DNA from: Treponema sp.
GTDB lineage: Bacteria > Spirochaetota > Spirochaetia > Treponematales > Breznakiellaceae
DNA: 41,336 nt
Assembly (NCBI GenBank): GCA_031279815.1
Contig: JAITHW010000179.1
Span: 1 to 41,336 of the forward strand
Direction: 5' to 3'
Below, piece after piece: positions 1 through 41,336 of this stretch (positions are counted from its first letter, which is position 1; every line of letters begins with the position of its first letter). A program made the position numbers and the translations under genes. Under the pieces are notes generated by a model. That model worked only from the letters and a program-made list of their open reading frames with translations. It did not search any database and was not told the DNA's origin.

Positions 1-119
1 GGAAGCCTGAAACGGCGGGGAAAGAACCGGCCAAGTTGGCGTTAAGCGCGTAACGGGCCGGGAGCTGCCGGGGAAAAGATTTTTGTGAAAAATTATCTTT
101 GCCCTTGACGAAAAACATA

Positions 120-188
120 GGATTACATGGATTAACACGGATTTCAGTTACCCAGAACCGGTATAATCCGTGAAAATCCGTACAATCC
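120..188. repeat. Imperfect inverted repeat of AATCCG words
   Basis: Two 24-base arms (120-143 and 165-188) are imperfect reverse complements. Each carries GGATT at its outer end, GGATT in the middle and ACGGATT at its inner end. A related string, AATCCGTGTTAATCCGC, occurs at 2468-2484 in the gyrB-dnaA spacer. This looks like a dispersed palindromic repeat, not a gene. Confidence 0.5.
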
Positions 189-296
189 GCGGGGTTTTTC
201 AAGAATTCGCCTATTCCATGGCAGGAAGCTGAAATTGAGCTTCGGCCTTCTTAAGCGGATTGACTATAATCCGGTTTATAACCCCAGCATAAAGAC

Positions 297-323
297 AAGG
301 CCGAATTAACGGTAATCGGCCTT
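297..323 (-). terminator. Hairpin downstream of gyrB, possible terminator
   Basis: AAGGCCGA at 297-304 and TCGGCCTT at 316-323 form a perfect 8-bp stem with an 11-nt loop, about 100 nt downstream of the gyrB stop. On the minus strand it is followed by GTCTTTA, not by a real U tract, so intrinsic termination is only possible. Confidence 0.3.
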
Positions 324-421
324 GACGGCCTGCGGCGTATGATAAAGCAACATAAACAATGATAGTATGCTAACACCAACTGCCGCAATAAAAACCCGCT
401 TTTTTATCTAATCTAGTCTTT

Positions 422-2729
<2,308 letters not shown>

Positions 2730-4184
2730 ATGGCGGAATGGGATTATGAGTTATTTTGGAATGAAACACTGAATCAAATGCGGGAAGAATTGGGAGAAGA
2801 TGAATTTGGCCGCTGGTTCAAGCTGGTTGGCTATTTGAGGGCTACGGAGCAGGATATCACCTTAGGGGTTCCTTCGGGTTTTTACCGGGATCAAGTAAAA
2901 ACCCGCTATCAAACCCGGATTGAAGCCGCCTTAAAACTCGTTGTAGGGCGGGATATCGCCCTGCTGTTTGAGGTGGTGTCCCAAAGCCAGCGGGCTGCCG
3001 CCCTGCCGAAGGCCTCCGGAATGCTTAGGCCGGATGCTGCTCCGCCGCAGTCAAGCGCCGCGGAAAGGAAACCGGAAACGCAAACACCGCAGCCGAACCT
3101 ATTTTCCTCAGATACCGCACGGGAAGTCAAAGCCAAAAAGGGCCGCCACCTCCTATTGCGGGAGGATTACACCTTTGACAAGTACGTCATCGGGGATAAC
3201 AACAACTTTGCCGCCAATGCGGCCATGGCAATCAGCCGAAATCCCGGGGTCATTTATAATCCCTTTCTCATATACGGCGGGGTTGGACTGGGAAAAACCC
3301 ATCTTATGCAAGCCATAGGCAACTATGTTCATCATAATTCGGAACGTAAGATAATTTATATTACTGCGGAAAGTTTTATGAACGAATTTATTCAGGCCAT
3401 CAGGGAAAACCGGACGTCCGCCTTTAAAAACAAGTACCGTTTTGTGGATATGCTCTTAATTGACGATATTCATTTTTTGGAAGGTAAATTGGAGACCCAG
3501 GAAGAACTCTTCCATACTTTTAACGCCCTGTATGATGCGAACAAACATATTATCTTCACCTGCGACCGGCCCGCTTCAGAGCTAAAAAAGGTCAGCGAGC
3601 GGCTCCGTTCCCGATTTGAGCGAGGACTCAACGTAGATCTCCAGCCGCCCAATTATGAGACCCGCTACGCCATTCTGAAAGCTAAAACTCAAGACCGGAA
3701 AGTCGCTATCTCCGATGAGGTACTTGCCTTGATAGCTAAGAATATCAATACCAATGTGCGGGACCTTGAGGCGGCTTTGACCAAACTCTCCGCTTACGCG
3801 GACCTCTTAGGAAAGCCCATAACCCTGGAGAGCGCCCGACAGCAGCTTAAAGACGTATTTGCCGCTCCGGTAAAACAGATCTCCGCTTCCATATCTATAG
3901 AAACGATCCTGCATGTGGTGGCGAATTATTTTTCTATTTCCCTGAACGACCTGAAAAGCAACAAACGGACCCAAAAAATTGTCCAGCCTCGACAGATTAC
4001 CATGTATATCGCCCGGGAGATTACCGAATTTTCCACCACCGAAATCGGGCAGCAGTTTGGAGGCAGACATTACACTACGGTGATGCACGCCCGTGAAAAA
4101 ATCGAAAACCAGTGCCGTTCCGATCCTACTCTTGAAGCCACCATACAAACCATTATAGGACTGATTAAGGGATCCGCGAATTGA
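2730..4184 (+). CDS. dnaA: Chromosomal replication initiator DnaA
   Basis: DnaA is the AAA+ protein that binds and melts the chromosomal origin. The 484-aa protein shows domain I (about 1-85), a low-complexity Pro/Gln/Glu linker (about 95-145), Walker A GGVGLGKTHLMQAIG near residue 183, Walker B LLIDDIHFLEGK near 240, and the C-terminal helix-turn-helix domain. The DNA-binding signature reads GGRHYTTVMHA (444-454) instead of the common GGRDHTTVLHA, so two residues known to read DnaA-box bases in E. coli (Asp and His) are His447 and Tyr448 here. An AGGGAG lies about 15 nt before the ATG, which is far for a Shine-Dalgarno. The next gene is on the opposite strand, so the common dnaA-dnaN pair is absent. 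Confidence 0.97.
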   Translation: MAEWDYELFWNETLNQMREELGEDEFGRWFKLVGYLRATEQDITLGVPSGFYRDQVKTRYQTRIEAALKLVVGRDIALLFEVVSQSQRAAALPKASGMLRPDAAPPQSSAAERKPETQTPQPNLFSSDTAREVKAKKGRHLLLREDYTFDKYVIGDNNNFAANAAMAISRNPGVIYNPFLIYGGVGLGKTHLMQAIGNYVHHNSERKIIYITAESFMNEFIQAIRENRTSAFKNKYRFVDMLLIDDIHFLEGKLETQEELFHTFNALYDANKHIIFTCDRPASELKKVSERLRSRFERGLNVDLQPPNYETRYAILKAKTQDRKVAISDEVLALIAKNINTNVRDLEAALTKLSAYADLLGKPITLESARQQLKDVFAAPVKQISASISIETILHVVANYFSISLNDLKSNKRTQKIVQPRQITMYIAREITEFSTTEIGQQFGGRHYTTVMHAREKIENQCRSDPTLEATIQTIIGLIKGSAN

Positions 4185-4227
4185 CGCGGGTTTCTCAAAC
4201 TATTGGAGCATTGCTGCCTGTTTTTTG

Positions 4228-4247
4228 TTATCATACCTCTATGATAA
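4228..4247. other. Perfect AT-rich dyad after dnaA
   Basis: TTATCATA and TATGATAA form an exact 8-bp dyad around CCTC, 44 nt after the dnaA stop. It lacks a GC stem and a trailing U tract, so it resembles an operator-type site more than an intrinsic terminator. Confidence 0.3.
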
Positions 4248-4367
4248 TAGGCGGAGGCAAGGTCTAAGAGAAACAACAAGTTTTGCGAAACCCATGCCGA
4301 ACCTGGCGCCGAAGCAAACGATTATTCCTTAAATTTAACCGGCCTTTTGCAAAATAGTGACAGCCTG

Positions 4368-5843
4368 CTACAACGGCTCGCAGGTGAGTTTTCCATAGAA
4401 TTTATCCAATTTAATTCTTACTTTTCGCATAGGTTCCGCCGCAAAAAGCGCTATATGGCAGATTTCAATAAGGGTTCCCGGAGCGATTTCCCCATATACT
4501 TCCACGGTTGCATTTTCATCAACGTTGATACGCCCCAGCAGATCCGACACCCGGTTCCCCGCCTTCTGCTGTTCTTCTTCCGTGCGGCGAAGTAATGTTT
4601 CCAGCTTAAGCCGCTTTTCATGACCGGTCCCCGGCAAGACCATGAGTTTCTGAATTTTTTCGATCTTTGCGGTCAAAAGCTGAAATTGACTGTTAGCCTT
4701 TTCCTGCTCCTGTTGAACCGTAAAATCAATGCCGCAGTGCAGTTTGGTAGATCTTCCCGCTCTTTTCCCGATTTTTCCTGCCCGGATTCCGTGAATGGCG
4801 GTCATATCCCCCCCGACGATGAAGCCTTTATCTCCCAGATCGATATGTTCCATAGCATATATTGTAGAATTGATGACCTCTTTCTCCACCATTACGGTTT
4901 TCCGGCAGGCCACCTGGCAATTTTCTATAAACTTGGTTTTGATATCCCCCCGAACTTTAATGCGAGCTTGGCATCGGCCTATGATGCCTCCCGCCACATT
5001 TAGGTCCCCTCCGGTAAGCACCTCGGTAACATCAAAGGTCTGCTTAATCTGAACCGATCCTCCGGCATAGATTTTAAATCCGTCTGATACGGGTCCCTCT
5101 ATAACTACGTCTCCAGGAAACGCGATGTTGCCGGTGGCATACCCAACTCCCCCCTTTATTATAAGGGATTTCTGAACATGCAGTGTATTTTTCTCTCGGA
5201 CAAATTGCCCGTTGATTTCCGCACTGATGAATTTGCCGCCGGTCCTGGTATTGATGCCTCCGGTTACTCCTGGAGGATGTACGGTTTGATAAGGTATGAC
5301 CCCGCCGTACACATTTTTACCGGCCTTGCCGGATATTCCCGGTTTGAGACGGGCCAGAGCCTGATCCTTTTTTACAATGATGAAGGGGGAGTAGGAACGG
5401 TAGTCGATCCGGTCATTCTTGTCAGCCGGCGGAGGAGATGCAACTAAACGGGGATTTATCTCAAAATAATCGACAACTTCAGCAACCGGCGGATCCCCTT
5501 TGGCGACGATTACATCCTTAACAGGTTGTTTTTCCAAAGTACAATCCGAAACCGCCTTTTGGATAACGTCTTTTTCTATCCCGTACACAATATTCAGTTG
5601 TTTCAGGAAATCCTCAACGATTTCCATGGTGAGAGGCGCGCCCGCTCCAATAGGAGGCATAAAATCCCCTCTAACTTCGAGGTCATCGTCAAAAAAATAG
5701 AGGATCATATTTCCGCTATATGGATTATCCCGGGTTATTACCGCCTGATGCCGCGCAGTCCGGTTCTGCTGAATCTGATTTTGCGGCATCGGAGATTCCG
5801 GTGTTTCCGGGCATTGAGCAAAAACCCCTTGATTTTTATCCAT
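4368..5843 (-). CDS. FapA-family (DUF342) protein
   Basis: A 491-aa cytosolic protein of the FapA/DUF342 family, whose members have been linked to flagellar assembly, polymer-like scaffolds and envelope functions; the exact role here is unknown. The N-terminal half carries the family's GDPPV and RLKPGISGKAGKNVYGG-like strings. The middle is a Gly- and Val-rich parallel beta-helix region with repeated GGDLNVAGGI-, KVRGDI- and GGDMTAIHGI-type rungs. A coiled-coil stretch rich in Gln, Glu and Lys follows, then a short C-terminal beta part. I chose the second of two closely spaced ATGs because GGAAGG lies 7 nt upstream of it; the first ATG is at 5849. The gene stands alone and converges on dnaA. 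Confidence 0.85.
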   Translation of the reverse strand: MDKNQGVFAQCPETPESPMPQNQIQQNRTARHQAVITRDNPYSGNMILYFFDDDLEVRGDFMPPIGAGAPLTMEIVEDFLKQLNIVYGIEKDVIQKAVSDCTLEKQPVKDVIVAKGDPPVAEVVDYFEINPRLVASPPPADKNDRIDYRSYSPFIIVKKDQALARLKPGISGKAGKNVYGGVIPYQTVHPPGVTGGINTRTGGKFISAEINGQFVREKNTLHVQKSLIIKGGVGYATGNIAFPGDVVIEGPVSDGFKIYAGGSVQIKQTFDVTEVLTGGDLNVAGGIIGRCQARIKVRGDIKTKFIENCQVACRKTVMVEKEVINSTIYAMEHIDLGDKGFIVGGDMTAIHGIRAGKIGKRAGRSTKLHCGIDFTVQQEQEKANSQFQLLTAKIEKIQKLMVLPGTGHEKRLKLETLLRRTEEEQQKAGNRVSDLLGRINVDENATVEVYGEIAPGTLIEICHIALFAAEPMRKVRIKLDKFYGKLTCEPL

Positions 5844-6212
5844 ATCCATACCTTCCGCATAACTCCCTGTTCTAATATCAACTTAAATAATAACCTAATA
5901 GGGCAGATAAAACCAAGCAGATTCTCAAAAACAGGTATGCTTTTGATTGTTAAAGATAGATTCATCCCTAAAAGGAGGCTATAGACGCCGTACTCCCCTA
6001 AAGCGCTTTGAAAAATTCCCGGTTCGTTCCTATCGGGGGTTGCGGGTGTTGGCTTCTTTCAATAAAACCGCCCTATCCGCCGGCTCCAGACGGATTCACC
6101 TGGAGATTTCCACACCTAATAGGTGGATCCTATCTGAAAGAGGGAAACATATCAATATGGAAGTTATCTTTCCCTGCTTGCCAAGGAAAAGATCCTTCGA
6201 TACAGTAGAACT
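5844..6212. other. Gene-free spacer with hairpins
   Basis: No credible gene is seen between the divergent DUF342 and exported-protein genes. An isolated AAAGGAGG near 5970 has no start codon at a useful distance. CTCCAG/CTGGAG (6084-6105) and CACCT/AGGTG (6113-6125) can form hairpins in the leader of the downstream unit. Confidence 0.4.
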
Positions 6213-6686
6213 ATGCAATATACCCGGTATATGATGGGGAGTTCATTTTTTTTAATCAGCGTCCTTTATGTTTCTACCGCGGCCTGGTCTCAACAGGGCG
6301 CTACCCCCCCGAATAGCGGTACGGATGTCTCGTCTCTCATCGGCTTAACCTTGGATGGGTTGTTTTCTCGTTTCGGCTTTCCTCAGTCGGTTCATGCGGT
6401 TCGGGGGGTTGAAACCTGGCAGGATGATGTGGTTTTTGTCTATGAAGACCAAGATTTTTATGTGTATAAAAATCGGGTTTGGCAGATAGAGGTCAAGGCC
6501 GCTTATGGCATCAAGCTCGGCGATCCTGTGGGAATGGCGTCCCAAATATTAGGATCGGGCATTACCTATTTTACCGATTATCTCCTGTATCCTCTTCCCG
6601 GCCGCGGTTGGCCTCTGATGCTCCGGATTAACTTCGACCGGCTCCAGTCGGTATCTGCCATTTTTATTTACCGTTCGGATTTTTGA
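6213..6686 (+). CDS. Exported protein of unknown function
   Basis: I do not recognise this 157-aa protein. It begins with a signal-peptide-like segment: a hydrophobic run with FFLISVLYV followed by STAAWSQ, with likely cleavage near residue 26. The mature part has LIGLTLDGLFSRFGFPQSV, an aromatic VFVYEDQDFYVYKNR stretch and alternating hydrophobic residues near the end, suggesting a small beta-rich periplasmic domain. The pattern LIGLTLDGLFSRFGFP recalls small outer-membrane-assembly folds, but this is weak. An alternative start is the ATG at 6231, which gives a more compact signal peptide. Neither start has a strong ribosome binding site. The gene ends 29 nt before aroDE and is probably co-transcribed with it. 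Confidence 0.65.
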   Translation: MQYTRYMMGSSFFLISVLYVSTAAWSQQGATPPNSGTDVSSLIGLTLDGLFSRFGFPQSVHAVRGVETWQDDVVFVYEDQDFYVYKNRVWQIEVKAAYGIKLGDPVGMASQILGSGITYFTDYLLYPLPGRGWPLMLRINFDRLQSVSAIFIYRSDF

Positions 6687-6715
6687 AGGAACGTTCCTGA
6701 AACCTTGGAGGAATC

Positions 6716-8227
6716 ATGGCTAAAATATGCCTTTGTTTAACCGGAAAGACCATTGCCCGGGATCTTGAAATTCTGGAAAAATACCGGAAATATGCGGATA
6801 TTGCCGAGTTGCGGGCAGATTACCTGGAACCTAATGAACGGCTGTTCATCCGCCGTTTCCCGGAGCAAGCGGGGATCCCGGTTATCTTAACCATCCGGCG
6901 GGATGTGGATGGGGGGCAATTTACCGCAGGAGAAGGCTCCCGGATCAGCCTCTTTTCCAAGGGACTTGCCTTTGCGGATGTGGATCCCCGGCGCAACTTT
7001 GCCTATGTTGATTTGGAAGACTACCTGAATGTCCCCAGTTTGGAAGAAGCGGCGCGTACCTTTGGAACGAGAATTATCCGTTCCTATCATAATATGCAGG
7101 GGGTGGACGACGATCTGGTAAAACGCATCAGGAGTTTGAGCCATGTAGGGGATGAATTGGTTAAGGTGGCGGTTATGCCCCATACTATGGAAGAAGTGCT
7201 GCGGATATTCAGGGCCGCTTGGGATACTATGGATATAGATAAGGTCCTCATCGGTATGGGAAAGCTCGGTGCCCCGACCCGTATTCTTGCGGAACATATG
7301 GGTTCTCAGATAAGCTATACCTCGGTGAAAGGAGAGCCGGATTTCCCCGGCCTGCCGGTAGGGCAGTTCGACCCCAAGGAATTGGCGGAACGCTACCGTT
7401 TCAGGAATATTACCACCAAGACCCGGCTCTTTGGGATTGCCGGTTATCCTTTGACAGTAACCTTGAGCCCTCCCTTCTTCAATACCGTATTTGAACTTGA
7501 AAATATCGACGCGGTATACGTTCCCTTTCCCTCGGATTCCATTGGGCCGTTCCTGCAATTAGCGGATACCCTGGGCTTGTCCGGCGCGTCGATAACAATT
7601 CCCCATAAAGAAGCGATCATTCCCTATTTGGCGCAACAGTCTGAGGAGGTGAAATCCATCGGAGCCTGTAATACCATTGTATACAACCCTCAAGGCTGGA
7701 TGGGATACAATGCGGATGCCCCGGGGTTTTCCGGTTCGCTGCTGGATTTTATCGGGAAGAAAAACTTTAAAGGCAAGCGGATAACCATTATAGGCGCGGG
7801 AGGGGTGGCGCGGGCGGTGGCTTCCGAGATACACCGGTTTAAAGGGAAAGCCCTGATTCTCAACCGTACCGCATTCCGGGCCCGGGAACTGGCCGCTCAT
7901 TATCGGTTTGCTTGGAGTACGCTGGATATCCAGGGGGTTAAACTCATGGATAAATACAGGGATATCATTATACAAACCACTTCAGCGGGCATGGAGGGTC
8001 ATACGGAAACAGACCCCCTGGAACTGTATAATTTTTCCGGCCATGAAGTGGTCATGGATATTATCTATAAACCGGAACGGACCCTCTTTTTGAAGCGGGC
8101 CGAGGCCGCGGGCTGCCGGGTTTTAAACGGCTATGATATGCTTATGAGGCAGGCCCAATTACAGTACGGCTATTTTATAGGGGGTGAATTTCCCGCTTAT
8201 TTGATGCCGCGGATACGCTTTGAATAA
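6716..8227 (+). CDS. aroDE: Fused 3-dehydroquinate dehydratase / shikimate dehydrogenase
   Basis: This 503-aa fusion carries out two successive steps of the shikimate pathway: dehydration of 3-dehydroquinate to 3-dehydroshikimate, then NADPH-dependent reduction to shikimate. Residues about 1-225 are a type I (Schiff-base) dehydroquinase, with the catalytic His in IIRSYHNM and the Lys in ELVKVAVMPHT. Residues about 235-500 are shikimate dehydrogenase, with GYPLTVTLSP (substrate loop, usually S-x-S-L-S-P, here with Thr), ITIPHKEA with the catalytic Lys, the dinucleotide-binding GAGGVARAVASEI, LNRT, TTSAGM and a C-terminal QAQLQYGYF. GGAGG precedes the ATG at good spacing. Such fusions are known in plants, chlamydiae and some other bacteria. 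RpiA follows within 30 nt. Confidence 0.95.
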   Translation: MAKICLCLTGKTIARDLEILEKYRKYADIAELRADYLEPNERLFIRRFPEQAGIPVILTIRRDVDGGQFTAGEGSRISLFSKGLAFADVDPRRNFAYVDLEDYLNVPSLEEAARTFGTRIIRSYHNMQGVDDDLVKRIRSLSHVGDELVKVAVMPHTMEEVLRIFRAAWDTMDIDKVLIGMGKLGAPTRILAEHMGSQISYTSVKGEPDFPGLPVGQFDPKELAERYRFRNITTKTRLFGIAGYPLTVTLSPPFFNTVFELENIDAVYVPFPSDSIGPFLQLADTLGLSGASITIPHKEAIIPYLAQQSEEVKSIGACNTIVYNPQGWMGYNADAPGFSGSLLDFIGKKNFKGKRITIIGAGGVARAVASEIHRFKGKALILNRTAFRARELAAHYRFAWSTLDIQGVKLMDKYRDIIIQTTSAGMEGHTETDPLELYNFSGHEVVMDIIYKPERTLFLKRAEAAGCRVLNGYDMLMRQAQLQYGYFIGGEFPAYLMPRIRFE

Positions 8228-8255
8228 AGCGGAGGCGGTTAGGAGGTATGCAGTT

Positions 8256-8957
8256 ATGGATCAACAAGAGATGAAGGTAATGACCGGGAAAAGGGCTGTG
8301 GAAGCTCTGGTTAAAAGCGGTATGAAACTGGGACTCGGCACCGGTTCAACCGCTATTCATGTAGTCAGGCATATCGGGAGTTTGCTGAAGGAGGGATTAC
8401 TACAGGATATTCTTGCGGTTCCCACCAGTTTTCAGCCTCTTATAGCTTGTGAAGAATGGGGGATTCCCCTTTATACGCTGAATTCTAAGGAAATTGGGGG
8501 AACCCTAGACCTTACCATAGACGGCGCGGATGAAGTGGACGGCGATAATTACTGCGTTAAAGGCGGGGGAGGAGCGCTTTTACTGGAAAAAATCGTTGCC
8601 TACGCCTCCGGCGCGTATGCGATTGTGGTAGATGAGACTAAAATCGTCCGAAACTTGGGCCTGCGCTTCCCGGTACCGCTGGAGGTTGTTCCTGAAGCAC
8701 GAATTACGGCAACCGGGGCGCTGGAACGCCTGGGAGCGGCGGTTCTGCTTCGGGAAGCGGTGCGTAAAGCCGGGCCGGTTATTACGGAACACGGCAACAT
8801 CCTCTTGGATATACGCTTTACAAACCCGGTAGATCCCGCGGCCTTGGAACAGGACCTTAACCGGATCCCCGGGGTTGTGGAGAACGGTTTTTTCACCAGG
8901 CTGCGGCCCAAGGTTTTTATAGGCCGTTCCGACGGAACCCTGGAGATTCGAGACTAA
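8256..8957 (+). CDS. rpiA: Ribose-5-phosphate isomerase A
   Basis: RpiA interconverts ribose 5-phosphate and ribulose 5-phosphate in the pentose phosphate pathway. The 233-aa protein shows the family hallmarks GLGTGSTA (phosphate loop), TIDGADEVD with the catalytic Asp, and KGGGGALLLEKIVA. I chose the ATG at 8256 because AGGAGG sits at 8241-8246, nine nt upstream; a TTG further upstream (8220) would overlap aroDE and lacks a site. The gene is sandwiched between aroDE and the DUF6062 gene, and the three probably share a transcript. Confidence 0.95.
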   Translation: MDQQEMKVMTGKRAVEALVKSGMKLGLGTGSTAIHVVRHIGSLLKEGLLQDILAVPTSFQPLIACEEWGIPLYTLNSKEIGGTLDLTIDGADEVDGDNYCVKGGGGALLLEKIVAYASGAYAIVVDETKIVRNLGLRFPVPLEVVPEARITATGALERLGAAVLLREAVRKAGPVITEHGNILLDIRFTNPVDPAALEQDLNRIPGVVENGFFTRLRPKVFIGRSDGTLEIRD

Positions 8958-8958
8958 C

Positions 8959-9639
8959 GTGGCAGTGGAGCGGCATATTAATTTTTTTGAACTTCAGAAA
9001 GCCTGCGCCAAGCCGGGGTGTCCCCTCTGCCGGATCCTTTCCGACCGGACCGAACGGTATATTGATAATATGCTCTTTGAGCATATAACGGACCGGGCTT
9101 TTCGAAAACTTCACCGCCTGGCCGGAGGGTTTTGCGGATTCCATTCCCGAAACCTGGAGTCTTTCCGGGACGGGCTGGCGGTGGCTATTCTAGGCAGGGA
9201 TATTTTAGAGGATCGGATCGAAGCCTTCAAAAAACGGAAGCCCTGGAAACCGAAGGAACTCTGTCCTATATGCGTAGAACAGGATCGGATCGAAAAGGAA
9301 TACCTCGGTTTTCTGGTACAGGGGGAGATCGCAACCGGGGCTTCTCAGCCGGAGGAGGCAAGCGGTCATAAAAATGAACGGGAACTGCGGGATTTTTTTA
9401 CCGCCTCCGATGGTTTGTGCGCTCCCCACTATGGCCGGCTTCTGGAAACCGCCAAGCGTATCCCCGGATGGCTCATTGAAGTGCATGACCATAAGTTTAA
9501 CGAGCTGCTTCAGCGGGCGGGCCGGTTTATCGAATTATCCGCTTACGGCAGGCAGGAAGAATTTGCCCGGCTTCCAGAGAAAGATCAAACCGTTTGGAAA
9601 GAATTGGCGGTAAACCTCCGAGGAGATGGGCCGGATTAG
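8959..9639 (+). CDS. DUF6062-family protein with duplicated Cys/His pairs
   Basis: A 226-aa protein that I place in the DUF6062 family; no biochemical role is known to me. It has two halves, each with a CxxC followed later by a CxxH: CPLC (about 21-24) with CGFH (about 55-58), and CPIC (about 105-108) with CAPH (about 153-156). This spacing suggests two metal-binding, perhaps zinc, units from an internal duplication. No signal peptide or membrane segment is visible, so it should be cytosolic. The GTG start lies one base after the rpiA stop, and the rpiA tail supplies a GGAG about 13 nt upstream. Another GTG six bases later is possible. Confidence 0.8.
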   Translation: MAVERHINFFELQKACAKPGCPLCRILSDRTERYIDNMLFEHITDRAFRKLHRLAGGFCGFHSRNLESFRDGLAVAILGRDILEDRIEAFKKRKPWKPKELCPICVEQDRIEKEYLGFLVQGEIATGASQPEEASGHKNERELRDFFTASDGLCAPHYGRLLETAKRIPGWLIEVHDHKFNELLQRAGRFIELSAYGRQEEFARLPEKDQTVWKELAVNLRGDGPD

Positions 9640-9699
9640 CCGGCGTATTATATGGGGCCGGTTTTGAAACGGCTTCAACCGCCATGTCTTTTTTTGCGG

Positions 9700-9846
9700 T
9701 CAATAAAAAAATGGGAGACGCAGCAGGCTTAGGCGAACGGGGCCAAGCCGCCGCAGGTTTTTATTTTTGGTATAGGAGCCGCCGTCAAAGTCGCAAGAAA
9801 CGGTCAAAAAGATGGCCGTAACAAAAAGAATAAAGATATTTTTCAT
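9700..9846 (-). CDS. Small lipoprotein-like protein, possibly frame-disrupted
   Basis: A 48-codon reading frame starts with MKNIFILFVTAIFLTVSC, a typical lipoprotein signal peptide with lipobox LTVSC and Cys18 as the predicted lipidated residue. GAGAG lies about 6-10 nt before the ATG, and a promoter of the form TTGAAA-N17-TAAAAT lies just upstream. The frame ends right after a run of seven T residues in the coding strand (9705-9711); another frame stays open beyond the run and contains a Pro/Ala/Lys-rich stretch. The gene may be genuinely tiny, or a longer lipoprotein broken by, or switchable at, the homopolymer. No homologue is recognised. Confidence 0.45.
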   Translation of the reverse strand: MKNIFILFVTAIFLTVSCDFDGGSYTKNKNLRRLGPVRLSLLRLPFFY

Positions 9847-9867
9847 TTTCTATCTCTCAGGTTATAT

Positions 9868-9896
9868 ATTTTAGCATAACATTTCCTTATTTTCAA
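9868..9896 (-). promoter_or_regulatory. Candidate sigma-70 promoter for small lipoprotein
   Basis: On the minus strand, TTGAAA (9891-9896) and TAAAAT (9868-9873) are separated by exactly 17 nt. The start point would fall near 9861, about 15 nt before the ATG. Confidence 0.5.
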
Positions 9897-10061
9897 GTTT
9901 TTATACAAGTTTCGATCAAATTTCAGCCTGCGTTTCGTATATTGTTCCGGCATTATTCGTTCGGTTCATAAAAACCATTCGGCAAAAAACGGCGCATAAC
10001 TCCAGGGTTATTATCTGTATTGCTGTTTTTGAAAATAAACCGTTTACATACGGTTAAATGA

Positions 10062-10094
10062 GATGAGGAATGAAGAATTTACTCATTCCTCATC
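10062..10094. terminator. 12-bp perfect hairpin, possible transcript end
   Basis: GATGAGGAATGA (10062-10073) pairs exactly with TCATTCCTCATC (10083-10094) around a 9-nt loop. It lies about 105 nt downstream of the minus-strand exported-protein pair. Neither side has a strong U tract, so it may be an RNA-stabilising 3' hairpin instead of an intrinsic terminator. Confidence 0.35.
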
Positions 10095-10199
10095 AGCCGT
10101 TCCCCGCTTCCGCAAGGGCGTTGCGGGCGGCAATGTAGAAACATTCTCTGTTCCTGCGGTTGGGCCGGAGATCACCTGAGCTGCCTCCGGTGTCCGCTC

Positions 10200-10700
10200 T
10201 CACCATCGCCTGCGGGTTTTATGCCCTGTTTTTTTAGGGAAACCGGTTCCCCCAAGAGGCGCCAGATCGTAGTCCTTCCCGTCGATAGTAAGTTTAGCCG
10301 CCTGGAGAAACTTAATCGTATCATCCGGCGGATAGGCGAATGTAAAACCCTGAAGGCTTACCGCGGCTCCGTACTTGAGGCTCTCGATAAACCTAATATA
10401 CCGCGCAAGACCGTGCACATAGTAGGTAACGCCCTTATCCTGAACCGCTATGCCCCCATGAACAATGGTCAGGTTTCCCGTAACCGTTACGGTTTCAGGC
10501 CCGGTACGCGCATCCGTTCCCGTATTCTCTATCCGGGTATCCGCGGCGCCCCCTGCTTCGGCTCGATCTTCCGTGCGGCTTTCGGTCCCGGTCCTGCCCG
10601 GGGGCGGGTCGATTTCAACCGCAGGCTGAGCGTACATCGCCGAAAAAATACCCGATCCCAACAATCCGCTCAGAACCAATAAACGAACCCGATTCAACAT
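10200..10700 (-). CDS. Exported protein, second copy of a tandem paralogous pair
   Basis: I do not recognise this family. The 166-aa product starts at the ATG preceded by GGAGAA (a longer upstream reading frame has no site). It has a signal peptide, LLVLSGLLGSGIFSAMYAQ, a Pro/Thr/Glu-rich low-complexity linker, and a C-terminal domain of about 90 residues. That domain is nearly the same as in the upstream gene: VTVTGNLTI, HGGIAVQDKGVTYYV, FAYPPDDTIKFL and GKDYDLAPLGGTGFP. The conserved part looks beta-rich and periplasmic or surface-exposed. The tail ends in a basic KTRRRW stretch. It lies 58 nt downstream of its paralogue, and the two are probably one transcription unit. Confidence 0.75.
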   Translation of the reverse strand: MLNRVRLLVLSGLLGSGIFSAMYAQPAVEIDPPPGRTGTESRTEDRAEAGGAADTRIENTGTDARTGPETVTVTGNLTIVHGGIAVQDKGVTYYVHGLARYIRFIESLKYGAAVSLQGFTFAYPPDDTIKFLQAAKLTIDGKDYDLAPLGGTGFPKKTGHKTRRRW

Positions 10701-10758
10701 AGCAATTTCTCCTTTTGCGGCCGGCCCGTCTACCGTAAAGGGCCGGTTTAGAACCCTC

Positions 10759-11187
10759 TCACCGCCATCCGCGGAAATAATGCCCCATTCTTGGGGGGAA
10801 CCCAGTTCCCTCGGGTGGCGCCAGATCATAGTCTTTCCCGCTGAGGGTAAGTTTGGCTACCCGGAGAAATTTGATTTTGTCATCCGGCGGATAGGCGAAT
10901 GCGGATCCTTCAAGGGTTACGCTTGCCCCGTCCTTGAGGCCGTCGATAAAGCCGATGAACCGGTTCAGACCCCGTACATGGTATGTAACGCCCTTATCCT
11001 GAACCGCTATGCCGCCCTGAATAATAGTCAAGTTTCCCGTAACCGTTACCGGCTGCCCCATAGCTTGTGCGGCGCCCGGACCAACCGGGGGAAAGCCCCA
11101 TCCCAACCCGGAAGGATCCTTTCTCTGAGCCGAAGCCAGCGAGACAATACTTAATCCCAACAGGATATACAGCATCTTTTGTTTCAT
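10759..11187 (-). CDS. Exported protein, first copy of a tandem paralogous pair
   Basis: The 142-aa product has a clean signal peptide (MKQKMLYILLGLSIVSLASA, cleavage before Gln21) and a strong GGAGG site nine nt before the ATG. After a short Gly/Pro-rich linker comes the shared domain: VTVTGNLTIIQGGIAVQDKG, GLNRFIGFIDGLKDGASV, FAYPPDDKIKFLRVAKLTL and GKDYDLAP. This is the same domain as in the gene directly downstream, so a tandem duplication is clear; the linkers differ much more than the domain. The function is unknown. The position of aromatic and glycine residues suggests a small beta-barrel or beta-sandwich fold, but this is inference. Confidence 0.8.
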   Translation of the reverse strand: MKQKMLYILLGLSIVSLASAQRKDPSGLGWGFPPVGPGAAQAMGQPVTVTGNLTIIQGGIAVQDKGVTYHVRGLNRFIGFIDGLKDGASVTLEGSAFAYPPDDKIKFLRVAKLTLSGKDYDLAPPEGTGFPPRMGHYFRGWR

Positions 11188-11748
11188 TATGAAACCTCCA
11201 AATCTTGTAATGTATACTTAATACATAAGCAAAGATCGTGCCAATTACGGATAAACAAATATTATCATAAAAACCGCGTTTTTTCGGCTGAATTATGGTG
11301 TTTTACCGCGGAGAAAATGATTTTTAACAGGGCATTGGGAAAATTCTACCCATTACGGGAGGGCTGTTGCATAAATATTACCCATTTATTGATTTACCGA
11401 AAGCGCCGTAAAACCCCCTGCCTTTAGGCATAAGGCCCGACGGAAACGTTTTGCAGCCGCACCCTTGACCGCCCTCCCTATTTTAGGGTATGGTAAAAAA
11501 GCCGGATGGCCTACCCGCGCAGCGCGGGGAAGTAACGTCTATGGAGAGACCGTAAGACCGGGGAGCACGGGTTGGAACCGCCGTAAAAGCTCCCCTTAGG
11601 GAGTTTTGCGAAAACCAAGCTATACCCCTGGCAGGCTCGCTGAAGTAGAACACTTGGGGAGTAAGCCGGGCAACCGGAACAAGCCTCAAGCCCTAGAAAA
11701 AGCCTTTAGGCATAGGGCCGCTGACATACCCTGACCCATAATGCACTC
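11188..11748. other. Gene-free, hairpin-rich stretch before uvrB
   Basis: No convincing protein gene is seen in these 561 bases. The right half (about 11500-11700) is GC-rich with several short stems, including CCCGCG-CAG-CGCGGG near 11514-11528, CTCCC-CTTA-GGGAG near 11590-11604, and CCGG-GCAA-CCGG near 11667-11678, whose loop is of GNRA type. Near-identical 18-mers at 11420-11437 and 11702-11719 (GCCTTTAGGCAT core) flank this part. I searched by eye for RNase P RNA, tmRNA and SRP RNA hallmarks and did not find them. Confidence 0.45.
11500..11700 (+). ncRNA. Candidate structured RNA or retroelement remnant
   Basis: The run of stems, including one closed by a GCAA tetraloop, and the flanking 18-bp direct repeats suggest a transcribed structured element or the remnant of an inserted one, such as part of a group II intron. 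No reverse transcriptase gene is nearby. The strand is assumed from the GNRA loop orientation. The identity is not established. Confidence 0.3.
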
Positions 11749-13740
11749 ATGCGTCCATTCGAGGTAGTTTCACCCTTTAGCCCCGCAGGGGATCAAGGGG
11801 AAGCCATTGCGGTTTTGGCGGAAGGTATCAAAGCCGGCGATCAGTTTCAGACCCTTCAGGGTATTACCGGGTCCGGGAAGACCTTCACCATGGCAAAGAT
11901 CATTGAGGCGGTTCAGATGCCGGCCCTCATTGTGAGCCACAACAAAACCCTGGCGGCTCAGCTCTTCCGGGAGTTCCGGGGGTTTTTCCCCCATAACGCG
12001 GTGGAATATTTTGTTTCCTACTATGATTACTATCAGCCCGAGGCGTATGTGGCGAGCCGGGATTTGTATATAGAAAAAGACGCGTCTATTAACGAGGAGA
12101 TTGAGCGGTTGCGGCTTTCGGCTACCCGGAGCCTCATGGAGCGGGAGGATGTGATCATCGTGGCCACTGTGTCCTGTATCTACGGCCTGGCAACCCCGGA
12201 GGTGTACCGGAAGATGACCGCCGCCTTTGCGAAAGGGGAAACCGTCGATGCGGACGCGCTGATCCGGCGTTTCGTGGAACTCCAATACGAGCGGAACGAT
12301 GCGGCGCTGGAACGGGGACGGTTCCGCCGCCGGGGGGATACCCTGGAAATTTACCCTGCCTACCTTGAAGAGGCGTACCGGGTGGATATGGACTGGGATA
12401 GGGTAGAGCGGATCCGCCGGATTAATCCTGTGTCCGGCGAGACCCTGGAAGATCTGGATCGGGCGGTGATCTATCCGGCCAAACAATTCGTCATGCCCCA
12501 AGATATGATTCACAGCGCCTTGGAAACAATTAAAGAAGAATTGGCCGAACGGTATGAGCGCCTCAAGAACGATGGGAAACTCATGGAAGCGGAGCGGCTC
12601 AAAACAAGAGTGGAATACGACATCGAGATGCTCACCGAGATGGGGTATTGCCCGGGAATTGAAAACTACTCGGCCCCCTTGTCGGGGCGCAAGCCGGGAG
12701 AGGCCCCGGGTACGCTGATTGACTATTTCCCGGCCCGGCACCTCACCTTTATCGATGAAAGCCATGTAACGCTCCCCCAGCTCAGCGCCATGTATGCGGG
12801 CGACCGGTCCCGGAAAACGGCTCTTGTGGAGTACGGGTTCCGCCTCCCCTGCGCCTTGGATAACCGCCCCTTGCGGTACGATGAATTCGCCCTGCGTCTG
12901 GACAAGACCGTTTACGTCTCCGCAACCCCGGGCAAAACCGAGATAGACCGGTCGAAGCGGGTGGTACAGCAGCTTATCCGCCCCACAGGGCTATTGGACC
13001 CGGAGATAGAGGTTCGTCCCGGGGAGGGACAGATGGAGGACATCTACGGGGAGGTGCGCCGCCGTATTGCCGCGGGGGAGCGGTCCCTTATCCTCACGCT
13101 GACCAAAAAGACGGCCGAAGATTTGACCGACTACCTTGCCGGCTTAGGTCTTAAAGTTCGATATATTCACAGCGAAGTGGAAACTATTGAGCGGGTGGAG
13201 ATTCTCACCCAGCTTCGGCAGGGAGCTTTCGATATTCTGGTAGGCATTAACCTATTGCGGGAAGGAATCGATCTGCCGGAAGTCTCCTTTATCGCTATTC
13301 TGGACGCGGACAAGATCGGGTTTCTTCGTTCATTCACCAGCCTGATCCAGATCATAGGCAGGGCGGCCAGGAACGCCGCGGGGAAGGTCGTCATGTACGC
13401 GGACCGGATGAGCGACGCCATGCGCGATGCCATAGCCGAGACCGAACGCCGCAGGGCAATCCAGAACGCCTATAACCTGCAACACGGCATCACCCCGGCC
13501 ACGGTGAAGAAAGCCGTTGAGGATATCCTGGTCCGCCGCATATCCGAAGAAAAGAACGCCGCCGCTGCCGCTATGGACGTACTCAAGAAATCCTATAATG
13601 TGCTGATTCCGGCCCAGCGCAAACAGCTCATCGCGGCCTTGAATACGGAAATGGCGAAACACGCGGAAAAACTGGAGTTCGAGCAGGCGGCGGCCATCCG
13701 CGACGAAATTCGGCGGATTCAAGAAACGGGAAAAGCGTAG
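11749..13740 (+). CDS. uvrB: Excinuclease ABC subunit B
   Basis: UvrB is the damage-verifying helicase-like subunit of nucleotide excision repair; it is loaded by UvrA and recruits UvrC. The 663-aa protein has the expected length. Seen in order: Walker A GITGSGKTFT (38-47), the beta-hairpin motif YYDYYQPEAYV (91-101) that inserts between DNA strands, helicase motif II DESH (336-339), the C-terminal helicase motifs with GINLLREGIDLPEVSFIAILDADKIGFLRS-type residues and QIIGRAARN, and a final UVR motif ending in EFEQAAAIRDEIRRI that contacts UvrC. The ATG lacks an obvious ribosome binding site. The gene is monocistronic and converges on the neighbouring barrel-protein gene, 26 nt away. Confidence 0.97.
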   Translation: MRPFEVVSPFSPAGDQGEAIAVLAEGIKAGDQFQTLQGITGSGKTFTMAKIIEAVQMPALIVSHNKTLAAQLFREFRGFFPHNAVEYFVSYYDYYQPEAYVASRDLYIEKDASINEEIERLRLSATRSLMEREDVIIVATVSCIYGLATPEVYRKMTAAFAKGETVDADALIRRFVELQYERNDAALERGRFRRRGDTLEIYPAYLEEAYRVDMDWDRVERIRRINPVSGETLEDLDRAVIYPAKQFVMPQDMIHSALETIKEELAERYERLKNDGKLMEAERLKTRVEYDIEMLTEMGYCPGIENYSAPLSGRKPGEAPGTLIDYFPARHLTFIDESHVTLPQLSAMYAGDRSRKTALVEYGFRLPCALDNRPLRYDEFALRLDKTVYVSATPGKTEIDRSKRVVQQLIRPTGLLDPEIEVRPGEGQMEDIYGEVRRRIAAGERSLILTLTKKTAEDLTDYLAGLGLKVRYIHSEVETIERVEILTQLRQGAFDILVGINLLREGIDLPEVSFIAILDADKIGFLRSFTSLIQIIGRAARNAAGKVVMYADRMSDAMRDAIAETERRRAIQNAYNLQHGITPATVKKAVEDILVRRISEEKNAAAAAMDVLKKSYNVLIPAQRKQLIAALNTEMAKHAEKLEFEQAAAIRDEIRRIQETGKA

Positions 13741-13766
13741 AGGAAGCGGGATCCGAAAGCCGCAAC

Positions 13767-14477
13767 CTAATCCTGATTATCCACGGGAGGCTGGTTTTTG
13801 GGTTTTCCCCACACGCTTTTTTGGGTATAGTAGTTGTACCCTATACAGATATACGGCTTGAACCCGAACAGCACAAACTCATCCTGTCTGCCGTCGAATA
13901 ACCGGATTTTTATGGTTTCGTCCGCAGAAGGGCTGTACGATCGGGTTATGGATGTATAGTTCAAAAAAAGGCATGAAAGACCGATACCGGTACTGATATA
14001 GACCCCGTCGGTAATATCATACTTGATCCCCACATCAGCGCCGACGCCTAAGTTGCTTTGCCATTTTGAATAATCCAATACATGAGGATCCCCCTGCGCC
14101 GTATATTCCGATATGATAAAGGTCCAGTTAAAGCCTATGCCGAAGTTGAGTTTCAGGTTGTCGTTAAAACCGTACCTGAAGCCCGGACCGAATATAAATT
14201 CCCCTTGGAACCCATTGTGATTGGCGCCCTCCCGGTCTTCGGTGCTGATAATCGGGAAGAGAAAAGAATAGTAGAAGAAAAACCCGATGTTTGTTCCGTC
14301 TTCAAAGGCATACCCTTTGAGATTAAATCCCGGCGCGCCTGAATAAAAAGTTCCGCCTGTATTATGCGCGAGGTAATTGCCGAACTCAAAACCGGTGGTC
14401 AGCCATGTTTCCTGCAATGAAAAAAGCGCCGCGCTTCCCCAAAGCGACAGAAACATCAATATACTGCATTTTTTCAT
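13767..14477 (-). CDS. Predicted outer-membrane beta-barrel protein
   Basis: A 236-aa exported protein with a signal peptide (KCSILMFLSLWGSAALFS, cleavage near residue 20). The mature protein is made of alternating amphipathic strands rich in Gly, Tyr, Phe and Asn, for example FEFGNYLAHNTGGTFY, FGPGFRYGFNDNLKLNFGIGF, GVGADVGIKYDITDG and FKPYICIGYNYYTQ. About eight to ten strands fit a small outer-membrane barrel. The C-terminus is a hydrophilic KPKNQPPVDNQD tail instead of a terminal Phe strand, so assembly by BAM is not assured. GGAGAAGGG lies just before the ATG. I cannot assign a named family; OmpW- or porin-like roles are conjecture. Confidence 0.7.
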   Translation of the reverse strand: MKKCSILMFLSLWGSAALFSLQETWLTTGFEFGNYLAHNTGGTFYSGAPGFNLKGYAFEDGTNIGFFFYYSFLFPIISTEDREGANHNGFQGEFIFGPGFRYGFNDNLKLNFGIGFNWTFIISEYTAQGDPHVLDYSKWQSNLGVGADVGIKYDITDGVYISTGIGLSCLFLNYTSITRSYSPSADETIKIRLFDGRQDEFVLFGFKPYICIGYNYYTQKSVWGKPKNQPPVDNQD

Positions 14478-14599
14478 ATCCCTTCTCCATATAGTATCGG
14501 TGTTCAGCTTTTATACCGCATCTTTTAAATAGTTTCAAGCGCGCGACTGTGCGGCGCATGGGCCTTGTAATAATGATCGCCCCCCGGTAGGATTGTCCT

Positions 14600-15697
14600 G
14601 TGAAAGTCGCGATTGTCCACTACTGGCTTATTACCATGCGGGGGGGCGAGCGGGTGCTTGAGGCCCTGGCAGAACTGTTTCCCCAAGCCGATATATACAC
14701 CCATGTCTACAATCCCGGCGCGGTTTCCCCTCTCATCAACGCTCACCGGGTGTATACGTCGTCTATCAATAAACTTCCCTTTGCCCGGGCCCTCTATCAA
14801 ACCTATATGCCTCTTATGCCTCATGCTTTGAAAGAATTTAACCTTCAAAGCTACGACCTGATTATTTCCAGTGAATCGGGACCTGCAAAAGGAGTTGTCC
14901 CCAATCCCGATGCGTACCATATCTGTTACTGCCACAGCCCAATGCGGTATCTGTGGGATATGTACCACGAATATTTCAGAAAATCAAATCCGGCGGTACG
15001 GTTTTTTATGAACCGGATGATCCCGTCTCTTAGGATCTGGGACAGCGCCTCCGCGAATCTGGTCGATTATTTTATCGCCAATTCAAACTATGTGGCAAAA
15101 CGGATTAACCGTTATTATAACCGTAAGGCGGATGTGATATTTCCGCCGGTTTCCATTGAAAAATTCCTGCCTGTTAAACGGAAACCTGAGAATTTTTATC
15201 TGTTTTTCGGCCAGCTTGCGGGTTATAAACGGGCGGATATTGCCGTTGAGGCGTGTATAGCCTCGGGCAGGAAACTGGTGGTTGCCGGCGCCGGGGCAAA
15301 GCCCCGGGATATACGGCGGTATGAAAAGTCCGGGGCGGTTGAGTTTGCGGGGCGGGTTTCCGATGAAGAAATCATGGATTATTTTTCACGGGCCCGGGCT
15401 CTGCTCTTTCCTGGAATAGAGGACTTCGGGATTATTCCGGTAGAAGCAAACGCCGCGGGCTGTCCGGTTATTGCCTACCGTAAAGGCGGCGCTTTAGATA
15501 CGGTCAAGGAGCATAGTACGGGTATCTTTTTCGATGACCAAACCACGGCATCTCTTATAGAGGCTATGGACCGGTTTGAAGCCGTTGAAGCGCGGTTTGC
15601 CCAACGGGAGCAGTTTACCCGGCACGTACAGCAGTTTTCCAAGGCCGCTTTTGTTAAACAGGTACGCCGGATCGTGGAGGAACGCAAACGGCTGTAA
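14600..15697 (+). CDS. Glycosyltransferase family 4 (WbaZ-like mannosyltransferase)
   Basis: A retaining GT-B glycosyltransferase of 365 aa that probably adds a hexose (often mannose in close relatives) to a lipid-linked glycan or surface polysaccharide; the actual acceptor cannot be inferred. The N-terminal domain starts with VAIVHYWLITMRGGERVLEAL and has CYCHSPMRYLWDMY. The C-terminal nucleotide-sugar domain shows FFGQLAGYKRADIAVEA, LVVAGAG, VEFAGRVSDEEI, and the E-x7-E motif EDFGIIPVE near residue 274. The start is a GTG with GGTAGG eight nt upstream. Codons 14-16 include seven consecutive G residues, a small homopolymer near the N-terminus. The gene stands alone. Confidence 0.9.
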   Translation: MKVAIVHYWLITMRGGERVLEALAELFPQADIYTHVYNPGAVSPLINAHRVYTSSINKLPFARALYQTYMPLMPHALKEFNLQSYDLIISSESGPAKGVVPNPDAYHICYCHSPMRYLWDMYHEYFRKSNPAVRFFMNRMIPSLRIWDSASANLVDYFIANSNYVAKRINRYYNRKADVIFPPVSIEKFLPVKRKPENFYLFFGQLAGYKRADIAVEACIASGRKLVVAGAGAKPRDIRRYEKSGAVEFAGRVSDEEIMDYFSRARALLFPGIEDFGIIPVEANAAGCPVIAYRKGGALDTVKEHSTGIFFDDQTTASLIEAMDRFEAVEARFAQREQFTRHVQQFSKAAFVKQVRRIVEERKRL

Positions 15698-15819
15698 TGG
15701 GTGATTGCGGTAAACCGTCCTGTTTTTCAGGGTATACGCGGGGATCGTATACGCTGAATTTTTGAATAATTTTTTAATTTTACTTGATTTATCTTTATGA
15801 GCAAGATAGGCTTATATGT

Positions 15820-16821
15820 ATGTGTCTTTCCGTATCAAAAGACGTTTCACCTTCATATATTTTGAAAGAAAATGAAACGCGGTTGCTTGAAGAAATTGAG
15901 GCTTATCTTGATACAGCATACCCTGAAGAAAGTAAACTGGTTAAAGAGCGGTTTAGGTGCCTTCAAGGTTTAGGAGAGGCAATTTCTCAATATCCTTCTG
16001 TGAGAACTGTCGAAATACTCCGGGGGAAGCAACGGAACGAGGAAAGTTTAATCAAAGCCTTATCCCATTTCACGTATCCCTCTCACTTGTTTCATATTCC
16101 TACCAGGGTTATAGCTATGCGCAGCTTTCTGGTTGCCAAATTTCATGCTTTTTCACTGCTTTCCCTGCTGGTACAGGATATAGATACCTTTTACGCTCCT
16201 CTGAGGAGTATTCTGTTGTCGGTTATTTGTATCCTGATGGCCGAAGAGGTCTATTTTGCCTGCCTGGAAGATCCCGCTTTTTCCCAGGACAGCAAAATCG
16301 AGCTGGCCAACGACCTCATCGCCCTGTGGGATTACGGCAAGGATCCTCAAGCCATCCGCCATCTTCCTGCTTTGGAATCTTTGTGGACCGTCCGGGACGA
16401 AGCGCCTCCCAGTTTCGGCACCATGGAAGGCTCAAGTGAATTGATCCGCCTTTCAATGGACATGGGGGAGCAGTGGCAGAATTTTTTAGTGTCCGAAACT
16501 TCTCAGAATGAAACCAAGTGGGCCTTGGAGGAATTCCTATTCGGCCTTTCCTATGAGGAGATCCGGAATGTGCGTTCCTGGCTGGTCCGGTTTGGAATCA
16601 CTGCGGTGGGACGTGATGAAGTGCGCTCCTATGTCGGGGGCAGGCCTGCCTATGGGATGGTTAAAAACGCCGATCCCCGGGCCGTTTATGACTTTTATGT
16701 GGAGCGCCGGGATGCGGCGATTTTCCGTAAACGGATCTCCGCTCCCGGCCCCAAGAGAACCCTGGAAGAGATCTATCTGAAACACCTCATTGCCGGAGAC
16801 CATACAAAGGCCCCCGGTTAA
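15820..16821 (+). CDS. Conserved-looking cytosolic protein of unknown function
   Basis: I do not recognise this protein. It is about 333 aa from the ATG at 15820, or 345 aa from a TTG at 15784; neither has a strong ribosome binding site (AGG lies about 11 nt before the ATG). There is no signal peptide. The sequence is mostly helical with hydrophobic patches around FHAFSLLSLLVQDIDTFYAPL and SILLSVICILMAEEVYFACL. The second half has TKWALEEFLFGLSYEEI and an Arg/Asp-rich end, GGRPAYGMVKNADPRAVYDFY. A helical-repeat or scaffold-like protein is possible. The gene converges on the dCMP deaminase gene, 12 nt away. It may be a treponeme-restricted protein. Confidence 0.7.
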   Translation: MCLSVSKDVSPSYILKENETRLLEEIEAYLDTAYPEESKLVKERFRCLQGLGEAISQYPSVRTVEILRGKQRNEESLIKALSHFTYPSHLFHIPTRVIAMRSFLVAKFHAFSLLSLLVQDIDTFYAPLRSILLSVICILMAEEVYFACLEDPAFSQDSKIELANDLIALWDYGKDPQAIRHLPALESLWTVRDEAPPSFGTMEGSSELIRLSMDMGEQWQNFLVSETSQNETKWALEEFLFGLSYEEIRNVRSWLVRFGITAVGRDEVRSYVGGRPAYGMVKNADPRAVYDFYVERRDAAIFRKRISAPGPKRTLEEIYLKHLIAGDHTKAPG

Positions 16822-16833
16822 TGCCCCGGCTTG

Positions 16834-17325
16834 CTATTGCCTATCATAGGTTTCGGTTTCATTGTGGATATATTCAAGGATGATCCCCGCTTTTTGGAAC
16901 ATAGCTTCCGAATCGTAAGGATCATGGTAGCGCCGCCGGCAGACCACCCGGACTATGCCGCAGTTGATAATGAGCATAGCGCAGGTCCTACAGGGAGTCA
17001 TCCGGCAATACAGGGTGGCTCCTTCTATGGCGATGCCCCGTTTGGCGGCTTGACAGACGGCGTTTTGTTCCGCATGAACCGTCCTTACACAATGGGTGGT
17101 AATAGTCCCATCCTCGTGAAGCATCTTTTTAAGCTGATGACCCGCCTCATCGCAATGGGGCAGCCCCGCGGGAGCGCCCACATAACCGGTTACTAAAATT
17201 TGGTTATCCTTGGCAATAACACAGCCCGAACGCCCCCTGTCGCAGGTAGCCCGTTTAGCTATGGCATCGCAGACTTCCATAAAATAGGCGTCCCAGCTTG
17301 GCCGTATGTACCCAGTCTCAGTCAT
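16834..17325 (-). CDS. Deoxycytidylate (dCMP) deaminase
   Basis: A zinc-dependent deaminase that converts dCMP to dUMP, feeding thymidylate synthesis. The 163-aa protein has the signature HAEQNAV (84-90; His84 zinc ligand, Glu86 proton shuttle) and PCRTCAM (111-117; the two zinc-binding Cys). Near its N-terminus are WDAYFMEVC and SGCVIAKDNQILVTGYVGAPAGLPHC, typical of ComEB/DCTD-type enzymes. AGAGG sits five nt before the ATG. It diverges from the sugar-kinase gene across 64 nt. The dUTPase elsewhere in the window supplies dUMP by the other route. Confidence 0.93.
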   Translation of the reverse strand: MTETGYIRPSWDAYFMEVCDAIAKRATCDRGRSGCVIAKDNQILVTGYVGAPAGLPHCDEAGHQLKKMLHEDGTITTHCVRTVHAEQNAVCQAAKRGIAIEGATLYCRMTPCRTCAMLIINCGIVRVVCRRRYHDPYDSEAMFQKAGIILEYIHNETETYDRQ

Positions 17326-17389
17326 GTGTACCTCTAAAGCTATTGTATCATAGGTGCCGTTTGTATACAGTATAAGCTATAGAATCACC

Positions 17390-18328
17390 ATGAGTACACC
17401 GCTTTTTCTAACGATCTGCATGAATCCGACCATCCAAAAGACCCTGCGGTTTTCCGGTTTGGTAATGGATAAGGTAAACCGGACCCCTCTGCACCGCTTA
17501 GATGTTTCCGGCAAGGGGATAAATGTGAGCCGGGTATTGACTCAACTGGGGAAAGACTGCCTCCATCTGACCCAGCTTGGGGGGAACTTCCGCCCCCTGT
17601 TTTTGGACCTCTGCCGGCAAGACGGACTGTCTATAGAATGGGTAGAGAGCGGCAGCCCTATCCGCTTCTGTTACACCCTGATAAACGATGCGGACCACAG
17701 CGTTACCGAACTGGTTGAGGAGTCCGATCCGGTTGCCGAAGGAACCGAAGAACGGCTTATGGAAGCCTATGCCGGACTGCTCCCAAGATTTGAATGGATT
17801 ATCATTTCCGGGTCTATGGCCGCGGGCTTTTCCCCGGCCCTGGTTCCCTTCATGGTTCGCCTGGCTAAAGAAGGGGGTAAGAAAGTGATCCTCGACCTTC
17901 GGGGCCGGGACTTGGTAAACAGTCTTGAGTATAAGCCGGATTTGATTAAGCCCAACCTTTTTGAATTCGTCCAAACCTTTGCGCCGGACCTTACCGCCGG
18001 CAGCCGGCTTATAAACGAACCGGGGAATGAAAACAGGATAAAAAGCCGGACCCGCGATCTGTGTTTTGACCTGGCCGAAAAGCACCGCTGCCGGATCATC
18101 CTCACCAGGGGGACGGATCCGCTCTGGTTTGCAGAACCCGGGAAATTTTCCGAATATCCCTTTGAACCGGTTACGCCGGTCAATACCACCGGCTCGGGCG
18201 ATGCTTTTACCGCAGGTCTTGTCGCGGCCCTGGGGGACGGGGCATCCCTTGAGGACGCTATTGCCCGGGGGATTCGCTGCGGCTGCCTCAACGCGGGCCT
18301 CCTCAAAGTCGGCGTGATCTCAGAATAG
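17390..18328 (+). CDS. PfkB-family kinase, likely 1-phosphofructokinase
   Basis: A ribokinase-superfamily sugar kinase of 312 aa from the ATG at 17390 (a longer frame begins at 17354). The length and motifs fit the 1-phosphofructokinase/LacC branch, which phosphorylates fructose 1-phosphate or tagatose 6-phosphate. Visible: MNPTIQKTL near the start, DVSGKGINVSRVLTQLG (substrate-binding GKG), IIISGSMAAGF, ILDLRG, IKPN, and the anion-hole/catalytic motif NTTGSGDAFTAGL with the base Asp. No PTS fructose transporter gene is adjacent, so the substrate is uncertain. It is monocistronic and converges on the J-domain gene. Confidence 0.9.
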   Translation: MSTPLFLTICMNPTIQKTLRFSGLVMDKVNRTPLHRLDVSGKGINVSRVLTQLGKDCLHLTQLGGNFRPLFLDLCRQDGLSIEWVESGSPIRFCYTLINDADHSVTELVEESDPVAEGTEERLMEAYAGLLPRFEWIIISGSMAAGFSPALVPFMVRLAKEGGKKVILDLRGRDLVNSLEYKPDLIKPNLFEFVQTFAPDLTAGSRLINEPGNENRIKSRTRDLCFDLAEKHRCRIILTRGTDPLWFAEPGKFSEYPFEPVTPVNTTGSGDAFTAGLVAALGDGASLEDAIARGIRCGCLNAGLLKVGVISE

Positions 18329-18372
18329 AGAACCCATAGAAGAGAGCGGCCCGGTTTACCGGTTTCCGTTCC

Positions 18373-18846
18373 TCAGTCCGCTTTCCCGGTTTGCCGCCAC
18401 CGTTCTATGCGGTCAAACGCCGCGTTGATCCGGGCGGACTTTTCGGTAGCTTTCTTCATGTTTTCCGGATGTCCCGCATGGCGGTCGGGGTGATGGATTT
18501 TGAGGAGTTTTTTATACGCGGTTTTACATTCCTCCGGGGAAACTTCCGGGGAAAGGCCCAATTCTTTAAAGTCCTGCCGGATGGGGTTGGGAACCGCTGT
18601 TTCCTGACGGGAACCCTGCCGCCCCGATCCGGTTCGGGTATAGAACGTACCGGCATAATCTCCGGTATCAAAGGAAGCTCTCTTTTTAGTTTCCGAGCCT
18701 CCTCCCAGATAGTTATTCAGTTCTTCATAAGCCGCTTCCACATCAGGATCCGTAAAACCTTGTCCCCTGGTTTGGAAGGGCTTTCCAACATCCTCATCAT
18801 GGAGATAACTTTTTATCACCTCCTCAAGACGGTCAATAATTCCCAT
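18373..18846 (-). CDS. Protein with C-terminal J domain
   Basis: A 157-aa soluble protein whose last 65 residues form a J domain: DFKELGLSPEVSPEECKTAYKKLLKIHHPDRH, with the HPD signature at 119-121, followed by a helix with SARINAAFDRIERW. J domains stimulate the ATPase of Hsp70/DnaK. The N-terminal 85 residues are acidic and polar with no zinc-finger or Gly/Phe region, so it is not DnaJ itself but a type III co-chaperone, possibly specific to one client. AGGA lies four nt before the ATG. The client is unknown. The gene converges on the sugar-kinase gene. Confidence 0.88.
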   Translation of the reverse strand: MGIIDRLEEVIKSYLHDEDVGKPFQTRGQGFTDPDVEAAYEELNNYLGGGSETKKRASFDTGDYAGTFYTRTGSGRQGSRQETAVPNPIRQDFKELGLSPEVSPEECKTAYKKLLKIHHPDRHAGHPENMKKATEKSARINAAFDRIERWRQTGKAD

Positions 18847-19029
18847 AGAATCCTACTATTAATCACCCTGCCGCTGTTTATCACACATCAAAATTATAGA
18901 AAATAGTACCTTTAGTACCCTATCCAATATGTATGATAGTAAAAGATAACTTTTTTGTCTAGTCCGGGTATAGAGCTTTTTTACGCGTTTTATGCTCCGG
19001 TTCAGTCTGCCGTATGTATGCTGACCCCT

Positions 19030-19058
19030 TTGTATAATCGCTGAAAATATAGTATACT
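19030..19058 (+). promoter_or_regulatory. Candidate sigma-70 promoter for LRR protein
   Basis: TTGTAT (19030-19035) and TATACT (19053-19058) are separated by 17 nt. The start point near 19065 would give a leader of about 43 nt ending in AAAGGAG. Confidence 0.55.
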
Positions 19059-19107
19059 AAATCACATAATTTTTAATATCTTATAATTATATTGAAAGGA
19101 GCGGATC

Positions 19108-20217
19108 ATGGTTGGAAAAGGTATATTGTTATGGTTTAGTTCATGCCTGTTTGTATTCGGCCAGGTTACGCAGGAGGGTTTTGTTTTACAGGATGAGGCG
19201 CTGGTTGCATACACCGGCACGGAGTCTGTGGTCGTTATCCCGGATAATCTAGGTATCAAGGAGATTGGAGACAGGGCCTTTGCCCTGTCGGGCATTACAT
19301 CGATAACTATCCCGGAAGGAGTTACCCGTATCGGAGATTGGGCCTTTTGGGGAGCCGCCGGTCTTACGGATATACGGCTCCCCGAAGGGCTTACCCGTAT
19401 CGGAGATTGGGCGTTTTTGGGCTGCGCCGGGCTTACCGGTATACGGCTCCCGGACAGCGTTGCCGGCGTTGGGGATTGGGCTTTCGGGAATTGTACCGGC
19501 CTTACCAATATCGAGGTAGGCGAGGGGAATCCGGCATACCGCAGTATCGGAGGGGTCTTGTTTGATAAAACCGGTACGGTTCTGGTCGCCTATCCCGCAG
19601 GCAATAAAAACCCGGCCTATACCGTCCCGGACACGGTTACGCTGATCGGCAATCTGGCCTTTTCCAGCGCCGGCAATCTGGTTGCGATTGAGATTCCTTC
19701 AGGCGTTACCTATATCGGCAGTTTGGTCTTTTACGGTTGCGCCGGCCTTACCAATATTGAGGTAGATGAGGGGAATCCGGCGTACCGCAGTATCGGAGGG
19801 GTCTTGTTTGATAAAACCGGTACGGTTCTGGCCGCCTATCCCGCAGGCAATAAAAACCCGGCCTATACCGTCCCTGTGGGGGTGCAGACTATTGGGGAAC
19901 GGGCCTTTTACGGCTGTACGGGCTTTAACCGCATTAGCCTGCCTGAGAGTGTTACCGGTATTGGGCAGGAGGCTTTTCAAAACTGTACCGGCCTGGTTAA
20001 CCTCCAGATTCCCGATAGCGTTACCGCCATCGGAGAACGGGCATTCTATAATTGCACCAATCTCGTGGCGGTTAATATCTCAAGCCGTGTAGCCGGTATT
20101 GGAGATCAAGCCTTTTACGGCTGTACCAGCCTTGACCTTATTCTGCTTTTCAGAGAAACCCGCATGGGCAAAGATGTTTTTGAGGCCGTGCCTGGAACAC
20201 TCACCTATTTAGATTAG
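19108..20217 (+). CDS. Exported BspA-type (TpLRR) leucine-rich-repeat protein
   Basis: A 369-aa surface or secreted protein made of treponemal-type leucine-rich repeats (LRR_5). The first 18 residues are a signal peptide (ILLWFSSCLFVFG). Repeats of about 23 residues follow the pattern LTxIxLPxSVTxIGxxAFxGCTG, for example ITIPEGVTRIGDWAFWGAAG and LQIPDSVTAIGERAFYNCTN. Two islands of a different type, beginning IEVGEGNPAYRSIGG and IEVDEGNPAYRSIGG, are almost identical at the DNA level. BspA-like proteins often bind host or partner surfaces, but no ligand can be inferred here. AAAGGAG lies seven nt before the ATG. The C-terminus has no anchor, so it may be released or held through its signal. 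Confidence 0.9.
   Translation: MVGKGILLWFSSCLFVFGQVTQEGFVLQDEALVAYTGTESVVVIPDNLGIKEIGDRAFALSGITSITIPEGVTRIGDWAFWGAAGLTDIRLPEGLTRIGDWAFLGCAGLTGIRLPDSVAGVGDWAFGNCTGLTNIEVGEGNPAYRSIGGVLFDKTGTVLVAYPAGNKNPAYTVPDTVTLIGNLAFSSAGNLVAIEIPSGVTYIGSLVFYGCAGLTNIEVDEGNPAYRSIGGVLFDKTGTVLAAYPAGNKNPAYTVPVGVQTIGERAFYGCTGFNRISLPESVTGIGQEAFQNCTGLVNLQIPDSVTAIGERAFYNCTNLVAVNISSRVAGIGDQAFYGCTSLDLILLFRETRMGKDVFEAVPGTLTYLD
19496..19874 (+). repeat. 133-bp direct duplication within the LRR gene
   Basis: Bases 19496-19628 and 19742-19874 are the same apart from about five substitutions, at an offset of 246 bp (82 codons), so the reading frame is kept. The repeated part encodes the GNPAYRSIGGVLFDKTGTVL island. The low divergence suggests a recent duplication or gene conversion. 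Confidence 0.9.
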
Positions 20218-20276
20218 AGAGACCTGATTAAGAAGACGTTAGCCATACTGCGGGAATAGAAGCTAGGGAGAGAATC

Positions 20277-20786
20277 ATGCGAAGAAAAGACCGGGAAATG
20301 CCCCGAGATTTTGCAGAGAGGGTGATTGATACATGCGTGTTCGCCGTACTTGCCACGGTAAACCTCGATGGAACCCCCTATTGCGTCCCCCTTTCCATTG
20401 TTCGGGAGGGGGAATGGATCTATTTTCACGGCGCCAGGGAAGGGCGGAAGATCGAGAATCTGAAAGCGATGAACCGGGTATGTTTGAGCTGCGTGGGAAA
20501 AACCGGTATACCTGAGAGAAAGTTTACCGTTGAATATGAGTCTGCGGTGGTATGCGGGACCGTTCAGGAGGTTCTGGAGGATACCGAAAAAATTCACGGG
20601 CTGCGGCTTCTATGTCTGCGGCATACGCCTAATAATATGCAAGCCTTTGATGATGCCCTGAGCCGGCATCTGAGGGTAACCGGTGTCTGGAAGGTGCATA
20701 TCGACGAGCTAACCGGGAAGCGGCATAGGCTCGACAAAACCGGCGAAGTCCCGCAATACCCCCAAGGTGAAATACCAGAGTTTTGA
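20277..20786 (+). CDS. FMN-binding split-barrel protein (NimA/PNPOx-like)
   Basis: A 169-aa protein of the pyridoxamine-5'-phosphate-oxidase-like split-barrel superfamily, closest in layout to NimA-type proteins. The motif FAVLATVNLDGTPYCVPLSIV begins the barrel; IYFHGAREGRKIENLK provides the phosphate-contacting region; VCLSCVGKTGIPERKFTVEYESAVVCGTVQEV follows. Homologues bind FMN and some reduce nitro-compounds, but the natural substrate here is unknown. GGGAGAG precedes the ATG at suitable spacing. The next gene begins within its stop codon (TGATG), so the two are translationally coupled. Confidence 0.85.
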   Translation: MRRKDREMPRDFAERVIDTCVFAVLATVNLDGTPYCVPLSIVREGEWIYFHGAREGRKIENLKAMNRVCLSCVGKTGIPERKFTVEYESAVVCGTVQEVLEDTEKIHGLRLLCLRHTPNNMQAFDDALSRHLRVTGVWKVHIDELTGKRHRLDKTGEVPQYPQGEIPEF

Positions 20787-21835
20787 TGTATACCAGGGAA
20801 ATACAGAGCCGCCGGACCGCCCCTATTGAGCGGGGAAAACCTCGCCAAGGAACCTGGATCTCCGCCTTTGACGAGGCGGATCTCCTGGCCGTCCGGATGC
20901 CTTTTTCCTTTCCTCTGCCCCGGGTGATCCGGGATTGGAGGATCAAAGAGTGGGATATCTTTGTCATTCAAGACGATCAGTTTTTCCTCGAAGCGATCCT
21001 ATGCAACATTAAATACTATCGTTGGGCCCAGGTTTTGCTCTACGATAAGGATACCAAGGAAAAGCTCCGGTTCAGGAAGCTGATACCTTTTAGCGGATGG
21101 CGGATGCCCCGGACCCTTGCCAACGCCTCGATTGACAGCCGGTTTTACGGCTTTTTTTTCCGAATTCATAATTGGCTTGACGCGAATCTTATCAAAGTAG
21201 ACCTGGATATTGAGGCAACCCCCAGCCGGCCTTCCTTTACGGCCCACATGGAGTATGAGGCGGATAAGAACGAAATCACCCCTATGGCGGTGAATCTTTT
21301 GTTTACCGAAAAGCGGTGTATGTACGCGTATAAGGTGCTGGCCCCGGTTAGAGGAGACATGGTTTTTGGAGGCAGGCATATATCATTGGATCCCGCTAAA
21401 ACCACCGGTTTTTTTGGAGATTTTAAGGGGTATTACCCGTACCGGATGCGTTCGGTGTGGTGTACCGGTCTTGGGTTTGACGCTGAACACCGCCGTTACG
21501 GTTTCAGCATCGGGGAAAGCCAGACCAAAGAAACCTTTAAGAACAATGAGAACGTCCTGTGGGTGGAGGGACAGATGACGCCCTTACCGCCGGTACATAT
21601 TACCATGCCTCAAGGGATCGAATCGGATTGGATAATACAGGATATGGAAGGTATGGTGGATCTGGTGTTTACCCCTCAGGAACAGATTCACAGCGGGCTT
21701 AATCTATTGGTAACGACCGCGGAGTATGACACGCCCCTGGGATATTACAACGGTACGATCCTTGATGCCAAGGGGAAACCCGTCTCGGTGCGTAATTATT
21801 GGGGTTTAGGGGAAAAGGTCTATTTACGGGTCTAA
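20786..21835 (+). CDS. DUF2804-family protein
   Basis: A 349-aa protein that I assign to DUF2804, a family without a known biochemical activity. The N-terminal half contains FPLPRVIRDWRIKEWDIFVIQDDQFFLEAILCNIKYY and IHNWLDANLIKVDLDIEA; the second half has GGRHISLDPAKTTGFFGDFKGYYPYRMRSVWCTG, typical of the family, and NYWGLGEKVYLRV at the end. It resembles lipocalin-like or AttH-like beta-sandwich proteins in composition. No signal peptide or membrane segment is seen. The ATG overlaps the stop of the split-barrel gene by one base, indicating a shared operon and perhaps a joint function. Confidence 0.8.
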   Translation: MYTREIQSRRTAPIERGKPRQGTWISAFDEADLLAVRMPFSFPLPRVIRDWRIKEWDIFVIQDDQFFLEAILCNIKYYRWAQVLLYDKDTKEKLRFRKLIPFSGWRMPRTLANASIDSRFYGFFFRIHNWLDANLIKVDLDIEATPSRPSFTAHMEYEADKNEITPMAVNLLFTEKRCMYAYKVLAPVRGDMVFGGRHISLDPAKTTGFFGDFKGYYPYRMRSVWCTGLGFDAEHRRYGFSIGESQTKETFKNNENVLWVEGQMTPLPPVHITMPQGIESDWIIQDMEGMVDLVFTPQEQIHSGLNLLVTTAEYDTPLGYYNGTILDAKGKPVSVRNYWGLGEKVYLRV

Positions 21836-21988
21836 ATTTATGTATGTGGGATATTAGGAATTGTAAGAAAATCCGGCAAATATAGATGGCTTTTTTATGA
21901 TTCTGAGAGTATACTAAATTTATCCGGTAGTGATATATATTACTTAGATAGCTGGCCGGTATGGATGAAAGGAGGCAGTTGACGAACT

Positions 21989-24019
21989 ATGGCAAAAGAA
22001 AAAGCAGTATACGCTCCCGGTGAGCTGAGTCGAATACGAAACAATTTAGGAAATGTGAATGCCGATGAAGCCAAACGAATGGCTGAACTGTTGGGGGGGG
22101 AAGTAGGAGTAGAAAAGTCCGAGACCCCTGAAAAAACCGGCTACACATCAGGGGGGGGCAAGGGGAATCGTTCCAAATCTCAACCGATGCGGCGCATTGA
22201 AATCCTTGCCGATGATGCCGGCGAGAAGCCGGCAAGACTCTCTAAAAAATCCTCCAAAGAAAAAAAACCGGATCCTGAAGATGATCCTTCGATTCCTATT
22301 AATCCAAGCTATTTAGAACGGATCAAAATGGACCGGTTTGCCGCTCAAACAAACTTTGAAATCAAGTCCATATTCCAGCTTCCGGCTTCATATCTGTCCA
22401 TTTTTAAGAAAAATCCGGACTTTGTAAATCCAGGGTTTATAACCCAGAAAATGGCTGACTATTATAAGAAAATAGAGTCATTGGTGGCTTCTACCAGAAC
22501 CCTATTTCCCCGGAACAACATAAAAAACAATGAACAGCTTAGAAAGATGTCTCCTTTTATGTTTTCCGTGCTGGATGTTATCCGTCATTGGAACATTGAG
22601 CGGATCAGCAGCGATATGGCCCGGATGCAGGCCCGGCCCAAAACGGTCAAATTCAGCGATTTTTCAGAGATCCTTAGGGCGGTGTATAAGCCTCTCTTTA
22701 TCCTGGGACGGTTAGATTTTGAAGTTCATATTAAAGGGTCCTACAAGTTACTATATAAAATTTTATACATAGATAATCCCATAGATGCAAAGGATAAATA
22801 TCAGGAACTCATCCGTTCTTCCCTGGCCTCCTACGAGGAGGTATCCAGGGAAATTCATTACCTGTTGTATCCTCTGTTAATGAAATTATTGTCTGATAAA
22901 TGGCTGCCCTATCACCGGTTCTTTTTGGAACGAAAGAACCGGATCATGGCCTTTTTAAATGTAACTGAAAAAGATCGTATTTCTCCTGAAAATATGGCCC
23001 AGAGAGATGAAAAAAGCCTGGAAGAGGCCGATCCGAAAAACGAAGAAGTGAAAGTTCAGGAACCTGCGAAGCCGGAAGAAGATCCGGAAACCGCGGCGAG
23101 GCAGGCCGCCAATGAGTCGGAGCGGAAAGCCCTTGAGCGGGGCCTTCGTACCTTGGAATCCCTGTTTCCCCAAGCCGGTTGGGATAAACTGGACGCTTAC
23201 CCTGATTTATATGGGTATTTCGCGAAGGTTTTAGATTTAAAGAAGGGGTATGAATTGATTGCCCCCACGGATCCCCTCCTCCAGGTGGCGATATTGATGC
23301 GGATTATGGAAGAGTTGGTTTTTGGATTGAGGTATGTATCCTTTGAAATCACCGAGGGGATTGACGGTCATTTGGAGGAAATCGTCAACAACTGGCGGGA
23401 TTATGAGACCAATTTTAACCAGGAATACCTTGCCCGCTTAATAGAGTATTGCCAGCTTTTGGAAAGTTCTCTGGATTCCCGGACTTCAAATTACGCAAAG
23501 CGGTTATATGCCGAACTCCAGTGGATTAAACGGCTTTGTTTCCTTCCCCATTACCGGTTTGACAGCGTTGTGGCTTCCTCTATTAAGAAAAGCGCCATAC
23601 CGCCCCTGTATCCTGAAATTAGGAGGTTGCGTAAATATCTTACGGTCGTAGCTTCCGGTATCGAACAGGGGTCTAAACAGGGCGGCGCGGAAAAACAGGC
23701 CGTATGTAAGGGTATTAATAATCCCTGGGCGCCCTATAATTTCCAAGTGGCTAATCCCCTTTCTCTGCGGCTTAATGCCCTGCTGGGGCAGCCTAAACGG
23801 AACAACGCTTCGCTGGTATACTTTACCCTTTCGGTGGTTACGGTGCTGGATTATTTTGTCAATAATGAAGACAGCTGGGCCTATGAGAACAGTTCGGGTA
23901 CTCTTTTCCGCAGTATAAACGGAGAGGGGATCATACCTCAATTTGGGGTAGACGATAAAATCGATGCGGATGCGCTTTTTAAGCAGGTAATGAAAGCCCG
24001 GAAAAAAGAACCTAAGTAA
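21989..24019 (+). CDS. Large protein of unknown function with two G8 tracts
   Basis: I do not recognise this 676-aa protein. Residues about 1-100 are charged, low-complexity and probably disordered (KKSSKEKKPDPEDDPS). Two runs of eight G residues (22093-22100 and 22151-22158) lie in this part. Residues about 100-320 and 385-670 look helical, with NPSYLERIKMDRFAAQTNFEIK and many aromatic and basic residues; an acidic, Ala/Pro-rich linker (about 335-385) separates them. No signal peptide or membrane helix is visible. AGGAGG (21970-21975) is 13 nt from the ATG, longer than ideal. A scaffold or cytoskeletal role is conceivable but not supported. It is probably conserved in treponemes only. Confidence 0.75.
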   Translation: MAKEKAVYAPGELSRIRNNLGNVNADEAKRMAELLGGEVGVEKSETPEKTGYTSGGGKGNRSKSQPMRRIEILADDAGEKPARLSKKSSKEKKPDPEDDPSIPINPSYLERIKMDRFAAQTNFEIKSIFQLPASYLSIFKKNPDFVNPGFITQKMADYYKKIESLVASTRTLFPRNNIKNNEQLRKMSPFMFSVLDVIRHWNIERISSDMARMQARPKTVKFSDFSEILRAVYKPLFILGRLDFEVHIKGSYKLLYKILYIDNPIDAKDKYQELIRSSLASYEEVSREIHYLLYPLLMKLLSDKWLPYHRFFLERKNRIMAFLNVTEKDRISPENMAQRDEKSLEEADPKNEEVKVQEPAKPEEDPETAARQAANESERKALERGLRTLESLFPQAGWDKLDAYPDLYGYFAKVLDLKKGYELIAPTDPLLQVAILMRIMEELVFGLRYVSFEITEGIDGHLEEIVNNWRDYETNFNQEYLARLIEYCQLLESSLDSRTSNYAKRLYAELQWIKRLCFLPHYRFDSVVASSIKKSAIPPLYPEIRRLRKYLTVVASGIEQGSKQGGAEKQAVCKGINNPWAPYNFQVANPLSLRLNALLGQPKRNNASLVYFTLSVVTVLDYFVNNEDSWAYENSSGTLFRSINGEGIIPQFGVDDKIDADALFKQVMKARKKEPK

Positions 24020-24170
24020 GAATAAGGAAGCCCCGGATCCCTATTATGCTTATCGGCGTTTGCTCAAGCTGCGCGGTGAGCATGGCGTTGATAGCGGGAA
24101 GCCTCTTGATTGTGTAATCGTAGAGGAGGAATGTGCCGGCGTTCAGAAAAAATGCGCAAGCAATACTAGG
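24012..24170 (-). pseudogene. Remnant of an EamA/DMT-type transporter
   Basis: The minus-strand frame just downstream of lptG encodes ACAFFLNAGTFLLYDYTIKRLPAINAMLTAQLEQTP, which matches the end of an EamA domain (pattern GxxLLxxYxLKRLPAxxAxLxxxLEPxxx). The rest of the transporter is missing; the frame runs into the lptG gene and has no start of its own. It ends inside the stop of the facing gene. I read this as the stub of a drug/metabolite transporter gene left by a deletion. Confidence 0.4.
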
Positions 24171-25233
24171 TTTTCGCGCTCTGTAAAAGAATCGTCCCGA
24201 TAACAACAAAAAGTCCTACGGGAAACCAAGCGCCCATAATGGGAGGGATATACCCAAGCCGAGCCATCATCATGGTGATCATCTCCGTAACGTAAAAAAA
24301 CACTGCAGACCCAAGGCTTGAAGCAAAGCTCATAAGGAGAATGTTCTTTCTGAACCGTCCGCCCATGGAAATCGAGAGGATCATCACCACGAATGAGACG
24401 GAAGAAAAAGAATAGCGGTGATAATAATCGGCCAAGACGTTGGTAAACGGAAGTCCCGCGATTTTTAGATCTTCTACCATAAAGGCCGCTTCTCGTACGG
24501 AGAGGTCTTCCACATTCACCGCGTTTCGCCGAAAAGTATCGGGATTTTCCCGGTAAGCATCCGTATTGGGCAGAGGCTTAATCCGCATTAGATCCCCCTC
24601 CCACTCATAGATCAGCCCGTTTGAAAACTCCCAGTAAGTTCCTGTCCAAGACGCCCTGGGAGCACGGACTACGGACAGCAAGGTACCCGCTTCTGATTGT
24701 TCAATGATGAGGATGCCGTTCAGCGCCATGGCCCGATGATCATAGTAATCAACCGAATAAATAAGCCTGCCGTTTTTTGCCTTGATCACAATATCAGAAT
24801 CCTGCTCCCGCCGGGATTGGCGCAACAGAGTCCGGCTCAGATCGTTCTTAGCTTTGAAAGCGGGGATGACTATCCGATCCTCAAAAAAAAACGCAAAAAC
24901 CGACGCCAACAAACCAATCAGCATGAGGGGTAAACAGAAACGATAAAAGGGTATCCCGGAAGCAAAGATAGAAGCCAGTTCATTCCTGCTACAGAGGTCT
25001 CCCAAGGTATAGGCTGCTGCAAAGAGCAGAGAAACCGGCAAGGCATAGGAAAAACTTTTAGGGAGATAATAGACCGATACCTGCAGGATCTGCGTGATGG
25101 GAACTTCATTGTTCAGATAACGCCACAGATTGGCAAAAAGATCGATCAGGGACACGAACAGCATAAACATAGATACCGCTACCCCCAAAATAGGGAGAAA
25201 TTGTTTAATTAAATAGCGATCAAGAACCGTCAT
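24166..25233 (-). CDS. lptG: LptG-type lipid transport permease (YjgP/YjgQ family)
   Basis: A 355-aa inner-membrane permease of the YjgP/YjgQ family, which with LptF and the ATPase LptB2 extracts lipopolysaccharide from the inner membrane. Three membrane helices near the N-terminus (for example FLPILGVAVSMFMLFVSLIDLF and ALPVSLLFAAAYTLGDL), a periplasmic beta-jellyroll of about 160 residues, and three helices near the C-terminus are visible. The family string RNELASIFASGIPFYRF is present. GAAGG lies seven nt before the ATG. The gene follows lptF after 24 nt. The cargo may be a glycolipid instead of classical LPS if the host is a treponeme. Confidence 0.88.
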   Translation of the reverse strand: MTVLDRYLIKQFLPILGVAVSMFMLFVSLIDLFANLWRYLNNEVPITQILQVSVYYLPKSFSYALPVSLLFAAAYTLGDLCSRNELASIFASGIPFYRFCLPLMLIGLLASVFAFFFEDRIVIPAFKAKNDLSRTLLRQSRREQDSDIVIKAKNGRLIYSVDYYDHRAMALNGILIIEQSEAGTLLSVVRAPRASWTGTYWEFSNGLIYEWEGDLMRIKPLPNTDAYRENPDTFRRNAVNVEDLSVREAAFMVEDLKIAGLPFTNVLADYYHRYSFSSVSFVVMILSISMGGRFRKNILLMSFASSLGSAVFFYVTEMITMMMARLGYIPPIMGAWFPVGLFVVIGTILLQSAKT

Positions 25234-25257
25234 GCCGAGACCTTCGCCTACAGAGGA

Positions 25258-26526
25258 TCATTTTCGGATCCTCAAAATGCTCAAACAGATACCTATCGTG
25301 ATTATTAAGATATTGGGAAGCCACATACACCAAAAAGGAGGGTAACCAAGCCGAAGCCCCATAGTTTGCCCTCCGATAAGCATAGCCCAGTAGATGAAAG
25401 CGATAACCAGTCCGAAGATGAATCCTATAGCCTGGCCGCTTTTTTTCACCATGAGACCTATAGGAACCGCAAGAAACATAAAAGCAAGAGCCCCAAAGGG
25501 AATTGAAAATTTTCTATAAAACTCGATCATATAACTCAGGAGGCTCCGATCTCTTTGAATGACCGCGGCGGTCTGAACTTCCCGGGTAAAGTTGGCAAGG
25601 CTATTGGCCCGGCGGTTCCATGCTTCATGTTGAGGCCCCTTGCGGAGGCTGTCCTCCAAGGCCAGAGCATGACTCAAGATTCGGTTATACCTCTCATCAA
25701 GCCGCTTTTGCAGGTTTGTTCTTTTAACCCCAATCTCCCGGTGTACGTCCCGGGAACTCATCTCCGAGGGCGTTATAGAAGAAAGCGCTTGAATCATGTC
25801 TTCTTGAGGAACCCAATACCGCAGGAACTCGCTTGACGCATAGTCATAATCATACCGGGCGACTTCCTTGGAAGACTGAATAAACGCCTTGTTGAGGTCG
25901 AGACTCAGCCCCTCCTTCCCGGCATCCCTGAGTTCCGCGTTCTTAGCCATGATAACCCGCCGTTCCCCGCCGCCGGTCTTATCCAGAATAAACACATCGT
26001 CAATAGAAGTACCGCTCACATCTCCCGTAACGATCACCGTATCCTTGAAACGCTTCACCGAATGGGCGCTTAACTCCAGCGCGGGGGTTGAAGCCAAAAT
26101 CCGGCGATAGAGCCGTACATACTGCACCCGGCCCGCGGGGAGGAGTACGTCATTGGCAACAAAAGAAACAATCGAAATGAATATCCCCATCACAAAAGCG
26201 GGGGTAAAAATAGTCCGGTACGAAAGCCCTGCGGCGAGCATCACGAGGATTTCATTATCCGACGTGAGCCGTCCTATGGTCATTAAGGTTCCCGACATAC
26301 AGGCAAAAGGCGCGGACAGGGCGATAACCGAGGGAATGGCGTAGATTAACAAACGGACAACTTGCATAAAGGGAACCTTTTTAGACAGCATATCCTGGGC
26401 TACGAGTAAGAGTTGGTTGACAAGAAATACAAAAAAAAAGATAAAAAAACACACGGAAAAAGAGAATAAGATTTCAACCATTATATATTTGAATAAAGTC
26501 CAAGACATGGAACGGTACGTAATCAT
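25258..26526 (-). CDS. lptF: LptF-type lipid transport permease (YjgP/YjgQ family)
   Basis: The second YjgP/YjgQ permease, 422 aa, partner of the LptG protein encoded just downstream. N-terminal helices include SVCFFIFFFVFLVNQLLLVA and VIALSAPFACMSGTLMTIGRL; TSDNEILVMLAAGLSYR matches the family coupling helix region. A long periplasmic part (about 115-330), with an extra helical, charged insertion around 240-310 (DVHREIGVKRTNLQKRL), separates it from three C-terminal helices. The insertion makes it longer than the usual 360-aa LptF. The start lies eight nt after dut, so it is in the pnp-dut-lptF-lptG unit. Confidence 0.88.
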   Translation of the reverse strand: MITYRSMSWTLFKYIMVEILFSFSVCFFIFFFVFLVNQLLLVAQDMLSKKVPFMQVVRLLIYAIPSVIALSAPFACMSGTLMTIGRLTSDNEILVMLAAGLSYRTIFTPAFVMGIFISIVSFVANDVLLPAGRVQYVRLYRRILASTPALELSAHSVKRFKDTVIVTGDVSGTSIDDVFILDKTGGGERRVIMAKNAELRDAGKEGLSLDLNKAFIQSSKEVARYDYDYASSEFLRYWVPQEDMIQALSSITPSEMSSRDVHREIGVKRTNLQKRLDERYNRILSHALALEDSLRKGPQHEAWNRRANSLANFTREVQTAAVIQRDRSLLSYMIEFYRKFSIPFGALAFMFLAVPIGLMVKKSGQAIGFIFGLVIAFIYWAMLIGGQTMGLRLGYPPFWCMWLPNILIITIGICLSILRIRK

Positions 26527-26534
26527 TGCCGCCG

Positions 26535-26978
26535 TTATACTCCGGTAGAACCGAACCCGCAGGTTCCTCGGATTGTGGCGGACAGGGAGCCGGATTTAAC
26601 TATGACGGCCTTGCTCACCGGGGCTATCACCAGTTGGGCTATCCGGTCTCCGCTCTTAAGGGTAAACGGTTCGGTTCCCGCATTAATGAGAATCACTTCC
26701 AATTCACCCCGATAATCCGAGTCAATAGTCCCGGGAGCATTTAAAACCGTGATCCCCTGCCGAAACGCAAGCCCTGAACGCGGACGGACTTGCGCTTCAT
26801 ACCCTTCGGGGATTTCAAAAACCAGTCCCGTGGGAACCCGCACCCGCTGTAAAGGAGAGATAATCAGCGGTTTTTCCAGGAAGGCGCGAAGGTCCATTCC
26901 CGCAGCCCCGCTAGTCTCATACTGCGGGAGGGGGATATGGGGATTTTTTGTATATACCTTTACAATAGGATCCGCCAT
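26535..26978 (-). CDS. dut: dUTP diphosphatase (dUTPase)
   Basis: Dut hydrolyses dUTP to dUMP and pyrophosphate, keeping uracil out of DNA and feeding thymidylate synthesis. The 147-aa trimeric-type enzyme shows its five motifs: GAAGMDLRA, PRSGLAFRQGI, GTIDSDYRGEL (catalytic Asp), GDRIAQLVIAPV, and a C-terminal RGTCGFGSTG. The last is usually RGxGGFGSTG, so the first Gly is Cys here. AAGGA precedes the ATG closely. The gene starts six nt after pnp and is in the same unit. Confidence 0.95.
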   Translation of the reverse strand: MADPIVKVYTKNPHIPLPQYETSGAAGMDLRAFLEKPLIISPLQRVRVPTGLVFEIPEGYEAQVRPRSGLAFRQGITVLNAPGTIDSDYRGELEVILINAGTEPFTLKSGDRIAQLVIAPVSKAVIVKSGSLSATIRGTCGFGSTGV

Positions 26979-26984
26979 GATTCC

Positions 26985-29150
26985 TTAACGCCGCGGAGGG
27001 CGGTCATGCCTGGAATAACTTCCATCCCGGCGGCTGTCTTCTCTATGGGATCCATGGGAACTCTCCTCCCCGGAGGGATCAATCGCATCAATATAGGAGA
27101 GATTAAGCCTTCCCATCTTATCGATTTCAAGGAGTTTTACCGGGATCTCCTGTCCTTCTTTTATCACATCCGTAACCGTTACAATGCGCTGACGGGAGAG
27201 TTTAGAGATATGTACCAGCCCTTCCTTACCCGGGAGGATCTCCACAAAAGCGCCGAATTCCATGATCCGCTTGACAATGCCTTGGTAAATTTTTCCTGCT
27301 TCGGGATCCGCTACAATGCTCAACACGGCGGCCTTAGTTTCTTCGGCATCCTTGGCGTTCTTTCCGTAAATCGTTACGGTTCCGTCATTATCGGTATTGA
27401 TGGTAACATGGTACTGTTCGCAAAGGGCTTTGATCGTTTTGCCCCCGGGACCGATAAGCGCGCCGATCTTATCGACCTCAATCTTGAGCGTAAGGATTTT
27501 GGGGGCAAGGTCGCTGATGGCGGTCGGTTTGCTGATGGTCTGCTTCATAACCGAAAGAATATGCAGTCTTCCCCGCTTCGCCTGATCCAGCGCCTTCCGC
27601 ATGATCTCCGGGCTTACCCCTGCGATCTTGATGTCCATCTGGAAACCGGTAATCCCTTCCTCGGTTCCTGCAACCTTAAAATCCATGTCCCCCAGGTGAT
27701 CCTCTTCGCCGAGAATGTCCGACAGCACCGCATAGCGGTCCCCCTCGGTGATAAGCCCCATAGCGATCCCTGCAACAGGCTTCTTCATGGGAACCCCCCC
27801 GTGGAGCATAGCTAAGGTGCCGCCGCAGACCGACGCCATTGAAGAAGACCCGTTAGATTCGGTGATTTCAGAAACAACCCGAATCGTATAGGGGAACGCT
27901 TCTTTGGAAGGAACCATCGCCTCCAAAGAACGCCGGGCCAGATTTCCATGCCCGATCTCCCGGCGGCCCGTACCTAAACGGCCCACCTCGCCTACCGAAT
28001 AAGGGGGGAAATTATAATGAAGGATAAAGTGTTCCCGCTTGTCTCCCTCAATATCATCGAAAATTTGCTCATCAAACACGGTCCCCAGGGTTGTTACCAC
28101 CATCGCCTGGGTTTCGCCCCGGGTAAAAAGGGCCGAACCGTGGGCCATCGGAAGCAGCCCCACCTCGCAGGTAATGTCCCGGATATCTTCGGTTCCTCTG
28201 CCGTCTACCCGCAGCCCTTTGTCAAGAATCGAAGAACGAAGAATCTCATATTCCATATCGTCAAAAAGAGCGGAGAACAGTTTCTGTTGAGCCTCATCTT
28301 CCAGTTGTTCCGCATACCGAGTCTTGAGATCCGCTTTTACCTGATGAATAGCCTCATGCCGGGCCTGCTTGCCCTTGAGGAAACAGGCTTCCTGTAGCCG
28401 AGGGTACGCCGCCGCCCGGATGTCCTCGCCGTTTTCCAGCGCCGCGCTGTTTTCCGTAAGGGGCAGCTTTTCTTTCCCGGCCAGTTCCCGCAATGTTTCC
28501 TGTAACCCGCAGAACTCGATGATCACCGAGCGGGCTTTTTCCAGCGCCGCAATCATCAGGTCTTCGCCAACTTCGTGAGCGCCGCCCTCCACCATGGTGA
28601 TCCCGTCTTTAGTGCCGGCAACCACGATTTCAAGGTCCGACTGCTCGATATCCTTGTAGGTAGGATTGACGATAAGCTCTCCCTTAACCGAGCAGATCCG
28701 GACGCCCGCGATGGGGCCATTGAAGGGAACATCTGAAATATGCACCGCTGCGGAGGAGGCGATGATGGCCAGGATATCCGGCGGGTTCACCTGATCCGTG
28801 GATACGGTGGTCGGTACAATCTGAATTTCCCGGCCAAAACGTTTCTCAAAAAGGGGGCGCATAGGGCGGTCGATGAGCCGGGACACGAGGATTTCTTTGT
28901 CTTTTGGACGGCCTTCCCGCTTAATAAACCCCCCCGGAATTTTCCCCGCAGCATAATACTTTTCGTTATAATCTACTGTGACCGGGACATAATCAAGCCC
29001 TTCTACTGCATCCTCTGAGGCGCAGACCGTGGCGATCACGCAAGACCCCGCATACCGGGCAAAGACCGCGCCGTTAGCTTGTTTTGCAATTTTACCGGTT
29101 TCAAGGATCAGTTCCCTGCCTGCCAGTGTATATGTTACTCGTTGAATCAT
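26985..29150 (-). CDS. pnp: Polynucleotide phosphorylase
   Basis: PNPase is a phosphate-dependent 3'-to-5' exoribonuclease of mRNA turnover and can also add 3' tails. The 721-aa protein has two RNase PH cores (about 1-210 and 310-545) joined by an all-helical linker, then KH and S1 RNA-binding domains. Seen: VDYNEKYYAAGKIPGGFIKREGRP and SRLIDRPMRPLF in the first core; GSALFTRGETQAMVV, HYNFPPYSVGE and GRREIGHGNLARRSL in the second; the KH motif IGALIGPGGKTIK; and S1 with EFGAFVEILPGKEGLVHISKL. The tail is a His/Arg/Ser-rich stretch. AAGGA lies near the ATG. A hairpin separates it from rpsO. Confidence 0.97.
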   Translation of the reverse strand: MIQRVTYTLAGRELILETGKIAKQANGAVFARYAGSCVIATVCASEDAVEGLDYVPVTVDYNEKYYAAGKIPGGFIKREGRPKDKEILVSRLIDRPMRPLFEKRFGREIQIVPTTVSTDQVNPPDILAIIASSAAVHISDVPFNGPIAGVRICSVKGELIVNPTYKDIEQSDLEIVVAGTKDGITMVEGGAHEVGEDLMIAALEKARSVIIEFCGLQETLRELAGKEKLPLTENSAALENGEDIRAAAYPRLQEACFLKGKQARHEAIHQVKADLKTRYAEQLEDEAQQKLFSALFDDMEYEILRSSILDKGLRVDGRGTEDIRDITCEVGLLPMAHGSALFTRGETQAMVVTTLGTVFDEQIFDDIEGDKREHFILHYNFPPYSVGEVGRLGTGRREIGHGNLARRSLEAMVPSKEAFPYTIRVVSEITESNGSSSMASVCGGTLAMLHGGVPMKKPVAGIAMGLITEGDRYAVLSDILGEEDHLGDMDFKVAGTEEGITGFQMDIKIAGVSPEIMRKALDQAKRGRLHILSVMKQTISKPTAISDLAPKILTLKIEVDKIGALIGPGGKTIKALCEQYHVTINTDNDGTVTIYGKNAKDAEETKAAVLSIVADPEAGKIYQGIVKRIMEFGAFVEILPGKEGLVHISKLSRQRIVTVTDVIKEGQEIPVKLLEIDKMGRLNLSYIDAIDPSGEESSHGSHREDSRRDGSYSRHDRPPRR

Positions 29151-29190
29151 ACTTTCCTTAGTATAAAAATAATGTAAAAAGAAAAAGAAT

Positions 29191-29239
29191 AAAAAACCCG
29201 GCGCCGGCTGTTGTTTTGTAGGTTATAACCGGTTCCGGG
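29191..29239 (-). terminator. Hairpin with U tract between rpsO and pnp
   Basis: On the minus strand, CCCGG-AA-CCGG pairs with CCGG-CG-CCGGG across a 22-nt loop, and a TTTTTT run follows. It lies about 10 nt after the rpsO stop. In E. coli the same position holds an RNase III processed hairpin that controls pnp, so attenuation or processing of the readthrough transcript is plausible. Confidence 0.6.
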
Positions 29240-29246
29240 CTGTTCC

Positions 29247-29516
29247 TTATTTTCGGAGGCCCAACTCTTTAATCAGAGAACGGTACTTTTTCACATCCAT
29301 CCGCTGGACATACTTCAGCATCCGCCGGCGCTTGCCGACAAGGAGCAATAAACCCCGCTGACTTGATTTATCCTTCTTGAATTGCTTGCAATGTTCCGTA
29401 AGCTGATTAATCCGCTCAGTCAGCAAAGCAACTTGGACTTCCGATGCTCCGGTATCTTTTTCATTTTTACCGAATTTGGTAACGATAGCCGTTACCTTTT
29501 CCTTATTTAATGCCAT
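29247..29516 (-). CDS. rpsO: Ribosomal protein S15
   Basis: S15 binds 16S rRNA and nucleates the platform of the 30S subunit. At 89 aa from the ATG at 29516 the length is exactly standard. GGAGAAT precedes this ATG. The sequence shows LNKEKVTAIVTKFGKNEKDTG, SEVQVALLTERINQLTEH, DKSSQRGLLLLVGKRRRMLKYV and the YRSLIKELGLRK end typical of S15. Four nt separate it from the ribF stop. Confidence 0.97.
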   Translation of the reverse strand: MALNKEKVTAIVTKFGKNEKDTGASEVQVALLTERINQLTEHCKQFKKDKSSQRGLLLLVGKRRRMLKYVQRMDVKKYRSLIKELGLRK

Positions 29517-29520
29517 ATAG

Positions 29521-30318
29521 TTATTCTCCTTGGGAACCGCATAAAAATTCAATGCCCCTCACCGCATTGAAGTGTGAAGGAATACATATCTTTCCCTGTT
29601 TAATCCTGATTTCAGTTTTTTCCCTTTCTCTATTTATCCCATACACCACAACCGCATAGCGGCCATCCGGAGGCACAACCCGGCCCTGAGCGGCGATGTT
29701 GAAAATCAAACCGGCTTCTCCCTGTTCCGCGGCCATCCCTCCCAGGTCTATTGCAACATTCCGGCCCAGCGCGGACCGGGCCCTTGCCAGATCTCCCTCT
29801 GTTATGGCCTGCCGGATCCGGCTTGAACTTACCGGATAAGCTCCGTCCAATACCGGAGAAACCACCTCGGTTTTGATACCCCGGGCTTCAATACAGCGTT
29901 TGATACGCGCCGCGTCGGTATCAAGCCGATACCCGCACCGGAAGTTACTGCCTATGACCAAATAGGTCAGATTTCCCCGGGTTATCAACAGATCAATAAA
30001 TTCCTGTCCTTTTAGTCTACTAAAATTCTCCGAAAAGTCAATCAGGATAGTTTGAAAAATCCCTAATCCTTCAAAAATACTGAGCTTTTGGGAGAGACTG
30101 AGAATAGTTCCCCCTGCAAGCCCGGGATTGATTACCTGTTTTGGACTCTGCCGGAAGGTGACCGCCGTGGGATTCGGTCCCTGCCGGACTATCTTCTCCA
30201 TCAGGGACCGGTGTCCCCGGTGTACCCCGTCGAAAACGCCGATGGTCATGGCGGTCTGTTCGGGGTAGCCTGAGATTTTTCCCTCCCCGATAAAATCGGA
30301 CCAGTCAATCACGCGCAT
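29521..30318 (-). CDS. ribF: FAD synthetase (short RibF, kinase domain degenerate)
   Basis: The N-terminal two thirds form the FMN adenylyltransferase domain of RibF, which makes FAD from FMN: the nucleotide-binding GVFDGVHRGHRSLM (HxGH at 33-36), LVIGSNFRCGYR, and the VSSSRIRQAI signature. In bifunctional RibF a riboflavin kinase domain of about 120 residues follows, with GR-x-LGFPTAN. Here, after SALGR, only about 85 residues remain, and that motif is absent; the segment reads NVAIDLGGMAAEQGEAGLIF and then RVVPPDGRYAVVVYG, which is only a trace of the fold. I start at the ATG at 30318, in slight overlap with truB; an upstream extension is unlikely. Total 265 aa compared with about 310 aa for the usual protein. 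Confidence 0.85.
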   Translation of the reverse strand: MRVIDWSDFIGEGKISGYPEQTAMTIGVFDGVHRGHRSLMEKIVRQGPNPTAVTFRQSPKQVINPGLAGGTILSLSQKLSIFEGLGIFQTILIDFSENFSRLKGQEFIDLLITRGNLTYLVIGSNFRCGYRLDTDAARIKRCIEARGIKTEVVSPVLDGAYPVSSSRIRQAITEGDLARARSALGRNVAIDLGGMAAEQGEAGLIFNIAAQGRVVPPDGRYAVVVYGINREREKTEIRIKQGKICIPSHFNAVRGIEFLCGSQGE

Positions 30319-31213
30319 AAACATACCCATAGCGCCATATTCCGGCTTTTTTTTCCAGAATTCCCAGCATCTCTCCGTCTCGGCGAACCACTCCGGCCGC
30401 ATGGAAATCTTTTTGCTTAATTTGTCCCCGTAGGGCCTCTCCGGCAATGAATCCTTCAGGGGGGTTGCCGTGGAGCATCTTACAAACGGCCTCATCGGAA
30501 ACGATAAAATAGGGAAGCCCCAAGGCCTCCAGGGTTTTCACATCAACCGGTCTGAGGGCTTGAATCAGTCCTGAAGAATCCTCCCCGTCAACCGCATCAG
30601 ATACGTGAAACCCCGCAATACGGGTACGGGTCAGGGCGCCGAGGTGCGCCCGGGAGCCTGCGGCAACAGCGATGTCCCTGGCTAGAGATCTGATATACGT
30701 TCCCTTTGAACAGTGGACATACAGAACCGCTTCGGGCGGCAGGTATGACCGCAGTTCCAAAGCATACACCGAAACCGGACGTTTCTGCATTTCCACGGCT
30801 TTACCGCTCCTCGCCAGAACCGACGCCCGTTCTCCCTGAATGTGAAGCGCCGAATACGCCGGCGGCGCTTGTAGTATATCCCCTCTGAATTGGGAAAGCG
30901 CCTCTTGGATACGCTCCTGCGAGGGGATAGCCCCTTCCGCCACAAGAACGCCTTCAGGGTCCAAGGTATCGGTCTCAAGGCCGAAGCGGACCGTGCCTTC
31001 GTAGTGTTTATCGCTTCCTGAAAACCATGGGGCAAGCTTTACCGCCCTGTTAACAAGCACCAGAAGCAGCCCGGCAGCGAATCTATCCAGCGTCCCGGTA
31101 TGCCCGACCTTACCGGTTGAAAACGCTTTTTTCACCGGCCTTAACGCTTCAAAAGACGTAAGCCCTTGTTTCTTGTTCAGCAGCAGATAGCCAGAGGTCT
31201 CATGGTCCCTCAT
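30305..31213 (-). CDS. truB: tRNA pseudouridine-55 synthase
   Basis: TruB makes pseudouridine at position 55 in the T-psi-C loop of tRNAs. The 302-aa protein has YLLLNKKQGLTSFEALR, GKVGHTGTLDRFAAGLLLVL with catalytic Asp43, and YVHCSKGTYIRSLARDIAVAAGSRAHLGALTRTRIAGF. In most TruB the catalytic loop reads GTLDPLATG, so the Pro-Leu is Arg-Phe here. The gene overlaps rbfA by 14 bp and ribF by a similar amount, so it is translationally coupled to both. Confidence 0.95.
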   Translation of the reverse strand: MRDHETSGYLLLNKKQGLTSFEALRPVKKAFSTGKVGHTGTLDRFAAGLLLVLVNRAVKLAPWFSGSDKHYEGTVRFGLETDTLDPEGVLVAEGAIPSQERIQEALSQFRGDILQAPPAYSALHIQGERASVLARSGKAVEMQKRPVSVYALELRSYLPPEAVLYVHCSKGTYIRSLARDIAVAAGSRAHLGALTRTRIAGFHVSDAVDGEDSSGLIQALRPVDVKTLEALGLPYFIVSDEAVCKMLHGNPPEGFIAGEALRGQIKQKDFHAAGVVRRDGEMLGILEKKAGIWRYGYVYARD

Positions 31214-31559
31214 TACCGCTCAATTCCTCAATCTTTTTGACCATATCAAACCCCTCCTTGATACTCGAATCCTCATGGAAACGAAGTTTCGGAGTTTGAC
31301 GGATATGCATCTGCCCGGCGAGCTGGGATTGAATGAATCCCGCTGCGCTTTGCAAGCCCTCCACCCCTTTGGCAAGATTTCCTTCAGATTTAAAACTCGA
31401 AACATACACATCGGCCCAGGCTAAATCCCTAGACACCGAGACCCGGGTAATAGAAAGAAAAGGATTCACCCGGTAATCCTTAATTTTGCCTTCCACAATA
31501 AGAACGCCGATTTTTTCCCGGATAAGCCGCCCTACCCGTTCAATTCTATATTCCGCCAT
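31200..31559 (-). CDS. rbfA: Ribosome-binding factor A
   Basis: RbfA is a KH-like factor that helps mature the 5' end of 16S rRNA in late 30S assembly. The 119-aa protein shows RIERVGRLIREKIGVLI, ITRVSVSRDLAWADVYVSSF, AGFIQSQLAGQMHIRQTPKLRFHED, and SIKEGFDMVKKIEEL. I start at the ATG (31559); a TTG two codons upstream is possible. A promoter-like sequence ends only about 12 nt upstream of the ATG. No infB or nusA gene precedes it here; acpS does. Confidence 0.95.
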   Translation of the reverse strand: MAEYRIERVGRLIREKIGVLIVEGKIKDYRVNPFLSITRVSVSRDLAWADVYVSSFKSEGNLAKGVEGLQSAAGFIQSQLAGQMHIRQTPKLRFHEDSSIKEGFDMVKKIEELSGNEGP

Positions 31560-31570
31560 ACTCAAGAGTC

Positions 31571-31599
31571 AGTATATACGAGGGAAGGAGTTTTTTCAA
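31571..31599 (-). promoter_or_regulatory. Candidate promoter immediately before rbfA
   Basis: On the minus strand, TTGAAA (31594-31599) and TATACT (31571-31576) are 17 nt apart. Transcription would begin near 31564, only a few bases before the rbfA ATG, giving a nearly leaderless mRNA. It could start the rbfA-truB-ribF-rpsO unit independently of the cdaA-acpS genes. Confidence 0.5.
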
Positions 31600-31637
31600 T
31601 ATATACAAGTCCGCAGATTATATATGATCCCTATCTG

Positions 31638-32012
31638 CTAAACCGCTTCGATCACTACCATAGCAATCGCATTGTCCCGTTCATGGGTCATGGAAATATG
31701 TACCCTAGTGGCGCCGCTTTGCTTCAGGGCTTGGAGCGCGGTACCGAAAAGCACTATCTCCGGTTTGCCGTTATGATGATTTACCACCATGATATCCTTG
31801 AGGATGATGCCTGCAAGCCCTCTGCCCAGGGCTTTGCCGAAGGCTTCTTTGGCGGCGAACCGCGCGGCCAGGGATAACGTGGTTCCGCTGCCTTTAGACA
31901 GCGCGGCGGATAGTTCATCAGGATGAAAAAAACGTTGCAACAACCCCGGAATGGCCTGCCAGCGTTCCAGCCGATGCACATGAACTACGTCCACCCCGAT
32001 ACCGATAATCAT
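31638..32012 (-). CDS. acpS: Holo-[acyl-carrier-protein] synthase
   Basis: AcpS transfers the 4'-phosphopantetheine arm from coenzyme A to apo-ACP, switching on fatty acid synthesis. The 124-aa protein has MIIGIGVDVVHVHRLE with the metal-binding Asp8, RFFHPDEL, and LAARFAAKEAFGKALG with the metal-binding Glu, and ends in HISMTHERDNAIAMVVIEA. I chose the ATG at 32012, nine nt after AGAGG; an upstream TTG is possible. It overlaps the tail of the YbbR gene by a few bases at most and is co-transcribed with cdaA and YbbR. Confidence 0.95.
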   Translation of the reverse strand: MIIGIGVDVVHVHRLERWQAIPGLLQRFFHPDELSAALSKGSGTTLSLAARFAAKEAFGKALGRGLAGIILKDIMVVNHHNGKPEIVLFGTALQALKQSGATRVHISMTHERDNAIAMVVIEAV

Positions 32013-32017
32013 AACCC

Positions 32018-32959
32018 TCAACCTCTATCCTTGATTTGTACGGTAACCTGTTCAGGCTCCCGGCGTAATAACCTGAACCCTGGGGCAAGGTCTACGGATA
32101 CCGGCAAGGTATAGGTACCCGGCTGGGTTATGGCGGAACAATCCAGAATCAGCATATCTTCAGGCGGGCTATACAGTTCAAGCTCCTGCTGGTTTCCTCC
32201 AAGGCGTACCATTCCGGTCTTAATTTCCCAATCCGCTATGAACCTTTCCTGTAATCCTTTTATCTTGATGGGTAAGTCGTCGAAATTCCCCAGTCCTATG
32301 ATTTGCTTGATGGATCCTTGAAATTCGGTCATGGCCGTCCCCCTGATGCTTACCAGGGGATTTTGGTTTAAGATTGTTACCATGATGGAAAAATCATCGC
32401 TTCGGCCATCAAGTTCAATCATATCCGTTGTAAGCTCCGAAATGCCGCTCATCACATCTGAAGGGCCGTCCAGGAGCATTTGAGCGGGATTCAAGGTAAA
32501 CCCCGCCAATTCATACCCCGGTTTTACCGAACCCCGGGTGTTTGCTTTCACAGGAACATACTTGCTGACCTTGTTGTCTAGGGTTAAAGGGATTTCCAGA
32601 GGATCCACCCGAATCTCCAGGGGATCAAGCCCTTGAGCGGTTCCCTTTTTGCGGAACTGTACCGGCGCTCTGTATATTCCCCTGCCTTTGCCCGTGAGAT
32701 CGATATAGGGTTCAATGTCCTCTTCCGCCAGAGAACGGATACTTGCCGCGTCCCCGCGGATACTAAGCCGGATCATCCGGGGGTACGCGCTGGCAGGTAC
32801 TATATTAGGCTCCAACTCCATCTGGAGAGGGGCCGCAAAGAATCGTTCCTCTAGGGTACTCATCCGATGGAATATAAAAAGCACCAGCGCCAGGGCAATG
32901 GAAAGCATCTTGGCGGGCCAATTTTTCGAGATTTTGGAGAGTAATCTCCTAAGGTCCAA
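32018..32959 (-). CDS. YbbR-domain protein (CdaR-like)
   Basis: A membrane-anchored protein with YbbR repeats, which regulates the adjacent diadenylate cyclase in Firmicutes (CdaR). From the TTG start, preceded by GGAGG at six nt, the protein has 313 aa. A single N-terminal membrane helix (LSIALALVLFIFHRM) follows a basic segment (KISKNWPAKM), and three or four YbbR beta-units follow, with VSKYVPVKANTRGSVKPGYELAG and PAQMLLDGPSDVM. An alternative start is the ATG at 33016, which has a GGAG but yields a very Arg-rich N-terminus; I favour the TTG. It overlaps cdaA by 11 bp. Confidence 0.85.
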   Translation of the reverse strand: MDLRRLLSKISKNWPAKMLSIALALVLFIFHRMSTLEERFFAAPLQMELEPNIVPASAYPRMIRLSIRGDAASIRSLAEEDIEPYIDLTGKGRGIYRAPVQFRKKGTAQGLDPLEIRVDPLEIPLTLDNKVSKYVPVKANTRGSVKPGYELAGFTLNPAQMLLDGPSDVMSGISELTTDMIELDGRSDDFSIMVTILNQNPLVSIRGTAMTEFQGSIKQIIGLGNFDDLPIKIKGLQERFIADWEIKTGMVRLGGNQQELELYSPPEDMLILDCSAITQPGTYTLPVSVDLAPGFRLLRREPEQVTVQIKDRG

Positions 32960-33806
32960 GAATCGCCTCCTTTTCGGCCTCCGCCTGTGAAACCTCCGCC
33001 GAAGGATCGATTTCATGCTGCTGCTCCGGTTCCCCGCTTCGCACCCCATGTTCCAAAAGTTCCCGGAGTTTTTGGGTGGCTTCGCCGGAAGAAAGATCGT
33101 AGTACAATTTACCGTCAAAGGCAATGGATATGGCCCCGGTCTCCTCGGAAACCACCAGAATCACCGCATCGGACTGCTCGGACATTCCCAGAGAAGCCCG
33201 GTGCCGGGTGCCGAAACTCTTTTTTATATCCTGCTGTTCTGAAAGCGGGAGGAAACATCCTGCCGCGGCAATCCTTCCATGCTGAATAACCATAGCTCCG
33301 TCGTGGAGAGGGCCGTCAAATTCAAAGATCGCCACAATGAGACCGGAAGATATCTCCGCATTGAGCCGGGTACCGGTCTCAATAATGTGCCGTAGATTGA
33401 CCCGCCTAGGAAATACCACCAGCACCCCCCGGCGCTCTTGGGACAAAATCTCCGCGGCGGTAACCACCGCTTCCAGATGCCCCAGCCGGGGTTTCGTATT
33501 GGGCCGGAACAGCTCGCTCTGTCCCAACCGGAGGATAATCTTCCGCAGTTCAGGCTGGAACACAATCGCCCCCGCAATAAAAAGTCCCGGAGCCAGGATA
33601 TTGAGAATCCACTGCAAGGTGGTTAGTTTAAACAAAACCGCAAGGGCATACACCAAAGCGAGAAACCCGGCGCCCTTCAGCATCTGCATTGCCTGAGTTT
33701 TTACCAAGAATTCATAGGCTTGATAGAACAGAAACGCCAGGATCGCCACATCGAGAACCGGACGGATAATATCATAAAACGCGTTCAGCCGCTGAAGCCA
33801 TTCCAC
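32949..33806 (-). CDS. cdaA: Membrane diadenylate cyclase
   Basis: CdaA joins two ATP into cyclic di-AMP, a second messenger that controls potassium and osmolyte balance and cell-wall homeostasis in many bacteria. The 285-aa protein has three N-terminal membrane helices (about 13-80) and a DAC (DisA_N) domain with both signatures: DGA at 169-171 (in FDGPLHDGAMVI) and RHR at 201-203 (in GTRHRASLG). The C-terminal 35 residues are acidic, Glu-rich and probably disordered. The start is a GTG, with GAGGG five nt upstream. It heads the cdaA-YbbR-acpS cluster. Confidence 0.95.
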   Translation of the reverse strand: MEWLQRLNAFYDIIRPVLDVAILAFLFYQAYEFLVKTQAMQMLKGAGFLALVYALAVLFKLTTLQWILNILAPGLFIAGAIVFQPELRKIILRLGQSELFRPNTKPRLGHLEAVVTAAEILSQERRGVLVVFPRRVNLRHIIETGTRLNAEISSGLIVAIFEFDGPLHDGAMVIQHGRIAAAGCFLPLSEQQDIKKSFGTRHRASLGMSEQSDAVILVVSEETGAISIAFDGKLYYDLSSGEATQKLRELLEHGVRSGEPEQQHEIDPSAEVSQAEAEKEAILGP

Positions 33807-34147
33807 TTGTACCCTCTTAACCTTGCATAGTGCTTTTTTGTGTTGCTTTTATAAAAGATAACCCAGATGACGGGTTTCTGCAATAGAGAACCGGTAAGGC
33901 CGGCGCCATATTAAATCCGTGTATGTGCCGCGTACCGTTCCGGCGGTTTGGTATAAAACTGATTCCGCGGCAATAAAAGGCTTACGCGGCATCAAGGGTG
34001 TCTGCCGGCCCGGCCGTCAGAATACGCCGCTTAATTTTTCTAAAACTCTGGAATTTGCCGTATAACCAAAGACAACCGTAATGATTTCATAATGTCTGCA
34101 AGGTTCGTAGGGCCTATGGTTATTGTTTCAACCCCGTCGGGTTTACG
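33807..34147. other. Gene-free spacer before cdaA
   Basis: I see no credible complete gene. A short minus-strand frame near 34040-34140 encodes VETITIGPTNLADIMKSL before a stop, which could be a stub of a lost gene, but I cannot name it. No obvious promoter was identified upstream of cdaA. Confidence 0.35.
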
Positions 34148-35359
34148 TTATTTTACCAGCAGGCTTGCCAAAGAAGGAATAGAAATGAAATTTCCTATGG
34201 CTCCGCCCAGGGAAGAAAGGAAAAAAACCAAGAGCGCCCTGGTAATACGGTTCCGGTAGATCCCCTTGAGGCTTATAATATCTTCGGAGATAGTTTCAGT
34301 GTCCGAAACCCGGGGTTTTCGCAGGGTAACTTCTGTAAGTCCCGACAAAAAGCCCACCGCAATAAAGGGATTGATGGTAGCAATAGGCGCTCCGAAAAAG
34401 GAAACTAAGATAGAAAGGGGATGACCTAGGGCGATAAAGGTTCCCAGGGCAGCCAAAGACCCGTTGAGTATAACCCAGCGGAGGAGCATTTCGAGGCTTA
34501 CTCCAGGACCGGCCCGGAAGAATCCCAGTACAATAAGGGTCAAAATGAGAACCGGTATGATCCAGCCTGCGGCTTTTGAGAATACCTTGGGAGCGGGGAT
34601 CACATCCAGATCCGAGACGTCCTCCCCGGTTTCTCCCGCGGCTATTTTTTCGAGATGCGCCTTAATCCCCAGAAGATGCCCTGCCCCGACCACCGCGACT
34701 TGTTTACCGGTTGCCCCGGGTTCTCTCCCCGATGTAATGCCCGCGCCGCCGGCCCAGATCTTTGCAGCCAGATACCGATCCCGCTCGTCAATCAAAGTTT
34801 CCTTGACTTCGGGAAGATAGCCGGCCAATTCGGACATCATACCTTCAAGTTCATTACGTTTCTTCAGGTTTTCAATTTCCGCGGCGCTTAATTTTTCAGA
34901 GGAAAAGGCGCCGGATAAAAGGGACGCCAGGAGCTTGCACTTGCTCCATAAGCTGCAACGCGCCCAGGCGCGGCGAAGGGTTATCTGAATTTCCCGGTCG
35001 CATAAAGCATAGGGAATCCCCAATTCTTGGGCGGTTTCCACGGCGATTTTCATTTCTTCTCCAGGTTTAACCCCCAACTCTGTTCCTAAACGGCGCTGAA
35101 AACCTGACAATACCAGATTGGCAATGAGAAGAAAGCCCTTGCCTTCTTTAAAGACCTTGGCCACATCAAGTTTTTCCCAATTTTCCTTTTCGGATATGGA
35201 TTTGTACCTTCCCGGGTCCAGTTCGACACAGACCATATCGGGCCGGTCTTCCCGGATTATCCGGCTTACCTCTTCAATACTTTCCCTGGAAACATGGGCG
35301 GTCCCGATAAGGATAAATTCCCTGTTCTGGAGGGTTACAGGTATACGAGTGTCGTTCAT
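34148..35359 (-). CDS. TraB-family membrane protein
   Basis: A 403-aa protein of the TraB/PrgY family, whose founding member limits pheromone signalling in Enterococcus; distant relatives are metal-dependent protease-like. The N-terminal soluble domain shows the family signature LIGTAHVSRESIEEV with the conserved GTxH, then MVCVELDPGRY and IPYALCDREIQITLRRAWAR, and later VAVVGAGHLLGI, containing the conserved GxxH. The C-terminal 140 residues carry about four membrane helices (WIIPVLILTLIVLGFF, LGTFIALGHPLSILVSFFGAP, ALLVFFLSSLGGAIGNFI). GGGGAG is close before the ATG. The function in spirochaetes is unknown; homologues occur widely in archaea and some bacteria. Confidence 0.85.
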   Translation of the reverse strand: MNDTRIPVTLQNREFILIGTAHVSRESIEEVSRIIREDRPDMVCVELDPGRYKSISEKENWEKLDVAKVFKEGKGFLLIANLVLSGFQRRLGTELGVKPGEEMKIAVETAQELGIPYALCDREIQITLRRAWARCSLWSKCKLLASLLSGAFSSEKLSAAEIENLKKRNELEGMMSELAGYLPEVKETLIDERDRYLAAKIWAGGAGITSGREPGATGKQVAVVGAGHLLGIKAHLEKIAAGETGEDVSDLDVIPAPKVFSKAAGWIIPVLILTLIVLGFFRAGPGVSLEMLLRWVILNGSLAALGTFIALGHPLSILVSFFGAPIATINPFIAVGFLSGLTEVTLRKPRVSDTETISEDIISLKGIYRNRITRALLVFFLSSLGGAIGNFISIPSLASLLVK

Positions 35360-35659
35360 TACTACTCCCCATTACTTTTCATCGCTATAGCGTTTTGTGA
35401 TTATACCTTATTTCATTAAGAGTGAAAATCCCGTTGTTGATGTCCCGTACTTTAAGATTCCACGGATACGGCAGCGGGCAACGCCGTATCCGAGCTTTAT
35501 CACCGGATCGTTTTTTTCGTGATGCGCTATGCAAACCTCCTATTGACCTAACTCGCTGAACCATCGAATAATCAAAGAAGCCGGCCGCTTCAGCAGGGGA
35601 AGCGCCGCGATTGCTGACGATAACCGGATCCCTGCGGCCATCCGTAGAAGGACTTATAG
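35360..35659. other. Spacer with a 9-bp GC-rich hairpin
   Basis: This divergent spacer holds the TraB promoter and a perfect hairpin, GGATACGGC (35464-35472) with GCCGTATCC (35483-35491), loop 10 nt. I see no gene. The hairpin has no following U tract on either strand. Confidence 0.45.
35400..35428 (-). promoter_or_regulatory. Candidate promoter for TraB-family gene
   Basis: On the minus strand, TTTTCA (35423-35428) and a consensus TATAAT (35400-35405) are separated by 17 nt, with a predicted start near 35393, about 34 nt before the ATG. Confidence 0.5.
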
Positions 35660-36430
35660 ATGATGTTTATTTCTAAATTATGTACGACATTCTTACTGCC
35701 TCCGGGATGTATAATCCTAGGGCTGATACTTATTGCCCTGCTTTTCCCGCGCCAACCTAAGTTTATTATAGGGGTATTTATACTGTTGCTTTATCTCTTT
35801 TCTATTCAGCCGGTAACCGACTTCCTGCTCCGGCCTCTGGAGGATACCTATCCGCCGCTGCCCGCGGATGCTTCTCTTTCAAACCGCGGAATCCCTGATG
35901 AAGCCGAGGCTATTGTTGTGTTAGGCGGCGGAACAGTTCAGGGATCTCCTGATGCGGGGAGAGGCCGCGATACGCTCAAGACGGATGCTCTGAAAAGAGC
36001 CGTGTATGCGTTCAGCCTGCGGGACCGCTTCCCCGGCCCATACATATTGTCGGGGGGCAAGGTTTTCGATTACGGCCAGGAAGCGGAGGCGGTTACGGCT
36101 GCCGGGCTTTTTATCTCTCTGGGTTTGTCTCCTGAACGCCTTATACTGGAAACCGCAAGCCGGAACACCTGGGAGAATGCTAAAGAAGCGGCCAAACTCG
36201 GCTGCAAACAGGTGATCCTGGTTACTTCGGCGTATCACATACCGCGGAGTGTTTTCTGCTTCGAGCGTAATGGTATGTCGGTTGTTCCCGCGCCGGCAGA
36301 TTATAAATGTGAACGGGGCCGAAAGTACGACTTTTTTAGTTTTATGCCGTCGATGGATTCTCTGTATGGAACCTATCTGGCTCTGCATGAATATATAGGC
36401 TTGTTTTACTATCGAAGCGTATACCGGTAA
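35660..36430 (+). CDS. YdcF/ElyC/SanA-family envelope protein
   Basis: A 256-aa protein of the DUF218 family. E. coli relatives ElyC and SanA influence peptidoglycan and envelope permeability. Two N-terminal membrane helices (about 5-30 and 35-52) precede a Rossmann-like domain: EAIVVLGGGTVQGSPDAGRG, YILSGG, SLGLSPERLILETASRNTWENAKEAA, VILVTSAYHIPRSVFCFERNGMSVVPAPADYK. The GGG, TxxN and SxxHxxR positions characteristic of the family are present. AAGGA lies before the first of two adjacent ATGs. The gene stands alone between divergent and convergent neighbours. Confidence 0.88.
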   Translation: MMFISKLCTTFLLPPGCIILGLILIALLFPRQPKFIIGVFILLLYLFSIQPVTDFLLRPLEDTYPPLPADASLSNRGIPDEAEAIVVLGGGTVQGSPDAGRGRDTLKTDALKRAVYAFSLRDRFPGPYILSGGKVFDYGQEAEAVTAAGLFISLGLSPERLILETASRNTWENAKEAAKLGCKQVILVTSAYHIPRSVFCFERNGMSVVPAPADYKCERGRKYDFFSFMPSMDSLYGTYLALHEYIGLFYYRSVYR

Positions 36431-36469
36431 CCGTCCCTTTCGGGCCCTCTTTTCCCCCAGCGGCCGCGG

Positions 36470-37783
36470 TCACCTCAACCCGGGAGGATGGATCAGCACT
36501 TTATCGATCCGGTTCCCATCCATATCGACGATGGTAAACCCATAGCCTTCATGTTCAAAACGCGCCCCGGTTCTGGGAATTTCTCCCGCGAGGCTCAGAA
36601 TAAACCCCGCTAAGGTATGGTATTCCTGCGGTTTCCCCAAAAGGGTTTCCAGGGACAGGACTTCCGCTATTTCATCGATGTTCACATTGCCGTCCACCAG
36701 ATAGGTTCCGTCGTCTTGCTTGAGAATGGGATTCTCCTCCCGGATCGGAGCGGAAAGCTGGCCCACAATTTCTTCAATCAGATCCCTCACCGAAAGAACC
36801 CCCGCAAACCCGCCGTATTCGTCCATTACCAAGAGAAAATCCGCATCCCCTTTTTTGAAGGCTTCAAAAGCCTTGAGCGCGGACATGGTTTCCGGGACAA
36901 AGGACGGCGCTTTCATAATGAATTTAAGCCCCGCCCATTGATTATCCAAGAGAGCAAACAATATGTCCTGGACCGAAACCACTCCGATAACTTCATCCAG
37001 GTTCCCGTCGGCTACCGGAAAGTACCGCTGATTCCGCTGTTCAACCGCGGCGCTCCGTATCATCTGCGGATCCGCGTTTATGTCCAGCCAGGTTATTTCC
37101 GAGCGGTGGGTCATAAAGGTCCCCACCGGCCGGTCTCCCAAATAAAAAACCCCTTCCACCATGATCCGCTCTTTGCTTTCCACAATCCCCGATTTTTCTC
37201 CTTCCATTAAAGCGATCCGCAGTTCGTCTTCGGTCATGCCGACCGATGCGGTTTTATCGATACGGAATAGGTTTATAACCAGCCCGGATACATCGGCGGC
37301 TAGGAAGATCAGGGGTTTACAGAGAAACACCAGGATGGTGATGAAAGGGAGGGTTCCGGCAAGGATCCGTTCCGGGGCTGCCGGGGCGATCTGTTTGGGA
37401 AGCGCATCTCCCAGGACAACCGCGACAAGGGTGATGATACCGGTTATCAGTACCGTCGCCAGATATTCGCTCCAGGGGGCAAGCTCTTTCCAGACATTCC
37501 ATAGGGCGCTCAACCGGTCTCCCAAAGACTGGGCAAGGCCGAGACCGCCTGCCGCCCCCGCAAGAATCCCCAGAAAGATGATCCCGATACGCAGGGCGGA
37601 AAGAAACCGGAGCGGGTTTTCCGCCGCTTCCAGAGCTTTACGGTACTTTTTATCCCCCCCTTCCGCCTTAGCCCGAAGCCAGGTCTTCCGGGAACAAAGA
37701 AAAGCGGCCTCCACCAGGGAAAAAAAACCCTTTATAAGGACAATGAGCAGGATAAAAACAACCGCGGGTAAGGGATCCTCCAT
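36470..37783 (-). CDS. CorC/HlyC-family CNNM-type membrane protein
   Basis: A 437-aa integral membrane protein of the hemolysin-C-like family, whose relatives export Mg2+ or Co2+. Domain order: CNNM transmembrane domain (about 1-190; VEAAFLCSRKTWLR, VLGDALPKQIA), a pair of CBS domains (about 205-330; RPVGTFMTHRSEITWLD, FLLVMDEYGGFAGVLSVRDLIEEIVG), and a C-terminal CorC_HlyC domain (about 350-437; YLVDGNVNIDEIAEVL, TLAGFILSLAGEIPRTGARFEHEG). It begins six nt after the HD-GYP gene, without a clear ribosome binding site of its own, so the two are probably coupled. Despite the name, haemolysin activity should not be assumed. Confidence 0.92.
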   Translation of the reverse strand: MEDPLPAVVFILLIVLIKGFFSLVEAAFLCSRKTWLRAKAEGGDKKYRKALEAAENPLRFLSALRIGIIFLGILAGAAGGLGLAQSLGDRLSALWNVWKELAPWSEYLATVLITGIITLVAVVLGDALPKQIAPAAPERILAGTLPFITILVFLCKPLIFLAADVSGLVINLFRIDKTASVGMTEDELRIALMEGEKSGIVESKERIMVEGVFYLGDRPVGTFMTHRSEITWLDINADPQMIRSAAVEQRNQRYFPVADGNLDEVIGVVSVQDILFALLDNQWAGLKFIMKAPSFVPETMSALKAFEAFKKGDADFLLVMDEYGGFAGVLSVRDLIEEIVGQLSAPIREENPILKQDDGTYLVDGNVNIDEIAEVLSLETLLGKPQEYHTLAGFILSLAGEIPRTGARFEHEGYGFTIVDMDGNRIDKVLIHPPGLR

Positions 37784-37789
37784 AGGCGC

Positions 37790-38926
37790 TTAATAAATTT
37801 CTTCCTTAGCTAAGGGACGGGTGATGGATAATTGCGGAGATGTCTGGACCACCACTTTTTTCCCATCCTTAGTTGTCATCCCAAGGATTTTGACAATAGG
37901 AAAACGGGGGTTTTCAGTATCCACATCCACTACCAGCGCTTTTTTCCCATTAGAGAGAAGCACGTAAAGGCCGATGGGATACACGGAAAGGGAATACACC
38001 AGGGCGCGGACTATGGTATCGTCATACTGTTTTCCCTCATTTTTGAGGATATCCATGATACCGGAATGTTTATCTTTAACCTTTTTATAGGGCCGATGCG
38101 CGGTCATGGCCTCATAAGAACAAGCCACGGCGATTATTTTTGCATAGAGACTTATCTTGTCTGCCGGAAGTTTCTGCGGGTAGCCGGTACCGTTTTCCCG
38201 CTCATGATGCTCCAAGGCCCCCCGGCATATAGCCGGCGAAAAATCGAAGGATTTCAGCAGTTTATACCCTAAGATCGGATGGGTGAGGATGGTCTTTCGT
38301 TCTTCCGGCGTAAGGCTCCACTTGGTTAAATACAGCCTGGGAGGCAGTTTCACCATACCGATTTCATGGAGGAGCGCGGCAGTTCCCAGTTCAACCAGGC
38401 TTCCATCCGATAGTTTCAACACGGACCCTATCATAATGGCTATGATCATGGATTTAACCGCATGGGATACCTGATAGTTCTCATCCTGGTTCGATTCATA
38501 ATTCTGTTGAACCCAGAGCAAGAAACGGCGATCTTTGCATATTACCTCACAGGCCACCCTGATATTCTCGGAGATCGCGTCGAAGTTAAGTTCCTGGGCT
38601 TCCGTTGCTTGGTTAAAAAGCTCTTCCGTATATTTCTGAAAAAGCCGGTAAAACTCATCGGCATATTTAATGATCGTATCCTGGTTGTTTGTTTCCAAAT
38701 TGAGGAGCGATTCCGCGGCTTTGGCAATATCGGCATTCTGGGCGAAAGATTCATCTTTCGGCTCGCCGTCGCTGTATATTTCCTTAAAATCCCATTCCAT
38801 AAGGAGCGCCGTCAATTCATTTGAGAAAGGTATTTCCGGCGTAGCCAGTACAAACTGTTCATCAAGATAGATCGGTTTAGAAAAACAACTTCCTGCCGGA
38901 ATATCTTTAACCGTATATGGTTTCAT
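37790..38926 (-). CDS. HD-GYP-type protein with altered metal ligands
   Basis: HD-GYP proteins usually hydrolyse cyclic di-GMP. This 378-aa protein has an N-terminal domain of about 130 residues (PAGSCFSKPIYLDEQFVLATP, typical of DUF3391-like input domains) and an HD-GYP domain (about 150-320). The C-terminal signature HHERENGTGYP (240-250) is intact. The HD pair is HE (His187-Glu188), and the string usually read as ADxxDAL is ACSYEAM (268-274), so two aspartates that bind metal in active homologues are Glu and Cys. The residue four before His155 is Tyr instead of Glu. Catalysis may be weak or absent. GGGGGAG precedes the ATG. It lies in an operon with the CorC/HlyC gene. Confidence 0.9.
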   Translation of the reverse strand: MKPYTVKDIPAGSCFSKPIYLDEQFVLATPEIPFSNELTALLMEWDFKEIYSDGEPKDESFAQNADIAKAAESLLNLETNNQDTIIKYADEFYRLFQKYTEELFNQATEAQELNFDAISENIRVACEVICKDRRFLLWVQQNYESNQDENYQVSHAVKSMIIAIMIGSVLKLSDGSLVELGTAALLHEIGMVKLPPRLYLTKWSLTPEERKTILTHPILGYKLLKSFDFSPAICRGALEHHERENGTGYPQKLPADKISLYAKIIAVACSYEAMTAHRPYKKVKDKHSGIMDILKNEGKQYDDTIVRALVYSLSVYPIGLYVLLSNGKKALVVDVDTENPRFPIVKILGMTTKDGKKVVVQTSPQLSITRPLAKEEIY

Positions 38927-39152
38927 CCTAATATCTCCCCCTGATCGTTACCATTTTGACGTTATACAGCAGCGTGTTAACTTTTAATCTCTATTCTTAC
39001 TAATAATATAACTAAAATTCCTTCTTAATCAAGACGGGAAAAGACGCAAGAAATCCGGAGGCTTAATGCCGCGCTAAAAGCCGTGCCTGCCTAAACGCCC
39101 CGCTGCTCGTCCGGTTGCATTTTTGCCCTCTTATCTCTATACTGAATTCACA

Positions 39153-40079
39153 ATGAATCTTGAAGCCTTTATTCTTGGTTGCGGGGGCATGATGCCTCTG
39201 CCGAACCGGCATCTTACATCCGTGCTTTTAAGGCGTGAAGGAGAGCTTTTTTTATTCGACGCGGGGGAGGGAACCCAAGTATCTCTGCGCAGGCTCAATC
39301 TCAAATGGAAGAAAATATCGGTTATTCTCATAAGCCATACCCATGCGGATCACGTTACGGGTATTCCGGGACTGCTCATGCTCTCTTCCCAGGTGGATCG
39401 GGATGATCCGCTTTATATTATCGGCCCGCCCCGGATTGCCGAATACATCGAAACCAGCCGCCGGGTGCTGGATATGTATATCAACTATGAGATTGTGGTG
39501 CAGGAAATAACCGAACCGGGCATTGTATATCAAGGAGAGGGTTTTCATATCCGCTGTTTCTCTCTAAGGCATACTAAGCCTTGTTTTGGGTATACCCTTG
39601 AGGAAGATAAGCGTCCCGGGGAATTCCACCCGGATAAGGCAGCGGCTCTGAAGGTCCCCAGAGGGCCCCTGTGGGCTAAACTGCAATCCGGGGAACCCGT
39701 ACAGGCCGAGGACGGTTCGGCAGTACAGCCCGATGAGGTTTTGGGCCCGCCCCGGATGGGCCGGAAATTTTCGTTTGTTACCGATACGCTGGCTTTTCAT
39801 GACCTTATCTATGACGTAGCGGGATCGGATCTGTTCGTATGCGAAGGTATGTTTGAACGGGAACTCCTGGGAAGCGCTAGGGAAAAAAAGCACATGACCG
39901 CAGAGCAAGCCGCCCGGATTGCATCGGATGCCTGGGTAAAAAAGCTGGCTCTCATCCATTACAGCCCTCGGTATGCCGAGCATGATCTGAAACAGCTTTT
40001 GAAAGAAGCTTCAGCCGTTTTCCCGAACGCCGTACTGTCCAAAGATCGGATGGTATTTCCCATAGAATATGAGGGCTAG
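39153..40079 (+). CDS. rnz: Ribonuclease Z
   Basis: RNase Z is the metallo-beta-lactamase endonuclease that trims the 3' end of pre-tRNAs. It matters here because tRNA-Val in this window has no encoded CCA. The 308-aa protein has GCGGMMPLPNRHLTSVLLR near the N-terminus, the zinc-binding SHTHADHVTG (61-70), FSLRHTKPCFGYTLEE, the Asp-containing FSFVTDTLAF, and HYSPRYAE near the C-terminus. An exosite-like loop of 40 residues around 150-190 is typical. I start at the ATG at 39153, whose ribosome binding site is weak. Confidence 0.95.
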   Translation: MNLEAFILGCGGMMPLPNRHLTSVLLRREGELFLFDAGEGTQVSLRRLNLKWKKISVILISHTHADHVTGIPGLLMLSSQVDRDDPLYIIGPPRIAEYIETSRRVLDMYINYEIVVQEITEPGIVYQGEGFHIRCFSLRHTKPCFGYTLEEDKRPGEFHPDKAAALKVPRGPLWAKLQSGEPVQAEDGSAVQPDEVLGPPRMGRKFSFVTDTLAFHDLIYDVAGSDLFVCEGMFERELLGSAREKKHMTAEQAARIASDAWVKKLALIHYSPRYAEHDLKQLLKEASAVFPNAVLSKDRMVFPIEYEG

Positions 40080-40147
40080 GCAAACTGAGAACAGGCGGCC
40101 CTGTTCTTGTTATTCCGGCGCAGCCGCCTCGCCGGACATCGGCCCCC

Positions 40148-40864
40148 TTAGCGATCTATCAATTCAGGTTTTGTGGCGATCCGGTCCAACTGCGCTTCCA
40201 TCAATTTCAAAGCGCCCATAGACTTAAAATCAGGGTATCGGGATGCTTCACGCTCAATAATGGCGGCAACCTTTTCTGCGGCATCGGTTTTCTTGTATAT
40301 GATGAGGACCCAAAAGGTATCGTCGCCGGTTTTTACCCGCTTCATCGGGATAGACTCGTTCAAAAGAGCGGCGGTCAACAGCTCTTCGATATGTTCCGCA
40401 AACTTCGTCCCGGGGATACCTCTTGCCCCGGCATAATTGATGATCATAGTATGTACATTGGCATTTAACTGGACCGTCAAAGACTGCCTGGCTCTCTGTT
40501 CAGCGGCAGCCAAAGATTTAGTAACCGAATTGGTTTTTGCACCGCCGATTCCGAATACCTCCTCTTCCTGTAGGGGCGGATTACGGACGAAAGCCGGTAC
40601 ATCGGCGTTTGTGTTTTGATCCGGAGGTTTAGAAGAAGCCGAAACGCAACTGCTTATCAGAACCATAATAAATACTACTAAAACTATAGGAATACATTTT
40701 TTTGTTACCGGTCCTATAACGGAAATTCCGGCGCAGGAATCGAATGGTAAGGGAAAATCTTTAAGCCGTCGCCTGTATATACCTAAATTATATGGGGGGG
40801 GGGGGGGGGGTACTAAATTATATGATTCGCTCAAAAAACTTTGCGCCGACGCTTGAATATCCAT
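40148..40864 (-). CDS. LPP20-like envelope protein with in-frame poly-C tract
   Basis: A 238-aa reading frame begins at an ATG with GGAG nine nt upstream. Twenty codons later it runs through 17 consecutive C residues (six prolines). A hydrophobic lipoprotein-like segment, IPIVLVVFIMVLISSC, appears only after that, with a lipobox Cys near residue 73. Downstream is an LPP20-type domain (VFGIGGAKTNSVTKSLAAAEQRARQSLTVQLNANV). Between the tract and the hydrophobic segment there is no ATG, GTG or TTG in frame, so translation must enter from upstream of the tract and depends on its length. A lipid anchor 70 residues from the start is unusual. An ATG at 40879 is an alternative start. A strong promoter lies further upstream. 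Confidence 0.75.
   Translation of the reverse strand: MDIQASAQSFLSESYNLVPPPPPPYNLGIYRRRLKDFPLPFDSCAGISVIGPVTKKCIPIVLVVFIMVLISSCVSASSKPPDQNTNADVPAFVRNPPLQEEEVFGIGGAKTNSVTKSLAAAEQRARQSLTVQLNANVHTMIINYAGARGIPGTKFAEHIEELLTAALLNESIPMKRVKTGDDTFWVLIIYKKTDAAEKVAAIIEREASRYPDFKSMGALKLMEAQLDRIATKPELIDR
40794..40810 (+). repeat. G17 homopolymer (C17 in the coding strand)
   Basis: Seventeen consecutive G residues in the plus strand, within the LPP20-like gene. They are flanked by near-identical AT-rich words, CTAAATTATAT on the left and CTAAATTATATG on the right. Tracts of this length are prone to slipped-strand mispairing. Confidence 0.95.
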
Positions 40865-40875
40865 ACGATACTTCT

Positions 40876-40923
40876 CCATTTAGTATTATGAATACCTATC
40901 CATTAGTATTTATGAATAATAAT
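40876..40923. repeat. Two tandem imperfect 24-bp AT-rich repeats
   Basis: Starting at 40876 and 40900, two 24-bp units share the pattern CCATT(T)AGTATT(T)ATGAATA. They cover the predicted leader and part of the -10 region of the LPP20-like gene. Confidence 0.6.
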
Positions 40924-40947
40924 AAAAACGCTTTATTTTTTTGTCAA
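40919..40947 (-). promoter_or_regulatory. Strong candidate promoter of the LPP20-like gene
   Basis: On the minus strand, a perfect TTGACA (40942-40947) and TATTAT (40919-40924) are separated by 17 nt. The start point near 40912 would give a leader of about 47 nt before the ATG at 40864. Confidence 0.7.
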
Positions 40948-41009
40948 GCCGGATTATCATATTCGCTTATGAAACGGTAAAAAAATTATGCGTTAATCCT
41001 GTTTATTCC

Positions 41010-41039
41010 TTGACGAAAGCTGCGGACCTATAATATACT
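41010..41039 (+). promoter_or_regulatory. Candidate promoter of tRNA-Val
   Basis: TTGACG (41010-41015) and TATACT (41034-41039) are 18 nt apart, placing the start near 41046, about 20 nt before the tRNA. Confidence 0.6.
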
Positions 41040-41066
41040 ATCATAAATAAGGCATAAAATTGTCAA

Positions 41067-41140
41067 GGGCGCTTGGCTCAGCTGGTTAGAGCGCCACGTT
41101 TACACCGTGGATGTCAGAGGTTCGAATCCTCTAGCGCCCA
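41067..41140 (+). tRNA. tRNA-Val (anticodon UAC)
   Basis: A 74-nt cloverleaf: acceptor GGGCGCT/AGCGCCC with discriminator A, D arm with GCTCAGCTGGTTAGAGC, anticodon stem CCACG/CGTGG around TTTACAC (anticodon TAC, reading GUA and GUN codons for valine), and T arm AGAGG-TTCGAAT-CCTCT. CCA is not encoded, so it must be added after 3' trimming. Confidence 0.97.
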
Positions 41141-41159
41141 AACACAGGATGCCGGTTTC

Positions 41160-41336
41160 TAAATAGTACGTAATGCCTAAAAACTAAAAACCTAGCCCAA
41201 AGTACACTGGTTACTGCGAGGCAGCCAAGTGAAACACAAAGGACTAGGCATGAGTACAAGAAAAGACCTTTTTAGGACTTCCAGTCAAGAGTACCGGAAG
41301 GCGGGGAAAAAAGAGCGCGGGGTAATCCTTGACCGG
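41160..41336 (+). mobile_element. Left end of an insertion sequence (truncated by window)
   Basis: The region from shortly after tRNA-Val to the right edge holds a transposase start and AT-rich leader typical of an insertion sequence end. The exact left terminus and its inverted repeat cannot be set because the right end lies outside the window. Confidence 0.55.
41250..41336 (+). CDS. Transposase / integrase-core protein, N-terminal fragment
   Basis: Twenty-nine codons are present before the window ends. The protein begins MSTRKDLFRTSSQEYRKAGK and goes on with KERGVILDR. The pattern EYRKAxKKExxxILDR is common at the start of integrase-core transposases, where a helix-turn-helix with VTGxNRKYA follows; that part is outside the window. 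AAAGGA lies about eight nt before the ATG. The gene is cut only by the window edge; nothing shows it is broken. Confidence 0.65.
   Translation, partial: MSTRKDLFRTSSQEYRKAGKKERGVILDR

Follow-up and report, generated by a model that had tools for sequence, protein, structure and literature searches.

The switching of genes by homopolymeric tracts is well known, chiefly from work on pathogens exposed to immune systems. Campylobacter and Neisseria carry many contingency loci per genome, in which the ORF for a surface protein has a long G/C run close to its 5' end and the reading frame shifts when the run slips by one base (PMC8355987, PMC5084427). The poly-G tracts of the T. pallidum tpr genes and tp0126, of ~7-11 G, lie within promoters and act on transcription (PMC7864442). 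In H. pylori, a variable G-repeat in the tlpB mRNA leader is read by the sRNA RepG with a graded effect (PMC8295292), and in Listeria a frameshift in a short A-tract near the start of inlA causes reversible loss of the surface protein (PMC2831843). On phase variation in termite treponemes, we found no report in the open-access literature searched.

Here we analyze a window of 41,336 nt, the whole of contig C97 from a draft treponemal genome (2.8 Mb in 258 contigs, 80% complete). MAGs named Treponema sp. encode a GyrB with 87% identity to the one in the window, and the organism is very probably a termite-gut treponeme, a clade with its own family, Breznakiellaceae. The gyrB and dnaA genes lie close together in opposite orientation (422-4184), and the window may begin near the replication origin. 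A preliminary description had proposed that a C17 tract in an envelope-protein gene near the other end acts as a translational phase switch, and had pointed to treponemal precedent. The poly-G effect in T. pallidum is, however, largely transcriptional (PMC7864442).

Layout of the lipoprotein locus and a proposed switch

On the minus strand, the ORF 40879-40148 is open with 17 C residues and encodes 243 amino acids. The sigma-70-type promoter reported upstream of the tract, TTGACA-N17-TATTAT, is present at 40947-40919; it matches 11 of 12 consensus bases, scores best of the region in a consensus scan, and sits ~110-140 nt ahead of the tract. A copy of the leader on contig C72 of the same genome keeps this promoter as TTGACA-N17-TACTAT, with the same hexamers and 17-nt spacer. 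Two in-frame ATGs precede the tract, the first at 40879 and the second, preceded by GGAG (40877-40874) as had been described, at 40864-40862. This second ATG is the probable start codon: it, and not ATG 40879, is conserved in the leaders of C72 and of a paralog on contig C258 (ATGGATATTNNAGCG). The 54-nt pre-tract leader (MDIQASAQSFLSESYNLV, 40864-40811) is common to these three copies, with identities to the window of 88% over 34 nt in C258 and 73% over 117 nt in C72. We rejected C72 as a G-tract paralog (its leader is followed by G11 at a GC-rich contig end that resembles assembly junk) and use it as evidence for leader and promoter only.

The tract itself occupies 40810-40794 (G17 on the plus strand) and reads PPPPPP in the open frame. 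Its length is far beyond chance for the window, where ~4e-4 runs of at least 17 G or C are expected under a first-order model and the second-longest G/C run is 8. The tract is followed by a 91-nt post-tract leader in the lipoprotein frame (40793-40703), delimited by protein alignment A1 and a DNA alignment, which ends in ACA (40705-40703) at the position of the homologs' ATG start. Translation then gives a lipoprotein signal peptide (KKCIPIVLVVFIMVLISS, 40702-40646) with lipobox cysteine C78, and the mature LPP20-related lipoprotein with its stop codon occupies 40648-40148, its homologs having been found by genome search. Among tract lengths of 16, 17, and 18, the lipoprotein frame joins the upstream ATG at 17 only. 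Moreover, sequence and translation contain no in-frame ATG, GTG, or TTG between the tract and the signal peptide. On both points, the preliminary description had read the locus correctly.

The window protein is a predicted lipoprotein: KKCIPIVLVVFIMVLISSC carries the positive residues, hydrophobic stretch, and lipobox cysteine of bacterial lipoproteins and is followed by a body of 165 residues ending at 40148, and in a 10-sequence family alignment both K60 and the cysteine C78 are invariant. The proposed LPP20-like domain is borne out for the relatives rather than for the window protein, which gives no match to Pfam LPP20 (PF02169) at E<=1 or at 0.1; PF02169 matches 8 of the 10 alignment members, with a best E of 2.9e-11. 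Judged by its sequence, the lipoprotein body belongs to a treponemal lipoprotein family whose members mostly match LPP20. Queried with the window protein or with the family alignment, Pfam and PDB gave nothing informative other than LPP20 in the homologs, and a scan of the genome contigs with the window lipoprotein as query matched no relative.

Several further features surround the locus. A 12-bp direct repeat (CATATAATTTAG, minus strand; 40783-40794 and 40813-40824) flanks the C17 tract and is absent from the C258 paralog. A tRNA-Val gene lies nearby at 41067-41140, and an Rfam search of 40100-41336 returned nothing beyond it. The contig end adjoining this tRNA (41173-41336) has 87-98% matches to 10 or more further sites in the genome, several of them at contig ends, and probably represents an end of a multicopy insertion sequence.

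We consider it likely that the poly-C tract is a translational on/off switch of a surface lipoprotein at this locus. Transcription would start at the TTGACA promoter, and ribosomes would initiate at the leader ATG 40864 and translate the C tract as proline. Because CCC encodes proline in all three frames, the tract itself would be translatable in every frame, and only the frame after it would vary with its length. Slipped-strand mispairing would alter this length and thereby shift the frame of the leader fused to the lipoprotein. At 17 residues (also at 14 or 20), the gene would be ON, with reading running into the signal peptide and yielding an N-terminally extended pre-protein; any other length, such as 16 or 18, would turn it OFF, with translation stopping soon after the tract. 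Slippage within the population, translation through polyproline, and export of the extended precursor are the parts of this proposal that we infer from the DNA. Lipoprotein signals are not usually preceded by an extension of ~55 residues, which counts against reading the tract as a switch.

Tract length could instead act on transcription, by setting promoter spacing or start-site strength as in the T. pallidum poly-G loci or meningococcal porA and opc. A TATAAT motif stands immediately 3' of the C17 tract, and in T. pallidum tp0126 the tract lies between the -35 and -10 elements, and a wrongly extended ORF had taken in the signal peptide (PMC7864442), which cautions against relying on long ORFs that run through tracts. 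At our locus, however, a strong promoter lies upstream of the tract, a transcript begun after the tract would have no in-frame start codon ahead of the signal peptide, and the TATAAT is replaced in homologs by TATATT, TATTTT, TATTGA, or GTTCTG. Because of the missing start codon and the unconserved TATAAT, we regard a transcriptional effect as very improbable.

Homologs and the history of the tract

The C258 paralog is 75-80% identical to the window and carries C18 at the homologous place, with flanks on both sides. It has one stop in the leader (ATG GAT ATT AAA GCG CCG GCA TAA) and another in the body, and is a pseudogene. A second paralog in the same genome, on contig C176, is 43% identical and tract-free, and has its own SD and ATG (start MKKICLVL). 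At the gene start, the alignment shows ACA in the window, ATA in C258, and ATG in both C176 and an ortholog of the same genus in genome G005. This ortholog carries C19 at 138 nt upstream of an intact SD and ATG, and three loci of genus g10 are similar: L154 has C19 and L155 has C17, at 174 and 199 nt upstream of intact start codons, and L206 has C20, an intact start codon, and a leader that is open in the gene frame.

In the tract-bearing paralogs and orthologs, the position is kept and the tract measures C17-C20 (C19 in G005, C19 in G064, C17 in G118, and C20 in G014), and other LPP20-type paralogs are tract-free. Across the six homologs, the tract lengths are 17, 18, 19, 19, 17, and 20, in different loci or species rather than strains, and four of the six keep their own SD and ATG downstream of the tract. 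Among 28 loci from the best family-wide matches, a C tract lies within 400 nt upstream in L154 and L155 only, and one further locus has G12 upstream. When 28 proteins are placed on a tree, those with a tract, six in all, form one group requiring a single change (support only 68/53), and none of 500 label shuffles reached so low a change count; the window, C258, and G005 group with support 100/100. Based on these layouts and on the tree, we take the tract to be a property of one lipoprotein lineage, whose ancestral gene probably had a start codon of its own, preceded by a tract-bearing leader.

This history suggests how the window could have come to its present layout. In the ancestor, the leader would have been an upstream leader ORF and the gene would have had its own ATG; in the window lineage, that ATG would have been lost (to ATA or ACA), and because of this loss, expression of the gene would now be tied to the tract. 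Since both the window and C258 copies lack the ATG, the simplest history places its loss before their split, after which the body would have stayed under purifying selection while being read from the leader. Comparing the two copies, the body shows a dN of 0.099 and a dS of 0.32 (ratio 0.31), and the post-tract leader, with few sites and a small sample, a dN/dS of ~1.8. In each copy the post-tract leader stays open in the gene frame, and the two leaders differ by two indels, of 3 and 9 nt. By these measures, the body is under purifying selection and the leader is not constrained as a protein. The sequence, the frame, the homologs and their differences in tract length, and the selection on the body are the observations on which the switch proposal draws.

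The same comparisons bear on another reading of the window copy, as a decaying duplicate in which the open leader is a matter of luck and the tract survives from a switch that operates elsewhere. ACA or ATA replaces the ATG, the C258 paralog is dead with two stops, and shuffled leaders are open by chance in ~17% of cases for the window and 21% for C258, so that the openness of the window leader taken alone is weak evidence. This chance of an open leader, the leader's lack of protein constraint, and the dead C258 copy all count against the switch reading as well. The window ORF is nevertheless intact over its 243 codons, as are the promoter, SD, and leader ATG, and the body dN/dS of 0.31 has accrued since the split of two ATG-less copies, such that selection seems to have gone on without the ATG. 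We find decay an unlikely explanation.

The homologs also raise the idea that the tract acts on the leader ORF, with one phase reading the leader to near the gene start and other phases stopping early, thereby coupling translation or preventing early transcription termination in a phase-dependent manner; this would be the ancestral mode of the homologs. The leaders of G005, L154, and L155 are not open in the gene frame, and each has one frame that stays open past the tract (for 41, 45, and 56 codons, respectively) to end 10-45 nt before the lipoprotein ATG; in G005, the leader stop overlaps the SD (TAAGGA). Each of these open runs is only moderately unlikely (P 0.10-0.15), and such single-leader tests are weak in general (P 0.10-0.70) and were never used alone. 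While homologs probably still use leader coupling, the window has no separate start codon to couple to, and for the window itself we think this mechanism quite unlikely.

Overall, the phase switch claimed in the preliminary description is supported in part. A frame that opens at 17 only, a gene without a start of its own, homologs of differing tract length, and an architecture that recurs in the family with an excess of open frames past the tract all speak for it. On the other side, the tract lies in a fused leader, and because four of the six tract-bearing homologs start separately downstream, what is conserved is not a pure frame switch of the gene.

Poly-C tracts and shared leaders across the family

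Of 120 genomes sampled from the same family, 107 have C/G tracts of at least 13 nt; the typical number per genome is 5-30 and the highest 250. Outside the family, such tracts were seen in only 35 of 147 genomes of the phylum, most of which have one or two. Two closed, single-contig genomes, G043 and G033, contain 14 and 6 tracts at a threshold of at least 12 nt, so the tracts are not a mere artifact of draft assembly. For the window tract in particular, a sequencing or assembly artifact such as two-color-chemistry poly-G would be suggested by contig-end runs elsewhere that look artificial, including C75 and C19-G-C26-G-C18. The window tract is, however, internal to its contig, and homologous tracts occur at five further loci (C258 and one in each of four other genomes); with such tracts also in closed genomes of the family, the artifact reading is largely refuted and we give it almost no credence.

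Contigs frequently break at tracts. At contig ends, poly-C runs that are very long or interrupted (L060, C75; L051, C19-G-C26-G-C18; L091; L109) look like sequencing or assembly artifacts, and the contig-end runs C220 C75, the C170 triple run, and G001:C53 were excluded as likely artifacts.

To relate tracts to genes, we sampled 105 tracts from at least nine genomes. For 34 of these, an ATG-initiated ORF of at least 150 codons spans the tract in some phase, with the tract no more than 60 codons from the start in 25 cases. Of the 34 ORFs, 21 are out of phase at the assembled length. Such a mix is as expected from a population of on and off switches, and some of the off-phase calls could be assembly errors. 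The layout proposed for the window, with a start codon, poly-C, and a lipoprotein signal but no other good start, also occurs at L096 (MKTLKKARQNREDSGLSVT-PPPPPP-IRLLRYKGLLFGAVLVAILLGVSC), L228 (MQTALDKKMGSTVSFT-PPPPP-VRFGLKLSFLIALIAALAFAGC), L245, L250, and L289. Across 15 testable loci, the segment from tract to lipoprotein is open in the gene frame in seven, versus 1.28 expected from dinucleotide shuffles (Poisson-binomial P ~1e-5). Some of these (L080, L119, L137, L147, L276) also have their own SD and ATG. The loci came from tract searches and were not picked for openness, and they form a convenience sample in which some share ancestry.

Further tracts were noted at other genes, two of them in the window's own genome. 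At L058 (G000:C215, ~887-1170), C20 lies seven codons past the ATG of a sugar-ABC-type permease (MKKAFTH-PPPP..) that is out of frame as assembled and in frame at 21, with its ORF breaking again 80 codons downstream. At L062 (G000:C226, ~1495), an exported protein of 450 aa (MKKLLAVFVVLAAVCSGAFAEITWGGGG..) has an in-frame G14 just past its signal peptide. In several genomes of the family, G tracts lie in or just past the signal peptides of substrate-binding-type lipoproteins (L079, L088, L094, L145, L146).

Some tract-bearing leaders recur ahead of different genes. Of the 14 tract loci in the closed genome G043, eight have leader sequence in common (for instance NSLYYNEL-PPPP-IGLLGYNSP), in 10 pairs, nine of which precede unrelated proteins, and G055 and G120 likewise share leaders without related proteins. 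Loci with poly-C in leaders common to unrelated genes include L374-L393 in G043 and G033, L222-L232 in G055, and L131-L273 in G120. A tentative reading, which we hold as possible rather than probable, is that the family carries dispersed 5' leader cassettes, each with a promoter or start codon, a short leader peptide, and a poly-C tract, that are common to unrelated genes and provide lipoproteins and other exported proteins with start codons in a phase-variable way. Within-genome blastn detected no leader similarity in G001, G005, G031, G056, or G072, so by this test the idea is not general. In the window's own genome, the C170 triple run aside, the sole tract-bearing pair with a shared leader is the window and C258, which are paralogs; the window, C258, and C72 leaders may form one cassette family.

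Relation to described switches

Homopolymer phase variation is already known; the leader-borne poly-C architecture and its family-wide scale appear to be new. The single locus would be an ordinary type of switch in an unusual place, and for the specialist the family-wide repertoire is the surprising part: a family of gut-symbiont-like spirochaetes in which long C/G tracts can number in the hundreds in one genome and frequently stand immediately ahead of exported proteins. This repertoire suggests strong selection for surface variation in the insect gut, where phage, protists, and competitors would act. If tract leaders do pass between genes, a genome could place many unrelated genes under one type of random switch.

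With the contingency loci of Campylobacter and Neisseria (PMC8355987, PMC5084427), the lipoprotein locus shares a surface-protein ORF that has a long G/C run close to its 5' end, a frame moved by one-base slippage (predicted here), and many loci per genome. Unlike in those loci, the tract here encodes polyproline and precedes the signal peptide; it sits in a leader ORF that homologs keep apart from the gene. With the T. pallidum poly-G tracts (PMC7864442), the window shares a spirochaete host and a homopolymer of variable length ahead of outer-envelope genes, but its C17 tract lies in a leader that we read as translated, with a strong promoter upstream. The H. pylori tlpB leader resembles the window in placing a variable homopolymer in an mRNA leader, and differs in that the graded reading of its G-repeat by RepG is unlike the frame switch proposed here (PMC8295292). 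Finally, Listeria inlA, like the window, has a homopolymer near the start, in that case a 5' poly(A); its short tract sits in native coding sequence and involves neither a leader fusion nor a family-wide repertoire (PMC2831843).
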